A DNA stretch of 52,332 nt, taken from assembly GCA_029935705.1 (NCBI GenBank), contig JAOZJU010000005.1:1-52332 (forward strand). Reading direction: 5' to 3'. Shown here piece by piece: positions 1 to 52,332 of the stretch. Position numbers and translations under genes: made by a program. The stretch is from Arcobacteraceae bacterium (GTDB lineage: Bacteria > Campylobacterota > Campylobacteria > Campylobacterales > Arcobacteraceae). The notes beneath the pieces were generated by a model, which saw only the letters and a program-made list of their open reading frames with translations, was not told the DNA's origin and searched no databases. Every line of letters starts with the position of its first letter. Position 1 is the first letter of the stretch.

Positions 1-147
1 ACTTGTTGTTTTGTGTCATATATCAATATATCTTGATTTAAGCATAGATATGGTAAAATGTCAAAAAAATAAGGAAAAGCAACAATTGGATGGATCCCTC
101 AAAACAATAAGCTCGCTAAACGATGAAACAAGATTAAAAATAGTTAG
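1..147 (+). repeat. Direct repeat, left copy (arsR promoter and 5' end)
   Basis: Bases 1-147 match 1562-1708 with a constant offset of 1561. Only a handful of substitutions are seen, mainly around 91-96, at the -10 box and at 136-139. The copy includes the operator-like palindrome at 22-37, a -10-like TAAAAT at 54-59, the ribosome binding site and the TTG start of arsR. Identity stops abruptly after 147. The left end cannot be judged because the window starts here, so the repeat may extend further upstream. Confidence 0.93.
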
Positions 148-232
148 ATCGTCTCACAGTCAAGGGACGATGAGTACAAGACAATATTGTTTGAAAAGTA
201 TTGATACTTCTTGCTATATTGGTGGATTTTAG
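86..232 (+). pseudogene. Truncated arsR copy
   Basis: A TTG start at 86 follows the same AAGGAAAAG ribosome binding site as intact arsR. About 21 codons match the intact ArsR N-terminus, including the LNDETRLKIVR segment. After base 147 the frame runs into unrelated sequence and stops at 232. The helix-turn-helix and the Cys-x-Cys metal site are missing, so this cannot be a working repressor. The promoter copy in front of it has TAAAAT instead of TATAAT but still carries the operator-like palindrome. It could therefore make a short transcript or titrate ArsR; that is inference. Confidence 0.85.
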
Positions 233-308
233 TATTTTTTCATATTACAAAAAGGATCTCCTTGTCTTGTCGAAAGTTTTATACTCTTATCTGGATAAAC
301 CCTACAAC

Positions 309-770
309 CTACTTGACACATCTATATGCATTGATGTTGTTGTAGAAGTTGATGTTCCAATGGTCATCTGAGAGTCTAATTGTCACCCAGTCGCCAATAC
401 CGTCGACTTTGTCTTTACGGGTGGAAGTCCATAGATAGGCCGGGCTAGTATGCTTGACTCCTAATCTTTCTAACTCTTCTACACTTGGTAGTCTCCAGAT
501 ATTTAGATATGTAGTGCCTATACTAGAACCATCTGCTACCATCTTGGCACAATTTTTCACCGCGGTTTCGTGAGCTACAGCACCTTGTTGGGCTGACAGA
601 GTTGAGACATCATCACTGCCGCCACCTGTTACACTTACACCCACATATGTTTTGGTCGTTGCATTTGTACTGGTAACTCCAAACACTAAAGCACTAGCTA
701 CAAAAGTGGTTTTGAGCATAGTTTGTTTGAGTTGGGTAGTTAGGTTTAAAATATTGTTTTTTGTTTTCAT
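309..770 (-). CDS. Small secreted Lcl/DUF1566-like protein
   Basis: This 153-residue protein has an N-terminal hydrophobic segment at about residues 18-38 ending in an Ala-rich cleavage-like site, suggesting Sec export. The remainder resembles the Lcl C-terminal (DUF1566) fold: WRLPSVEELERL at about 92-103, YLWTST at 112-117, a GDWVTIRL strand, and a terminal AYRCVK whose Cys could pair with Cys74. The start follows an AGGAG site; 17 polar residues precede the hydrophobic core, so Met18 is an alternative start. The DNA looks visibly richer in G and C than its neighbours, and the gene sits between two arsR fragments. Both points suggest acquired DNA. Domains of this type occur in surface and adhesion proteins and in some diversity-generating-retroelement targets, but no reverse transcriptase is present here. 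The function is unknown. Confidence 0.7.
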   Translation of the reverse strand: MKTKNNILNLTTQLKQTMLKTTFVASALVFGVTSTNATTKTYVGVSVTGGGSDDVSTLSAQQGAVAHETAVKNCAKMVADGSSIGTTYLNIWRLPSVEELERLGVKHTSPAYLWTSTRKDKVDGIGDWVTIRLSDDHWNINFYNNINAYRCVK

Positions 771-781
771 CTTAAACTCCT

Positions 782-896
782 CTCATCATAGGTTTGGTTG
801 AAACTATTTTCAGCCATGTTCGCCATATACCTCATATAAATAATCCTTTTACAGCTATGGCTTCAGCCATATAGTGGAAGCCCAACCTATGATGAG
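782..896. repeat. Long inverted repeat upstream of the Lcl-like gene
   Basis: Arms CTCATCATAGGTT (782-794) and AACCTATGATGAG (884-896) are perfect 13-bp complements, extended to 15 of 16 bases by TGG/CCC. Inside are further complementary blocks (ACTAT and AGCCAT on the left, ATGGCT and ATAGT on the right), so most of the 115 bases can fold into one hairpin. It lies just 5' of the gene that starts at 770. It could be a miniature inverted-repeat element or a structured leader. No coding content is visible. Confidence 0.7.
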
Positions 897-981
897 TCGA
901 ACCTCTTGTGATATTGTAACATAATATTCTTAATATTTTTTGAAAATTACTTGATATATAGAAAAAACTCCAATTTGTAAT

Positions 982-1480
982 GATACCTTGAAGAAAGGTC
1001 ATTTTAATCTCAAAAACACCTTGGAGCAATATTGATGATATAGGAGATACAAATATACCAAGTGGCAGATTTGTTTCAGGAACAACTCAAGGGATCAATA
1101 TCCTAGGAGTTTGTATTCCATGGAAAGATGCTCATGTTAGAAGTGGGAGAAAAGACAAACAACCTTGGCAAGATCATATTGACTGTCTAAAAGGGCTTCA
1201 AACTATTTTACCAAGATTTGAAAACAAAACTTTAATTATGGGAGATTTTAATCAAAGAATACCAAGAAAATATTCACCACAAAATGTGTATAATTTGATG
1301 ATAGATACTTTTAGTGATTTTGATATTGTAACAAAAAATAATATCCAACCAATAAACAAACTATCAATAGACCATTTATATACTAAAAATTGTAAACAAC
1401 CAAAAACCATACAATCTATTGACAATATACAAAACAATATAAAACTATCTGATCACTTTGGATTAGATATAATCATCTAA
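982..1480 (+). pseudogene. Endonuclease/exonuclease/phosphatase family remnant
   Basis: From about 992 one frame is open to the stop at 1480 and reads as the C-terminal half of an endonuclease/exonuclease/phosphatase fold protein. Visible motifs are ISKTPW, an IPW/AHV block, the catalytic-type GDFNQRIPR, a later IDHLY and the terminal LSDHFGL. No start codon with a ribosome site precedes the conserved part. Upstream codons (TLKKG at about 985-999) fit the same family only in a different frame, implying a frameshift near 999 as well as loss of the N-terminal half. The remnant is most likely non-functional. It lies between the two arsR copies. Confidence 0.72.
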
Positions 1481-1561
1481 CAAACTACAAAAACAAGACT
1501 AAACTACACCATTTAAAACTTTCAACTGTGACATAAAAAAACTAAAAGAGTATATATTTCC

Positions 1562-1708
1562 ACTTGTTGTTTTGTGTCATATATCAATATATCTTGATTT
1601 AAGCATAGATATGGTATAATGTCAAAAAAATAAGGAAAAGCAACAATTGGATCAATTTCTCAAAACAATAAGCTCGTTAAACGATGAAACAAGATTGAAG
1701 ATAGTTAG
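1562..1708 (+). repeat. Direct repeat, right copy
   Basis: This is the partner of 1-147 and belongs to the intact arsR gene. The two copies bracket about 1.4 kb holding the Lcl-like gene, the palindromic element and the nuclease remnant. The arrangement fits a duplication or recombination event at the arsR promoter. Confidence 0.93.
1583..1620 (+). promoter_or_regulatory. arsR promoter with ArsR-type operator
   Basis: The near-palindrome 1583-1598 has half-sites ATCAA and TTGAT separated by six bases, a layout like known ArsR operators. It covers the expected -35 position of the -10 box TATAAT at 1615-1620. A repressor bound there would block RNA polymerase. This suggests autoregulation of the whole 1647-5789 operon, with release by arsenite or a related thiophilic metal. 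The site is seen directly; its use is inferred from the family. Confidence 0.7.
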
Positions 1709-1961
1709 GTTTATAAGCGAAAATGGCAAAGTTTGTGTGTGTGATATTGAAAACTCATTTGGTATGATTCAATCAAGAGCGTCAAGACACTTGAAGATAT
1801 TAAAAGAAGCAGGCTTTTTAAAAGTAGAAAGAGTTGGTCGTTGGGCATATTATAGCATAAGATCGCCATTGGATATTTTCAGGCAAGATATCTTAAAAGA
1901 GATAAGTTTTCTTGAACTTGATACTCCAAAACTTATACATAGTTGCAAAATGGAAAATTAG
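1647..1961 (+). CDS. arsR: ArsR/SmtB-family metalloid-responsive repressor
   Basis: This is a 104-residue winged-helix repressor. The N-terminal LNDETRLKIVRF segment, a recognition helix around SRASRHLKILKEAG and a wing around VGRWAYYSI are typical of the family. Cys30 and Cys32 in VCVCDIE occupy the position of the arsenite-binding ELCVCDL motif, and Cys100 near the C-terminus could be a third ligand. The TTG start is chosen because AAGGAAAAG lies seven bases upstream and the N-terminus aligns with the family. The stop touches the ATG of the permease gene, so the genes are co-transcribed. It probably represses its own operon through the palindrome at 1583-1598. Confidence 0.92.
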   Translation: MDQFLKTISSLNDETRLKIVRFISENGKVCVCDIENSFGMIQSRASRHLKILKEAGFLKVERVGRWAYYSIRSPLDIFRQDILKEISFLELDTPKLIHSCKMEN

Positions 1962-2975
1962 ATGCAAACTTTTACACTCTTTTTAGAAAATTTTTGGATT
2001 TTGACTCAAGATATGGCAATCTATATCATATTTGGTGTTTTGATTACTGGTGTTTTAAAGCAGATCATACCGACTGATTTTATCAAAAATCATTTAGGAC
2101 GAGATAACTTAGGTTCAGCAATAAAAGCATCTATTTTTGGGATACCATTGCCTCTTTGTAGTTGTAGTGTCATTCCATTTGCGACAAGTTTGAAAAAAGA
2201 GGGAGCAAGTAGCGGGTCTGTTCTTAGTTTTTTGATCTCCACTCCAATCACTGGAGCAGATAGTATATTGGCTACTTATGGGTTTTTTGGTTGGATATTT
2301 ACTATTTATAGAGTTGTAACCTCACTTATCATTGCTGTAGTTGCTGGAGTTTTGCAAAATTTATTTGCCAAAGTAGATGATATAGATGAAGACAAAGAGA
2401 TATCTTGCTGTGCCAATTCATCTTGTAGCGATAAAAAAACAAAAGAAAAATTTAGCCTAAAAGTGATGTTTGATTATGCTATAAATGATATCTTTAAAGA
2501 TTTTGCAAAACCACTTTTTTTTGGACTAATCTTAGGATCGCTTATCGCTACATTTATGCCACAAAATATTATGGAGCATCTAAATGAAAACAGGATGTTG
2601 GCATATATTTTGATATTGATATTTTCTATGCCGTTGTATATTTGTGCGACTGCTTCACTTCCAATAGCTGCTTCGCTTATTGCAGGTGGATTAAGTGGAG
2701 GGGCGGCTTTTATACTTCTAAGTGCTGGACCTGCAACAAATAGTGTGACTATGGGAGTTGTTTTGCAAACATTAGGCAAAAAAGCTTTGGTTATATATCT
2801 TGGGGTTATTGGAATATTTAGTTTGATATTTGGATATTTGTTGGATCTTTATTTTCCAAATCTTTTAAGTGGTATAATCATAAACGACAATGAAGAGTTT
2901 AGTATCGTTCATACAATAGCCTCTATTTTGATGCTTGGATTTATGATGAAATTTTTATTTTTAAGCAAAAGATGA
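1962..2975 (+). CDS. PF03773 (ArsP/SO_0444-like) metal or metalloid permease
   Basis: This 337-residue membrane protein has two sets of hydrophobic helices, the two-repeat plan of PF03773 permeases. The hallmark PLCSCSVIP (Cys66, Cys68) sits in the first half and a related YICATASLP in the second. A cytoplasmic-looking loop at about 140-165 is charged and contains Cys149, Cys150 and Cys155, which could capture metal. Known relatives export trivalent organoarsenicals (ArsP) or copper and zinc (SO_0444 group). Its place directly behind arsR and before arsC makes it the best candidate for the metalloid efflux pump, because no ArsB or Acr3 is encoded here. The substrate is inferred. ATG follows arsR without a gap, and the stop overlaps arsC by ATGA. 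Confidence 0.85.
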   Translation: MQTFTLFLENFWILTQDMAIYIIFGVLITGVLKQIIPTDFIKNHLGRDNLGSAIKASIFGIPLPLCSCSVIPFATSLKKEGASSGSVLSFLISTPITGADSILATYGFFGWIFTIYRVVTSLIIAVVAGVLQNLFAKVDDIDEDKEISCCANSSCSDKKTKEKFSLKVMFDYAINDIFKDFAKPLFFGLILGSLIATFMPQNIMEHLNENRMLAYILILIFSMPLYICATASLPIAASLIAGGLSGGAAFILLSAGPATNSVTMGVVLQTLGKKALVIYLGVIGIFSLIFGYLLDLYFPNLLSGIIINDNEEFSIVHTIASILMLGFMMKFLFLSKR

Positions 2976-3373
2976 GAAACAAAAAGGTATTAGTTTTGTG
3001 CACTGGCAATAGTTGCAGAAGTATCATAAGCGAAGCACTTATCAATGCCAAGCTTGATGGAGTGATTGCAAAAAGTAGCGGTGTAAAAGCAAGTGGCAAT
3101 ATAAACTCAAATGCAAAAAAGGTATTGATCTTAAATGGCATATGGGATGAAAAATATCACTCAAAAACTATTGATAAAATCATAGATGAAGATTTTGACC
3201 TGATTGTCACTGTTTGCGATGATGCAAAAGAGAGTTGCCCTACTTTTGCAAAACCAGTAAAAAAGATTCATATTGGTTTTGCAGATCCTAGTGGAAAAGA
3301 GTTTGATGCTTTTGTAGATACATATGAAAAGATTGAGAAGGTATTATTACCTGAAATAAAAAAGGCCTTTTGA
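2972..3373 (+). CDS. arsC: Arsenate reductase, thioredoxin-coupled (LMW-PTP fold)
   Basis: This 133-residue protein reduces arsenate to arsenite. The phosphatase-loop motif CTGNSCRS supplies nucleophile Cys10 and Cys15. Cys82 and Cys89 (VCDDAKESC) are at the same positions as the redox triad Cys10/Cys82/Cys89 of plasmid pI258 ArsC. The catalytic Asp is in GFADPSG. All residues needed for the thioredoxin-dependent cycle are therefore present. The start overlaps the permease stop (ATGA) and the stop overlaps the next permease start (TGATG), so translation is probably coupled. The mini-thioredoxin at 5547 may be a dedicated reductant; that is inference. Confidence 0.93.
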   Translation: MRNKKVLVLCTGNSCRSIISEALINAKLDGVIAKSSGVKASGNINSNAKKVLILNGIWDEKYHSKTIDKIIDEDFDLIVTVCDDAKESCPTFAKPVKKIHIGFADPSGKEFDAFVDTYEKIEKVLLPEIKKAF

Positions 3374-4317
3374 TGTGGAAAGAAGCGGTTGATTATCTAA
3401 CAGTAGATTATCTAGGACTAGAAGGTCGCATAAACGATACTATAAACTTTTTTATCTATGATAGTATCAAAATATGGTTTTTGTTGATCACTATCATATT
3501 TGCAGTTTCATATTTAAGAACTCATTTTAATACCCAAAAAGTAAGAGTCTATCTTCAAGGTAAATCAGAATTTACAGGAAATGTATTAGCTTCATTGTTT
3601 GGGATTATCACACCATTTTGTAGCTGTAGTGCGATACCTTTGTTTTTGGGTTTTATACAAGCTAGGATTCCACTTGGAGTTACATTTAGTTTTCTTATAT
3701 CAAGTCCTATGAACAATGAGATAGCCATAGCACTTCTATTTGGGCTTTTTGGTTGGAAAATAACTGCTATTTATATAGGGTTTGGTTTGCTTGTAGCGAT
3801 ATTTGGTGGATATTTTATAGGAAAAATGAATATGCAAAGATATATCCTAATCCCTGTGACACCTATGCAGGGCGAACTTGAAGATGTGCAGATAAAGCTT
3901 ACATCTAAACAAAGAGTCAAAGAGTCTTGGGATTATACAGCTGATATATTTTCTAAGATTTGGTTTTATGTTTTAATTGGAGTTGGTATTGGTGCTTTGA
4001 TACACGGATATGTTCCTGCTGATTTGATAGTGCAGTACGCAGGTGCAAACAACCCATTTGCACCACTTGTAGCAGTGCTCGCAGGGATTCCTATCTATTC
4101 AAATGCAGCAGGAGTGATGCCACTTATTGAGGTGCTGACATCAAAAGGTATGCTACTTGGAACTGCACTTAGTTTTATGATGGCAATTACAGCACTTAGT
4201 TTACCAGAAGCTATGATTTTAAAAAGAATATTAGATATCAGACTCATAGCTTTGTTTTTTACAATTGTAGGGTTTGCAATAGTTTGTATTGGTTATTTGT
4301 TTAACTTAATTTTATAA
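3373..4317 (+). CDS. Second PF03773 permease (ArsP-like)
   Basis: This is a 314-residue polytopic membrane protein, distinct from the first permease. PFCSCSAIPL with Cys83 and Cys85 is the family signature. The second half carries the matching GIPIYSNAAGVMPL block, and SSPMNNEIAIALLFG is also typical. It lacks the Cys-rich loop of the first permease. ArsP of Campylobacter jejuni exports trivalent organoarsenicals, and this gene may do so, or may share arsenite export with its neighbour. ATG at 3373 is preferred over the TTG one codon upstream because it gives the TGATG overlap with arsC. Its substrate cannot be told from sequence. Confidence 0.85.
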   Translation: MWKEAVDYLTVDYLGLEGRINDTINFFIYDSIKIWFLLITIIFAVSYLRTHFNTQKVRVYLQGKSEFTGNVLASLFGIITPFCSCSAIPLFLGFIQARIPLGVTFSFLISSPMNNEIAIALLFGLFGWKITAIYIGFGLLVAIFGGYFIGKMNMQRYILIPVTPMQGELEDVQIKLTSKQRVKESWDYTADIFSKIWFYVLIGVGIGALIHGYVPADLIVQYAGANNPFAPLVAVLAGIPIYSNAAGVMPLIEVLTSKGMLLGTALSFMMAITALSLPEAMILKRILDIRLIALFFTIVGFAIVCIGYLFNLIL

Positions 4318-4327
4318 GGAGACAAGC

Positions 4328-4585
4328 TTGAAAATAGAAAATTTAAAAGATAGTGATTTAGTATGTTATTGTATCCAGGTGAATAAAAAAACAATAGTAG
4401 ATTCAATACAAAAAGGATATACAACTTTACAAAAGATCAAAGAGAACACTAAAGCTTGCACAGGAAGTGAGTGTAAAGTCAAAAATCCATCACGAATATG
4501 TTGCTCAAAAGATATAAAAGAGCTTATAAAAATATACACACAATCAGAAGATAACTCATCTTGTGGTTGTTGTTGTACAAATTAG
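4328..4585 (+). CDS. BFD-like [2Fe-2S] protein with Cys-rich tail
   Basis: This is an 85-residue protein. Cys13-x-Cys15 and Cys44-x4-Cys49 are spaced like the [2Fe-2S] ligands of bacterioferritin-associated-ferredoxin domains. Beyond the domain there is a Cys58-Cys59 pair and a C-terminal tail with Cys79 and Cys81-83, unusual in simple BFD proteins and suited to binding a soft metal or metalloid. The TTG start is supported by AAGGAGA six bases upstream. It lies 10 bases after the second permease. A role as an electron carrier for arsenate reduction, or as a metallochaperone handing arsenite to a permease, is a guess from context. Confidence 0.75.
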   Translation: MKIENLKDSDLVCYCIQVNKKTIVDSIQKGYTTLQKIKENTKACTGSECKVKNPSRICCSKDIKELIKIYTQSEDNSSCGCCCTN

Positions 4586-4600
4586 AAAAAGGAAAAAAGA

Positions 4601-5515
4601 ATGAAAAAGATATTATTAGTCAGTTTTTTAGTAAGCACAAGCTTGTTTGCAAACATCTATGAGCTAAAACCTATAGATATTACAAAAAATATTAGATGTT
4701 TCATAGGAGATTTTAATCCACCAACGAAATCAAACAAAGGGTTTGTATCAAATGTTTGTTACATAGACAAAGGCGACAGCATTGTGGTCATAGAGCCAGG
4801 TCCTACATATAACTTTGCAAAAGAGTTAAATGAATATATCAAAAAGCATAATGGAAAAAAGGTCACACAAGTGATTGCTACAAACTTTCATGATGACAGA
4901 TATACTGGTGCTAGCTATTATAAACAAAACCATATTCCAATCATTGCTCACAAGACAATTGTAAAAGAGCTAGAGGAAAACCCAGATAAATTTACAAGAA
5001 TCCCAAGTGTTACGACAAAAGAGCAATATGCAAATTCAAAAGTTGTTCAACCAGATATCCTAACCGATGAGAGATATGTGATAAAAGGCTCTAAACTAAA
5101 TATTGAAGTATTAAAACTAAGTCCTGGATCAAATAGTGCTTCTGATATATCAGTATATGTGCCAAAAGAGGATTTTATATTTACTGGAAATACAGTATTC
5201 AATGGAAGGTTTATAAAGTATGGCAAATATAGCGATATTGACAATTGGATAAAAGCATTAGAAAAACTGCAAAGTATGAATATAAAATATGTACTTGGTG
5301 GTCATGGAAAAGAGTATGATAAAAATTCATACAAAAACAATCTTGAGTATCTAAACATATTAAAATCAAGTGTGAAAAAAGCTTATGAAAATAATATTGA
5401 CAGACAAGATATAAAAAAACATATCAAAGATGAAAAATTTAGCTTTTACAAACATTTTGATTCTTTGTCAATAAGCAATGCAAAAACTTATTATGACCAA
5501 TTACAATGGCAATAG
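4601..5515 (+). CDS. Exported metallo-beta-lactamase-fold protein with degenerate metal site
   Basis: This 304-residue protein has a signal peptide (residues 1-17, ending LFA). The fold is recognisable from the order of motifs: IVVIEPGP, the TNFHDDRYTGA loop at 94-104, SPGSNSASD at 174-182, IFTGNTVF and GGHGKEY (His235). In active family members the first loop reads HxHxDH; here it is Asn95-x-His97-x-Asp99-Arg100. The usual PGH histidine is absent, and the bridging Asp/Cys position is Asn197. Most zinc ligands are therefore lost, so it is probably not a normal hydrolase. It may bind another metal or act as a periplasmic binding or sensor protein. It is in-frame and intact within the arsenic operon. 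Confidence 0.75.
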   Translation: MKKILLVSFLVSTSLFANIYELKPIDITKNIRCFIGDFNPPTKSNKGFVSNVCYIDKGDSIVVIEPGPTYNFAKELNEYIKKHNGKKVTQVIATNFHDDRYTGASYYKQNHIPIIAHKTIVKELEENPDKFTRIPSVTTKEQYANSKVVQPDILTDERYVIKGSKLNIEVLKLSPGSNSASDISVYVPKEDFIFTGNTVFNGRFIKYGKYSDIDNWIKALEKLQSMNIKYVLGGHGKEYDKNSYKNNLEYLNILKSSVKKAYENNIDRQDIKKHIKDEKFSFYKHFDSLSISNAKTYYDQLQWQ

Positions 5516-5546
5516 CAAAATTTATAAAAAGAAAAAAGGAAAAAAT

Positions 5547-5789
5547 ATGAAAATAGAGATATTGGGCACTGGTTGTGCAAAATGTAAAGCACTTGAAAAC
5601 AATGTCAAAGAAGCATTGTCAAAAATTGGTGGGTTTCATAGTATCGAAAAAGTTGATGATATTGTAAAAATTATGGAGTATGAAGTTATGAGCACACCTG
5701 GATTGGTGATTGATTCAGTTGTAAAAAGTAGCGGCAAGCTTTTAAGTGTCGATGATATTGTAAATATAATTAACGAAAATAAGATATAG
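5547..5789 (+). CDS. Mini-thioredoxin (Thioredoxin_3 type)
   Basis: This is an 80-residue redox protein with the active site GCAKC (Cys10, Cys13) right after the first beta strand, and the cis-Pro segment STPGLVID at about 50-57, as in small archaeal-type thioredoxins. ATG at 5547 is chosen because AAGGA lies just upstream and the protein then begins at strand one; an upstream ATG in frame at 5478 lies inside the preceding gene. It is the last gene of the arsenic-type operon. The likely role is disulfide exchange, possibly re-reducing ArsC; that is inferred from context, since the chromosome also has trxA and trxB (44216-45551). Confidence 0.85.
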   Translation: MKIEILGTGCAKCKALENNVKEALSKIGGFHSIEKVDDIVKIMEYEVMSTPGLVIDSVVKSSGKLLSVDDIVNIINENKI

Positions 5790-5820
5790 ACAATACCAAA
5801 TCAACCACTTGTGAATGTAG

Positions 5821-5880
5821 CACTTAAGTGTTAAAATTGTCATACTATCAAGCATCCAAAAGCTTGACAACTAAGTTAAC
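5821..5880. terminator. Palindrome and hairpin between convergent operons
   Basis: CACTTAAGTG (5821-5830) is a perfect palindrome. Next come arms TCAAGC (5848-5853) and GCTTGA (5862-5867), with further outer pairing (GTTAA/TTAAC, TTGTC/GACAA) interrupted by bulges. The site lies between the ends of the arsenic operon and gltA, so it may stop transcription from both sides. No long T-run follows on either strand, so this is only a candidate. The GCTTGACAA arm reappears in the hairpin at 22204-22228. Confidence 0.45.
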
Positions 5881-5980
5881 TCTCAAATAAAACAACAAAA
5901 CTATTTGCAACTGCGATTGATTTTATCCAAAGAGATCTTTCTTGATAGAAACCTAAAGAAACAATTGTTCACAAGATAGA

Positions 5981-7267
5981 TTATTTTCCTTTATAAATCT
6001 GTCTTGGTCTTGCTATTTTTGATTGTTTGTCTTTTTTAAACTCAATATATTGAGTGATCCAACCAACTGTTCTGCCTATGACAAATATAGCAGTAAACAT
6101 CTGTTTGGGTATTCTTAATGCTGTCAATATGATACCAGAGTAGAAGTCTATATTTGGATACAAGTTTCGTTTGATAAAGTATTCATCATTTAATGCTATG
6201 GTCTCTATTTTAGTAGCAATATCTAAAAGATGTGAGTCCAAATGTATAGTTTGTTTTAGTTCATCTTGAAGTTTTTTAAGCACCTTAGCTCTTGGGTCAA
6301 AATTTTTATAAACTCTATGCCCAAACCCCATGAGTCTAAACTCATCGTTTGGATCTTTTGCTTTTTTGATATATTTATCTACATTATCTACACTTCCTAT
6401 CATCTGTAGTTGTGCTATGACTGATTCGTTTGCACCACCATGAGCCCTACCCCACAAGGCATTGATACCAGCAGATATCGCTACATAAGGGTGAGCTCCA
6501 GTTGATGCTACAGTGCGAACTACTGTTGTAGATGCATTTTGTTCGTGGTCTGCATGCAAGCTAAATATAGTATCAAGTGCTTTTATCTCAACTGGGTCTA
6601 TCTTTTCTTGACCATCTTTAGTAACTTTAAGATTGTGGTGAGGATAAGCACGAAGCATAAAAAGAAAGTTTTCAGTAAAACTTAAGTTGATATCTGGTTC
6701 TATAAATGGTATGCCAATACTATGTCTAAAGCTAAATGCAGCTACTGTGGGAATTTTGGCTATCAATCTATATGCCATCTCTTTATACCCTAAATCATCT
6801 TTTATATTTATGTGGTCAAAATAAAATGAGGCCAAAGATGTAACTCCAGCACTAAGTGTAGCCATAGGGTGGGCATTGTCTGGAAATGCACTAAAAATAT
6901 TTTTAAGTCCTTCGTGCAAAAATGACCTATGTCTTAACTCTATATCAAAATTTTTTAATTGCTCTTTTGAAGGTAATTTTTCATTTAAAAGCAGATAACA
7001 AACCTCAAGATAACTATGGTTTGATACCAATTTTTCTATCTCATATCCCCTATACCTAAGCTCCCCTTTTTCACCATCTATATATGTGATGCTTGATGAA
7101 CAAGAAGCTGTAGATGTGAAACCCACATCATAAGTAAATAGCCCACTCTCTTTATAAAATGTTCTCATATCTATACTTTTGGGACCTCGTGTGCTATCTA
7201 ATATATCATAGCTATATTCCTTTTTTTGGTTGTTTATATCCAATACAATAGTGGCTTTATTTTTCAT
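5981..7267 (-). CDS. gltA: Citrate synthase (type II)
   Basis: This is a 428-residue enzyme condensing acetyl-CoA with oxaloacetate. Catalytic landmarks are present: the histidine of HADHEQNAST, the histidine of GFGHRVYKNFDPR and the aspartate of PNIDFYSG, matching His264, His305 and Asp362 of the E. coli enzyme. The length and the N-terminal beta domain fit the hexameric NADH-sensitive bacterial type. ATG at 7267 is chosen over the ATG nine codons upstream because it follows an AGGAGA site. It is monocistronic and convergent with the arsenic operon. It supplies citrate to the TCA pathway along with oorDABC and fumarase in this window. Confidence 0.95.
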   Translation of the reverse strand: MKNKATIVLDINNQKKEYSYDILDSTRGPKSIDMRTFYKESGLFTYDVGFTSTASCSSSITYIDGEKGELRYRGYEIEKLVSNHSYLEVCYLLLNEKLPSKEQLKNFDIELRHRSFLHEGLKNIFSAFPDNAHPMATLSAGVTSLASFYFDHINIKDDLGYKEMAYRLIAKIPTVAAFSFRHSIGIPFIEPDINLSFTENFLFMLRAYPHHNLKVTKDGQEKIDPVEIKALDTIFSLHADHEQNASTTVVRTVASTGAHPYVAISAGINALWGRAHGGANESVIAQLQMIGSVDNVDKYIKKAKDPNDEFRLMGFGHRVYKNFDPRAKVLKKLQDELKQTIHLDSHLLDIATKIETIALNDEYFIKRNLYPNIDFYSGIILTALRIPKQMFTAIFVIGRTVGWITQYIEFKKDKQSKIARPRQIYKGK

Positions 7268-7302
7268 GATCTCTCCTTTAGATGATAGAAGCAATAGATG
7301 AC

Positions 7303-7502
7303 TTATTTTTGTTTATTTGCTTCAATATCTACTGTGATTTTGACTTTTTCACCCAAAACTAAAGAACCTGTATCTAAAGTTTTGTTCCATTTTATGTCAA
7401 AATCTTATTTTAAAAACGATTTTACTATGACTTAACTCTTCTTAAATAGTCAGATGCATAACCAACAGAACTTATTAAAAACAATACAAATATAATTTTT
7501 GT
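7303..7502 (-). pseudogene. Decayed yceI-family gene
   Basis: On the minus strand 7404-7303 encodes 33 residues ending in a TAA stop that match the C-terminus of YceI lipocalin-like periplasmic proteins: DFDIKWNKTLDTG, then VLGEKVKITVDIEA. Stop codons lie directly upstream (7405-7407 and others). Further upstream, 7502-7425 encodes a signal-peptide-like stretch (IIFVLFLISSVGYAS) that lacks a start codon; a TAG stands where ATG would be expected, after an AAGGA-like site. The middle of the protein is missing. This reads as a yceI gene with a large internal deletion plus point mutations. It occupies the gap between gltA and uvrA, and no other gene is seen there. Confidence 0.68.
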
Positions 7503-7733
7503 CTATTTGTTCCTTTTTGTTTTAACAATTCTATTATACAAAAACTATCTTAAATTTTATTAATATTTTTTAAAATATTTAAACTTATGATAAAAAACAA
7601 AATTTATGATACAGTTATAACCAATATGACAAGAGTGCTACAAAAATTGTGTGATCTTAAGTTTATCTTTACACTGTGTGACAAATCTAGTATAAAAACA
7701 AAAGTTTAAGCTATAGTAAAAGATATTTTAGCA

Positions 7734-7766
7734 CTGACCTTAAGTCTATTTGGATAAAATGATATT
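7734..7766 (+). promoter_or_regulatory. uvrA promoter, possibly leaderless
   Basis: A -10 box TAAAAT at 7755-7760 lies only seven bases before the uvrA ATG, with a weak TGACC-like -35 around 7735-7740. If used, transcription would start at or next to the ATG at 7767. No ribosome binding site is visible. The mRNA may be leaderless, or translation may begin at the second ATG (7776). Confidence 0.4.
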
Positions 7767-10604
7767 ATGAAAAATATGATAGAGATATACGGTGCAAATG
7801 AACACAACTTAAAAAATATAGATATAAAAATCCCCAAAAATAAACTAATAGTATTTACAGGTTTAAGTGGTAGTGGCAAATCTACACTTGCTTTTGATAC
7901 AATATATGCAGAAGGTCAAAGAAGATATATAGAGAGTTTAAGTGCATATGCAAGACAATTTTTGGACAAAATTGGCAAACCAGATGTGCGAAAAATAGTC
8001 GGTCTTACTCCTGCTATTGCAATTGATCAAAAATCAACTAGCAAAAACCCACGATCAACAGTAGGAACTATCACTGAGATATATGATTATCTTAGACTTT
8101 TATATGCCAGAGTTGGAGTGCAGTATTGTCACAAATGCAATAAAAAAATCTCACAAATGACAACAAACGATGTGATAAATCAAGTGCTCACTTTACCTAC
8201 AGACACAAAAGCTATCTTGATGGCTCCACTTATCAATAGCAAAAAGGGCAGCTTCGTTGAACTTATAGAAAACCTAAAATCAAAAGGTTATGTTCGTGCT
8301 ATGATAGATGGTGTCATGGTGCGATTGGATGAAGATATGGAACTATCAAAAACCAAGATGCATACTATAAAAGTAGTAGTAGACAGAGTGGTTATAAATA
8401 AAAAAAACGAACAAAGAATAGCCCAAAGTGTAGAGAAGGCTCTGAAAGAAAGTTTTGGAGAGTTAGAGATAAATATATTAAACCACGAAGAGCTTGGAAC
8501 ACAACCATTTATTCACTATAGTGAACATATGGCTTGTTTTGATTGTAAGATATCTTTTGAAGCACTTGAACCACTTAGCTTTTCTTTTAACTCACCCAAA
8601 GGTGCATGTGCTTTTTGTGATGGTCTTGGCATAAGATGGACACTTGATATGAAAAAAGTTGTTGATAGTAGCAAAACTATAAACGATGGAGCTATTCGTG
8701 TGTTTTATGGTTTTAACAAAAGCTATTATTTCAAGATGTTAAAAGCATTTTGCCAAGCAGATGATATAGATATGAGTTTGCAGTTTGATAAACTTCCAGA
8801 TTTTCAACAAAAAGCTATACTACACGGCAGTGCTACGACTTTCAAGTTTAGCTGGAAAAGGCATAGATTAAATAGAAAGTGGGATGGTATCATCAAAATT
8901 GCATACGATATGATAAAAGATGAAAAAGATAGAACATCTTATATGATAGAAAAAGTTTGTGATAGTTGTGGTGGAGATAGACTAAACAAATCATCATCAA
9001 ATGTCAAAGTAGCAAACAAATATATACGAGATATATTAAATATGCCTATATCTTTAAGTACTGAATTTTTTAACGATACAACAAACTTCAAATATTTTGA
9101 CAAAACTCAAAAGCTCATATCTGCTCCTATATTAAAAGAGATAAGTGAAAGATTGTATTTTTTATCCGATGTAGGATTAGGTTATATCACTTTAGGGCGA
9201 GATGCTAGAAGCATAAGTGGAGGTGAAGCCCAACGAATAAGAGTAGCTTCACAGATAGGTTCAGGCTTGACAGGTGTGTTGTATGTGCTTGATGAACCAT
9301 CTATCGGACTTCACGAACGAGATACCAAAAAACTTATAAAAACACTAAAATCACTAAGAGACAAAGGAAATACAGTCATAGTAGTAGAGCATGACAAAGA
9401 GACTATGAATGAAGCTGACCATATAGTAGATATAGGTCCTTTAGCTGGCAAATATGGGGGACAAATAGTATTTAACGGCGATATGAAAAAACTTCTCAAA
9501 TCAAATACAACTACAGCTTTGTATCTAAATGGGACGAAAGATATAAGATATTTTTATAGAAGACCACAACAAAATTGGATAAAAATAAAAAATGTCAATA
9601 TAAACAATATAAAAAACCTTGATGTAGATATACCTCTTCAAAATTTTTGTGCAATTACAGGTGTCAGTGGCAGTGGTAAATCATCGTTGATACTTCAAAC
9701 AATCTTGCCAGTAGCCAAAGAGATACTAAATCATGCAAAAAAAGTGACAAAAATAGATGGTGTGACTATAGATGGTTTGGAACAACTTGACAAAGTGATA
9801 TATTTAGACCAAAGTGCTATAGGTAGAACTCCTCGTTCAAATCCTGCTACATACACCTCTGTTATGGATGATTTGAGAAAACTTTTTAGTGAAACCAAAG
9901 AAGCCAAACTTCGTGGATATGGTATAGGACGATTCTCTTTCAATGTCAAAGGTGGCAGATGTGAAAAGTGTCAAGGAGAGGGCGAAAATAAGATTGAGAT
10001 GCACTTTTTACCTGATATTATGGTCAAATGTGAAAGTTGTCATGGTGCAAGATACAACGACCAAACAATACAGATAAAATACAAAACAAAATCAATATCA
10101 GATGTATTATCTATGAGTGTAGATGAAGCTATACTCTTTTTTGATAAAATTCCAAAACTAAAAAACAAACTTCAAACCCTCATGGATGTAGGCTTAGGAT
10201 ATATAACATTAGGACAAAATGCTACGACATTGAGTGGTGGCGAAGCCCAACGAATCAAACTCTCAAAAGAGTTATCAAAAAAAGAGACAGGAAAGACACT
10301 TTATATATTGGATGAACCAACTACTGGTTTGCACTTTGCAGATGTAGATAGACTAACCTCAGTGCTTCATCATCTCGTAGAGCTTGGTAACTCCGTTGTG
10401 GTGATTGAACACAACTTAGATATAATCAAAAATGCAGATTGGATCATAGATATGGGACCAGATGGTGGTGACAAAGGTGGCAAGATAGTTGATAGTGGCG
10501 ACCCTGAGTATCTCGCTTCAAATCACAAAAAGTCCAAAAGTCAAACAGGTCTATATCTAAAAAAGGAGCTACAAGCATCTAAAGATAGCTTTAAAGCATC
10601 ATAA
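7767..10604 (+). CDS. uvrA: Excinuclease ABC subunit A
   Basis: This 945-residue ATPase recognises DNA damage and loads UvrB in nucleotide excision repair. It has two ABC modules: Walker A GLSGSGKST near residue 33 and GVSGSGKSS near 635, each followed later by an LSGGEAQR-type signature (SISGGEAQRIRVAS; LSGGEAQRIKLS) and a Walker B VLDEPS/ILDEPTTGLH. Zinc-binding Cys pairs are seen in the first half (CFDC...CAFC) and the second (CEKC...CESC). Length matches the family. The gene stands alone and is divergent from gltA. No LexA-type box was recognised. Confidence 0.97.
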   Translation: MKNMIEIYGANEHNLKNIDIKIPKNKLIVFTGLSGSGKSTLAFDTIYAEGQRRYIESLSAYARQFLDKIGKPDVRKIVGLTPAIAIDQKSTSKNPRSTVGTITEIYDYLRLLYARVGVQYCHKCNKKISQMTTNDVINQVLTLPTDTKAILMAPLINSKKGSFVELIENLKSKGYVRAMIDGVMVRLDEDMELSKTKMHTIKVVVDRVVINKKNEQRIAQSVEKALKESFGELEINILNHEELGTQPFIHYSEHMACFDCKISFEALEPLSFSFNSPKGACAFCDGLGIRWTLDMKKVVDSSKTINDGAIRVFYGFNKSYYFKMLKAFCQADDIDMSLQFDKLPDFQQKAILHGSATTFKFSWKRHRLNRKWDGIIKIAYDMIKDEKDRTSYMIEKVCDSCGGDRLNKSSSNVKVANKYIRDILNMPISLSTEFFNDTTNFKYFDKTQKLISAPILKEISERLYFLSDVGLGYITLGRDARSISGGEAQRIRVASQIGSGLTGVLYVLDEPSIGLHERDTKKLIKTLKSLRDKGNTVIVVEHDKETMNEADHIVDIGPLAGKYGGQIVFNGDMKKLLKSNTTTALYLNGTKDIRYFYRRPQQNWIKIKNVNINNIKNLDVDIPLQNFCAITGVSGSGKSSLILQTILPVAKEILNHAKKVTKIDGVTIDGLEQLDKVIYLDQSAIGRTPRSNPATYTSVMDDLRKLFSETKEAKLRGYGIGRFSFNVKGGRCEKCQGEGENKIEMHFLPDIMVKCESCHGARYNDQTIQIKYKTKSISDVLSMSVDEAILFFDKIPKLKNKLQTLMDVGLGYITLGQNATTLSGGEAQRIKLSKELSKKETGKTLYILDEPTTGLHFADVDRLTSVLHHLVELGNSVVVIEHNLDIIKNADWIIDMGPDGGDKGGKIVDSGDPEYLASNHKKSKSQTGLYLKKELQASKDSFKAS

Positions 10605-10627
10605 AAGATAATTTTATCTTATTGTGG

Positions 10628-10658
10628 TATAATGGGTAAATTTATAAAAAGGATAAAC
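10628..10658 (+). promoter_or_regulatory. glnA promoter and leader
   Basis: GGTATAAT gives a consensus -10 (TATAAT 10628-10633), followed by a short leader and an AAGGAT ribosome site at 10649-10654, five bases before the ATG at 10659. An ATG at 10632 lies inside the -10 box and cannot be a start from this promoter. Confidence 0.7.
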
Positions 10659-12086
10659 ATGGGAAAGTTTGTAAAAAATAATGAAGAGTTTTTTGAATTT
10701 TGCAAAAACAAAGAGGTGGAGTTTGTAGATTTTAGATTTACAGATATCAAAGGTGCTTGGCATCATATAACTTATAGATATAGTGCAGTAGATGAAAAGT
10801 TGATTAAAAATGGTTTGCCATTTGATGGTAGTAGTATAGAAGCATGGCAACCTATAAACAAATCAGATATGATACTCAAACCAGATGTCAAAAGTGCATT
10901 TTTAGATCCATTTACAGCTGATGTAACAATCATCGTCATATGTAGTGTATATGATATATACAATGATGAGATGTATGCAAAATGCCCACGAAGCATAGCT
11001 CAAAAATCGCTTGAATATCTAGCAGAGGCAGATGTAGGAGATATAGCATATTTTGGTCCAGAAAATGAGTTTTTTGTCTTTGATAGTGTAAGATTTAGAG
11101 ATGATGAAAATAGTGCCTTTTACAAGGTAGATACTGAAGATGGTAGCTGGAATAGAGATACAGATTATGAAGGTGGCAATATGTCACACATAGCTGGCAC
11201 AAAAGGTGGATACTTTCCAGTAGCTCCTATAGATAAAGGTGTGGATTTACGATCTGAAATTATGTTAGTATTAGAAGAGGTCGGTTTGACCGTGATGTTG
11301 GGTCACCACGAAGTAGCCCAAGGACAACACGAGATAGGTATAGCATACAACACTTTGGTTGAAGCTGCTGACAATGTCCAAAAACTTAAATATGTAATCA
11401 AAATGGTAGCTCATCTAAACGGTAAAACTGCTACATTTATGCCAAAACCAATCATAGGTGACAACGGCAACGGTATGCATGTGCATCAAAGTATATGGAA
11501 AGATGGTGTAAATACATTCTACAACAAAGGTTCATACGGCAACTTAAGTGACAATGCAAGATATTATGCTGGTGGTGTCTTTAAACATGCAAAAGCAGTA
11601 GCTGCATTTACCAATGCTAGCACCAACTCATACAAAAGACTTATACCTGGATTTGAAGCACCAAATATCTTGACATATTCGGCACAAAATAGATCAGCAG
11701 CTTGTAGAGTTCCATGGGGTTCTGGTGAGGGTGCTACAAGGTTAGAGATGAGATTTCCAGATAGTACAGCAAATCCATATCTAGCTTTTGCGGTGCTTAT
11801 GATGGCAGGAATTGATGGTATCAAAAACAAAATAGAACCAATAGGACCTATGGATGAAGATCTGTTTGAATTAACATTGGATGAGATACGAGCAAAAGAT
11901 ATCAAACAGATGCCACATACTTTAAGAGAAGCTTTAGAGTCATTGATAAAAGACAACGATTTTCTAAAACCAGTATTTACTGACGATATGATAGATACAT
12001 ATCAGCACTATCAGTTTGAGAAACAAGTCCGACCAGATGAAGCTAGACCAACTGCTTTTGAGTTTGTGTCTAATTACTCTTGTTAG
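10659..12086 (+). CDS. glnA: Glutamine synthetase type I
   Basis: This 475-residue enzyme forms glutamine from glutamate, ammonia and ATP. Signature blocks are FDGSSIEAW, the [10 protein letters not shown] metal site, [29 protein letters not shown] and NRSAACRVP. In GS-I-beta enzymes a Tyr in the NLYDLPPEE loop is adenylylated; here the loop reads DLFELTLDE with Phe403. That regulatory tyrosine is therefore absent, as reported for Helicobacter pylori. Activity must be controlled by supply, feedback or transcription. The ATG at 10659 is preferred because of the ribosome site and the promoter position. The gene is monocistronic and convergent with the fumarase operon. Confidence 0.96.
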
Positions 12087-12119
12087 ATATTTCTAAATAA
12101 ATTTACAGGTTTAAATGAG

Positions 12120-12199
12120 CTAAATAGAGTGCAAGGTAGATTAAATCTCTTCTAAAGATAGGATTTTTAGGAAAATAATTTATCTTGCAACTATTTAGA
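12120..12199. repeat. Imperfect inverted repeat downstream of glnA
   Basis: A left arm of about 20 bases starting CTAAATAG...TGCAAGG (from 12120) is nearly complementary to the right arm (about 12180-12199) containing CTTGCAA.CTATTTAG, with one or two mismatches and bulges. The roughly 80-base unit can fold into a long hairpin. It lies in the glnA/fumarase convergent junction and could be a transcription barrier or a small repeat element. Confidence 0.6.
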
Positions 12200-12234
12200 G
12201 TATCTCTAAAAATCTCCATCTAAAATAGCTTGAG

Positions 12235-12257
12235 GGCTAGTTTAATTTTAGCCTTTT
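12235..12257 (+). terminator. Probable glnA terminator
   Basis: Stem GGCTA (12235-12239) and TAGCC (12249-12253) with a nine-base loop is followed by TTTT. The stem is short but sits between the end of glnA and the end of the fumarase beta gene. It may work with the inverted repeat just upstream. Confidence 0.5.
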
Positions 12258-12291
12258 CAAGCGATATTGGTTTTTGTAGTTTTAACTATTT

Positions 12292-12852
12292 TTAAGAAAA
12301 TTGTTCAAACTTCTGTCTACCTATTTGATACAAGTCATCACCATATGAATCGTTTATTACAGTTACAGGAAAATCAACCACTTCCAACTCACGAACTGCT
12401 TCAGGTCCTAACTCTTCATATGCTATGATTTTAGAGCTTTTTATCTTTTTGCCAAGCAATGCTCCAGCTCCACCAGTAGCTCCAAAATATATAGCACCAT
12501 ATTTTTTACAAGCATCTTTGACCTCTTGATTTCGTTTGCCTTTGCCTATCATACCCAAACTACCATTTGATATCATAGTAGGACTATAACTATCCATACG
12601 ATAGCTTGTAGTAGGTCCAGCACTTCCTATAGGTTCACCTGGTTTTGCTGGTGTAGGACCTACAAAATATATCACACTGCCTTTTATATCAAATGGCAAC
12701 TCTTTGCCCAAAGCAATAAGGTCTGTTAGTTTTTTGTGTGCGGCATCTCTTGCTGTGTATAGTTTGCCAGTAAGCAAAACTATATCTCCTGCTTTTAACT
12801 CTCTTGTCTCTTTCTCATTTAATGGTGTAGTTAGTTTATATGTTTTACTCAT
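12292..12852 (-). CDS. Class I fumarate hydratase, beta subunit
   Basis: This 186-residue protein corresponds to the C-terminal domain of single-chain class I (Fe-S) fumarases. Typical blocks are LTTPL, the LLTGKLYTARDAAHKKL helix, the substrate-binding GPTTSYRMDSYSP loop and KYGAIYFGATGGAGALL. It pairs with the alpha subunit encoded 9 bases upstream to interconvert fumarate and malate. The two-subunit layout also occurs in L(+)-tartrate dehydratase (TtdAB), which sequence alone does not fully exclude. Fumarase is favoured by the family resemblance and the TCA genes nearby. Confidence 0.9.
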   Translation of the reverse strand: MSKTYKLTTPLNEKETRELKAGDIVLLTGKLYTARDAAHKKLTDLIALGKELPFDIKGSVIYFVGPTPAKPGEPIGSAGPTTSYRMDSYSPTMISNGSLGMIGKGKRNQEVKDACKKYGAIYFGATGGAGALLGKKIKSSKIIAYEELGPEAVRELEVVDFPVTVINDSYGDDLYQIGRQKFEQFS

Positions 12853-12861
12853 AGATATCCT

Positions 12862-13713
12862 TTATATTGTGATATGTGAGTGTCTGCTACTGTGACACTG
12901 AACATTGACCGATACAGGCAACGAAGCTATATGACAAGGGTTTGACTCTATATGAACTGCCAATACTGTTTGAGTGCCACCCATACCCATAGCACCGATT
13001 CCTAATTTGTTTAGTTCATTTTTTATCTCATCTTCCATCTTTGCCATCTCATTGTCTTTGTTTACACTTCCAATATCACGAAACAAAGCATGTTTTGATG
13101 ATATACAAGCTTTTTCAAATGTCCCACCAATTCCAACTCCTACCGTAAGAGGCGGACAAGGGTTGCCACCTGCTTGACTTATCACCTCTTTAACATAGTT
13201 TATAATACCTTTCTTTCCAGCTGCTGGTGGAAAAACAGTCGCTCTTGATACATTTTCACTGCCACCGCCTTTTGCTGCATACGATATATCAATCTTGTCA
13301 CCTTTTACTATATCAAAATGGATAATTGCTGGCAGATTATAACCAACACTATCTTTCAAGTTTGCTCTACTAAATGGCTCACAAGTGCTAGCTCGCAGAT
13401 ATGCCTCTTTGTATCCTGTTTGGGTAGCTTCATTTATAGCATCTCTTAAACTACCTCCTACAACTTTGACATCTTCACCAAAATCTACAAAAAATACTGC
13501 TAAACCAGTATCTTGACAAAGTGGTCTTTTCTCATCTTTTGCTATATCGGCATTTTCAAGTAGTTGTGCCAATACCTCTTTTGCTACTTCTGATTTTTCT
13601 GTTTCATATGATTTTTTGATAGCTTCATAAGCATCTTTTGGCAATACTGTGCCACATTGTATTATCATATTTTTGACAACCTTCACTATCTCATCGTATT
13701 TTATTTCCCTCAT
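12862..13713 (-). CDS. Class I fumarate hydratase, alpha (Fe-S) subunit
   Basis: This 283-residue subunit carries the oxygen-sensitive [4Fe-4S] cluster. Cysteines in PLCQDTG, GGNPCPP and ACISSKHA are candidate ligands. KGGGSENVSRATVFPPA and the C-terminal GIGAMGMGGTQTVLAVHIE are family hallmarks. ATG at 13713 is chosen because an AAGGAGA site lies in front of it; an in-frame ATG 15 codons upstream has none. First gene of a two-gene operon with the beta subunit, divergent from pyrH. Confidence 0.9.
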   Translation of the reverse strand: MREIKYDEIVKVVKNMIIQCGTVLPKDAYEAIKKSYETEKSEVAKEVLAQLLENADIAKDEKRPLCQDTGLAVFFVDFGEDVKVVGGSLRDAINEATQTGYKEAYLRASTCEPFSRANLKDSVGYNLPAIIHFDIVKGDKIDISYAAKGGGSENVSRATVFPPAAGKKGIINYVKEVISQAGGNPCPPLTVGVGIGGTFEKACISSKHALFRDIGSVNKDNEMAKMEDEIKNELNKLGIGAMGMGGTQTVLAVHIESNPCHIASLPVSVNVQCHSSRHSHITI

Positions 13714-13729
13714 ATTCTCTCCTTGACAT

Positions 13730-13738
13730 ATATTATCA
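13730..13738 (-). promoter_or_regulatory. Extended -10 promoter of the fumarase operon
   Basis: On the minus strand TGATAATAT supplies a TAATAT -10 with the extended TG, about 17 bases before the fumarase alpha start. It is back to back with the pyrH promoter at 13777. Confidence 0.6.
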
Positions 13739-13776
13739 AAAAAAACTAAAATTTGCATCTATATTTTATATATTTT

Positions 13777-13785
13777 TGATAAAAT
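13777..13785 (+). promoter_or_regulatory. Extended -10 promoter of pyrH-dnaB-pgpA-purE
   Basis: TGATAAAAT lies 17 bases before the pyrH ATG, followed by an AAAGGGTAA ribosome site. Its shape mirrors the divergent fumarase promoter. Confidence 0.6.
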
Positions 13786-13799
13786 AGTAAAAAGGGTAA

Positions 13800-14512
<713 letters not shown>

Positions 14513-14513
<1 letters not shown>

Positions 14514-15955
14514 TGGATCAAATATATAAAATAAATATAGAAAGATCTGTATTAAGCTCAATACTCTTTGACAATATGATTATAGAAGATGTGTTGGGGG
14601 TTTTAAAATCAACTGATTTTTATCTACCTGCTCACAAAAAACTATTTGAGATTATGCAAAAACTTCACAATGAAGATCTACCAATAGATGAAGATTTTAT
14701 ACGAAAAAAAAGTTCGACAGATGAGTTAGACGATGAGATTTTACTTGAGATTATATCTGCTAATCCCATATCAAATATCAAAGCATATATAGCAGAGATA
14801 AAAGATAGTTCAGTCAAAAGAGAGTTATCAGCACTAGCTCACACAATTCAAAAAGAGGTCGAAAATGAAAATAATTCATCTATAAATGCATTGGATATAG
14901 TACAAAATGAACTATATAAAATCAGTACCGACTCCGCTTCTGTAGATATAAAAGATATGCCTACAATAGTCCAAGAGACTCTTGATCATATCAAACTTAT
15001 GAAAACTAAAGGGGATAGTTATCTCATAGGCGAAACGACAGGTTTTGTTGAACTTGATAAAAATACGACAGGTTTTGGTGGTGGAGATTTGGTGATAATA
15101 GCAGCAAGACCATCTATGGGCAAAACTGCTTTTATGTTAAATATTGCAGAAAAAAACTTAAATATTGGCAAAGGAGTGATACTATTTTCACTTGAGATGC
15201 CAACACACCAACTGCTTCTTAGAATTTTAAGCTCAAAAACATCTATACCTCTACAAGATTTAAGGATGGGAAAACTTGATGATATACAACTAACTCAAAT
15301 GACCAAAGCTATGGACGAATTAAATCAGCTTAAACTTTGGGTAGATGATGGCAGTAGTCTCAATATAAACCAACTAAGAGCAAGGGTGCGAAAGATAGCA
15401 CAAAAGAAAGAGAACAATATATCTATGGTGATGATAGATTATCTCCAGCTAATGCAAGGCACATCCACAAAAGATAGGCATATCGAGGTTTCAGAGATAA
15501 GTAGAGGACTTAAGATGTTAGCAAGAGAGTTAAATATACCAATAGTTGCACTGTCTCAATTAAACAGAGGTTTAGAAAGTAGACCAGACAAACGACCAAT
15601 GCTTAGTGATCTTCGTGAGTCTGGTTCTATTGAGCAAGATGCTGATATAATTATGTTTATTTACAGAGATGATGTTTACCGTGAAAGAGAAGAGAACAGA
15701 AAAGAGAAAGAAGCGAGGGCAAAAGGGGATAAATATATCAGCAACTTTAGAACAAAGATAGATGAAGAAGCAGAGATAATCATAGGAAAACAGCGAAATG
15801 GACCAATAGGCACTGTCAAACTTATATTTCAAAAAAACAAAACAAGATTTATAGATGACAACAGCAAATATTCGCCTACAACAACTGAGTTTTCAGAACA
15901 AATAGACACAAATATGGAAACAAAGATGGATATATCTATGCCAGGTGGGTTATGA
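14513..15955 (+). CDS. dnaB: Replicative DNA helicase
   Basis: This 480-residue hexameric helicase drives the replication fork. The N-terminal domain starts YKINIERSVLSSILFDN. The RecA-like motor domain has Walker A ARPSMGKTA near residue 200, Walker B MVMIDYLQLM, ALSQLNRGLE and the arginine-finger region RESGSIEQDADIIMFIYR, then IIIGKQRNGPIGT. No intein is present. It is translationally coupled to pyrH and its stop overlaps pgpA. Confidence 0.95.
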
Positions 15956-16425
15956 TGAAAATACGAAAATTTTTCTTAACAGTTGCATACTCAGGCCTTA
16001 GTCCCGTTGCACCTGGCACCGTTGGTAGTTTGATAAGTTTGTTTTTTGTCATTTTGCTTATACAGTTACTACATCCTTCTACTATATTTTTACTTACTAT
16101 ACTTATAAGCATAATTTTTATCAAACAAATAGATATATACGAAAAAGAGACAAAGACTCACGATAGTAAAATCATAGTCATAGATGAGTTAGTAGGTATG
16201 TGGTTTGCTTTTGTTATATCTGGAGCTACAACTGACAATTGGTTATGGTATGCTATCTTTAGTTTTATATATTTTAGGTTGTTTGATATTTTAAAACCAT
16301 CAATCATAGGAAAGATTGACAAAAATGTCAAAGGTGGACTAGGAGTTATGGGCGACGATATAGTCGCAGGATTTTTTGCTGGATTAACAACCAGTTTAAC
16401 AATATATTTAGGAGGATTATTATGA
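15952..16425 (+). CDS. pgpA: Phosphatidylglycerophosphatase A
   Basis: This 157-residue inner-membrane enzyme dephosphorylates phosphatidylglycerophosphate in phosphatidylglycerol synthesis. Conserved blocks are SPVAPGTVGSL near residue 18, IVIDELVGMW near 74 with acidic metal ligands, FRLFDILKP and the terminal GGLGVMGDDIVAG. Three to four hydrophobic segments are visible. It overlaps dnaB at its start and purE at its end. Confidence 0.93.
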   Translation: MMKIRKFFLTVAYSGLSPVAPGTVGSLISLFFVILLIQLLHPSTIFLLTILISIIFIKQIDIYEKETKTHDSKIIVIDELVGMWFAFVISGATTDNWLWYAIFSFIYFRLFDILKPSIIGKIDKNVKGGLGVMGDDIVAGFFAGLTTSLTIYLGGLL

Positions 16426-16916
16426 ATTTTGTTTCAATTATTATGGGAAGTAAAAGCGACTATGAGGTTATTAAAAATTGTATAGATACTATGGAATCTT
16501 TTGGAGTTAGGTATGAAGTGATAATCAGTTCAGCCCACAGAAGCCCCAAACGAACAAAAGATTATATTATAGAAGCTGAAAAAAAAGGTGCAAAAGTATT
16601 TATAGCAGCAGCGGGAATGGCGGCTCATTTAGCAGGAGCAGTAGCAGCGAACACTACCAAACCAGTTATTGGAGTGCCTATGAAAGGAGGTGCTATGGAT
16701 GGTATGGATGCTATGCTTAGCACTGTTCAGATGCCTTCTGGTATGCCAGTTGCTACTGTAGCTCTTGGGAAAGCTGGAGCTATCAATGCCTCTTATCTTG
16801 CTATGCAGATATTAAGCTTAACAGATAAAGAGTTAGCGATAAAACTAAAAGAAGATAGGATAGTTAAAGAGAAAAATATTCAAAATGACAGCAAAGAGAT
16901 TGAAGTGTTGTTGTGA
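16422..16916 (+). CDS. purE: N5-carboxyaminoimidazole ribonucleotide mutase
   Basis: This 164-residue enzyme of purine synthesis converts N5-CAIR to CAIR. The class I signature is clear: IMGSKSDYEV at the N-terminus, SAHRSPKRT with the catalytic His, AAAGMAAHLAGAVAA and the MPSGMPVATV loop. It overlaps pgpA and is the last gene of the pyrH operon. A GGAGGA ribosome site lies inside the end of pgpA. Confidence 0.95.
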   Translation: MNFVSIIMGSKSDYEVIKNCIDTMESFGVRYEVIISSAHRSPKRTKDYIIEAEKKGAKVFIAAAGMAAHLAGAVAANTTKPVIGVPMKGGAMDGMDAMLSTVQMPSGMPVATVALGKAGAINASYLAMQILSLTDKELAIKLKEDRIVKEKNIQNDSKEIEVLL

Positions 16917-16934
16917 TTGTTAATGAACAGTTAC

Positions 16935-16999
16935 AAAACCTCTATTGATCATATAGATAAAAATTTAACTTAAAATCAAAACATTAAAAGAGGTTTTTT
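16935..16999 (+). terminator. Possible purE operon terminator
   Basis: AAAACCTCT (16935-16943) can pair with AGAGGTTTT (16989-16997), which is followed by a T-run. The loop is long (about 45 bases), so it is weaker than a textbook intrinsic terminator. The rest of 16917-17092 shows no coding content. Confidence 0.4.
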
Positions 17000-17092
17000 A
17001 TACTATTTGTTGAACTTTTTATTTTAATCTAAAATAGAAAATAAAGTTTTGCTATGTGGGTATTGAGATTTTTAGAAGTGGGGTTAAATTAG

Positions 17093-17179
17093 TGGTACCA
17101 GTAGTCGGACTTGAACCGACACGGTATTGCTACCAAGGGATTTTGAATCCCTCATGTCTACCAATTTCATCATACTGGC
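17093..17179 (-). tRNA. tRNA-Leu (CAA)
   Basis: Read on the minus strand, an acceptor stem GCCAGTA pairs with TACTGGT and is followed by encoded ACCA. The anticodon stem AGGGA/TCCCT encloses loop TTCAAAA with anticodon CAA. A variable arm between the anticodon and T stems is long, as in class II tRNAs, and the T loop is TTCAAGT. A -10-like TATTAT lies upstream at 17190-17195. No integrase or att-like duplication is near it. Confidence 0.95.
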
Positions 17180-17302
17180 TAATTTTCATATAATACCATA
17201 TTAAGCTTAAAATAAAGACAAAATAGATTTTCTTTTAATAGATATTTGCTCTTGAAAGCTATATTGTCACCAAAATCACATTATGAAGATACAAAAGTTT
17301 CT

Positions 17303-17866
17303 TTATTTTTTAACTTTCTCCAAATATTCGCCAGTTCTTGTATCGCACTTGATAATATCTCCTTCAACTATATGAAAAGGGACTTGCACTACTGCTCCAC
17401 ACTCCAAAGTCGCTGGTTTTTTTCCACCTTGACTATCACCTTTGAAATTAGGCGGAGTTTGCTCTACTTTCATAGTCACACAGTTTGGCACCTCTACAGT
17501 TATTGGTTTGTTATTAAAAAACATCATATCTACATTTGCACCATCTATTATCCAGTTGATATTCTCTCCTACTTGTTCGTAGCTAAGCCCAATTTGTTCG
17601 TATGTATTAGTATTCATAAACTGCAAACTATCACCATCGTCGTATAAAAACTGCATCGTTTGTTGCTGTAGATTTGGTGTATCAAACTTATCTCCAGCAT
17701 GAAAGGTTTTTTCTATAGTTTTGCCATTTAAATAATTTTTAATCTTACATCTGACAAATGCCGCTCCTTTGCCTGGTTTGACATGTGCATATTCGATGAT
17801 CTTATATGGTATACCATCTAACTCTATCTTTAAACCTTTTTTTAACTCACTCATACCCATAGCCAT
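17303..17866 (-). CDS. efp: Elongation factor P
   Basis: This 187-residue, three-domain EF-P relieves ribosome stalling at polyproline. The N-terminal [13 protein letters not shown] suits Campylobacterota [13 protein letters not shown] carries the tip lysine (Lys33), EKTFHAGDK closes domain I, and the C-terminal [12 protein letters not shown] is conserved. The tip residue is Lys, the residue modified by EpmA-type enzymes in other bacteria. An AGGAG site precedes the start. It lies 10 bases after serA, probably in the rpsA-serA-efp transcript. Confidence 0.95.
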
Positions 17867-17876
17867 ATATATACTC

Positions 17877-19463
17877 CTATATCTTTACAAAAGAAACAGT
17901 TTTTGCTGCTTGTATCTCTTTGATTTGTTGGATAACATTATCTTGTATGTCGTCATCTACAAGTATCACAGCTAGTGCACCGCCTTTGTGTCTACCGAGT
18001 CTAAAGTCAGATATGTTTATATTGTTATCGCCTAAAATTTTGCCAACTTCACCAACTACACCAGGCACATCTGAGTTGGTTACTAACAACATAGATCCAG
18101 ATGGTTCTATATCCATATCATAACCATTTATATCTATAACTCTTTGGACATCTTCATTAAATATCGTTCCTGCTATCTCGTTTGAACTATTTTTTGTTGT
18201 TATTTTTATTGTTATTTTATTTTTGTATGCACTTGTGTTTGATACTTTTTTGGTTGTTAGTTTAATTTCTTGTTTTTTTGCAATAAAGTTTGCATTTACA
18301 TAGTTCAATTTTTCATTTGATAAAGAGTTTGTAAGTGCTCCAACTATACTAAATGTCATCAAGCTATCAAGATATGAAGATATATCACCTTGTGCCTCTA
18401 TCTTTATAGCTTTAACTTTTGTTTTGTCAAGTTGCGATATAAGAAATGATATTTTTTGACTCAATTGTAAATATGGTTTGACAAATGGTGGAATCTTACT
18501 CTCATCTATAGGTAGATTTAGAGCATTTGGATATCCTACACCCCTACTCGCTTCTATTGCATTTGATGCAGCTTGTGTAGATATTTTATATTGTGATTCT
18601 TTTGTATTTGCACCAAGATGAGCAGTAACAATGATATTGTCCAGTTCAAGCAAACTATTTGATACAGCTGGTTCTTTCTCAAACACATCAATGCCTGCTA
18701 TTGATATTTTGCCTGATTTTAGATTTGTATATAATGCTTTTTCATCATACAATCCACCTCTTGCACAGTTTATTAAGATGACACCATCTTTCATCTTTTG
18801 TATCTCTTTCTCGCCTATCATACCAATTGTTTCGGTATTTTTGGGAGTATGTATTGTGATAATATCACAACTTAAAATATCATCAAAATTTGAAGTGTAA
18901 GATATATTTAAATCTGTTGCTTTTATACTGTCTATATATGGGTCATAAGTTATGACATCCATCTCAAAAGATTTTGCCCTAACAGCAACTTTGGAACCTA
19001 TATTGCCAAACCCTATGACACCCAATTTTTTGCCATAAAGTTCGCTTCCATACCAATCTTCCCTTTTCCAAATCTTTTCATCTTTGAGCTGTTTGTGAGC
19101 CATAGGCATCTTTCTAATGCACGATAACATATGTGTCATAGTTAGTTCCGTAGCTGCTATAGTGTTTGCTGTAGGAATATTCATAACGATAATACCCAAT
19201 TTGCTACAACCATCTATATCTACATTGTCTACACCAACACCTGCACGAACTATAGCTTTAAGATGTTTGCCTGCATCTAAAAATTTATCATCAATATTTG
19301 TAGAACTTCTTGTGATTGCTACATCGGCATCTTTTATAATATCAAGAAGTTCTGTTTTGTTGATATCTGCAGCATAAATAAGTTCAATATTTTCAGTTGC
19401 TTTTAAGATGTCCAAACCACTCTTGTGAATATGGTCACAAACTACTATTTTATGTTTTTTCAT
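17877..19463 (-). CDS. serA: D-3-phosphoglycerate dehydrogenase
   Basis: This 528-residue enzyme is the first step of serine synthesis. NAD-binding [16 protein letters not shown] is near residue 145, the catalytic Arg is in [11 protein letters not shown], the Glu in FEKEP and the His in [12 protein letters not shown]. After the catalytic core come the intervening domain and a C-terminal ACT domain (about 455-528, [18 protein letters not shown]), usually the serine-sensing module. ATG at 19463 is preferred over the TTG one codon earlier. It lies 20 bases behind rpsA. Confidence 0.95.
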
Positions 19464-19483
19464 CAAAATTGCCTTTTTATTTA

Positions 19484-21139
19484 TTATTTTTTAAACTTAT
19501 CTTTTAATATATCACCAAATGTAGATGGTTCATCTTCGTTTACTGATTTAAGTAGATCTCTTTCTCTTTGGTACTCAAGCTTTTTTATAGACAATCGTAT
19601 CTTGCTTTTTTCGTGATCTATTTGAACTACTACAGCTTCAACTTCTGTATCAACTTCCAATTCATCTTTTTGAAATGGTCCTAAATCTTCAGTTCGTATA
19701 AGTGCATCTACACCATCTGCTAACTCTACAAATATACCAAAATCTTTGATATGTTTAACTTTTCCTTTAACTATTGAACCTACTTTTATATCTTTTGTAA
19801 AATTTTGCATAGGCGAATCAACCAATGCCTTGACACTTAGCGATATATTTTGTCTATCTCTATCTATCTTGACAACTTTTGCTTCAATCTCATCACCTTT
19901 TTTAAAGTTTGATTTTATATCTTCGTTTCTATCCCAGCTTAAACCTTCATTGTGAATCAAACCATCTACACCTTGAGCAATATTTACAAACAGACCAAAA
20001 TCTGTGATACTTACAATCTTGCCTTTGACTATATCGCCTATTTTACAAGATGAAGCAAAACTGACAAATGGTTTTTCTGTCAATGATTTTAAACTCACTC
20101 TCAATCTTTTTTGTGGCACATTTAGTTCAAGAACTTCAACCTCTATCTCTTGACCCAACTCTAATACCTCTTGAGGAGTTTTCAAATGTTTGTCCCATGA
20201 TATTTCAGATATATGTAAAAGACCTTCAATATCGTTGCCAAGGTCAACAAAAGCACCATATGTCTCAAAATTTGATACAGTTACACCAATAGTATCGCCA
20301 ACTTCCAATTCATTTTGGACTTCAAGCCATGGGTCTGGCAGACACTTCTTGATAGACAAAGCTATTTGACCTTTCTCTTTGTCATAGTTTATAACTGCAA
20401 CTTGCACTTCATCGCCTTGCTCATAATAATCAGAAGGCTTCACAGGACCCTTGTGACTTATCTCTCTAAAATTACACAATCCATCAATACCGCCTATATC
20501 AATAAAAAGTCCATAATTTGTAACCTTTTGGACTGTTCCTAAAATCGGACTGTCGTCGTTGGTTATTTTTTCAATAATCTCTTCTCTTTTTGCTTTTCTT
20601 TCTTCTACGAGTGCTTTTCTTGATACAATTATTGAGTTTCTTTCTTCATCAACTTTTAAAACTTTTGCTCTTATGTTTTTGCCTACAGCACCTTCACTTT
20701 TCAAATAACCTTCTCTCATAGGCATAAAAAACTCAGTGCCTTCTTTATCTTGCATCACAAATCCAGCACCTCTTTTTACAGATATAATCTTTGCATCTAT
20801 TATAAGATCTTCTGGTTCGCTACCGTGTTTTGCAAAAAATTCACTAAATTTTTGTTTTGAGATCACTTTTTTATATGATAGTATTGGTCTTTCAGCATTG
20901 CCTTGACTCATCATAACTGCTATTTTGTCCCCTTTTTTGAACTGCAGTTCACCATCTATAGTGATATCAGATAGATTTATCTTACCCTCAATCTTTTGAC
21001 CTACATCTATATGCACCCAGTTTGCATCTATATCTACGATAATGCCATCAACTACTCTTTCGTGTTCATTTTTCTTATCTTGCTCCTCTAACATTTTAGC
21101 GAAATCTTCATTTCCTTCTTCAGTTTTATCATCAATCAT
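19484..21139 (-). CDS. rpsA: 30S ribosomal protein S1
   Basis: This 551-residue protein has six S1/OB-fold repeats. The last four are clearest, each with a GxVxxxxxxGxFVxL core followed by a D..GL.H/R signature (DGLCNFREIS, EGLLHISEISW, DGLIHNEGLSW, DALIRTEDL). The first two are more diverged, as usual. It binds mRNA on the small subunit and aids initiation. Length is normal. It is first in the rpsA-serA-efp cluster with a consensus promoter upstream. Confidence 0.96.
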   Translation of the reverse strand: MIDDKTEEGNEDFAKMLEEQDKKNEHERVVDGIIVDIDANWVHIDVGQKIEGKINLSDITIDGELQFKKGDKIAVMMSQGNAERPILSYKKVISKQKFSEFFAKHGSEPEDLIIDAKIISVKRGAGFVMQDKEGTEFFMPMREGYLKSEGAVGKNIRAKVLKVDEERNSIIVSRKALVEERKAKREEIIEKITNDDSPILGTVQKVTNYGLFIDIGGIDGLCNFREISHKGPVKPSDYYEQGDEVQVAVINYDKEKGQIALSIKKCLPDPWLEVQNELEVGDTIGVTVSNFETYGAFVDLGNDIEGLLHISEISWDKHLKTPQEVLELGQEIEVEVLELNVPQKRLRVSLKSLTEKPFVSFASSCKIGDIVKGKIVSITDFGLFVNIAQGVDGLIHNEGLSWDRNEDIKSNFKKGDEIEAKVVKIDRDRQNISLSVKALVDSPMQNFTKDIKVGSIVKGKVKHIKDFGIFVELADGVDALIRTEDLGPFQKDELEVDTEVEAVVVQIDHEKSKIRLSIKKLEYQRERDLLKSVNEDEPSTFGDILKDKFKK

Positions 21140-21165
21140 TCTTTTACCCTTTTTAAAATTGTGCT

Positions 21166-21171
21166 ATTATA
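21166..21171 (-). promoter_or_regulatory. rpsA -10 box
   Basis: On the minus strand GGTATAAT gives a perfect TATAAT about 27 bases upstream of the rpsA ATG. The leader carries an AAAGGGTAAAAGA ribosome site. Confidence 0.65.
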
Positions 21172-21201
21172 CCTAAAGAGGCTTAAACTTTTATCTTTTT
21201 T

Positions 21202-21210
21202 TGTTATAAT
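21202..21210 (+). promoter_or_regulatory. Cyclophilin gene extended -10 box
   Basis: TGTTATAAT gives TATAAT at 21205-21210 with an extended TG. The gene's AAAGGGG ribosome site and ATG (21229) follow within 20 bases. It is divergent from rpsA. Confidence 0.65.
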
Positions 21211-21228
21211 TATCAAAAAGGGGAAAAT

Positions 21229-21777
21229 ATGAAAAATATTTTTGTTGGAATTTTACTTAGTTTTGTTATAGTTGTCGCTGGTTGTAGCAAAAAAAATGAC
21301 ACTATAGTTGTGTCGCTTGAAACAACACAAGGAAAAATAGATATAAAACTTCTACCAAAAGTAGCTCCAAAAACAGTTGAGAATTTTACCAAATTAGTCA
21401 CACAAGGATATTATGATGGTTTGATTTTTCACAGAGTCATAAAGAACTTTATGATCCAAAGTGGAGACCCTACTGGTACAGGAGCTGGCGGTGATTCTAT
21501 ATGGGGCAAACCATTTGAAGATGAATTCAAAGAAAATGTAGTATTTGACAAAACTGGAGTACTCGCTATGGCAAACAGAGGGCCAAATACAAATGGTAGC
21601 CAATTTTTTATCACCACTGTCAACACTCCATGGCTAAATGGCAGACATACAATATTTGGTTATGTCACTAAAGAGAGTTATGATGTAGTCAAAAAGATAG
21701 AAGCGGTTCAAACAAGCAAACCAGGAGATAGACCAATAGTAGAACAAAAAATCATCAAAGCATATATAAACAAATAG
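21229..21777 (+). CDS. Cyclophilin-type peptidyl-prolyl isomerase, lipoprotein
   Basis: This is a 182-residue protein. The signal peptide ends in the lipobox VAGC, so Cys19 should be lipidated and the protein anchored on the periplasmic side. The cyclophilin domain begins near residue 26 and keeps the active-site FHRVIKNFMIQSGDPTGTGAGG block with its catalytic Arg, followed by LAMANRGPNTNGSQFFIT and LNGRHTIFGYV. It should speed prolyl isomerisation of exported proteins. It is monocistronic, with a 470-base repeat-bearing gap behind it. Confidence 0.93.
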   Translation: MKNIFVGILLSFVIVVAGCSKKNDTIVVSLETTQGKIDIKLLPKVAPKTVENFTKLVTQGYYDGLIFHRVIKNFMIQSGDPTGTGAGGDSIWGKPFEDEFKENVVFDKTGVLAMANRGPNTNGSQFFITTVNTPWLNGRHTIFGYVTKESYDVVKKIEAVQTSKPGDRPIVEQKIIKAYINK

Positions 21778-21779
21778 TT

Positions 21780-21963
21780 ATAAAAGTTTGATTGTTTTGG
21801 GGTTTGAGTTCTTCTTATATAGAATAAAATTGATATAAAATTATATTAACTATTGTATGGTGTAGAAGCTACTTAACTAAAGCTATTAGTTGCTTCACAA
21901 CCATCACAAATAACCCAAGGGTCTTGGAGTAAATTTAATATATCACAGCAAAGCTTATTGGTG
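21780..21963. repeat. 184-bp tandem repeat, unit A
   Basis: Starts with TAAAAGTTTGATTGTTTTGG. The same order of blocks recurs 184 bases later in unit B: the initial 25-base block, a TTATATAGAATA block, ACTATTGTAT.GTGTAG, TACTTAAC, ATTAGTTG, AAGGGTCTTG.AGT and ATATATC.CAGC.AAGCT. No reading frame is evident. The unit lies between the ends of two convergent genes. Confidence 0.8.
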
Positions 21964-22150
21964 ATAAAAGTTTGATTGTTTTGGGGTTTAAGTTCTTATA
22001 TAGAATAGATTGATACAGAACAAAGCAAGCATTGTATATGGTGTATAACTATTGTATAGTGTAGGAAGTTACTTAACGAAGTGATTAGTTGTGCTCAAAG
22101 TAGCAAGGGTCTTGCAGTGGATTTTATATATCTCAGCCAAGCTCATCCCA
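21964..22150. repeat. 184-bp tandem repeat, unit B (diverged)
   Basis: Second copy of unit A, with substitutions and small indels. The conserved blocks stay in the same order, so this is an old tandem duplication rather than chance similarity. It runs into the hairpin elements at 22145-22228. Confidence 0.78.
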
Positions 22151-22195
22151 ACCTTATTCATAGGAGGTTCTATCTTCTATGATGGTTGGGCTTGA
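22145..22195. repeat. Nested hairpin element
   Basis: CCCAACC and GGTTGGG form an outer stem, with CATAG and CTATG as an inner stem around a 13-base loop. CTCA and GAG may extend the outside with a bulge. The minus-strand arm AAGCCCAACC also occurs in the palindrome arm at 878-887, so the two elements may be related. Confidence 0.6.
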
Positions 22196-22203
22196 GATTA
22201 TAT

Positions 22204-22228
22204 ATTGTCAAGCAAAGAGCTTGACAAT
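22204..22228. terminator. Perfect 10-bp hairpin between convergent genes
   Basis: ATTGTCAAGC (22204-22213) and GCTTGACAAT (22219-22228) pair perfectly around a five-base AAAGA loop. It lies 20 bases from the end of the gene at 22248 and could terminate it or the cyclophilin transcript. No clear T-run follows. The GCTTGACAA arm is shared with the 5821-5880 element, also at a convergent junction. Confidence 0.55.
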
Positions 22229-22247
22229 CAAGGTTGCGATAATGATT

Positions 22248-23372
22248 TTATAGCGATTTTATATAATCTTTGGCATCATCTAAATCTCTAAACCAAAACT
22301 GTTCTTTTGATTTTGTAGATTTTTTTATTGAATCTGCATCTTTATATTCATATCTATTTGATATCAAAACACCATTGTCAAACTCACTTATAGGCTTATT
22401 TATACTCAACTTATCATTATACTTAACAACCAAACTATCCTCAATCACTGAGTAAGAGTATATGTTTTTATCTTCCATTTCAGCCATAGATGAATATACT
22501 TTTGTCTGTATTAGTTTGTTTTCAAGCGAATCATACATTATCTTATATATAGAAAAGATATCGTTATCTTCACCCTCTTTACATTCAACATCAACAAGAA
22601 AGAACTCTGCATCTTCAACATCTACAGCATCTGTGATATCTTTACCTTCACCAACAGCTACTGATCTGAAGTTGTATTTTTTATCACAAGTTACAACTGC
22701 ATTCTCATCATCTGCAAGACTAGCTTCTAACTCATCTTGTAAAAGTTTGGCTTCTATCTCTTCATCTAAAAGTTTAGCATCTAAACCATCATCTACAACT
22801 TTAGCTTCTTTTTTTGGTTTTTTCTTTACAGCTGGTTTTTTAACTTTTGAAATATAATTTTTATCTATCATAATAAGTGCTACTTTTTTATTGCGAAGCA
22901 ATTTTTGTTGATCTTTTGATAGTTTTAGTTTGTATTTAAAGTTTTTGTTGATCTTAGAATATGGTTCAGTATCTCTTTGACACATACCATCATTGTTAAT
23001 ATCCAGACATACTATAGGATTTTTTGCATAATCATAACCATCATTATATTTTCTTACACTCTTTTCCTTTTTTGGTTTTTGAGCTTTTATATTGTTTGTT
23101 GTAACAGTAGTTTTATCATCAACAATATTATTGCCCCTGACTGTAGATACTAAAAGATTGATATTTTTTTTCTTTTTTAATAAAAGAGCCAATTTATCAT
23201 TGAACTTTTTACTCACTTTTGTTACTGGTTCCGTATCTTTTTGACATATATTGTCTTGGTTAACATCTAAACAGAGTGTTGACTTTGTCCCCTCTTTTGC
23301 TTGTGCTAACACAAAGCTTGTAAATATTAACAACGCTGCTAAAAATATTTTTGTTTTTGAAAAACTATTCAT
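22248..23372 (-). CDS. Secreted protein with duplicated DxNxD calcium-loop-like repeats
   Basis: This is a 374-residue protein of unknown function. A signal peptide (about 1-25, ending LAQAKE) is followed by two copies of a roughly 48-residue unit, at 33-80 and 121-170. Each starts CLDxNxDxxCxxDTEP and continues with a Lys-rich helical part. The DxNxD spacing resembles EF-hand, dockerin or thrombospondin-3 calcium loops, here bracketed by two cysteines (34/43 and 122/131). Residues 180-195 are Lys-rich, and 197-222 hold three acidic nine-residue repeats (LDAKLLDEE, IEAKLLQDE, LEASLADDE), likely a charged helix. The C-terminal 150 residues look like a separate beta-rich domain with Cys229 and Cys259. 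It is monocistronic and periplasmic or extracellular. Confidence 0.75.
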   Translation of the reverse strand: MNSFSKTKIFLAALLIFTSFVLAQAKEGTKSTLCLDVNQDNICQKDTEPVTKVSKKFNDKLALLLKKKKNINLLVSTVRGNNIVDDKTTVTTNNIKAQKPKKEKSVRKYNDGYDYAKNPIVCLDINNDGMCQRDTEPYSKINKNFKYKLKLSKDQQKLLRNKKVALIMIDKNYISKVKKPAVKKKPKKEAKVVDDGLDAKLLDEEIEAKLLQDELEASLADDENAVVTCDKKYNFRSVAVGEGKDITDAVDVEDAEFFLVDVECKEGEDNDIFSIYKIMYDSLENKLIQTKVYSSMAEMEDKNIYSYSVIEDSLVVKYNDKLSINKPISEFDNGVLISNRYEYKDADSIKKSTKSKEQFWFRDLDDAKDYIKSL

Positions 23373-23399
23373 ATCTATCCTTTTTAATAAAATTTCAAA

Positions 23400-23405
23400 A
23401 TTATA
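23400..23405 (-). promoter_or_regulatory. -10 box of the repeat-protein gene
   Basis: Minus-strand GGTATAAT lies about 28 bases upstream of the ATG at 23372, with an AAAAAGGAT ribosome site in between. Confidence 0.6.
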
Positions 23406-23489
23406 CCAAATTTACCTTAAACTAACTATATAAGTTATAAGATATAATTAAAAATTTCAACATTTATAACAACAAATGTCAAAAGATTG

Positions 23490-24632
23490 CTATATTTTGA
23501 TAGCTGGTTTATCGCACAGTTTGTTAAATTTTTTAAATATATAGCTACTCTCTTTTGGTCCAGGGTTTGCTTCTGGGTGATGTTGAACAGAAAATATATT
23601 TTTGTTTTTGTATTGGACTCCCTCTATTGTTTTATCAAAAAGGTTATAGTGAGTGATATGTGCTACTTGCTCTATAGTTTTAGGCACATTATAGTTGTGA
23701 TTTTGTGCTGTTATCTCAACCTTCTGATTGCTAAATACAGGATGATTTCCACCGTGTTGTCCAAACTTTAGTTTGTATGTATCATGTCCAAATGCAATAC
23801 TTAAAAGCTGATGACCCAAACATATAGCAAATATAGGAATATCTGTTTTGATCAGTTTTTTTATTTGAACTATTTGTTCTGTAAGTCTCATAGGGTCTCC
23901 TGGACCATTGCTTAAAAATAGTCCATCTATTTTGCCTTGATTGTATTTAAGTATAATATCATCTGCATCAAAATTGGCATTTATCACTTCTACTTCAAAT
24001 CCACTATGAACAAGTTCGTTTAATATAGCTCTTTTGACACCAAAGTCTATAACGATTATTTTTTTATTTGATCTTTTTGCTTTGTTGTATTTTTGAGTAT
24101 CTGCACACCATATACCTTCGTCGTGTATATAGCTTTTTTTAGTGCTGACTTTATCTATAAAGTTTATATCCTTTATCTTTGGTGATCTTTCTAATAGTTC
24201 TTTAAGTATATCTTTATCACTTATATTTGTAGAAGCTATCATCATCATAACTCCTTGTTCTCTTACTATCTTAACCAACTTTCTTGTATCTATATCGCAT
24301 ATGCCTATGGTATTAAACTTCTTAAGTTCGGCTGACAAACTATTTGTTGCCCTATAGTTTGAATAACTCTCACTATAGTTATGCACAATAACACCTTTGC
24401 ACCAAAATCTGCTACTTTGCATATCATGCTCATTTACTCCAACATTGCCAATCTCTGGAAAATTAAATGTAACAAACTGACCAGCATAGCTAGGGTCACT
24501 TAATATCTCTTGATATCCTGTCATAGATGTATTAAATACAAGTTCGCCTACAGTTTCACCACTACAGCCAAAACTATTTGCTTCAAAAAAATCACCATTT
24601 TCAAGGTATATCCATATCTTTTCTTTTTTCAT
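23490..24632 (-). CDS. carA: Carbamoyl-phosphate synthase small subunit
   Basis: This 380-residue glutaminase subunit feeds ammonia to CarB for pyrimidine and arginine synthesis. The N-terminal CarA domain carries TSMTGYQEILSDPSYAGQ. The class I amidotransferase half has GLFLSNGPGDP, the nucleophile Cys in AICLGHQLLSIAFG and the HHPEANPGP histidine. The ATG overlaps the stop of the DUF507 gene (ATGA). It is last in the five-gene operon starting at 28388. carB is not in the window. Confidence 0.96.
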   Translation of the reverse strand: MKKEKIWIYLENGDFFEANSFGCSGETVGELVFNTSMTGYQEILSDPSYAGQFVTFNFPEIGNVGVNEHDMQSSRFWCKGVIVHNYSESYSNYRATNSLSAELKKFNTIGICDIDTRKLVKIVREQGVMMMIASTNISDKDILKELLERSPKIKDINFIDKVSTKKSYIHDEGIWCADTQKYNKAKRSNKKIIVIDFGVKRAILNELVHSGFEVEVINANFDADDIILKYNQGKIDGLFLSNGPGDPMRLTEQIVQIKKLIKTDIPIFAICLGHQLLSIAFGHDTYKLKFGQHGGNHPVFSNQKVEITAQNHNYNVPKTIEQVAHITHYNLFDKTIEGVQYKNKNIFSVQHHPEANPGPKESSYIFKKFNKLCDKPAIKI

Positions 24633-25180
24633 ATAAGTCCTCTTTTTATAAGCTCCTCTTCATAAAGTCTCATATATATGTCGTTGTATTCATCGGTTCC
24701 TGGGACTATTCTTCTATGAAAGTTTTTTATTCGTTCGTATGCTACTGTATCTGCATCGTCAAAACCTGCCATAAACTGCTCTATGGAACCTAATATGATA
24801 TTTTTTATAAAGTTGTCTGCTACAGTAAAGTGTATAAAATCCTCTTCATACAAAGTATCTAGTATTGTAAATGCTATTTGTGTATATCTATCTTCAGCTT
24901 TCAAATGAACATCAAAATCATTTGCTAACTTTTTCTTAGTCATCCAAAAGAGCTCTTTTGTATCTGCATGATAAAACTCAATATCATCTTCATTTTCATC
25001 TAAGATTTTATTTACAGCATTGTCAAGGTTTATCTCTTTTTGTATATCATCATTTATGATTTTTAACACTTGCTTTTTTATCTCATCTTTTGTTTTTCGC
25101 ACCTCAACTTGTGGGCTTTTTATAATATCGTTTGTGATTTTTCTTGCTATAAAATCACTATGGGTAAGTTTTAGTTTCAT
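24629..25180 (-). CDS. DUF507 family protein
   Basis: This 183-residue, strongly charged and mainly helical protein resembles the DUF507 family found in Campylobacterota. KLTHSDFIARKI at the start and the closing EYNDIYMRLYEEELIKRGLI are typical. There is no signal peptide or membrane segment, so it is cytoplasmic. Its function is unknown. Its place between purA and carA with overlapping ends suggests a link to nucleotide synthesis or simply co-expression. Confidence 0.8.
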   Translation of the reverse strand: MKLKLTHSDFIARKITNDIIKSPQVEVRKTKDEIKKQVLKIINDDIQKEINLDNAVNKILDENEDDIEFYHADTKELFWMTKKKLANDFDVHLKAEDRYTQIAFTILDTLYEEDFIHFTVADNFIKNIILGSIEQFMAGFDDADTVAYERIKNFHRRIVPGTDEYNDIYMRLYEEELIKRGLI

Positions 25181-25190
25181 CGTTTATCCT

Positions 25191-27287
<2,097 letters not shown>

Positions 27288-27295
<8 letters not shown>

Positions 27296-28388
27296 AATAT
27301 ACCTCCATAAAAACTCTATTTGCTTCACCGTTAAACTTTCTTATACCAAGTATTTCAAGTGATTTTTCTATACTATTTAGCACCCAAGATGCTTGATATG
27401 GTTCTATCAAACCCATATGATTTATACGAAAGATATTGCCTTTTAGGTGGTCTTGACCTCCTGCTATATTTACATCAAATTTGCTCTTTAAGAGTTCTCT
27501 TATCTTTTCTGCTTTGTCTGTTTTGATTGTAGTCATAGCATCTGCTGGTGTTTTTGGATATATAGTCAAGCCTATAGCTTTCAAAGCTTCTCTTGATGCT
27601 TCTGCTCTTTTTTTAGTATCTTTATATAAGTTATCCAAACCAATAGTTTCAAACTTTTTCAACACTTCATTTAGCCCTATGATAAGTGTAGTAGGTGCGG
27701 TATAAGCGGTAGTGTTTTGCTCTTGTTTTTTAAACTCTGCAAAAAGATTAAAATAATACCCAGTAGGTTTTTGACCAATCTTTTCTATCGCTTTTTCATT
27801 TAATCCCACGACAGACAAACCAGGAGGCAACATAAGTGCCTTTTGACTTCCAGCTATTAGTACATCTATATCTTTGGTGTTTATATGCTCAACACCCACA
27901 GCTGTTATTGCATCTGCTACTACTATTATATCTTTGTTGCTATCTTTGATAGCTTTTGCTATTTGTTCAACTGGTTGTCTCAAACCTCCAGCACTTTCGC
28001 ACACTTGCAAAAATACAGCATCTATATCTTTGTTTGATTTTATGGCTTCTAATATATCTTTGGTGTTTGTAGGAGTGTTCCACTCGTATTTTAACTCAAC
28101 AAAATCTTTGTTAGTAGCTTGACATATCTTGCCCCATCGTTCTCCAAATTTTCCACTATTTATAGTAAGTGCTTTTTTAAAACAAAAGTTTGTAACAGTA
28201 GCTTCCATAGCTCCTGTGCCAGATGAAGCTAATATCACACAAGATTTGGTGCCAAGAAGTTTAAGCAGCATCTCTCTTGTATCTTGAAAAATATCTTTAA
28301 ACTCTTTTGTCCTATGATGAATTGTTTGTTTTGCCATAGAGTATCTTATAAACTCTGGCACATCTGTAGGTCCTGGAGTGAGAAGCAT
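27288..28388 (-). CDS. Class V PLP-dependent aminotransferase (alanine-glyoxylate/serine-pyruvate type)
   Basis: This is a 366-residue class V aminotransferase. LTPGPTDVP at the start, SSGTGAMEATVTN for phosphate binding, VADAITAVG with the pyridine-N Asp and AGSQKALMLPPG with the PLP lysine are hallmarks. INHMGLIEPY closes the fold. Relatives act as alanine-glyoxylate, serine-pyruvate or aspartate aminotransferases, and sequence does not decide the substrate. First gene of the operon with hisZ, purA, the DUF507 gene and carA. Confidence 0.88.
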
Positions 28389-28418
28389 ATTTGTCCTTTT
28401 TTTCTATTGTATCTAAAA

Positions 28419-28424
28419 ATTATA
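28419..28424 (-). promoter_or_regulatory. -10 box of the aminotransferase-hisZ-purA-DUF507-carA operon
   Basis: Minus-strand TATAAT about 31 bases upstream of the ATG at 28388, with an AAAAGGACAAAT ribosome site. The remaining part of 28425-28595, between this promoter and the end of hypE, shows no gene. Confidence 0.6.
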
Positions 28425-28595
28425 AAACTTTACAAAATATGGTTATGAAAATTCTCTTTAGATGCAACTTATAAGCTTATGATAAAAGAGATTTTATAAA
28501 AATTATAACACTACAGCAAACAAACAAGATAGTCAAAACCTCTATTGCCCAAAGATATGACACAGAGCTTTTTAAAAAAAACTAAAATACTATTA

Positions 28596-29591
28596 TTAAC
28601 AAATCCTAGGTAGCAGTTCTCCGCTTGGCATCTCAAGATATCTTTTGGTTCCGTAACTGCTTTGTATCACTACTTTACCTATATGCTCATCTGTAATATT
28701 TGCTATTTTTGCTGCTTTGTTGTTTTGGTCAAATCTTTTTAATACTTCAAGTGCTTTCTCTTCATCTTTATTGTTTATCGCCAATAAAAAAGTTCCTTCG
28801 TTTGCCAAATTGACAGCCTCAAATCCCAACAACTCACAAACACCTTGAACTTCATCTTTTATAGGGATACTACTTTCATCTACTACTATACCTATCTTTG
28901 ATTGTTTTGCCCATTCATTCAAAGATGCCGACACTCCGCCTCTTGTAGCATCTCTTAAGGCAGTTATATCTATATTTGCATCTAACAATGCTTGAACTTG
29001 TGGATATAAAGAGGTGCAATCACTTTGTAAACTACCACTCATATCCATACCCTCTCTTGCTGTAAATATAGTAGCTCCGTGAGAACCTATATCGCGATTT
29101 ATCAGTATGATATCATCTTTTGATATATTGTTTGAGCTTATCCCTTTTTTTTGAACCTGCCCTACTGCTGATGTATTTATAAATATCTTATCCACAGCAC
29201 CCTTTGGCACCACTTTTGTATCTCCACATACTACTTTAGCACCATTTATGGCAAGCTCTTTTTTCATAGATGATACGATTGTATCTAACTGTTTCATATC
29301 AAAACCCTCTTCTATAATAACAGCACAAGATACCCATAATGGTTTTGCTCCCATCATTGCTATATCATTACAAGTGCCACAAATAGCAAGCTTGCCTATA
29401 TCGCCACCTTTGAAAAACAATGGACTAACTGTGAAACTATCAGTGCTAAAAGCTAGTTTGCCACTATCTATTATAGCACTATCCTCATTTTTCTCTAAAA
29501 TATCGTTTTTAAAATATTTGTAAAATACTTTTTGTATCAAATCGTTGTTTTCAACTCCGCCATTGCCGCAAGCAATTGTTACATTTTTCAT
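28596..29591 (-). CDS. hypE: Hydrogenase maturation protein HypE
   Basis: This 331-residue PurM-fold protein dehydrates the carbamoyl group on its own C-terminal Cys to make the cyanide ligands of the [NiFe] centre. The N-terminal ACGNGGVENNDLI, STDSFTVSPLFFKGGDIG and GGVSASLNEW match the family, and the chain ends in PRIC with the essential terminal cysteine. It overlaps the upstream channel gene. Other hyp genes are not in the window. It should serve the hydrogenase encoded 16 kb away. Confidence 0.96.
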   Translation of the reverse strand: MKNVTIACGNGGVENNDLIQKVFYKYFKNDILEKNEDSAIIDSGKLAFSTDSFTVSPLFFKGGDIGKLAICGTCNDIAMMGAKPLWVSCAVIIEEGFDMKQLDTIVSSMKKELAINGAKVVCGDTKVVPKGAVDKIFINTSAVGQVQKKGISSNNISKDDIILINRDIGSHGATIFTAREGMDMSGSLQSDCTSLYPQVQALLDANIDITALRDATRGGVSASLNEWAKQSKIGIVVDESSIPIKDEVQGVCELLGFEAVNLANEGTFLLAINNKDEEKALEVLKRFDQNNKAAKIANITDEHIGKVVIQSSYGTKRYLEMPSGELLPRIC

Positions 29592-30361
29592 CTTTTTCCT
29601 TTTAATTTTGTATCTTTTAATTTATCCAACAATGCAGCTATAAATATAGCACCAGGTATTGTATAAAATGTAATACCAAGAACACTCAAAAAACTAGCAA
29701 GTACTTTTCCTAGTGAACTAATAGGATACATATCGCCATAACCAACAGTAGTAAATGTCACGATTGACCACCATATTGTTTGTGGAATACTGCTAAACAC
29801 CTCTGGTTGAGAAGCTCTTTCAAGATAATACATCACTGGAGATGCGATTAGGACTATACCTATAGAGAGTCCAAAAACTGCATAAAACTTCTCTCTGTTT
29901 TGTTTGATTATCTGCCACAAAAGTATATCAAAATGATTTTTGCTCTCATATCTTAGTAGCTTTAAGATTCTAAATACCATAAATACTCTTAAAAACAATA
30001 GGTCAATATCAAAAACAGATATATAAAATGACACAAGAACCAACATATCTATGATAGTAAATGGATTTTTTAGATATTTTAGTTTGCCTTTTATACCGCT
30101 ATATTTTTTATTTACCCCAGATACTACAAACCTGACGACAAACTCAACAGAAAACACACTAAAAGCAATAAGCTCTATGAGGTTAAATATATCATTGTAG
30201 ATGTGGTATTGTTTGACAGTTGAGATAAAAAATGAGAATATAGACACAGCTATCACAAAAAATAAAAAATAGTTGATATATTTTGCTTTTTTGCTTGATG
30301 ATGGTATCTCCAATATCGCATAAATATCTGTCAATATTTGATGATACTGTTTCTTTTTCAT
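29588..30361 (-). CDS. Voltage-gated-like potassium channel
   Basis: This 257-residue membrane protein has about six helices. FLRVFMVFRILKLLRY looks like an S4 voltage sensor with spaced basic residues. The pore loop TVGYGDMYP holds the K+ selectivity filter. Short cytoplasmic ends follow, with no RCK domain. It overlaps both the flavoprotein gene upstream and hypE downstream, an unexpected partnership probably reflecting co-transcription rather than shared function. Confidence 0.9.
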   Translation of the reverse strand: MKKKQYHQILTDIYAILEIPSSSKKAKYINYFLFFVIAVSIFSFFISTVKQYHIYNDIFNLIELIAFSVFSVEFVVRFVVSGVNKKYSGIKGKLKYLKNPFTIIDMLVLVSFYISVFDIDLLFLRVFMVFRILKLLRYESKNHFDILLWQIIKQNREKFYAVFGLSIGIVLIASPVMYYLERASQPEVFSSIPQTIWWSIVTFTTVGYGDMYPISSLGKVLASFLSVLGITFYTIPGAIFIAALLDKLKDTKLKGKR

Positions 30362-31533
30362 ATATTTTTCCCCACTATTGCACCACTTGACCAGGCAAAC
30401 TGCAAGTTATAACCACCACAGTTGCCATCTACATCCAACACTTCACCACAAAAGTATAAATTGTCTATCTTTTTAGATTGCATTGTTTTTTCATCTATAT
30501 CTTTCATATCTACACCACCAACAGCTACTTCACAATATGACCAACCTTTTGTATCTGATATATCTATCGTAAAATTTTTTAAAATTTGAGCCATTTTATC
30601 TAAATTTCCTTTAGATAAACAATCAATTGTATCTATTAGCTTGTTATTTACAAAACCTATCAACAACTCTTTGTTTGATTTGTGTGGAAATTTTTGTGCT
30701 CTTTTTTGAAGTTTGTCTCTTACTTCATTTGTAGTTAAATTTTCAAACAAATCAATTGATATTGCTATATTTTTACAATTTTTGATAAATCTACTTAACT
30801 CAAGTATAGCCAACCCTGACAAACCATATCTTGTAAACAACAGATCGCCTGATGTTTGCTGATATATCTTACCATCTTTTAGTAGTGTAACTTTTGCATC
30901 TATTTTTATACCTGATAGTTGTTTTAGATATTTAAAATCAGATTTTAAAGCTACAAGCGATGGATAGATATCTGTTATGTTGTGTTTTAGTTGATTTGCC
31001 AAGATATAGCCACTGCTGTTTGAACCTAATTTTGATGAAGCTTTCGAGCCTGTTGCTATGACTACTTTATCAAAACTATAAATGATATTTTTAGAAGTTT
31101 TAAGTTCAAAATGGTTATTTTTTATTTTAATCGTCTTGATTTTTGAACTTAATTTGACAGAAATATTTAATCTGTCTAACTCTATTTGAAGTAGATTTAT
31201 TACTGTTTTTGCTTGTAGTGTTTTTGGATAAAGTCTAAACTTTTTTTTATCGGTTGTAAGCTCAAGACCGATTGAATTAAAAAAGTTTTTAGTATGAGAT
31301 ATATCAAAATTTTTCAATATATTAGATACCATATCTATATCACCGCTTTGGTAGTTTGAAATATCCAAATTTTCATTTGATATATTGCATCTGCCATTGC
31401 CTGTGACTTTTAGTTTTTTGCCAATATTTGAGTTTTGTTCAAATATCGTAACATCTTTGCCTAATCTAGTTGCTACTATAGCACAGATTAGACCAGATGC
31501 TCCAGCTCCTATGATAGCTATTTTGCTATTCAT
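30358..31533 (-). CDS. HI0933/BaiN-family flavoprotein
   Basis: This is a 391-residue FAD-dependent oxidoreductase. The N-terminal dinucleotide motif is AIIGAGASGLICAIVATRLG, followed by IGKKLKVTGNGRCNISN, typical of HI0933-like proteins. A second FAD contact VIATGSKASSKLGS lies near residue 165. The C-terminus reads YFCGEVLDVDGNCGGYNLQFAWSSG. The physiological substrate of this family is mostly unknown. It lies 12 bases after oorC and overlaps the channel gene. Confidence 0.88.
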   Translation of the reverse strand: MNSKIAIIGAGASGLICAIVATRLGKDVTIFEQNSNIGKKLKVTGNGRCNISNENLDISNYQSGDIDMVSNILKNFDISHTKNFFNSIGLELTTDKKKFRLYPKTLQAKTVINLLQIELDRLNISVKLSSKIKTIKIKNNHFELKTSKNIIYSFDKVVIATGSKASSKLGSNSSGYILANQLKHNITDIYPSLVALKSDFKYLKQLSGIKIDAKVTLLKDGKIYQQTSGDLLFTRYGLSGLAILELSRFIKNCKNIAISIDLFENLTTNEVRDKLQKRAQKFPHKSNKELLIGFVNNKLIDTIDCLSKGNLDKMAQILKNFTIDISDTKGWSYCEVAVGGVDMKDIDEKTMQSKKIDNLYFCGEVLDVDGNCGGYNLQFAWSSGAIVGKNI

Positions 31534-31545
31534 ATATTGTATAGA

Positions 31546-32097
31546 TTATTTATGTTTTAAAGCTTCTCTATAACCTATCTCGTAAGCTTGTTTGTTGATA
31601 TCATGTACCTTTGGTGGAACTTTTGATAACATAACCTCTCTTAAGAGGTCTTTATCTACTGCATCCATAAAACAGTTTGCAATTCCCAAAGCCACGACAG
31701 ATTGGGTTATTACATTTCCTACTTCCTCTTTAGCAAGTGTGATAATATCTATCTCTACGATATTCCACTTTTTTTTATCTTCTTCTGTTGGAGTTATAAG
31801 GTTTGGTTCTATTACTATAGTGCCACCTTCTACTACTCCATCTTTAAAGCTATCAAAACTCACTTGTGCTACTGAAAGCATAAAGTTGATCTCACCTTGT
31901 TTTGCATATGGATAAAAAATCTCTTCATCATCAAGCTGTATATCCACAACAGTAGGACCACCTCTTACTTGTGAAGTGTAGGTTGCTGTTTTTAGCCCGT
32001 GTCCGCCTGCTTTTATCTTTGCAGCTGCAAATATCTCACCTGCGAGCAAAACACCCTGCCCGCCTACACCTGTAAATCTCATTACTTTTCTTGACAT
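31546..32097 (-). CDS. oorC: 2-oxoglutarate:acceptor oxidoreductase, gamma subunit
   Basis: This 183-residue gamma-type subunit of the 2-oxoacid oxidoreductase superfamily has FTGVGGQGVLLAGEIFA and TSQVRGGPTVVDIQ as landmarks. It completes the oorDABC complex, which converts 2-oxoglutarate and CoA to succinyl-CoA and reduced ferredoxin or flavodoxin in the oxygen-limited TCA cycle of Campylobacterota. It is last of the four oor genes, 9 bases after oorB. Confidence 0.94.
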   Translation of the reverse strand: MSRKVMRFTGVGGQGVLLAGEIFAAAKIKAGGHGLKTATYTSQVRGGPTVVDIQLDDEEIFYPYAKQGEINFMLSVAQVSFDSFKDGVVEGGTIVIEPNLITPTEEDKKKWNIVEIDIITLAKEEVGNVITQSVVALGIANCFMDAVDKDLLREVMLSKVPPKVHDINKQAYEIGYREALKHK

Positions 32098-32106
32098 AAA
32101 CTCTCC

Positions 32107-32964
32107 TTAAATCTTTTTGCTAAAGTCATCTTGAGTTATCTTAGCTCTTTTACCTTGATGTGCATCTTTGATATCTTGATACATATCACAATACTCTCTT
32201 ACTTTTGTATCTTGTTTTAACACACCTGTAGGAAACTTGTTTAGTTGTTCTTCTGGTGTCAATTTGTCATATTTTGTTTTTGATATAGTGATACTATTTA
32301 TCCACTCAAGGTTCTCCATAGCTGAGACCATTTTATTTTTTCTACCTAAGTTAATATGACAGTTTGACATAATATCAAAAAAGCTAAAACCTTTATGTTC
32401 AAAACCTTTGATTAGAAGTTTTTCAAGTTTTTTAGGATCAAGCATCGTTTCACGACCTACAAACGAAGCACCAGCAGCTATAGCAAGGTTACAACCATCA
32501 AATGTAGGGTCGATATTTCCTACTTTTTGAGTAACAGTCCACATACCTTGTGGAGTAGTAGGTGAAGTTTGTGAATTTGTAAGACCATATATAAAGTTGT
32601 TTATCATGATAAAGTTTATATCTATATTTCTTCTACATGCATGAATTGTATGGTTTCCGCCGATTGCTAACGCATCGCCATCTCCAGCTACACATATTAC
32701 ATGTTTGTCTGGATTTGCCAATTTTACACCAGTGGCATATGCTACTGTTCGTCCATGAGTTGTGTGGATAGTATTAAAATCAACATAAGATGAAAATCTA
32801 CCACTACAACCTATACCAGATATGATACATACATCATCTTGTCGCCAACCCATCTTTTCTATTGCTCTTATTGTTGCTTTCAAAATAACACCATCGCCAC
32901 ATCCCCAACACCAAAGTGTTGGCATCTTTTCTAATCTTAGAAATTTATTATAATCATATGCCAT
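32107..32964 (-). CDS. oorB: 2-oxoglutarate:acceptor oxidoreductase, beta subunit
   Basis: This 285-residue thiamine-diphosphate subunit contains PTLWCWGCGDG at the N-terminus, GIGCSGRFSSYVDFNTIHTTHGR, the ThDP/Mg motif VCVAGDGDALAIGGNHTIHA and INNFIYGLTNSQTSPTTP. Cysteines near the start may bind a cluster. ATG at 32964 follows a strong AGGAGG site and sits one base after the oorA stop; an upstream in-frame start inside oorA is rejected. Confidence 0.95.
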   Translation of the reverse strand: MAYDYNKFLRLEKMPTLWCWGCGDGVILKATIRAIEKMGWRQDDVCIISGIGCSGRFSSYVDFNTIHTTHGRTVAYATGVKLANPDKHVICVAGDGDALAIGGNHTIHACRRNIDINFIMINNFIYGLTNSQTSPTTPQGMWTVTQKVGNIDPTFDGCNLAIAAGASFVGRETMLDPKKLEKLLIKGFEHKGFSFFDIMSNCHINLGRKNKMVSAMENLEWINSITISKTKYDKLTPEEQLNKFPTGVLKQDTKVREYCDMYQDIKDAHQGKRAKITQDDFSKKI

Positions 32965-32965
32965 T

Positions 32966-34117
32966 TTAGAATACCTCCTTGACTTTTTCAATTATCTCAA
33001 TTGGAGCTATAGCTCTACCATTAACTTTATACAAACCTTCTATATCAAGTCTGCTTGAAACTCTTTCAATCTCATCTGTGTATTGTCTTATGTTTAACTC
33101 AACTACCAAGACATTTTTAATCTTCTGTGTTAACTCTTTGATTCTTTTTGCAGGTGATGGCCATAAAGTAATAGGTCTAAACAAACCTGCTTTTATGCCC
33201 TCTTTTCGTAGATCTTTTATAGCTTCTTTTGCTGCAAGTGAAACTGAACCATATGCGATGATTAGCACTTCACCTTTTTCGCCAGTTAGATCATCACACA
33301 TAAACTCTTCATTTAATTCAATCTCATCTTGATGTGCCATAACTTTATCTTCAAGTCTTTGGATAAGTTTTCTACAAGTATTTATCTCTTCAGTTGGAAA
33401 ACCATTTTTATCATGATGCAACCCTGTATAGTGATATCTATATCCTGTAAACATAGGGTTCAATGTCGCTGGTTCAGTTGGTCCACATTCATATGGAAAA
33501 TAATCTTTAGGATCACCTGTGAAAACTTTTCGTGGCACTATCCCTTTTGCTACATCTTCTTGTGTTGGTATCATAGCTTTTCCATGCATATGTCCTATAG
33601 TTTCATCAGTAAGCACTATAACTGGTTGCATAAATCTATCTGCAAGATTGAAAGCACGAACAACTTCAGTGTAGCACTCCTCTAAATTTCCAGCACTCAA
33701 TGTTATAGATCTATAATCACCATGAGATGGATTTGAAGCTTGTTTAACATCGCCTTGTGAAACTCTTGTTGGAAGTCCAGTAGATGGTCCGCCTCTCATA
33801 ACATTGACACATACAAGTGGCACCTCTGCCATTTGAGCCAAACCTAAATTTTCTGCTTTTAAGCTCATACCAGGTCCAGATGTTGCTGTCATAGCTCTTT
33901 TGCCAGTCATAGCAGCACCAATTACACAGCATATTCCAGCAATCTCATCTTCCATTTGAATCGCTACACCACCTTTTTTTGGCAACAAATCAGAGATGAC
34001 ATGCATAACCTCACTTGATGGAGTTAGTGGATAACCACCAAAAAACTCACATCCAGCATCGACTGCTGCTATCGCTGATAATTCATTGCCTGTAGATATT
34101 ATTTCTCTTTTTGACAT
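32966..34117 (-). CDS. oorA: 2-oxoglutarate:acceptor oxidoreductase, alpha subunit
   Basis: This is a 383-residue subunit. GNELSAIAAVDAGCEFFGGYPLTPSSE at the N-terminus, MEDEIAGICCVIGAAMTGKRAMTATSGPG and the VVELNIRQYTDEI region are typical of OorA/KorA. It forms the active site with the beta subunit. It lies 9 bases after oorD, with a ribosome site AAGGAGA. Confidence 0.95.
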   Translation of the reverse strand: MSKREIISTGNELSAIAAVDAGCEFFGGYPLTPSSEVMHVISDLLPKKGGVAIQMEDEIAGICCVIGAAMTGKRAMTATSGPGMSLKAENLGLAQMAEVPLVCVNVMRGGPSTGLPTRVSQGDVKQASNPSHGDYRSITLSAGNLEECYTEVVRAFNLADRFMQPVIVLTDETIGHMHGKAMIPTQEDVAKGIVPRKVFTGDPKDYFPYECGPTEPATLNPMFTGYRYHYTGLHHDKNGFPTEEINTCRKLIQRLEDKVMAHQDEIELNEEFMCDDLTGEKGEVLIIAYGSVSLAAKEAIKDLRKEGIKAGLFRPITLWPSPAKRIKELTQKIKNVLVVELNIRQYTDEIERVSSRLDIEGLYKVNGRAIAPIEIIEKVKEVF

Positions 34118-34126
34118 ATTTTCTCC

Positions 34127-34453
34127 TTAATATCCCGCAGGTAATCTGCAGTTGTTGTTTTTTATATCTTGGGCTCTTTGTTTTGCTTCATCTGTTAGTT
34201 TTGCAAACTTTATGTTGTCCAATTTTTTATCAGCAACAAATATAGCAAAATCAGGGCAAACCAATTCGCAATCATTGCATCCTATACATGATGAGGCAAA
34301 CTTCACCTCTATCATAGAACCCAGTGTCGAATCGGGTGCTGGTCGCATAATCAATACTCCAGCGGGACAAACCTCAACACACTTGTCGCATGCTTTACAA
34401 CTATCTTCATCTACCCATACTGGAGTATTCTCCGGGGCTTTCATCAATGCCAT
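34127..34453 (-). CDS. oorD: 2-oxoglutarate:acceptor oxidoreductase, delta (ferredoxin) subunit
   Basis: This 108-residue protein has two [4Fe-4S] motifs, CKACDKCVEVCP and CIGCNDCELVCP, passing electrons out of the complex. It is first in oorDABC, the usual order in this phylum. A TATATT -10-like box lies on the minus strand at 34485-34490, and an AAAGGAGA ribosome site precedes the ATG. The group may continue through the flavoprotein, channel and hypE genes. Confidence 0.94.
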   Translation of the reverse strand: MALMKAPENTPVWVDEDSCKACDKCVEVCPAGVLIMRPAPDSTLGSMIEVKFASSCIGCNDCELVCPDFAIFVADKKLDNIKFAKLTDEAKQRAQDIKNNNCRLPAGY

Positions 34454-34501
34454 ATTTTCTCCTTTAGATTAAAAATCTACTCACAATATATCAAAAAATT
34501 C

Positions 34502-35650
34502 TTAATATACCACAAAATAACTACAAATATATCTATTTTTCCACAAATTTTTTACTTCAAAGCTATATTTTTGTGGTTTTTTTGTATATATTTGTGTTTT
34601 ATCACAATATCTTATACCATAAAACTTGAGAGATTTTTGCAATCTTCTGTCATTTGCATCTACACACGATATCCCCTCTTGATGTAGTTTGAGGGCTAAC
34701 TCTTTTTTAAAATGAAAAGCAAAAGCAAAATGATCTTTGGGTTTATCAATAAACATATATAATGGTTTGTTATATACCAACAAAACACTATTAGATACAA
34801 GCACAAACAAAACAACATTTGCAAGATATTTATATGGTTTTCTAAACTTTGGAACTCTTACTCTATATGACCTTAAAAAATTTCCAACCACAATAATCAC
34901 AGCCATGACAACATATGGGGCAAAATCCTCCAAAATAATCTTTTGTCTAAATGACAACAATATAGATGATGTTATAGCTGTAGTTGATATAAACCACAAA
35001 AGTGATGTTTGGTTTTTTATAGCATATCTATACAAACTATATAATAAATATAAAAATAAAAGTGGCGAAAATATACTTAGATATACTCCTATAGTATCTT
35101 CAAAATAACTCTGCGGTTTTCCGCTTGTTTCAAATCCATACCACCAAACTGTTGCTACAAATAAAATACCTGATACTATTTTTAGATTTTTATTGTTTCT
35201 TTTTATACTATAAAATATCAAGGACAAAAACAATATCATAGATGAGTTATCCAAAAATGCAATCACAACAAGCACAACAATACAGTGGTGCTTTGTTTTT
35301 TCGTATATATAAAGATAAAGCAAAACAAACATTATCAAAACTATTGAGATATGCACCACAATAGCTCCTGCTATGACACCTGGCAATAGAAGAAATATCA
35401 AACTAGCTGTAACTCTATCTTCATATTTGTTAAGATAATATCTTGTCAGTTTAAAAAACAATATATTTGATATAAAATAGATTATCACAGTAGGCAGTCG
35501 TATGGCAAAGTTATTAAGACCAAATATATTCGCTGATAGATTTGTCAACAGATTCAATATGCCAGTTTGTTCAAAAAAGATATCACTCTCTTTGTATGAT
35601 ATATCAATTGAATTGATTTCAAACAAAAGTAATGATGTCACAACTATCAA
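34502..35650 (-). CDS. GT39-like integral membrane protein
   Basis: This is at least 382 residues with about nine to ten hydrophobic helices. ISYKESDIFFEQTGILNLLTNLS after the first helix and FGLNNFAIRLP resemble membrane glycosyltransferases of the GT39/PMT type, which move sugars from polyprenyl carriers. The acidic residues of the first outer loop are kept. The TTG at 35650 is the only ordinary start, but it would cut off the basic N-terminus seen in frame back to 35701, at the stop of the preceding gene, and it has no ribosome site. The real start may be further upstream with an unusual codon. It is last in a three-gene operon. Confidence 0.7.
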   Translation of the reverse strand: MIVVTSLLLFEINSIDISYKESDIFFEQTGILNLLTNLSANIFGLNNFAIRLPTVIIYFISNILFFKLTRYYLNKYEDRVTASLIFLLLPGVIAGAIVVHISIVLIMFVLLYLYIYEKTKHHCIVVLVVIAFLDNSSMILFLSLIFYSIKRNNKNLKIVSGILFVATVWWYGFETSGKPQSYFEDTIGVYLSIFSPLLFLYLLYSLYRYAIKNQTSLLWFISTTAITSSILLSFRQKIILEDFAPYVVMAVIIVVGNFLRSYRVRVPKFRKPYKYLANVVLFVLVSNSVLLVYNKPLYMFIDKPKDHFAFAFHFKKELALKLHQEGISCVDANDRRLQKSLKFYGIRYCDKTQIYTKKPQKYSFEVKNLWKNRYICSYFVVY

Positions 35651-35700
35651 ACACAGTAGATAAAGATACCTATATATCTGTTTGTTTGTAGATTTATTGA

Positions 35701-36267
35701 TTAGAGTGATAAAAAGTTTCCTATCATCTGTCGTCCATATTCACTCAAGATTGATTCAGGATGAAACTGCACAGCAAATATCGGTCTATCTTTTATCTTT
35801 ATAGCCATTATCTCATCGTCGTCAAGCGATGTGGCAGTTACTTCTATGTTGCTATTTAAACTTTGTTTATCTACTACAAGTGAGTGGTATCTTGTTTGAT
35901 TAAAGTTTTGTGGTAGATTTTTAAACAGCAAACAATCATTTGTATCTATTTTTGATGTTTTGCCATGCATTAGGTTTTTAGCATTTACTATCTTTGCACC
36001 AAAGCTTTGTGCTATACTTTGATGACCCAAACATATACCAAATATAGGCACACTGTCTTTAAAATATTTTATCACATCAAGTGTGATACCAGCATCTTCT
36101 GGACGACCAGGGCCTGGAGATAGGATTATTTTTGTAGGTTTTATCGCTATTATCTCATCTATAGTCATCTCATCGTTTTTGATCACTTTTATCTTATAAC
36201 CCAGCTCTTGACAATACTGAACAATGTTGTATGTAAAACTATCGTAGTTGTCAATCATAAGTATCAT
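35701..36267 (-). CDS. Anthranilate/aminodeoxychorismate synthase glutaminase
   Basis: This is a 188-residue class I amidotransferase (TrpG/PabA). MIDNYDSFTYNIVQY at the start, LSPGPGRPEDAG, the nucleophile Cys in GICLGHQSIAQSFGA and FAVQFHPESILSE with His and Glu complete the triad. The window has no trp or pab partner genes, so sequence alone does not tell whether it serves tryptophan or folate synthesis or both. It overlaps the MFS gene. Confidence 0.93.
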   Translation of the reverse strand: MILMIDNYDSFTYNIVQYCQELGYKIKVIKNDEMTIDEIIAIKPTKIILSPGPGRPEDAGITLDVIKYFKDSVPIFGICLGHQSIAQSFGAKIVNAKNLMHGKTSKIDTNDCLLFKNLPQNFNQTRYHSLVVDKQSLNSNIEVTATSLDDDEIMAIKIKDRPIFAVQFHPESILSEYGRQMIGNFLSL

Positions 36268-37583
36268 AAAGTTACAGCCTTGATGATAGTTTGTTCGTCT
36301 GTTTTGTCATCATAAAACTTCACTACTATTATGCCTTCAGTTTCGTTTTCATACCAATCCTCTACATACATAGTGCTATAGTTTAGTCTATCTAAATTTT
36401 GTTTGTCTATTTTGGTTTTTTCTATATATATAGTTTGAAGTTTTTTTGGATTTGTCAAAAAGAACAACATAACCAACCACAACAAAGTAAGCCCAACTAT
36501 CATAAGTGATAAACTATCTAACCCAAATCTATCATATAGATATCCACCAGCTACACCACCTGTAAATGTTCCAAAATAACCAAATGAATTAAATATACCA
36601 AGCGATAGACCCTTTTGGTATGTTTTGGTAAACTTGACAGCAACACTTTGCATGATAGGTTCGTGCATATTAAAACCGATAAAAAACAGAATGATACTTG
36701 CTATAAAATACTCAACTGTATTAAAAAATCCAAGCATAAAAAATGCAACACCAAAAAGCAACACTCCAATTATAAGCACCTCTTTATATCTGCCTCTTTT
36801 TTCAGCGATGATAGATGCAGGTGCCATAGCAAACACACCAGCTACCATAGCAGGTAGATACACCCATATCATATCCATCTTATCCCAGCCATATGATTGT
36901 ATAAGCACTATTGGAGATATCATAAATATAAAAGTCATCAATGCTTTTTGAAGCATATTTGTAAGATTCATCTTTACAAGATTTTTGTCAAAAATAAGTG
37001 GCAATATCTTTGCTTTTTCTTGATAGTTGTGTATCATTTTTGGAGCATTTGGCACAACTGTATATAATAGCACTATAGATAAAATTGACAAAAAAGCAGT
37101 AAGATAAAAAAGCGATGAGATACCATAAGATGCACCTATAATGGGTCCTAATACCATAGCAAGTGCGAAACTAGCTGCTATCATTCCACCCATGATCGCC
37201 ATAGCTTTTGTTCTTTTTTCTTCTACAACCAAATCAGTTATCATAGCAGTAACAACCGCACCAATAGCACCAGCTCCTTGTAAAAATCTGCCTATTATTA
37301 GTGTATCTGTCTGTGTGGCTACCCCACTTACGATAGAACCAATAGCAAATATAATTAACCCAATAGTTATTGTTGGTTTTCTGCCAATTTTATCGCTAAT
37401 CGCTCCAAATGGGATTTGAAATATCATCTGTGTTATAGCATATCCACCTATTACCAAACCAACTATCGTGGTGTTTGCTCCTGGCATTGACATAACATAT
37501 ATTGATATTGTAGGCAACACAATAAACAATCCAAAAAATCTTAAAGATATTATCGCACTAAGAGGTGCTATTTGTTTAAACAT
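36264..37583 (-). CDS. MFS efflux transporter with C-terminal soluble domain
   Basis: This 439-residue protein has 12 hydrophobic helices. The GAISDKIGRKPTITIGL loop between helices 2 and 3 is the MFS signature, and GRFLQGAGAIGAVVTAMITD matches drug/H+ antiporters. Residues beyond about 385 form a short soluble tail whose last part (EGIIVVKFYDDKTDEQTIIKAV) looks like a small ferredoxin-like alpha/beta unit. The substrate is unknown. A TACAAT -10 lies on the minus strand at 37602-37607. Confidence 0.88.
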   Translation of the reverse strand: MFKQIAPLSAIISLRFFGLFIVLPTISIYVMSMPGANTTIVGLVIGGYAITQMIFQIPFGAISDKIGRKPTITIGLIIFAIGSIVSGVATQTDTLIIGRFLQGAGAIGAVVTAMITDLVVEEKRTKAMAIMGGMIAASFALAMVLGPIIGASYGISSLFYLTAFLSILSIVLLYTVVPNAPKMIHNYQEKAKILPLIFDKNLVKMNLTNMLQKALMTFIFMISPIVLIQSYGWDKMDMIWVYLPAMVAGVFAMAPASIIAEKRGRYKEVLIIGVLLFGVAFFMLGFFNTVEYFIASIILFFIGFNMHEPIMQSVAVKFTKTYQKGLSLGIFNSFGYFGTFTGGVAGGYLYDRFGLDSLSLMIVGLTLLWLVMLFFLTNPKKLQTIYIEKTKIDKQNLDRLNYSTMYVEDWYENETEGIIVVKFYDDKTDEQTIIKAVTL

Positions 37584-37601
37584 ATTTTTCCTTTATTTTG
37601 T

Positions 37602-37607
37602 ATTGTA
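37602..37607 (-). promoter_or_regulatory. -10 box of the MFS-amidotransferase-GT39 operon
   Basis: Minus-strand GATACAAT, about 19 bases from the ATG at 37583, with AAAGGAAAA as ribosome site. Confidence 0.5.
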
Positions 37608-37668
37608 TCATATTAAGATAAAATTAGCAGTTATTTTGAAGTTATAAGATGAAGATTTTTAGTGGTTG

Positions 37669-38985
37669 CTATTTTGTATCTTTGATGATTTTGCCTACGA
37701 GTTGATTGCCAATCAAGCTTGTGATATTTGCTCGGTAAATTTTTCCAAACTCTATCTTATCATCCAATTCGTGGTCATTTATCAAAATTTCACCATCTAT
37801 ATCAGGAGCCCACGACAATGCCCTACTTGATAAAAGATATTCGTGTTCGCTACTTGGTGCATCTACAACCACTTTGATAGTTTTGTTGATTAGATTTTTC
37901 AAATTGTTTGTTGTTTGTTTTTGGACGATATCTCCTAACTTGTTGGCTCTTTTATCTATAATATGTTGTGGAATTTTCTCACTCATATTATAAGCATCTG
38001 TGCCCTCTTCATCGCTATAGGAAAATATATTTACTCTATCAAAACCAAAACTATCCACAAACTGACACAACTGCTCAAACTGTTCTTCGGTCTCTGTAGG
38101 GTGCCCTACTATAAATGTGCTTCTTATAAAACTATCTTTATATTTTCTCATACAACTTAAAAGCTCTTTAATTTTATCTACACCTTTGCCTCTTTTCATA
38201 ATCTTAAGCAGATCTTTGGATATATGTTGAAGTGGCATATCAAAATAACTATGAAAAACTTTAGAGCTTCCAATTTTCTCTATTAGTTTAGTTGTAGTGC
38301 TTGATGGGTATAGATACAATATTCTAGCGCTCTTTACACCTTCAATTTTTTCTACCATATCTATTAACGATATCAAACCATCTTTTAAACCAGCATCAAA
38401 TAGATATGAACTGCTATCTTGTGATACAAATGTAAAATCAAAAAATCGATCAGCTACAAGTTTTTGAACTTCAGCTTTTATAGTAGACAAACTTTTGCTT
38501 TGAAGTTTTCCTTTAAATGACGGTATAGCACAAAAACTGCAAGTTTGATTACAACCTTCGCCTAACTTAATGTAAGCATGATAAGTTGAACCAGTGACAA
38601 CTCTGGGAGATTTTTCATCGTTTAGATATACCTTGTTGCTAAAGAGATCTTCTTTCTCTTTTAATATTTTATCTATTTTATCAAAATCACCAACACCTGT
38701 CCAAATATCAACCTCTGGTAACTCTTTTTTAAGCTCCTCTTGGTATCTTTGAGTTAAACATCCTGTCACTATGAGTGTGGAGTTTTTTTTTCTTTCTTGG
38801 TGAACTTCAAGTATGGTATTTATAGATTCCTCTTTTGCTGAACTTATAAAACCACAAGTGTTTATGATAAGAAGATCTGCTATACCTATTTCATCTATGA
38901 TTTGATAATCTTTCAACACACCTAACATTATCTCACTATCTACAAGGTTTTTAGTACAGCCTAAGCTTATAAGTTTTAGTTTCAT
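37669..38985 (-). CDS. rimO: Ribosomal protein S12 methylthiotransferase
   Basis: This is a 438-residue radical-SAM enzyme adding a methylthio group to an Asp of S12. The N-terminal MTTase domain has SLGCTKNLVDSE, NTCGFISSAKEES and TGCLTQRY with three cluster cysteines. The radical-SAM CxxxCxxC is GCNQTCSFCAIPSFKG; YLYPSS and a C-terminal TRAM domain follow. The SLGCTKNLVDSE opening favours RimO over MiaB. ATG at 38985 overlaps the panC stop; ATG at 38991 is an alternative. Confidence 0.95.
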   Translation of the reverse strand: MKLKLISLGCTKNLVDSEIMLGVLKDYQIIDEIGIADLLIINTCGFISSAKEESINTILEVHQERKKNSTLIVTGCLTQRYQEELKKELPEVDIWTGVGDFDKIDKILKEKEDLFSNKVYLNDEKSPRVVTGSTYHAYIKLGEGCNQTCSFCAIPSFKGKLQSKSLSTIKAEVQKLVADRFFDFTFVSQDSSSYLFDAGLKDGLISLIDMVEKIEGVKSARILYLYPSSTTTKLIEKIGSSKVFHSYFDMPLQHISKDLLKIMKRGKGVDKIKELLSCMRKYKDSFIRSTFIVGHPTETEEQFEQLCQFVDSFGFDRVNIFSYSDEEGTDAYNMSEKIPQHIIDKRANKLGDIVQKQTTNNLKNLINKTIKVVVDAPSSEHEYLLSSRALSWAPDIDGEILINDHELDDKIEFGKIYRANITSLIGNQLVGKIIKDTK

Positions 38986-39806
38986 AGCCATATATTATCT
39001 ATCAGTCTTGTATTGTTTATATTCACAGCTACTAATATTATGGTATTGTTTAACTCTATTTTTTCTAAAAGATTAAAATTTCTATCTACTATTTGTATAT
39101 ATTTTATATCCAAACCATCTAACTTCTCTTTTATAGTATTGATAATATTTTCAGTTGTGTTTTCACCACTTTGGACTAACTTAACAGCAGTTTTGAGCGA
39201 TTTTGATATTTTCAATGATTTTTGCAGTTGATCGCTTTTTAAATATATATTTCTGCTACTAACTGCCAAACCATTTATCTCTCTGACTGTTTCACAAGGG
39301 ACTATCTCTATATCCATAAAAAAATCTCTTATCATATTTTCAATAAGATACAACTGCTGGGCATCTTTTTTGCCAAAATATGCTTTGGTTGGTTTGATTA
39401 TATTAAAAAGTTTATTAAGAACTTGCAATACACCATCAAAATGTGCTGGTCTATCAAAACCCTCCAATATATATGCCTTGTCGTTTGGGGCAATGAGTTG
39501 GATACCATTTTTTTTATATATTTCATCTTTAGTAGGTTTAAAGAGTATATCTACTTTTGCCATATCGCATATCTTTTCATCTGCTTGTGGTTTTGAAGGG
39601 TATCTATCCAAATCTTCATGTGGCAAAAACTGTGTTGGATTTACAAATATACTAACAACTACTATCCCACACTCTTTCTTTGCTTCTTTTATAAGAGATA
39701 TATGTCCCTCATGCAAAGCTCCCATAGTAGGCACAAAACCTATTGTTTTGTCTTGGTGTTGTTTTAAATATCCTTTGATATCTTTTATCGATTCAAATAT
39801 TTTCAA
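38982..39806 (-). CDS. panC: Pantothenate synthetase
   Basis: This 274-residue ATP-dependent ligase joins pantoate and beta-alanine. GFVPTMGALHEGHISLIKEA holds the HxGH nucleotide site. FVNPTQFLPHEDLDRYPS, YFGKKDAQQLYLIENM and LAVSSRNIYL are conserved. The start overlaps the galU stop and the end overlaps rimO. Confidence 0.96.
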   Translation of the reverse strand: MKIFESIKDIKGYLKQHQDKTIGFVPTMGALHEGHISLIKEAKKECGIVVVSIFVNPTQFLPHEDLDRYPSKPQADEKICDMAKVDILFKPTKDEIYKKNGIQLIAPNDKAYILEGFDRPAHFDGVLQVLNKLFNIIKPTKAYFGKKDAQQLYLIENMIRDFFMDIEIVPCETVREINGLAVSSRNIYLKSDQLQKSLKISKSLKTAVKLVQSGENTTENIINTIKEKLDGLDIKYIQIVDRNFNLLEKIELNNTIILVAVNINNTRLIDNIWL

Positions 39807-40630
39807 TTTTGCTCCTGTTTGTACAAATAGTTTGTAGCTTTCATAAAACCATCTAAACTACCACAGTCAAACCTTTCTCCATCAAACTTAAGTGCTAAAA
39901 CCTTGTCCTCTTTTGACAAAGTTAGCAATGCATCAGTAATTTGTACCTCACCGCCAACTCCTGGTTTTGTTCTTTGAAGTATATCAAAAATTTCTGGAGT
40001 TAGGATATATCTTCCGATAATCGCAAGATTTGTAGGGGCATTTTGTGGTTCTGGTTTTTCAATCATATTTGATACTTCATATATATTTTCTTCTATTAGT
40101 TTACCCTCGATTATGCCATATTTGTTTGTATCGTTTTTGTCTATAGTTTCTATAGCTACAATTGATTTGCCGTATTTTTTATATACTTGAACCATTTGTG
40201 ACAATACACCACTATCTTTTGATACACACAAATCATCTGCTAAGACAACTGCAAACGGTTCATCTCCTATGAGTGATTTGCCAGTTAATATAGCATCGCC
40301 CAAACCTCTCATCGATTTTTGACGAACATATGTAAATGTAAGATTGTTTATCAAATTTCTGATTTTGGTTAGATAATGCTCTTTTGAAGTGCCTTTGATC
40401 TGATGCTCAAGTTCATAAGATATATCAAAATGATCCTCTATACTTCTTTTGCCTCGTCCTGTAACTATCGCCATAGTATTCATACCAGCTAACTTTGCTT
40501 CTTCTACACCATATTGGATAAGAGGTTTAGTCAAGATTGGTAACATCTCTTTAGGTATAGCTTTAGTTGCTGGCAAAAATCTTGTGCCATATCCAGCCGC
40601 TGGAAATAGGCATTTGTTTATCTCTTTCAT
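39803..40630 (-). CDS. galU: UTP-glucose-1-phosphate uridylyltransferase
   Basis: This 275-residue enzyme makes UDP-glucose. CLFPAAGYGTRFLPATKAIPKEMLPI is the nucleotide-binding start, with GRGKRSIEDHFD, VVLADDLC and GVGGEVQITDAL following. The C-terminal KFDGERFDCGSLDGFMKA is typical. First gene of galU-panC-rimO, with an extended -10 and a perfect palindrome upstream. Confidence 0.95.
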   Translation of the reverse strand: MKEINKCLFPAAGYGTRFLPATKAIPKEMLPILTKPLIQYGVEEAKLAGMNTMAIVTGRGKRSIEDHFDISYELEHQIKGTSKEHYLTKIRNLINNLTFTYVRQKSMRGLGDAILTGKSLIGDEPFAVVLADDLCVSKDSGVLSQMVQVYKKYGKSIVAIETIDKNDTNKYGIIEGKLIEENIYEVSNMIEKPEPQNAPTNLAIIGRYILTPEIFDILQRTKPGVGGEVQITDALLTLSKEDKVLALKFDGERFDCGSLDGFMKATNYLYKQEQN

Positions 40631-40653
40631 ATCAAGACTACTCCTTTTGTGTT

Positions 40654-40679
40654 ATTGTATCATAATAGATTAAATCTAT
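40654..40679 (-). promoter_or_regulatory. galU promoter with palindrome at -35
   Basis: Minus-strand TGATACAAT gives TACAAT at 40654-40659. Just upstream, 40665-40679 is a perfect palindrome ATAGATT-A-AATCTAT over the -35 region. It could be an operator or part of the rhomboid gene's 3' end structure. Confidence 0.45.
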
Positions 40680-40691
40680 CATAGATCTGCT

Positions 40692-41237
40692 CTAATTGGT
40701 TTCGTAGAAGCGCCCTACTACATAACCTATAGCAAAACCTATAATATGCGCATACCAAGCTATGTTTAACCCAAGAATAAGTGGCAAAAATGATATAGCC
40801 AAAATCCAAGCTATCATAGCTTTTCTTTGTGATATATCAACATATGCCACAAAACCAATAAGCACAGATATAGCTCCAGATGCTCCTATTATGTTGTGTG
40901 AAAAGAGATCAAAGCTATAAAGATAGAGAAAACTAAACAATGATGTAAATATGCCACCGAGATAATACAATAAAAAAAGAGCCATTTTACCATAACGATA
41001 CTCAATCATATTGCCAAACTGAAACAGTATCACCATATTCATAACAATATGCATCAAACCACCATGAACAAACATAGAGCTGACTGGTTGCCAAAAAAAG
41101 TTGTATTTTAAAAAAAGAAAATTCATACCCAATATAGCTATGCTATTAGCAATTGAACCATCGATTATAAACAACAAACAACATAAAACTATCGTGATAT
41201 TTGTGATAGTTAACAGTTTAACACTATTCAAATGCAA
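40692..41237 (-). CDS. Rhomboid-family intramembrane serine protease
   Basis: This is a 181-residue, six-helix membrane protease. FVHGGLMHIVMNMVIL in helix 2, the catalytic Ser in GASGAISVL and the catalytic His in WYAHIIGFAIGY are present, so it should be active. It cleaves membrane-spanning substrates; these are unknown here. The start overlaps the end of lon by 14 bases, placing it last in trxB-bamD-lon-rhomboid. Confidence 0.93.
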   Translation of the reverse strand: MHLNSVKLLTITNITIVLCCLLFIIDGSIANSIAILGMNFLFLKYNFFWQPVSSMFVHGGLMHIVMNMVILFQFGNMIEYRYGKMALFLLYYLGGIFTSLFSFLYLYSFDLFSHNIIGASGAISVLIGFVAYVDISQRKAMIAWILAISFLPLILGLNIAWYAHIIGFAIGYVVGRFYETN

Positions 41238-43560
41238 TATCTATAACCTCATCTATAGTATTTACTGCTCTTATATCAAGCGATTTGAGCACCTCTTTTG
41301 GCATATCATCCAAATCATTTTTGTAGTTTTTTTGTGGAATGATAACTATTTTTATCCCTACTTTATAAGCAGCAATTAGTTTCTCTTTTAGTCCGCCAAT
41401 TGGCAAAACATCCCCTTTTAGAGATAACTCGCCTGTCATAGCAACATCTTGACGAACTTTTTTATCTGTGAGTATTGATAAAATAGCCGTAGCCATAGAT
41501 ATGCCAGCACTTGGTCCATCTTTTGGGGTTGCTCCACTTGGTATATGTATATGTATATCCCAGTTTTGATATATTGGTTTTGTGTCGTTTTGTTTTTGGT
41601 CTAAAATAACTTTTACAACCCAAAATGATATTTTAGCTGACTCTTTCATCACATCACCCAAACTTCCAGTGAGTGATAACACACCTTTGCCTTTGGTTTT
41701 TACTGCTTCTATCTTAAGAGTATCACCGCCTACTGCTGTCCAGGCTAAACCATTTACCAATCCTATGGTATTTTCTTTTTTTATTTTTTCAAGTTCAAAG
41801 ATTGGCTTATCAAGATATTGTGCAAGATTATTTTTAGTAATGTTAATAGCCCTCTTTTTGTTCAAGATGTATTGTTTGGCTATTTTTCTAAATAGTTTTT
41901 GAAATACTCGTCTTAGATTTCTAACTCCTGCTTCTGCTGTGTAGTTATCTATGATATCTTTGATACTATTTGCACTAATATTTATCTCAAACGAACCAAC
42001 TCCATGTGCATCTTTTTCTTGTGGTATAAGATAGTTTGAAGCTATATGAAACTTTTCATATGGAGTATAACTATTTAAAGTGATGAACTCCATCCTGTCT
42101 CTAAGAGCTGGCGGTATTGTGTTTTTTGTATTTGCTGTTGCTATAAACAAACAAGAGCTTAAATCTATATCAAAATTCATATACAGATCCCTAAACCTAT
42201 TGTTTTGTTGTGGGTCAAGTATCTCAAGCATCACTGCTGTTGGGTCCCCTTTTCCTGTCCGTCTTATTTTGTCTATCTCATCAAGCACAACAACTGGATT
42301 CATATATTTTGCACTTATCAATCCTTGGACTATTCGTCCTGGCATCGCTCCTACATATGTTCGTCTATGTCCTCTTAATTCATTTACATCTTCAAGACCA
42401 CCAAGTGCAATTCTTAACAATGGTCTTTTGATAGCTTTAGATATTGAGTTAGCAAGAGAGGTTTTGCCTACTCCTGGTGGTCCTACGAAACATATGATTG
42501 TCCCTGTTTTTTTGGATTTTTTCTTTAATAGCTCGAGCAACTGCTTTACAGCGAAAAACTCAACAATTCTATTTTTTGGTTTAGTTAAAGAGTAGTGGTC
42601 TTTATCTAACTGCTTTTCTATAGTATCAATAGATATTTTGTTTTTTTTAAACTTCCCAAAAGGTATATCAAACAGATACTCAAGATAGGTTTCCAATATA
42701 GACGAATCTGGCGAATCTTGGTGCAACCTATAGTATCTTTGGACAATTTTTTTAGACTCTTTAAAAGCATCTTTGTTTATAAATTTTTTTATCTTCTTGA
42801 GTTTTTTGCTAAATTTGTCAGCTTTTTGTCTGTTTTTGTCTGTTTCGCCTAACTTTTCTTGCAAATTTTTTATCTGTTCTTTTATAAAGTGTTTTTCATT
42901 TGTACTGTGTATCTTCGAACTTACTTCATTTGCTACTTTTAGTTGAAGTTTTTTAGCAGATATCTCTTTTTTGATAAACTTGATAATCTGTACAACTCTT
43001 TTGTTTGCATCTGTTTGTTTAAACAACTCATAAGCTGTTTGTTTGTTCATAGTCAAGATAGATGATATCAAATCCATCACTCTATTTGGGTCTTTGTTGT
43101 TTGTAATAGAATCTATAATATCGTATGGAAATGATTTTTCCAATTTATGATAATCCAAAACAACTTCTTTTAGCATATTTAGCAATATATTGATATTTGT
43201 TCTATCATAATCTTTGTATTTTAATTGATCCACTTTTGCTATTAGTGGTGATCCTTTTGTAATATCTTCTATGGTGCATTTTTTATCGCCTTTAAACAAT
43301 ATCTTGATTTTGTTCTCAGGCAATGAAACTTTTCGCATGATAGAGCCAACTATTGCTATATCATAAAAATCATTTTTATTCTCTTTTTTGACTACTACTA
43401 CAAGTTGTTTGTCGTGTTTTATAGCATAATCTATTGAAGATAAGTTTTGCTCATCATCAAAAAATATAGGTGCTATCATAAAAGGATACAAAAACATATC
43501 ATCAAGTATCACTACTGGAAGTTTTTGTGGATAGTCGTTTGGTTCTTCGTCTTTAATCAA
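41224..43560 (-). CDS. lon: ATP-dependent Lon protease
   Basis: This is a 778-residue AAA+ protease. The N-terminal substrate domain starts LPVVILDDMFLYPFMIAP. Walker A is GPPGVGKTSLANS near 357 and Walker B VVLDEIDKI. The protease domain has PKDGPSAGISMA with the catalytic Ser and a downstream Lys in GGLKEKLIAAY. The N-domain wording diverges from the E. coli pattern, but length and order are normal. It overlaps bamD and the rhomboid gene. Confidence 0.96.
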   Translation of the reverse strand: MIKDEEPNDYPQKLPVVILDDMFLYPFMIAPIFFDDEQNLSSIDYAIKHDKQLVVVVKKENKNDFYDIAIVGSIMRKVSLPENKIKILFKGDKKCTIEDITKGSPLIAKVDQLKYKDYDRTNINILLNMLKEVVLDYHKLEKSFPYDIIDSITNNKDPNRVMDLISSILTMNKQTAYELFKQTDANKRVVQIIKFIKKEISAKKLQLKVANEVSSKIHSTNEKHFIKEQIKNLQEKLGETDKNRQKADKFSKKLKKIKKFINKDAFKESKKIVQRYYRLHQDSPDSSILETYLEYLFDIPFGKFKKNKISIDTIEKQLDKDHYSLTKPKNRIVEFFAVKQLLELLKKKSKKTGTIICFVGPPGVGKTSLANSISKAIKRPLLRIALGGLEDVNELRGHRRTYVGAMPGRIVQGLISAKYMNPVVVLDEIDKIRRTGKGDPTAVMLEILDPQQNNRFRDLYMNFDIDLSSCLFIATANTKNTIPPALRDRMEFITLNSYTPYEKFHIASNYLIPQEKDAHGVGSFEINISANSIKDIIDNYTAEAGVRNLRRVFQKLFRKIAKQYILNKKRAINITKNNLAQYLDKPIFELEKIKKENTIGLVNGLAWTAVGGDTLKIEAVKTKGKGVLSLTGSLGDVMKESAKISFWVVKVILDQKQNDTKPIYQNWDIHIHIPSGATPKDGPSAGISMATAILSILTDKKVRQDVAMTGELSLKGDVLPIGGLKEKLIAAYKVGIKIVIIPQKNYKNDLDDMPKEVLKSLDIRAVNTIDEVIDIAFE

Positions 43561-44204
43561 ATCTTGCCCTCTTCAAAAAGATGTCTATACCATATAGGTT
43601 TTGCCTCTTTTAAATCTTTGTATCTAAAAGCTTTATTTAATTTGTCTATATAAAACTTTTTTGCTTTTGTTTTGCCAATCCTATCGTATAGACCAACTAC
43701 TGATCTGTTGTATTGATATATTGTCATATCGATTCTTGTTCTCATTGATTTGACCATCTCTATATAAACTGAGTTTTTGTAGTTTTGTATAAAATCATCA
43801 AAATCATCTTTTATCTGTAGTAGCAACTTTTGATCTCTATATCTATACCCCATTGAACTGTATTTTGTCTCAAGCTGTAAAAACTTGACATACTCTATAT
43901 TGTCACTAAATGGGTATTGTTTTATATATTCATCTAAATAATAGTTAGCCAATTCGTATTGCTCGTGTTTTATATGCATCTTTGACAACAACAACATAGA
44001 TGGCTCTATGTATACCGATTTTGAATGTTCACTTTTAAGCGACACAAATGTCTCATCTGCTTCATCTAAGTTTGTTTTGATAATGTTTTTAAGAAGTTGA
44101 TTATACCAAAAGAGTGCTGGTTTGTTGTATAGACTAAATTCATCTTTTGAAGAGCATGATAGAAAAAAAACTACCACAAATGATAAAACTATAAAATGTT
44201 TGAT
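43557..44204 (-). CDS. bamD: Outer membrane assembly lipoprotein BamD
   Basis: This is a roughly 215-residue lipoprotein of the BAM complex. The signal peptide ends in lipobox FLSC followed by SSKDEF. TPR-like helical repeats follow, with ANYYLDEYIKQYPFSDNIEY, SMGYRYRDQ and YDRIGKTKAKKFYIDKL matching epsilonproteobacterial BamD. The only ordinary start codon in frame (44273) lies deep in trxB and adds a nonsense leader. A natural N-terminus would begin at ATC (44204-44202), six bases after AGGA and 11 bases beyond the trxB stop. The start codon therefore appears to be ATC. Confidence 0.82.
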   Translation of the reverse strand: MKHFIVLSFVVVFFLSCSSKDEFSLYNKPALFWYNQLLKNIIKTNLDEADETFVSLKSEHSKSVYIEPSMLLLSKMHIKHEQYELANYYLDEYIKQYPFSDNIEYVKFLQLETKYSSMGYRYRDQKLLLQIKDDFDDFIQNYKNSVYIEMVKSMRTRIDMTIYQYNRSVVGLYDRIGKTKAKKFYIDKLNKAFRYKDLKEAKPIWYRHLFEEGKI

Positions 44205-44215
44205 ACTGTTTCCTA

Positions 44216-45145
44216 TTAACTTAAATATGATATAGCCCCAATACCAGCAATCGCACCATCTGATGCCGCACAAACTACCTGTTTGGGTGCATCTATTCGA
44301 AGATCACCACAAGCAAAAAGTCCTGGAACTGATGTTTGCATCTTTAGATCTACTATCACTTCACCACTGCTATTTGTATCACACAAAAAGCTACCATTTT
44401 CTTGTAAAAGTGGAGTATTTAGCACATCTCTACCTACAAAAATAAACACACCTCCGAGTTTTAGCTCTTGAAGTTTATCTGTTTGGTTGTTTTTTATATT
44501 TACTTGTGTGACACCATTATTGTCGCCTATTATCTCATCTACAACGGTTTGAAAATATATTTTTATATTTTCCAATGCCTGCACTCGCTTCACTGTTGTT
44601 GGCGATGCTCGAAACTTATCTCCTCTATATGTAAGATGAACCACTTTACATATATGGCTTAGATGAATTGCTTCTTCAAGGGCAGTATCGCCACCACCTA
44701 CTACTACTACCTCTTGATTTTTATAAAAAAACCCATCACAAGTAGCACAAGTGCTTACACCTTTGCCAAAAAACTTCTCTTCACCTTTTATGCCAGCTTT
44801 TTTTGGTTTTGAACCTGTAGCCATGATCACTGTTTTTGCTTCTATTTCATCGCCATTGGCAAGTTTTATCGTAAAAATTTTGTTTGATTTAGTAATATTT
44901 GTAACTTCGTTCATACTATGTTTAAGACCGAAAGCTTTTGATTGTTCTGGCCAGTTGCTCATAAGCTCCATACCAGATACTATCTCTTTTTGACCTGGAT
45001 AATTCTCTATCTCACTACTTTGAGTGATTTGACCTCCTGGTAACCCAAGCTCATACATAACCACATCTTTAAGTCCACCTCTTGTGGCATAAAGTCCTGC
45101 GGTCATTCCTGCTGGTCCGCCACCAACTATTGCTAAATCCAACAT
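44216..45145 (-). CDS. trxB: Thioredoxin reductase
   Basis: This 309-residue flavoenzyme transfers electrons from NADPH to thioredoxin. FAD site AIVGGGPAGMTAGLYATRGG, redox pair CATCDG near 134, NADPH site VVVGGGDTALEEAIHL and the final GLFACGDLRIDAPKQVVCAASDGA are canonical. ATG at 45145 is chosen after AAAGGAAAG. It heads the trxB-bamD-lon-rhomboid operon. It also supports the ArsC cycle if that uses thioredoxin. Confidence 0.96.
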   Translation of the reverse strand: MLDLAIVGGGPAGMTAGLYATRGGLKDVVMYELGLPGGQITQSSEIENYPGQKEIVSGMELMSNWPEQSKAFGLKHSMNEVTNITKSNKIFTIKLANGDEIEAKTVIMATGSKPKKAGIKGEEKFFGKGVSTCATCDGFFYKNQEVVVVGGGDTALEEAIHLSHICKVVHLTYRGDKFRASPTTVKRVQALENIKIYFQTVVDEIIGDNNGVTQVNIKNNQTDKLQELKLGGVFIFVGRDVLNTPLLQENGSFLCDTNSSGEVIVDLKMQTSVPGLFACGDLRIDAPKQVVCAASDGAIAGIGAISYLS

Positions 45146-45174
45146 ATCTTTCCTTTGAAACAATAAAAACAACA

Positions 45175-45208
45175 CAAGATGACAAAAAGATTAGTTTTTA
45201 TCATCTTG
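45175..45208 (-). terminator. trxA intrinsic terminator
   Basis: A 14-base stem (with one G-T pair) runs CAAGATGACAAAAA (45175-45188) against TTTTTATCATCTTG (45195-45208) with a six-base loop. On the minus strand it is followed by a T-rich tract. It separates trxA from trxB, so the two are probably transcribed separately. Confidence 0.8.
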
Positions 45209-45233
45209 ATCTATTGTGTTTGTATAAACTATT

Positions 45234-45551
45234 TTATAAAAGTGAGTTTATTTTATCAGCAAGTGCCTCTTTTGAAGAAGCTCCAATTTGTTCATCAACT
45301 TTTTCGCCATCTTTCATAAAAATGATAGTTGGTATACTTCGAACACCAAATTTTACAGCAAGGTCTTGTTGTTCATCTGTATTTACTTTACAGATATTTG
45401 CTTTGCCATCAAAATCTACAGCAAGCTCATCTATCACTGGGGCTATCATCCTACATGGACCACACCAAGGTGCCCAAAAATCTACCAAAGAGATGCCATT
45501 GTTGGTTATCGCTTCAAAGTTGTCGTTTGTAAGTTCTATATATTTACTCAT
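45234..45551 (-). CDS. trxA: Thioredoxin
   Basis: This is a 105-residue standard thioredoxin: LVDFWAPWCGPCRMIAPV active site (Cys33/Cys36 region), KVNTDEQQDLAVKFGVRSIPTIIFMKDG with the cis-Pro, and a terminal helix. It is the main cytosolic disulfide reductant. It is divergent from the hydrogenase operon. Confidence 0.97.
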   Translation of the reverse strand: MSKYIELTNDNFEAITNNGISLVDFWAPWCGPCRMIAPVIDELAVDFDGKANICKVNTDEQQDLAVKFGVRSIPTIIFMKDGEKVDEQIGASSKEALADKINSLL

Positions 45552-45578
45552 ATTTTATCCTTTTTTTTTTGAACCACG

Positions 45579-45584
45579 ATTATA
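45579..45584 (-). promoter_or_regulatory. trxA -10 box
   Basis: Minus-strand AGTATAAT gives TATAAT 27 bases before the ATG, followed by an AAAGGATAAAAT ribosome site. Confidence 0.65.
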
Positions 45585-45697
45585 CTAAAATTTTCTTAAG
45601 TTATCTTATTTTACTATCTTATATTTAAGAAATTTCTAAATTTGAAAATTTGCATATTTAATTGATTTGTTTAAGTTAATTTTAAGTAATAAAGAGA

Positions 45698-45703
45698 TAG
45701 AAT
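45698..45703 (+). promoter_or_regulatory. Possible hydrogenase operon -10 box
   Basis: TAGAAT at 45698-45703 follows a T-rich, A-rich stretch, as in Campylobacterota promoters, which often lack a clear -35. It is 39 bases before the hydA ATG at 45743, which has an AAAGGAGAG ribosome site. The call is tentative. Confidence 0.35.
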
Positions 45704-45742
45704 TTCACAAGGCAAAGTTTGCCACATATTAAAGGAGAGAAT

Positions 45743-46969
45743 ATGGAAGATAGACGCGATATGTTGATGTCAATGTTTAGTGCTAAAGGGGCTAAGATAG
45801 ATACAAATAAGGGAGATGAATATTATAACAAACTGTTAAAAAATATGAATGACAGATTGGATATGCTTGAAAATTCTGATGTAGCTTCAAAAACATCTAT
45901 AACACAAGTATTAGATGCTCAAGGTCTTACAAGAAGAGATTTTATGAAGTGGGCAAGTGCCGCATGTGCTATGCTTATGTTGCCACCTACATTTACCCCT
46001 ACTATATTAAGAGCAGCAGAACTTATGAATAGAGTTCCAGTGATTTGGATAGAGCTTCAAGATTGTGCTGGTAACTCAGAAGCTATTTTAAGAAGTGATG
46101 CTCCTACGATTGATGAATTGATACTTGATGTATTGTCACTCGAGTTCAACGAAACGATTATGGTAGCAGCAGGTCATCAAGCTGAAGAGCATCTACATGA
46201 GGCTATGGAGCATTTTAAAGGCAAATACCTATGTGTAGTTGAAGGAGCAATTCCTTTAAAGATGGATGGTTATTATGGAACCATAGGTGCAAAAGCACAA
46301 ACATTTAAAGATCATCTTTTAGAAGTAGCAGGAAATAGTGCTGCTGTTGTAGCTGTAGGAACTTGTGCTACATTTGGTGGAGTTCCAGCAGCTTCACCAA
46401 ACCCAACCGGAGCAGTAGGTGTTCAAGATGTAGTTAAAAATAAACCAATCATAAACATACCAGCATGTCCTGCAAATCCTGCAAATATCACTGGAACAAT
46501 TTTGCATTATGTACTAACAGGTCAAATCCCAGAACTTGACCACCTAAATAGACCAAAATTTGCTTTTGGATACAGAATACATGACAACTGTGAAAGAAGA
46601 GCACATTTTGATGCAGGTGAATATGTAGAAGAGTGGGGTGACGAAGGTGCTAAAAACAATTTTTGTTTATACAAGATGGGATGTAAAGGTCCTATGACAT
46701 TTAACAACTGTTCAATTGTTCGATACAACGAAGCAGTAAACTGGCCTATAGGGGCTGGTCATGGATGTATAGGTTGTAGTGAACCACAATTTTGGGACAA
46801 ATATGCTACAGAGAGACCAATGGCAGATAGCAGAATCAAAGCTCCAACAGGTGGAGTTGAAAAATCAGTCGATGAGTTTGGTTTGGGTTTATTAACAGCA
46901 ACTGGTATAGGCATAGGTATTCATGCAGCTATTAGTGCAACAGCAGGCAAAAAAGAAGAGGAGAAGTAA
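45743..46969 (+). CDS. hydA: [NiFe] uptake hydrogenase small subunit
   Basis: This is a 408-residue precursor. A Tat motif TRRDFMKW (Arg64-Arg65) is followed by a hydrophobic stretch, so the folded dimer is exported to the periplasmic side. The roughly 60-residue charged stretch before the twin Arg is long. The mature part binds Fe-S clusters through LQDCAGN, VGTCATFGG, PACPANP, the DNCERR/CLYKMGCKGP region and GHGCIGCSEPQFWD. Residues near 375-397 form a C-terminal membrane anchor. First gene of the hyd operon. Confidence 0.96.
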   Translation: MEDRRDMLMSMFSAKGAKIDTNKGDEYYNKLLKNMNDRLDMLENSDVASKTSITQVLDAQGLTRRDFMKWASAACAMLMLPPTFTPTILRAAELMNRVPVIWIELQDCAGNSEAILRSDAPTIDELILDVLSLEFNETIMVAAGHQAEEHLHEAMEHFKGKYLCVVEGAIPLKMDGYYGTIGAKAQTFKDHLLEVAGNSAAVVAVGTCATFGGVPAASPNPTGAVGVQDVVKNKPIINIPACPANPANITGTILHYVLTGQIPELDHLNRPKFAFGYRIHDNCERRAHFDAGEYVEEWGDEGAKNNFCLYKMGCKGPMTFNNCSIVRYNEAVNWPIGAGHGCIGCSEPQFWDKYATERPMADSRIKAPTGGVEKSVDEFGLGLLTATGIGIGIHAAISATAGKKEEEK

Positions 46970-46970
46970 G

Positions 46971-48713
46971 ATGAGCAAACATATAATAGTAGACCCAATT
47001 ACAAGAATTGAGGGACATTTACGAATAGAAGCAATAATAGGCGATGACAATGTCATCAAAGATGCATATGCAAGCTCTACCATGTTTCGTGGTATTGAAG
47101 CTATATTAAAAGGTAGAGACCCACGAGATGCTGGACTACTTTCTATGCGAATTTGTGGTGTTTGTACAGGTACACACTACCAACGAAGTATTGAAGCTGT
47201 GGAAGATGCTTTTGATATTACGATACCTAAAAATGCAAGAATAGTCAGAAACCTTATTCAAGGTGCTTTGTATCTTCATGATCATGTGGTGCATTTTTAT
47301 CATCTTCACGGACTTGATTGGGTAGATATCACAAGTGCTTTAAAAGCAGATCCGCAAAAAGCAGTTGAAGAGTCATTTAAGTGGAGCGATACTCCATATA
47401 GTGTAGGCAAAGCTGACCTTATCAAAGTTCAACAAAGACTTACAAAGTTTGTCAAAGAGGGACGACTTGGGATATTTTCAAATGCTTATTGGGGAAACAA
47501 AAGTTACAAATTGACACCAGAACAAAACCTAATAGCTACTGCTCACTATCTACAAGCACTTGATTTGCAAAGAGATGCAGCAAAACTGATGGCTATATTT
47601 GGTGGTAAGATGCCTCATCCACAATCATTGATCGTAGGCGGGGTTACTTGTGTTCAAGATATTCAAAATCCTGCGAGAATTGCTTTGTTTAAAACATTGT
47701 TGAAAAAATTTACAGATTTTATAAAAACAGCTTATCTTCCAGACCTCACTATGGCAGGAGTCGCATATGTAGGAGAAGCACTCGATGGCACAGGTGCGGG
47801 ACTTAAAAACTTTTTGAGTTATGGTGATTTTAGGTTAGATGATACTGGATTTTACAACTCAGCTTTACTTTTTCCAAGTGGAGTTGTGTTAAATGGTGAT
47901 ATATCAAATTATATACCATTTGATCAGACAAAAGTAGTAGAAGATGTAACTCACTCTTGGTACAAAGGCGACAAACCACTTCATCCTTATGAAGGTAAAA
48001 CAGATACAAATTATACTGGTTTAGAAAAAAAAGATGACGGTATGAGCTATTTGAAAACTGGCGAAAAATATAGCTGGATAAAATCTCCAATATATGACGA
48101 CAACAGAGTAGAAGTAGGACCACTTGCAAGAATGGTCGTAGGTGTGGCTGCTGGCGATAAACGAATCACAAAATATGTCACTGGATTTTTAGCACTATTA
48201 GGCGACAAGTTAGGGCTTGGCAAACCAGCTCCAACTGCAGCACTCTTTTCAACCGTAGGACGAACAGCTGCTAGAGCTATAGAGACTGAGCTTATGGCAG
48301 ATGTTATGTTTGATTGGTGTGACGAATTAGCTTCAAATGTAGCTTCTGGCGATACCTCAACTTGGACAGAGTTTGATTTTGATGCAGTATCAAAAGATGC
48401 AAAAGGTCATGGTCTAGCAGAAGCTCCACGAGGCGGTTTGGGTCATTGGATAAATATAAAAGATGGCAAGATAGAAAACTATCAAGCTGTTGTGCCTAGT
48501 ACTTGGAATGCGGCTCCTAGAGACCACAAAAACAGAATGGGTGCTTATGAAGCAGCACTTATAGGGACAAAAGTGTCAAATGTAGATCAACCTTTGGAGA
48601 TATTAAAAACAATTCACAGTTTTGATCCTTGTATCGCATGTGCTGTGCATATTATTGATACAAAAGGAAAAGAGTTAGCACAATTTAAAGTCAGCACTAA
48701 CTGTGCTGTGTAA
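46971..48713 (+). CDS. hydB: [NiFe] uptake hydrogenase large subunit
   Basis: This 580-residue subunit carries the Ni-Fe centre that splits H2. N-terminal VDPITRIEGHLRIE, RICGVCTGTH (first Cys pair) and C-terminal DPCIACAVH (second pair) are complete. About 20 residues follow the last His and should be cut off by the protease encoded at 49421 after nickel insertion. ATG at 46971 is one base after the hydA stop, with GAGGAG upstream. Confidence 0.97.
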   Translation: MSKHIIVDPITRIEGHLRIEAIIGDDNVIKDAYASSTMFRGIEAILKGRDPRDAGLLSMRICGVCTGTHYQRSIEAVEDAFDITIPKNARIVRNLIQGALYLHDHVVHFYHLHGLDWVDITSALKADPQKAVEESFKWSDTPYSVGKADLIKVQQRLTKFVKEGRLGIFSNAYWGNKSYKLTPEQNLIATAHYLQALDLQRDAAKLMAIFGGKMPHPQSLIVGGVTCVQDIQNPARIALFKTLLKKFTDFIKTAYLPDLTMAGVAYVGEALDGTGAGLKNFLSYGDFRLDDTGFYNSALLFPSGVVLNGDISNYIPFDQTKVVEDVTHSWYKGDKPLHPYEGKTDTNYTGLEKKDDGMSYLKTGEKYSWIKSPIYDDNRVEVGPLARMVVGVAAGDKRITKYVTGFLALLGDKLGLGKPAPTAALFSTVGRTAARAIETELMADVMFDWCDELASNVASGDTSTWTEFDFDAVSKDAKGHGLAEAPRGGLGHWINIKDGKIENYQAVVPSTWNAAPRDHKNRMGAYEAALIGTKVSNVDQPLEILKTIHSFDPCIACAVHIIDTKGKELAQFKVSTNCAV

Positions 48714-48725
48714 CAAGGAGTATTT

Positions 48726-49421
48726 ATGAGTTATCAAAAAATAGAACGAATGACTACTTTTATGAGACTAAACCACTGGGTTGTTGCTATTTGTATGGTA
48801 GTTGCTGTTGCAACTGGATTGTATATAGGTCATCCATACTATCAAACTTTTATAGCAGATGGTGCTGTGGACAAATATGTGATGGCTTGGAATAGATGGT
48901 TTCACCTTATGGGTGCTATCATATTTGATGTGAGCAGTATAATTGTGGCATATTTATACTTTTTTTCAAGATTTGAAAAACCGTATAAAAAACTAGTGCC
49001 AAATGGTCACAACCTCAAAGAGTTTACAGTAGTTCTTTTAAACCTTGTCACATTTAACAGAACTAAAAAGTTTAGTTCATCGCATGCTGATAGTTTCAAT
49101 GCTGTATTTTTCTTCATATTTCATCTTATGCTCGCATGGATGCTTTTTACTGGACTTCAACTATATGTTCATGGGTTAGCTTCTGGCTTAAGCTCCATAG
49201 GTGCTTGGTGGCCTGCTATGTTGCATCTTGTGACAGATTGGACTGTAACAATAACTGGAGGCACATATATGGATGTGAGAATCTCTCACCATACAACTAT
49301 GTATTTAATAATAGCATGGGCTATGTTCCATATATATTATCAAGTATGGCGAACAGTTTTTTGGCAAGAGAGTGATATAGCGATTGTAGTTGGTGGTTCT
49401 AAATATGTCAAACAAAACTGA
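48726..49421 (+). CDS. hydC: Hydrogenase cytochrome b subunit
   Basis: This 231-residue, four-helix di-haem cytochrome b anchors the hydrogenase and passes electrons to the quinone pool. Histidines in MRLNHWVVA, NRWFHLMG, FIFHLMLAW and SHHTTMY/WAMFHIYYQVW are candidate haem ligands. It lies 12 bases after hydB with an AAGGAG site, and its stop overlaps hydD. Confidence 0.94.
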   Translation: MSYQKIERMTTFMRLNHWVVAICMVVAVATGLYIGHPYYQTFIADGAVDKYVMAWNRWFHLMGAIIFDVSSIIVAYLYFFSRFEKPYKKLVPNGHNLKEFTVVLLNLVTFNRTKKFSSSHADSFNAVFFFIFHLMLAWMLFTGLQLYVHGLASGLSSIGAWWPAMLHLVTDWTVTITGGTYMDVRISHHTTMYLIIAWAMFHIYYQVWRTVFWQESDIAIVVGGSKYVKQN

Positions 49422-49957
49422 TGCAAACAGCTATCATAGGTGCTGGCACGATTATATTTCAAGATGAAGGTATAGGAGTATATGCACAAAAATATATAGA
49501 AGAGAACTATTCATTTCAAAGTGATGTTACGATTGTAGATGGTGGTGTTTTGGGTTTTAAGCTGATGACATACTATCAATCATACGATAGAGTTTTGATA
49601 CTTGATACTATCACTATGAACGATAAAGCAGGAAGCATATATAATTTGCCAGCATCGCAACTTATAGGCTTGGGCAGTTACAAACAAACTGCTCACGAAG
49701 TTGAGATAGTTGAGATGCTCGAGATTTGCTCTTTGCTTGAAAAGATGGCAGATATCAATATCATAGGCATAGTGCCATACGATATACAATCTGTCAATAT
49801 AGGTTTAAGCAAAGATATGAAAACTCTCTTTTATGATTTTGTAGATGTAGTTATGAAACAATTACAAAAAGATGGTATCAAGTTTAGCAAAAACAACAAA
49901 CATATAAGTTTAGATGAGATAATACTAAACTACAAAAATCCAAGCAACAGTAGGTAA
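49421..49957 (+). CDS. hydD: Hydrogenase maturation endopeptidase
   Basis: This 178-residue protease trims the C-terminus of HydB. IGAGTIIFQDEGIGVYAQKYIEENY has the nickel-sensing acidic residue, DGGVLGFKLM carries the second Asp and YKQTAHEVEIVEML the histidine, as in HyaD/HybD. It overlaps hydC by one base, and its stop overlaps the next gene. Confidence 0.92.
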   Translation: MQTAIIGAGTIIFQDEGIGVYAQKYIEENYSFQSDVTIVDGGVLGFKLMTYYQSYDRVLILDTITMNDKAGSIYNLPASQLIGLGSYKQTAHEVEIVEMLEICSLLEKMADINIIGIVPYDIQSVNIGLSKDMKTLFYDFVDVVMKQLQKDGIKFSKNNKHISLDEIILNYKNPSNSR

Positions 49958-51375
49958 TGATGTATACAAAACAAACCATAACTTATAAAAGCGACAATAG
50001 ATATTTTGCTGGCTTTTTACAAAAGATTATAAACAACACAGATATAGATGCAAAAGTTTCTCAAACAAAAGGCAAAATTGAGTTATATATATCAACAAAA
50101 GATGATAAAAAAGTAGAACTTTTCAATAACCAACTTGAAAAATACCTACCATACTCTATATTTTTGGGTGATATAAAAAATGAACAAATAGACAAGATGC
50201 CAAATATAGAAAAATTTAAAACTTCAGGTTATGAGATATCCCCTTGTCTTGAATGTCTTGAACAATTAAGTGACCCTGCTAGTGTGCATTATCTTGATGA
50301 AAGTTTGATATGCGACCACTATACAGATGAAAAACCAACGATCAAATCTTCTAACACTACTTTTTCACCGCACTTTAGTCAAAATGATTCTATGCTTATA
50401 ACAAATGTTGACAAGCTTGATGATATGTTTGAGCTAACTGCTTTAGAAAAACGAGTGCTTTATAGTATAGAAAAACCAACAATCAAAGCTACAATAAAAG
50501 ATGAAACTATAAAAAACTTGACAAACAAAAAGTTTATATATATCAAAGCACCGTTTGACAACAGAAGTTATCTTATCTCATTAAATGCAAAAGAAAGTGG
50601 TATAGATTATCTCTTTTTTGACCACGAAAATGATCTTAATATGATAGTAGTCAAAGAGAATATCTCTATAATCAAAGCTTCAAGAGTAGCACAAAAACTA
50701 CAACTCATAGATAAAAATAGTATTGTTAATAGATTTTTAAATATAAAAAACGAGGCAAACTATAGCAGTGGAGCTATTGGTATATATTTCAACCAAAACA
50801 AAATTGCATTTTTGGTTTCAAATGAATTAGACAGCAAGATAGTGATAGATTTTCAACTGTTTGACTCAATAGATTGTTTAAACAATCTATACAAAAATAG
50901 ACCAAAGATATGCAAATCGTTTGAACAATCTTTTCCAAATATATTGACAAAGATTAAAAACAATAAATTAACTTTGTTTGAGACTATATCATATATTTTA
51001 GGTCTTGAAGATATTGGTTTTGAAGCTGTTTGTGACAAAAGTTATGAGTTTAGAGGAAATGGCGGTTTAAAAATTGATACAAATTTTATCAAAAATGAAG
51101 ACAAAACTCAAGTTTTTGATTTTGAAGCATTTTTAGGCTCTATTATGAGTTTCAAATTAGCATCAGTAGATAGACACTTTTTAGCATACTCAATATTTGA
51201 ATCACTTGCTGATATGGCTATTATGACCATGAATCAACTAAAACTCAAGTTCAAAATAAACAACTTTATCATGATGGGTGATATGTTTGGAAACTCAGTA
51301 TTTTATAGCAGGATTTTAAGTAAATTTCAGCTATCAAATCCATATTTTGCAAAATCTATCGCATTGGATAAATAA
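49957..51375 (+). CDS. HypF-like hydrogenase accessory protein
   Basis: This 472-residue protein probably corresponds to the HydE gene next to hydABCD in Wolinella. It looks like a shrunken HypF. SPCLECLEQLSDPASVHY at 96-112 echoes the HypF zinc-finger start CxxCxxEL.DP..RRY, but the second pair is incomplete (Cys119-Asp-His121). A later part carries a GDMFGNSVFYSRIL block like the nucleotide-binding C-terminal Kae1-type domain of HypF. No acylphosphatase motif is clear. Many carbamoyl-transfer residues of true HypF seem absent, so its role may be in assembly rather than cyanide synthesis. The function is unproven. Confidence 0.7.
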   Translation: MMYTKQTITYKSDNRYFAGFLQKIINNTDIDAKVSQTKGKIELYISTKDDKKVELFNNQLEKYLPYSIFLGDIKNEQIDKMPNIEKFKTSGYEISPCLECLEQLSDPASVHYLDESLICDHYTDEKPTIKSSNTTFSPHFSQNDSMLITNVDKLDDMFELTALEKRVLYSIEKPTIKATIKDETIKNLTNKKFIYIKAPFDNRSYLISLNAKESGIDYLFFDHENDLNMIVVKENISIIKASRVAQKLQLIDKNSIVNRFLNIKNEANYSSGAIGIYFNQNKIAFLVSNELDSKIVIDFQLFDSIDCLNNLYKNRPKICKSFEQSFPNILTKIKNNKLTLFETISYILGLEDIGFEAVCDKSYEFRGNGGLKIDTNFIKNEDKTQVFDFEAFLGSIMSFKLASVDRHFLAYSIFESLADMAIMTMNQLKLKFKINNFIMMGDMFGNSVFYSRILSKFQLSNPYFAKSIALDK

Positions 51376-51378
51376 TCT

Positions 51379-52023
51379 ATGGAATACAGCCTTGTCATAA
51401 TTTTTTGGTATGGGCTAATTCATGCTATTAGCCCTGATCACTTGATAATCATTGCAAACTTTTCAATAGGCAAATCAAAACTCAAGACATTTTTGATATC
51501 GCTTATGTTTGCCATAGGTCATGGTGTAGCGATATTTTTATTTGCAAAAATTTTATTGTTAATAGATATAGATGATAGCATATTAAGTTATGGCGATACG
51601 ATATCAAGTATAGTGATCTTGTCTATGGGATTCTATCTGCTTTATATGTCTATGACAAATCAAATACAGCTAAAAACTCACAAACACAAAGATAAAAATC
51701 ATATCCATATATGGTTTGGCAAAAGTCACGAGCATGAAAATAAAAGCGAAAAAGGTGCTTTTGGTATAGGCTTGCTTATGGGTATTGGTGGCATAAGAGG
51801 TATGCTAATTACCATGGGTGTCATAAATGATGGCGATGTTGGTTTGTCGATAATTGTTATGTTTATGCTTGGTGTTAGTGTTGTGTTTTTGGCATTTGGG
51901 TTGCTTATGTTGTTTATAAATGAAAACTTTCTAAAAACAAAAAGTAGTATCAAAAAAGTTGTAGCAACTGCTGGTATCATCAGTGTAGCTGTAGGACTTA
52001 ATGTATTGATACCAAACGGATAA
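51379..52023 (+). CDS. Nickel/cobalt permease-like protein with His-rich loop
   Basis: This 214-residue, six-helix membrane protein has HAISPDHL near residue 15, a HAxxxDH motif of NiCoT/RcnA-type transporters, and FAIGHGVAIF follows as the second family signature. Between helices, residues 101-119 form a His-rich loop (HKHK, HIH, HEHE) that could collect nickel. It starts three bases after the HypF-like gene, in the hydrogenase operon, which suggests nickel supply for the enzyme. Related families also include exporters, so direction is inferred from context. Confidence 0.83.
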   Translation: MEYSLVIIFWYGLIHAISPDHLIIIANFSIGKSKLKTFLISLMFAIGHGVAIFLFAKILLLIDIDDSILSYGDTISSIVILSMGFYLLYMSMTNQIQLKTHKHKDKNHIHIWFGKSHEHENKSEKGAFGIGLLMGIGGIRGMLITMGVINDGDVGLSIIVMFMLGVSVVFLAFGLLMLFINENFLKTKSSIKKVVATAGIISVAVGLNVLIPNG

Positions 52024-52284
52024 ACTGCTTCTATACAAGATATACCTAAACACAAGCTTTCAACTAAAAGTTAAGAGAATCTTTAAAAATAAAACTTTTC
52101 CAAAGTTAGTAGCAAAACCACTATCACTTGATATAGATTCTACATAAAATTAAAATTAAAAATCAATCAAAAAAATCAAAAATCAAAATAGTTGATACAA
52201 ATACGATACAAAATGAGATTTTATTTAACCTTAAACGAACAGTTAAAAAGTGTTGTGAAGTCAATGTTTATAAGGGTTTGTGGT
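52024..52284. other. Intergenic stretch without a gene
   Basis: AT-rich, with poly-A-like tracts around 52145-52185. No open frame or strong hairpin was seen. It separates the hydrogenase operon from the convergent tRNA gene. Confidence 0.6.
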
Positions 52285-52332
52285 TGGTTGCGGAGATAGG
52301 ATTTGAACCTATGACCTACGGGTTATGAGCCC
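52285..52332 (-). tRNA. Initiator tRNA-Met (CAU), cut by the window end
   Basis: On the minus strand the 3' half is visible: anticodon loop with CAT in GGGCTCATAACCC, T arm ATAGGTTCAAATCCTAT, acceptor 3' strand CTCCGCA and ACCA. Three G-C pairs in the anticodon stem and A at position 72 are hallmarks of the initiator tRNA. The 5' half lies outside the window. Confidence 0.88.

Follow-up and report, generated by a model that had tools for sequence, protein, structure and literature searches.

In the DNA stretch analyzed here (the window; 52,332 nucleotides from an Arcobacteraceae bacterium), we found a seven-gene ars operon that we interpret, with moderate confidence, as an arsenate-reduction-to-efflux unit. 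Judging from the sequence, this operon should be inducible by As(III), with a permease of an ars-linked SO_0444 clade as exporter and a BFD-type [2Fe-2S] protein as partner of the arsenate reductase ArsC. The gene content of the operon, the absence of ArsB and Acr3, the operator, the conservation in relatives, the natural gene fusions in relatives and the loss of zinc ligands in an MBL-fold protein are established by the data given below.

Gene content and predicted regulation of the operon

The seven open reading frames are co-oriented on the + strand and their frames are intact (1647-5789). Gaps between adjacent genes do not exceed 31 nt, and some genes abut or overlap; thus, we read them as one operon. 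Families were assigned by hidden Markov models (Pfam, NCBIfam and TIGR models with their cut-offs), and the following features were annotated:

1..147, + strand: second copy (95%) of 1562-1708 with the operator and a truncated arsR; located where the contig starts, either a remnant or an assembly repeat
1579..1594, + strand: putative ArsR operator ATCAA-N6-TTGAT, a palindromic 16-mer found identically or nearly so in other loci
1614-1619, + strand: sigma-70-like -10 element TATAAT, 3' of the operator palindrome
1647..1961, + strand: arsR, ArsR/SmtB repressor with TTG start (HTH_5; NF033788, 82.6 bits, cut-off 55)
1962..2975, + strand: SO_0444-family permease of the ars-linked clade (PF03773; NF033936, 337.5 bits, cut-off 300; tree)
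2972..3373, + strand: arsC, thioredoxin-type arsenate reductase (LMWPc and ArsC models; PDB relatives)
3373..4317, + strand: permease2, second PF03773 permease (229.5 bits); its subtype occurs together with ArsE-type thioredoxin
4328..4585, + strand: BFD-like [2Fe-2S] protein (PF04324, 27.4 bits, cut-off 26; PDB 2hu9)
4601..5515, + strand: exported MBL-fold protein with degenerate zinc site (PF00753; alignment; AlphaFold2 model)
5547..5789, + strand: ArsE/MTH895-family mini-thioredoxin (PF13192; TIGR00412, 96.4 bits, cut-off 62)

A preliminary description had placed the unit at 1583-5789; its end was correct, but the unit begins at the operator. The two PF03773 permeases, the ArsR with a complete Cys10/Cys82/Cys89 ArsC and the mini-thioredoxin, which had also been proposed, were borne out by the model scores and by the residue positions. 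A generic promoter/terminator scan yielded no excess over shuffled sequences. Homologues of the operon genes in conserved ars loci share 45-84% identity, which is far beyond chance.

As in other ars operons, the repressor carries a cysteine metal site (C30-V-C32) and has a predicted cognate operator, and we found an identical or near-identical 16-mer palindrome 5' of arsR in 16 other loci. ArsR would be bound to this palindrome, and As(III) at C30/C32 would lead to its release. ArsC (C10, C15, C82, C89) retains all three catalytic cysteines and matches in the PDB the S. aureus pI258 enzyme (best match) and B. subtilis ArsC. It does not reach the cut-offs of the curated NCBIfam models for ArsC and is thus a divergent family member. 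As(V) would be reduced via C10, C82 and C89, and the resulting disulfide would be reset by the TIGR00412 thioredoxin (redox motif C10-A-K-C13) and/or by the general cellular thioredoxin. The thioredoxin gene most likely starts at 5547; a longer reading frame from 5478 overlaps the MBL gene.

The exact seven-gene set did not occur a second time among the loci of relatives that were read, but each of its sub-modules recurs there. Thus, conserved co-occurrence of the seven families, for which the preliminary description had proposed a survey, was not observed, and we rejected the idea that the whole set is one conserved operon. The uniqueness of the set, the truncated second arsR where the contig starts, the small genome (1.28 Mb) and the absence both of ArsB and of any comparable intact SO0444 or permease2 match from the three same-genus genomes searched would be compatible with a decaying or freshly shuffled patchwork, in which the loss of ArsB left a set of genes that no longer works effectively against arsenic. 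We regard this scenario as very improbable, since none of the seven frames is disrupted, the genes are tightly coupled, no catalytic cysteine is missing and the operator is identical to that of distant relatives.

Candidate exporters in a genome without ArsB and Acr3

Among prokaryotic arsenite efflux systems, ArsB and Acr3 get most of the credit. The lack of both pumps, originally noted for the window, holds for the whole genome assembly (78-contig draft, 1.28 Mb, 99.6% complete): our exporter search, carried out family by family for ArsB, Acr3 and MIP, detected no ArsB, no Acr3 and no MIP (aquaporin). The contig of the operon itself starts within repeated sequence from the arsR region. In the host family, ArsB is present in 86 of 104 genomes. 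An independent complete genome (G112) has the gene order arsR-SO0444-arsC and is also devoid of ArsB, Acr3 and MIP.

The gene between arsR and arsC encodes a permease that exceeds the cut-off of NF033936, a family annotated as Cu/Zn efflux, and that carries a transmembrane C66-S-C68 motif and a CC-x4-C loop (149, 150, 155). In our tree it falls into a clade of nine rows (support 100/99), eight of which are ars-linked; no ars genes adjoin clade member L116. From this genomic context we infer that the permease is the candidate most likely to stand in for the missing ArsB/Acr3, and that it would export As(III) from the slot held by ArsB in the ars locus of the family. ArsB adjoins several SO0444-arsC operons and fusions (L115, L117, L119, L149, L153) and thus, an SO_0444-type permease need not replace ArsB.

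It is distinctly unlikely that permease2 and the thioredoxin form the exporter (for arsenite or for organo- or thio-arsenicals), with the SO_0444 permease as an accessory. The two genes are the commonest pair across ars loci, and permease2 heads ArsR-permease-Trx-(rhodanese or MBL) cassettes on alphaproteobacterial plasmids. Moreover, it is a PF03773 protein like C. jejuni ArsP, which exports methylarsenite according to work cited in PMC6205960; the same paper describes ArsP as not exporting inorganic arsenite. The ordinary ars locus of the family reads arsR-(GGACT)-arsB-arsC-(mbl)-permease2-trx, and the permease2 gene recurs in such family loci and in plasmid ars regions. In 50 of 52 scored permease2 loci of relatives, ArsB is located within 5 kb, and with ArsB or Acr3 almost always present alongside it, permease2 is normally no substitute for them. 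In addition, arsR-SO0444-arsC of G112 has no adjoining permease2. As an ars accessory module, permease2 plus thioredoxin has been known before; in our main interpretation, the pair may transport a second substrate (a methyl- or thio-arsenical) in our operon.

BFD protein, natural fusions and the degenerate MBL-fold protein

The BFD protein contains the C-x-C ... C-x4-C ligand pattern of PF04324 [2Fe-2S] domains (C13, C15, C44, C49), an invariant C58-C59 pair and a Cys-rich tail (C79, C81-C83), and it could be aligned with BFD domains that are fused to ArsC. In our survey it was present in 21 of 399 genomes of the order, and the strong matches were mostly located in ars context. In three species (Sulfurovum-type genomes), SO0444-ArsC-BFD-X is a single open reading frame, and ArsC-BFD-X lacking the permease occurs in five further genomes (L157, L160-L163). 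X is a previously undescribed cysteine domain, which matched no Pfam model and came near the cut-off of no NCBIfam model. The fused forms keep every catalytic and cluster cysteine. In the operon under study, permease, ArsC and BFD are separate genes. Since these proteins form one polypeptide in Sulfurovum-type relatives, we consider them truly coupled, and the fusion suggests that the product of the reduction is handed over directly for export. The BFD protein would be the partner of ArsC and of the SO_0444-clade permease, most likely as thiol/Fe-S chaperone or as electron donor at this hand-over.

A structural model of ArsC-BFD-X (pLDDT 88) gave only ArsC/LMW-phosphatase matches among the 50 PDB matches listed. 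An ArsD-like nature of X or BFD was rejected: the similarity to plasmid ArsC+ArsD most likely arose by over-extension of the alignment, which runs across arsC and then arsD, two separately annotated genes.

Alternatively, the SO_0444-type permease might export Cu(I), Zn or Cd and be co-regulated with ars, the BFD protein being a CopZ-like chaperone and arsenite leaving via permease2 or diffusing out as As(OH)3. The only PDB match of the BFD protein is 2hu9, which comes from Archaeoglobus CopZ (N-terminal [2Fe-2S] domain). The Cu/Zn name of NF033936 fits this explanation, other SO_0444 permeases of the family are located near BFD proteins without arsC (L100-L102), and a Nitratiruptor member is induced by Cd and Cu (PMC10092412). 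We consider this alternative unlikely, since the ars-linked permeases form a clade of their own, a permease is covalently fused to a complete arsenate reductase in relatives, and the BFD protein scores well below the CopZ-type cut-offs (NF045877, 31.0 vs 190 bits; NF047645, 28.1 vs 100 bits). The permease-free ArsC-BFD fusions also weaken the idea that BFD is merely a copper chaperone for the permease.

In the MBL-fold protein, four of the six zinc ligands are no longer present (positions 95, 100, 178, 197). Its site residues are N95, H97, D99, R100, N178, N197 and H235, and of the H-x-H-x-D-H motif and distal ligands of catalytic MBL-fold hydrolases only H97, D99 and H235 are kept. The AlphaFold2 model (pLDDT 92) finds MBL matches in the PDB. 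The gene adjoins ars genes in 17 of 18 related loci. The zinc ligands are lost throughout this ars-linked clade, whereas the five paralogues aligned retain them, and none of seven paralogue loci inspected has ars context. The degenerate MBL protein of the preliminary description is thus confirmed as a conserved protein of ars loci, and it is probably a periplasmic, non-hydrolytic binding protein.

The proposed coupling of BFD, MBL and thioredoxin to the ars genes is upheld for BFD by its fusion with ArsC and permease, but not in the form of a fixed seven-gene set. Similarly, of the integrated route beyond standard ars operons, the BFD-ArsC-permease link stands, but the permease2-thioredoxin part does not go beyond what is known.

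Returning to the arsenate-reduction-to-efflux unit, a more far-reaching and tentative version would be that the ars-linked SO_0444 clade constitutes a third, unrecognised arsenite exporter family in Campylobacterota, with a conveyor from ArsC via BFD (and X in the fusions) to the permease. Nascent As(III) would then be passed directly to the pump, which would make ArsB and Acr3 dispensable. If a widespread family annotated as Cu/Zn efflux replaces ArsB/Acr3, the arsenic-resistance annotation of genomes and metagenomes would change, above all for sulfidic vents, which are rich in Campylobacterota. Because permease-ArsC-[2Fe-2S] fusions occur naturally, it is directly testable whether one physical unit reduces arsenate and exports the product; they also raise the question of whether an Fe-S protein is involved in arsenate detoxification.

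Comparison with known systems

With canonical ars operons (arsR-arsB-arsC, arsR-acr3-arsC), the present operon shares an ArsR with CVC site and operator, a thioredoxin-type ArsC and the ArsR-arsC linkage; the version of the host family is arsR-arsB-arsC-permease2-trx. It differs by lacking ArsB/Acr3 in locus and genome, by its SO_0444-type permease between arsR and arsC and by the added BFD and MBL genes. Small thioredoxin-like proteins and ArsP-type permeases are also found in known ars operons, but BFD, a degenerate MBL protein and an SO_0444 permease are undescribed there. The open-access literature that was searched yielded no account of SO_0444 with arsenic, of ArsC-BFD fusions or of MBL in ars operons arranged in this way.

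SO_0444 Cu/Zn efflux transporters (NF033936) resemble the operon permease in score, intramembrane C-x-C and Cys-rich loop, but the latter belongs to the separate ars-linked clade and its type is physically tied to ArsC, in relatives by fusion. CopZ-type chaperones (2hu9, NF045877, NF047645) have the same [2Fe-2S] module, and in the ars fusions BFD is likewise followed by a second cysteine domain. In contrast, the operon protein stays below the CopZ cut-offs, and BFD of close relatives is genetically linked to ArsC and not to copper genes. SoxH-related quinoprotein-relay MBL proteins (TIGR04558, TIGR04559) share full-length similarity with the operon MBL protein and its paralogues as well as a Sec-type signal, but the operon protein scores below both cut-offs (114.0 vs 300 and 120.9 vs 280 bits) and its ars-linked clade lacks ligands 95, 100, 178 and 197.

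Covalent joining of an arsenate reductase to an efflux protein, as seen in relatives of the operon's host, has precedents. Acr3-ArsC fusions exist in mycobacteria. An aquaglyceroporin-ArsC fusion is attributed to Wu et al. (2010) in PMC6205960. Unlike these transporter- or channel-ArsC fusions, the relatives' proteins combine an SO_0444-type transporter with additional [2Fe-2S] BFD and X domains.

Gene content and control of the operon

The window represents an entire contig (C54) of a draft genome of 1.28 Mb, which consists of 78 contigs and is 99.6% complete. Between positions 1647 and 5789 it carries seven genes of one orientation, which either overlap or are spaced by no more than 31 nt.

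Genes of the operon in 5' to 3' order, as assigned by HMM scans
plus strand: ArsR, NF033788, 82.6 bits (cut-off 55)
plus strand: SO_0444-family permease, NF033936, 337.5 bits (cut-off 300)
plus strand: ArsC, low-molecular-weight-phosphatase fold
3373-4317, plus strand: second permease (permease2), PF03773
4328-4585, plus strand: BFD-like [2Fe-2S] protein, PF04324, 27.4 bits (cut-off 26)
plus strand: MBL-fold protein
plus strand: thioredoxin, TIGR00412, 96.4 bits (cut-off 62)

ArsC contains C10, C15, C82 and C89; the closest solved structures come from S. aureus pI258 and B. subtilis, and its scores lie below the curated ArsC cut-offs. Gene layout, HMM families and ArsC cysteines indicate that the preliminary description of the seven genes was correct.

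Directly upstream of a TATAAT box, a palindrome with perfect arms (ATCAATATATCTTGAT, 1579-1594) was found. At 16 further loci, among them the fusion operons L117 and L118, arsR is preceded by the same or a nearly identical palindrome. It is missing at four loci (L119, L120, L157, L163), where another gene lies directly 5' of arsR. Judging from this palindrome and the C30-V-C32 motif, ArsR is likely to undergo As(III)-type derepression. A generic promoter scan gave neither an excess of sites nor a terminator and was therefore left out of the evidence. A direct repeat (95%) connects positions 1-147 with 1562-1708; it comprises a second operator and the first ~20 arsR codons before the copies diverge, and represents either a remnant duplication or an assembly repeat.

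ArsB and Acr3 had been reported as missing from the operon, and a profile search of the draft genome extended this finding genome-wide: PF02040 (ArsB), TIGR00832 (Acr3) and PF00230 (aquaporins) gave zero matches, while control genomes were positive. The exporter search covered these three groups. Gene content and named relatives suggest that the host belongs to an Arcobacter-like family of Campylobacterota. Within this family ArsB is present in 86 of 104 genomes, but the host's own genus is represented by four genomes, all of which lack it. The same situation is seen in the complete genome G112, which carries arsR-SO0444-arsC and lacks ArsB, Acr3 and MIP.

The SO_0444 permease and its natural fusions

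The usual locus in relatives reads, with variations, arsR-(GGACT)-arsB-arsC-(mbl)-permease2-trx, and in 50 of the 52 loci scored in the family search ArsB lies within 5 kb of permease2. In the window, an SO_0444-type permease fills the slot between arsR and arsC, and a BFD gene is inserted 3' of permease2. Since none of the 62 SO_0444 matches in the family lies less than 5 kb from ArsB, the arrangement of the window is foreign to this family.

When named genomes were scanned, the nearest homologues of the permease (61-73%) came from Campylobacterales, Sulfurovum and 'Helicobacteraceae' MAGs. Most of them (L115, L117-L120) are encoded either in operons of the type arsR-SO0444-arsC or SO0444-arsC-arsB, or as part of a fusion; the operon of G112 (L123) is the same as that of L120. 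A maximum-likelihood tree of 66 rows unites the permease of the window with seven other ars-linked permeases and one unlinked sequence (L116) in one clade (support 100/99), which is separate from the remaining SO_0444 permeases. The main doubt about As(III) export by this permease is that ArsB follows the fusion or the SO0444-arsC genes in several relatives, that the family name refers to Cu/Zn, and that a Nitratiruptor member responds to Cd and Cu (PMC10092412). A separate permease-thioredoxin-ArsC cluster of Nitratiruptor is likewise induced by Cd and Cu (PMC10092412), so that metal cross-talk is real.

Three family loci (L100:5639-7859, L101:7278-10749, L102:120-3591) carry SO_0444 permeases next to a regulator of the ArsR type and encode a BFD protein close by, but lack arsC; this is probably a metal-efflux version of the SO_0444-BFD pairing. 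In G037, a genome of the host's own genus, an SO_0444-type gene beside transporter-like genes is split into two overlapping frames (L098:7110-8134), by either a frameshift or a sequencing error.

SO_0444 permease, ArsC, BFD and a domain of ~80 residues (X) constitute a single ORF in two Sulfurovum MAGs (L117, L118), in G584 (L149, identical to L117 over the compared part) and in G578 (L153). In L117 (684 aa), ArsC starts at 393, the first BFD cluster cysteine is Cys 536 and X begins at ~602. ArsC-BFD-X occurs in five more genomes (L157, L160-L163), mostly next to arsR or arsB, and ArsC-X without BFD in G049 (L049:8532-9194), directly 5' of an ars-type MBL gene. Every fusion keeps the four ArsC cysteines, and all BFD-bearing fusions keep the C-Y-C...C-x4-C ligands and the vicinal CC. 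X, which is a candidate As(III)-binding module, involves an invariant N-C-x4-C-x-C-M motif and matched no Pfam family and, credibly, no NCBIfam model.

Occurrence of domain X
C-terminus of the permease fusions: L117, L118, L149, L153
Separate gene 5' of arsR: L119, L120
Further loci: L123, L157, L160-L163

ArsC and BFD of the window align with the fusions at 52-62% identity and X is absent from the window, which thus represents a split form without X; its BFD ends in a Cys-rich tail (CGCCC) in place of X. A free BFD gene also adjoins permease2 at L154, L155 and L158, and lies close to permease2 and trx at L164. A survey of the order (E < 1e-8) detected this BFD type in 21 of 399 genomes.

The MBL protein and the thioredoxins

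The MBL protein has homologues with 45-67% identity at 18 further loci, and ars genes adjoin 17 of these. Alignment indicated that four of the six zinc ligands are replaced in this ars-linked clade (N95, R100, N178 and N197 in the window), while H97, D99 and H235 are kept. Five paralogues (31-34%) retain H-x-H-x-D-H, the distal His and the Asp, and the seven paralogue loci inspected had no ars neighbours. In the AlphaFold2 model (pLDDT 92) the MBL fold is clean, and a helix resembling a signal sequence lies at the N-terminus. The earlier term pseudoenzyme is well supported in the sense of a lost dinuclear site; one zinc might still be bound.

A Pseudosulfitobacter plasmid encodes, next after permease2 and thioredoxin, a SoxH-like MBL protein whose site is damaged in another way (L171:4561-8372, cassette arsR-permease2-thioredoxin-MBL-OsmC-CDF). 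On other plasmids (NT-25, Comamonas and R. capsulatus) a rhodanese occupies the same slot, and this sharing hints, speculatively, at a sulfur-related role of the MBL protein.

At a distance of 40 kb, translations of positions 44216-45551 look like a general thioredoxin reductase and a thioredoxin, and thus ArsC need not rely on the mini-thioredoxin of the operon.

Proposed route and known systems

The most likely scenario starts with derepression of ArsR, after which ArsC would reduce As(V), the BFD protein would help to pass As(III) on and the SO_0444-clade permease would export it. This permease carries a C-x-C in a hydrophobic segment and a CC-x4-C loop as potential thiolate ligands. Permease2 and the thioredoxin would act as the usual accessory pair. 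Direct observations comprise the gene content, the lack of known pumps, the operator, the fusions and the lost zinc ligands, while for both permeases substrate and direction are what we infer, as are the roles of the BFD and MBL proteins.

In the open-access literature searched, we found no description of an SO_0444-ArsC-[2Fe-2S] fusion, of an ars operon whose only pumps are PF03773 permeases in a genome free of ArsB and Acr3, or of a degenerate MBL protein as an ars-locus component. ArsP-type permeases and small thioredoxin-like proteins were described in ars operons in 2010 (PMC2963123), and aquaglyceroporin-ArsC is a known transporter-ArsC fusion according to a reference cited in PMC6205960.
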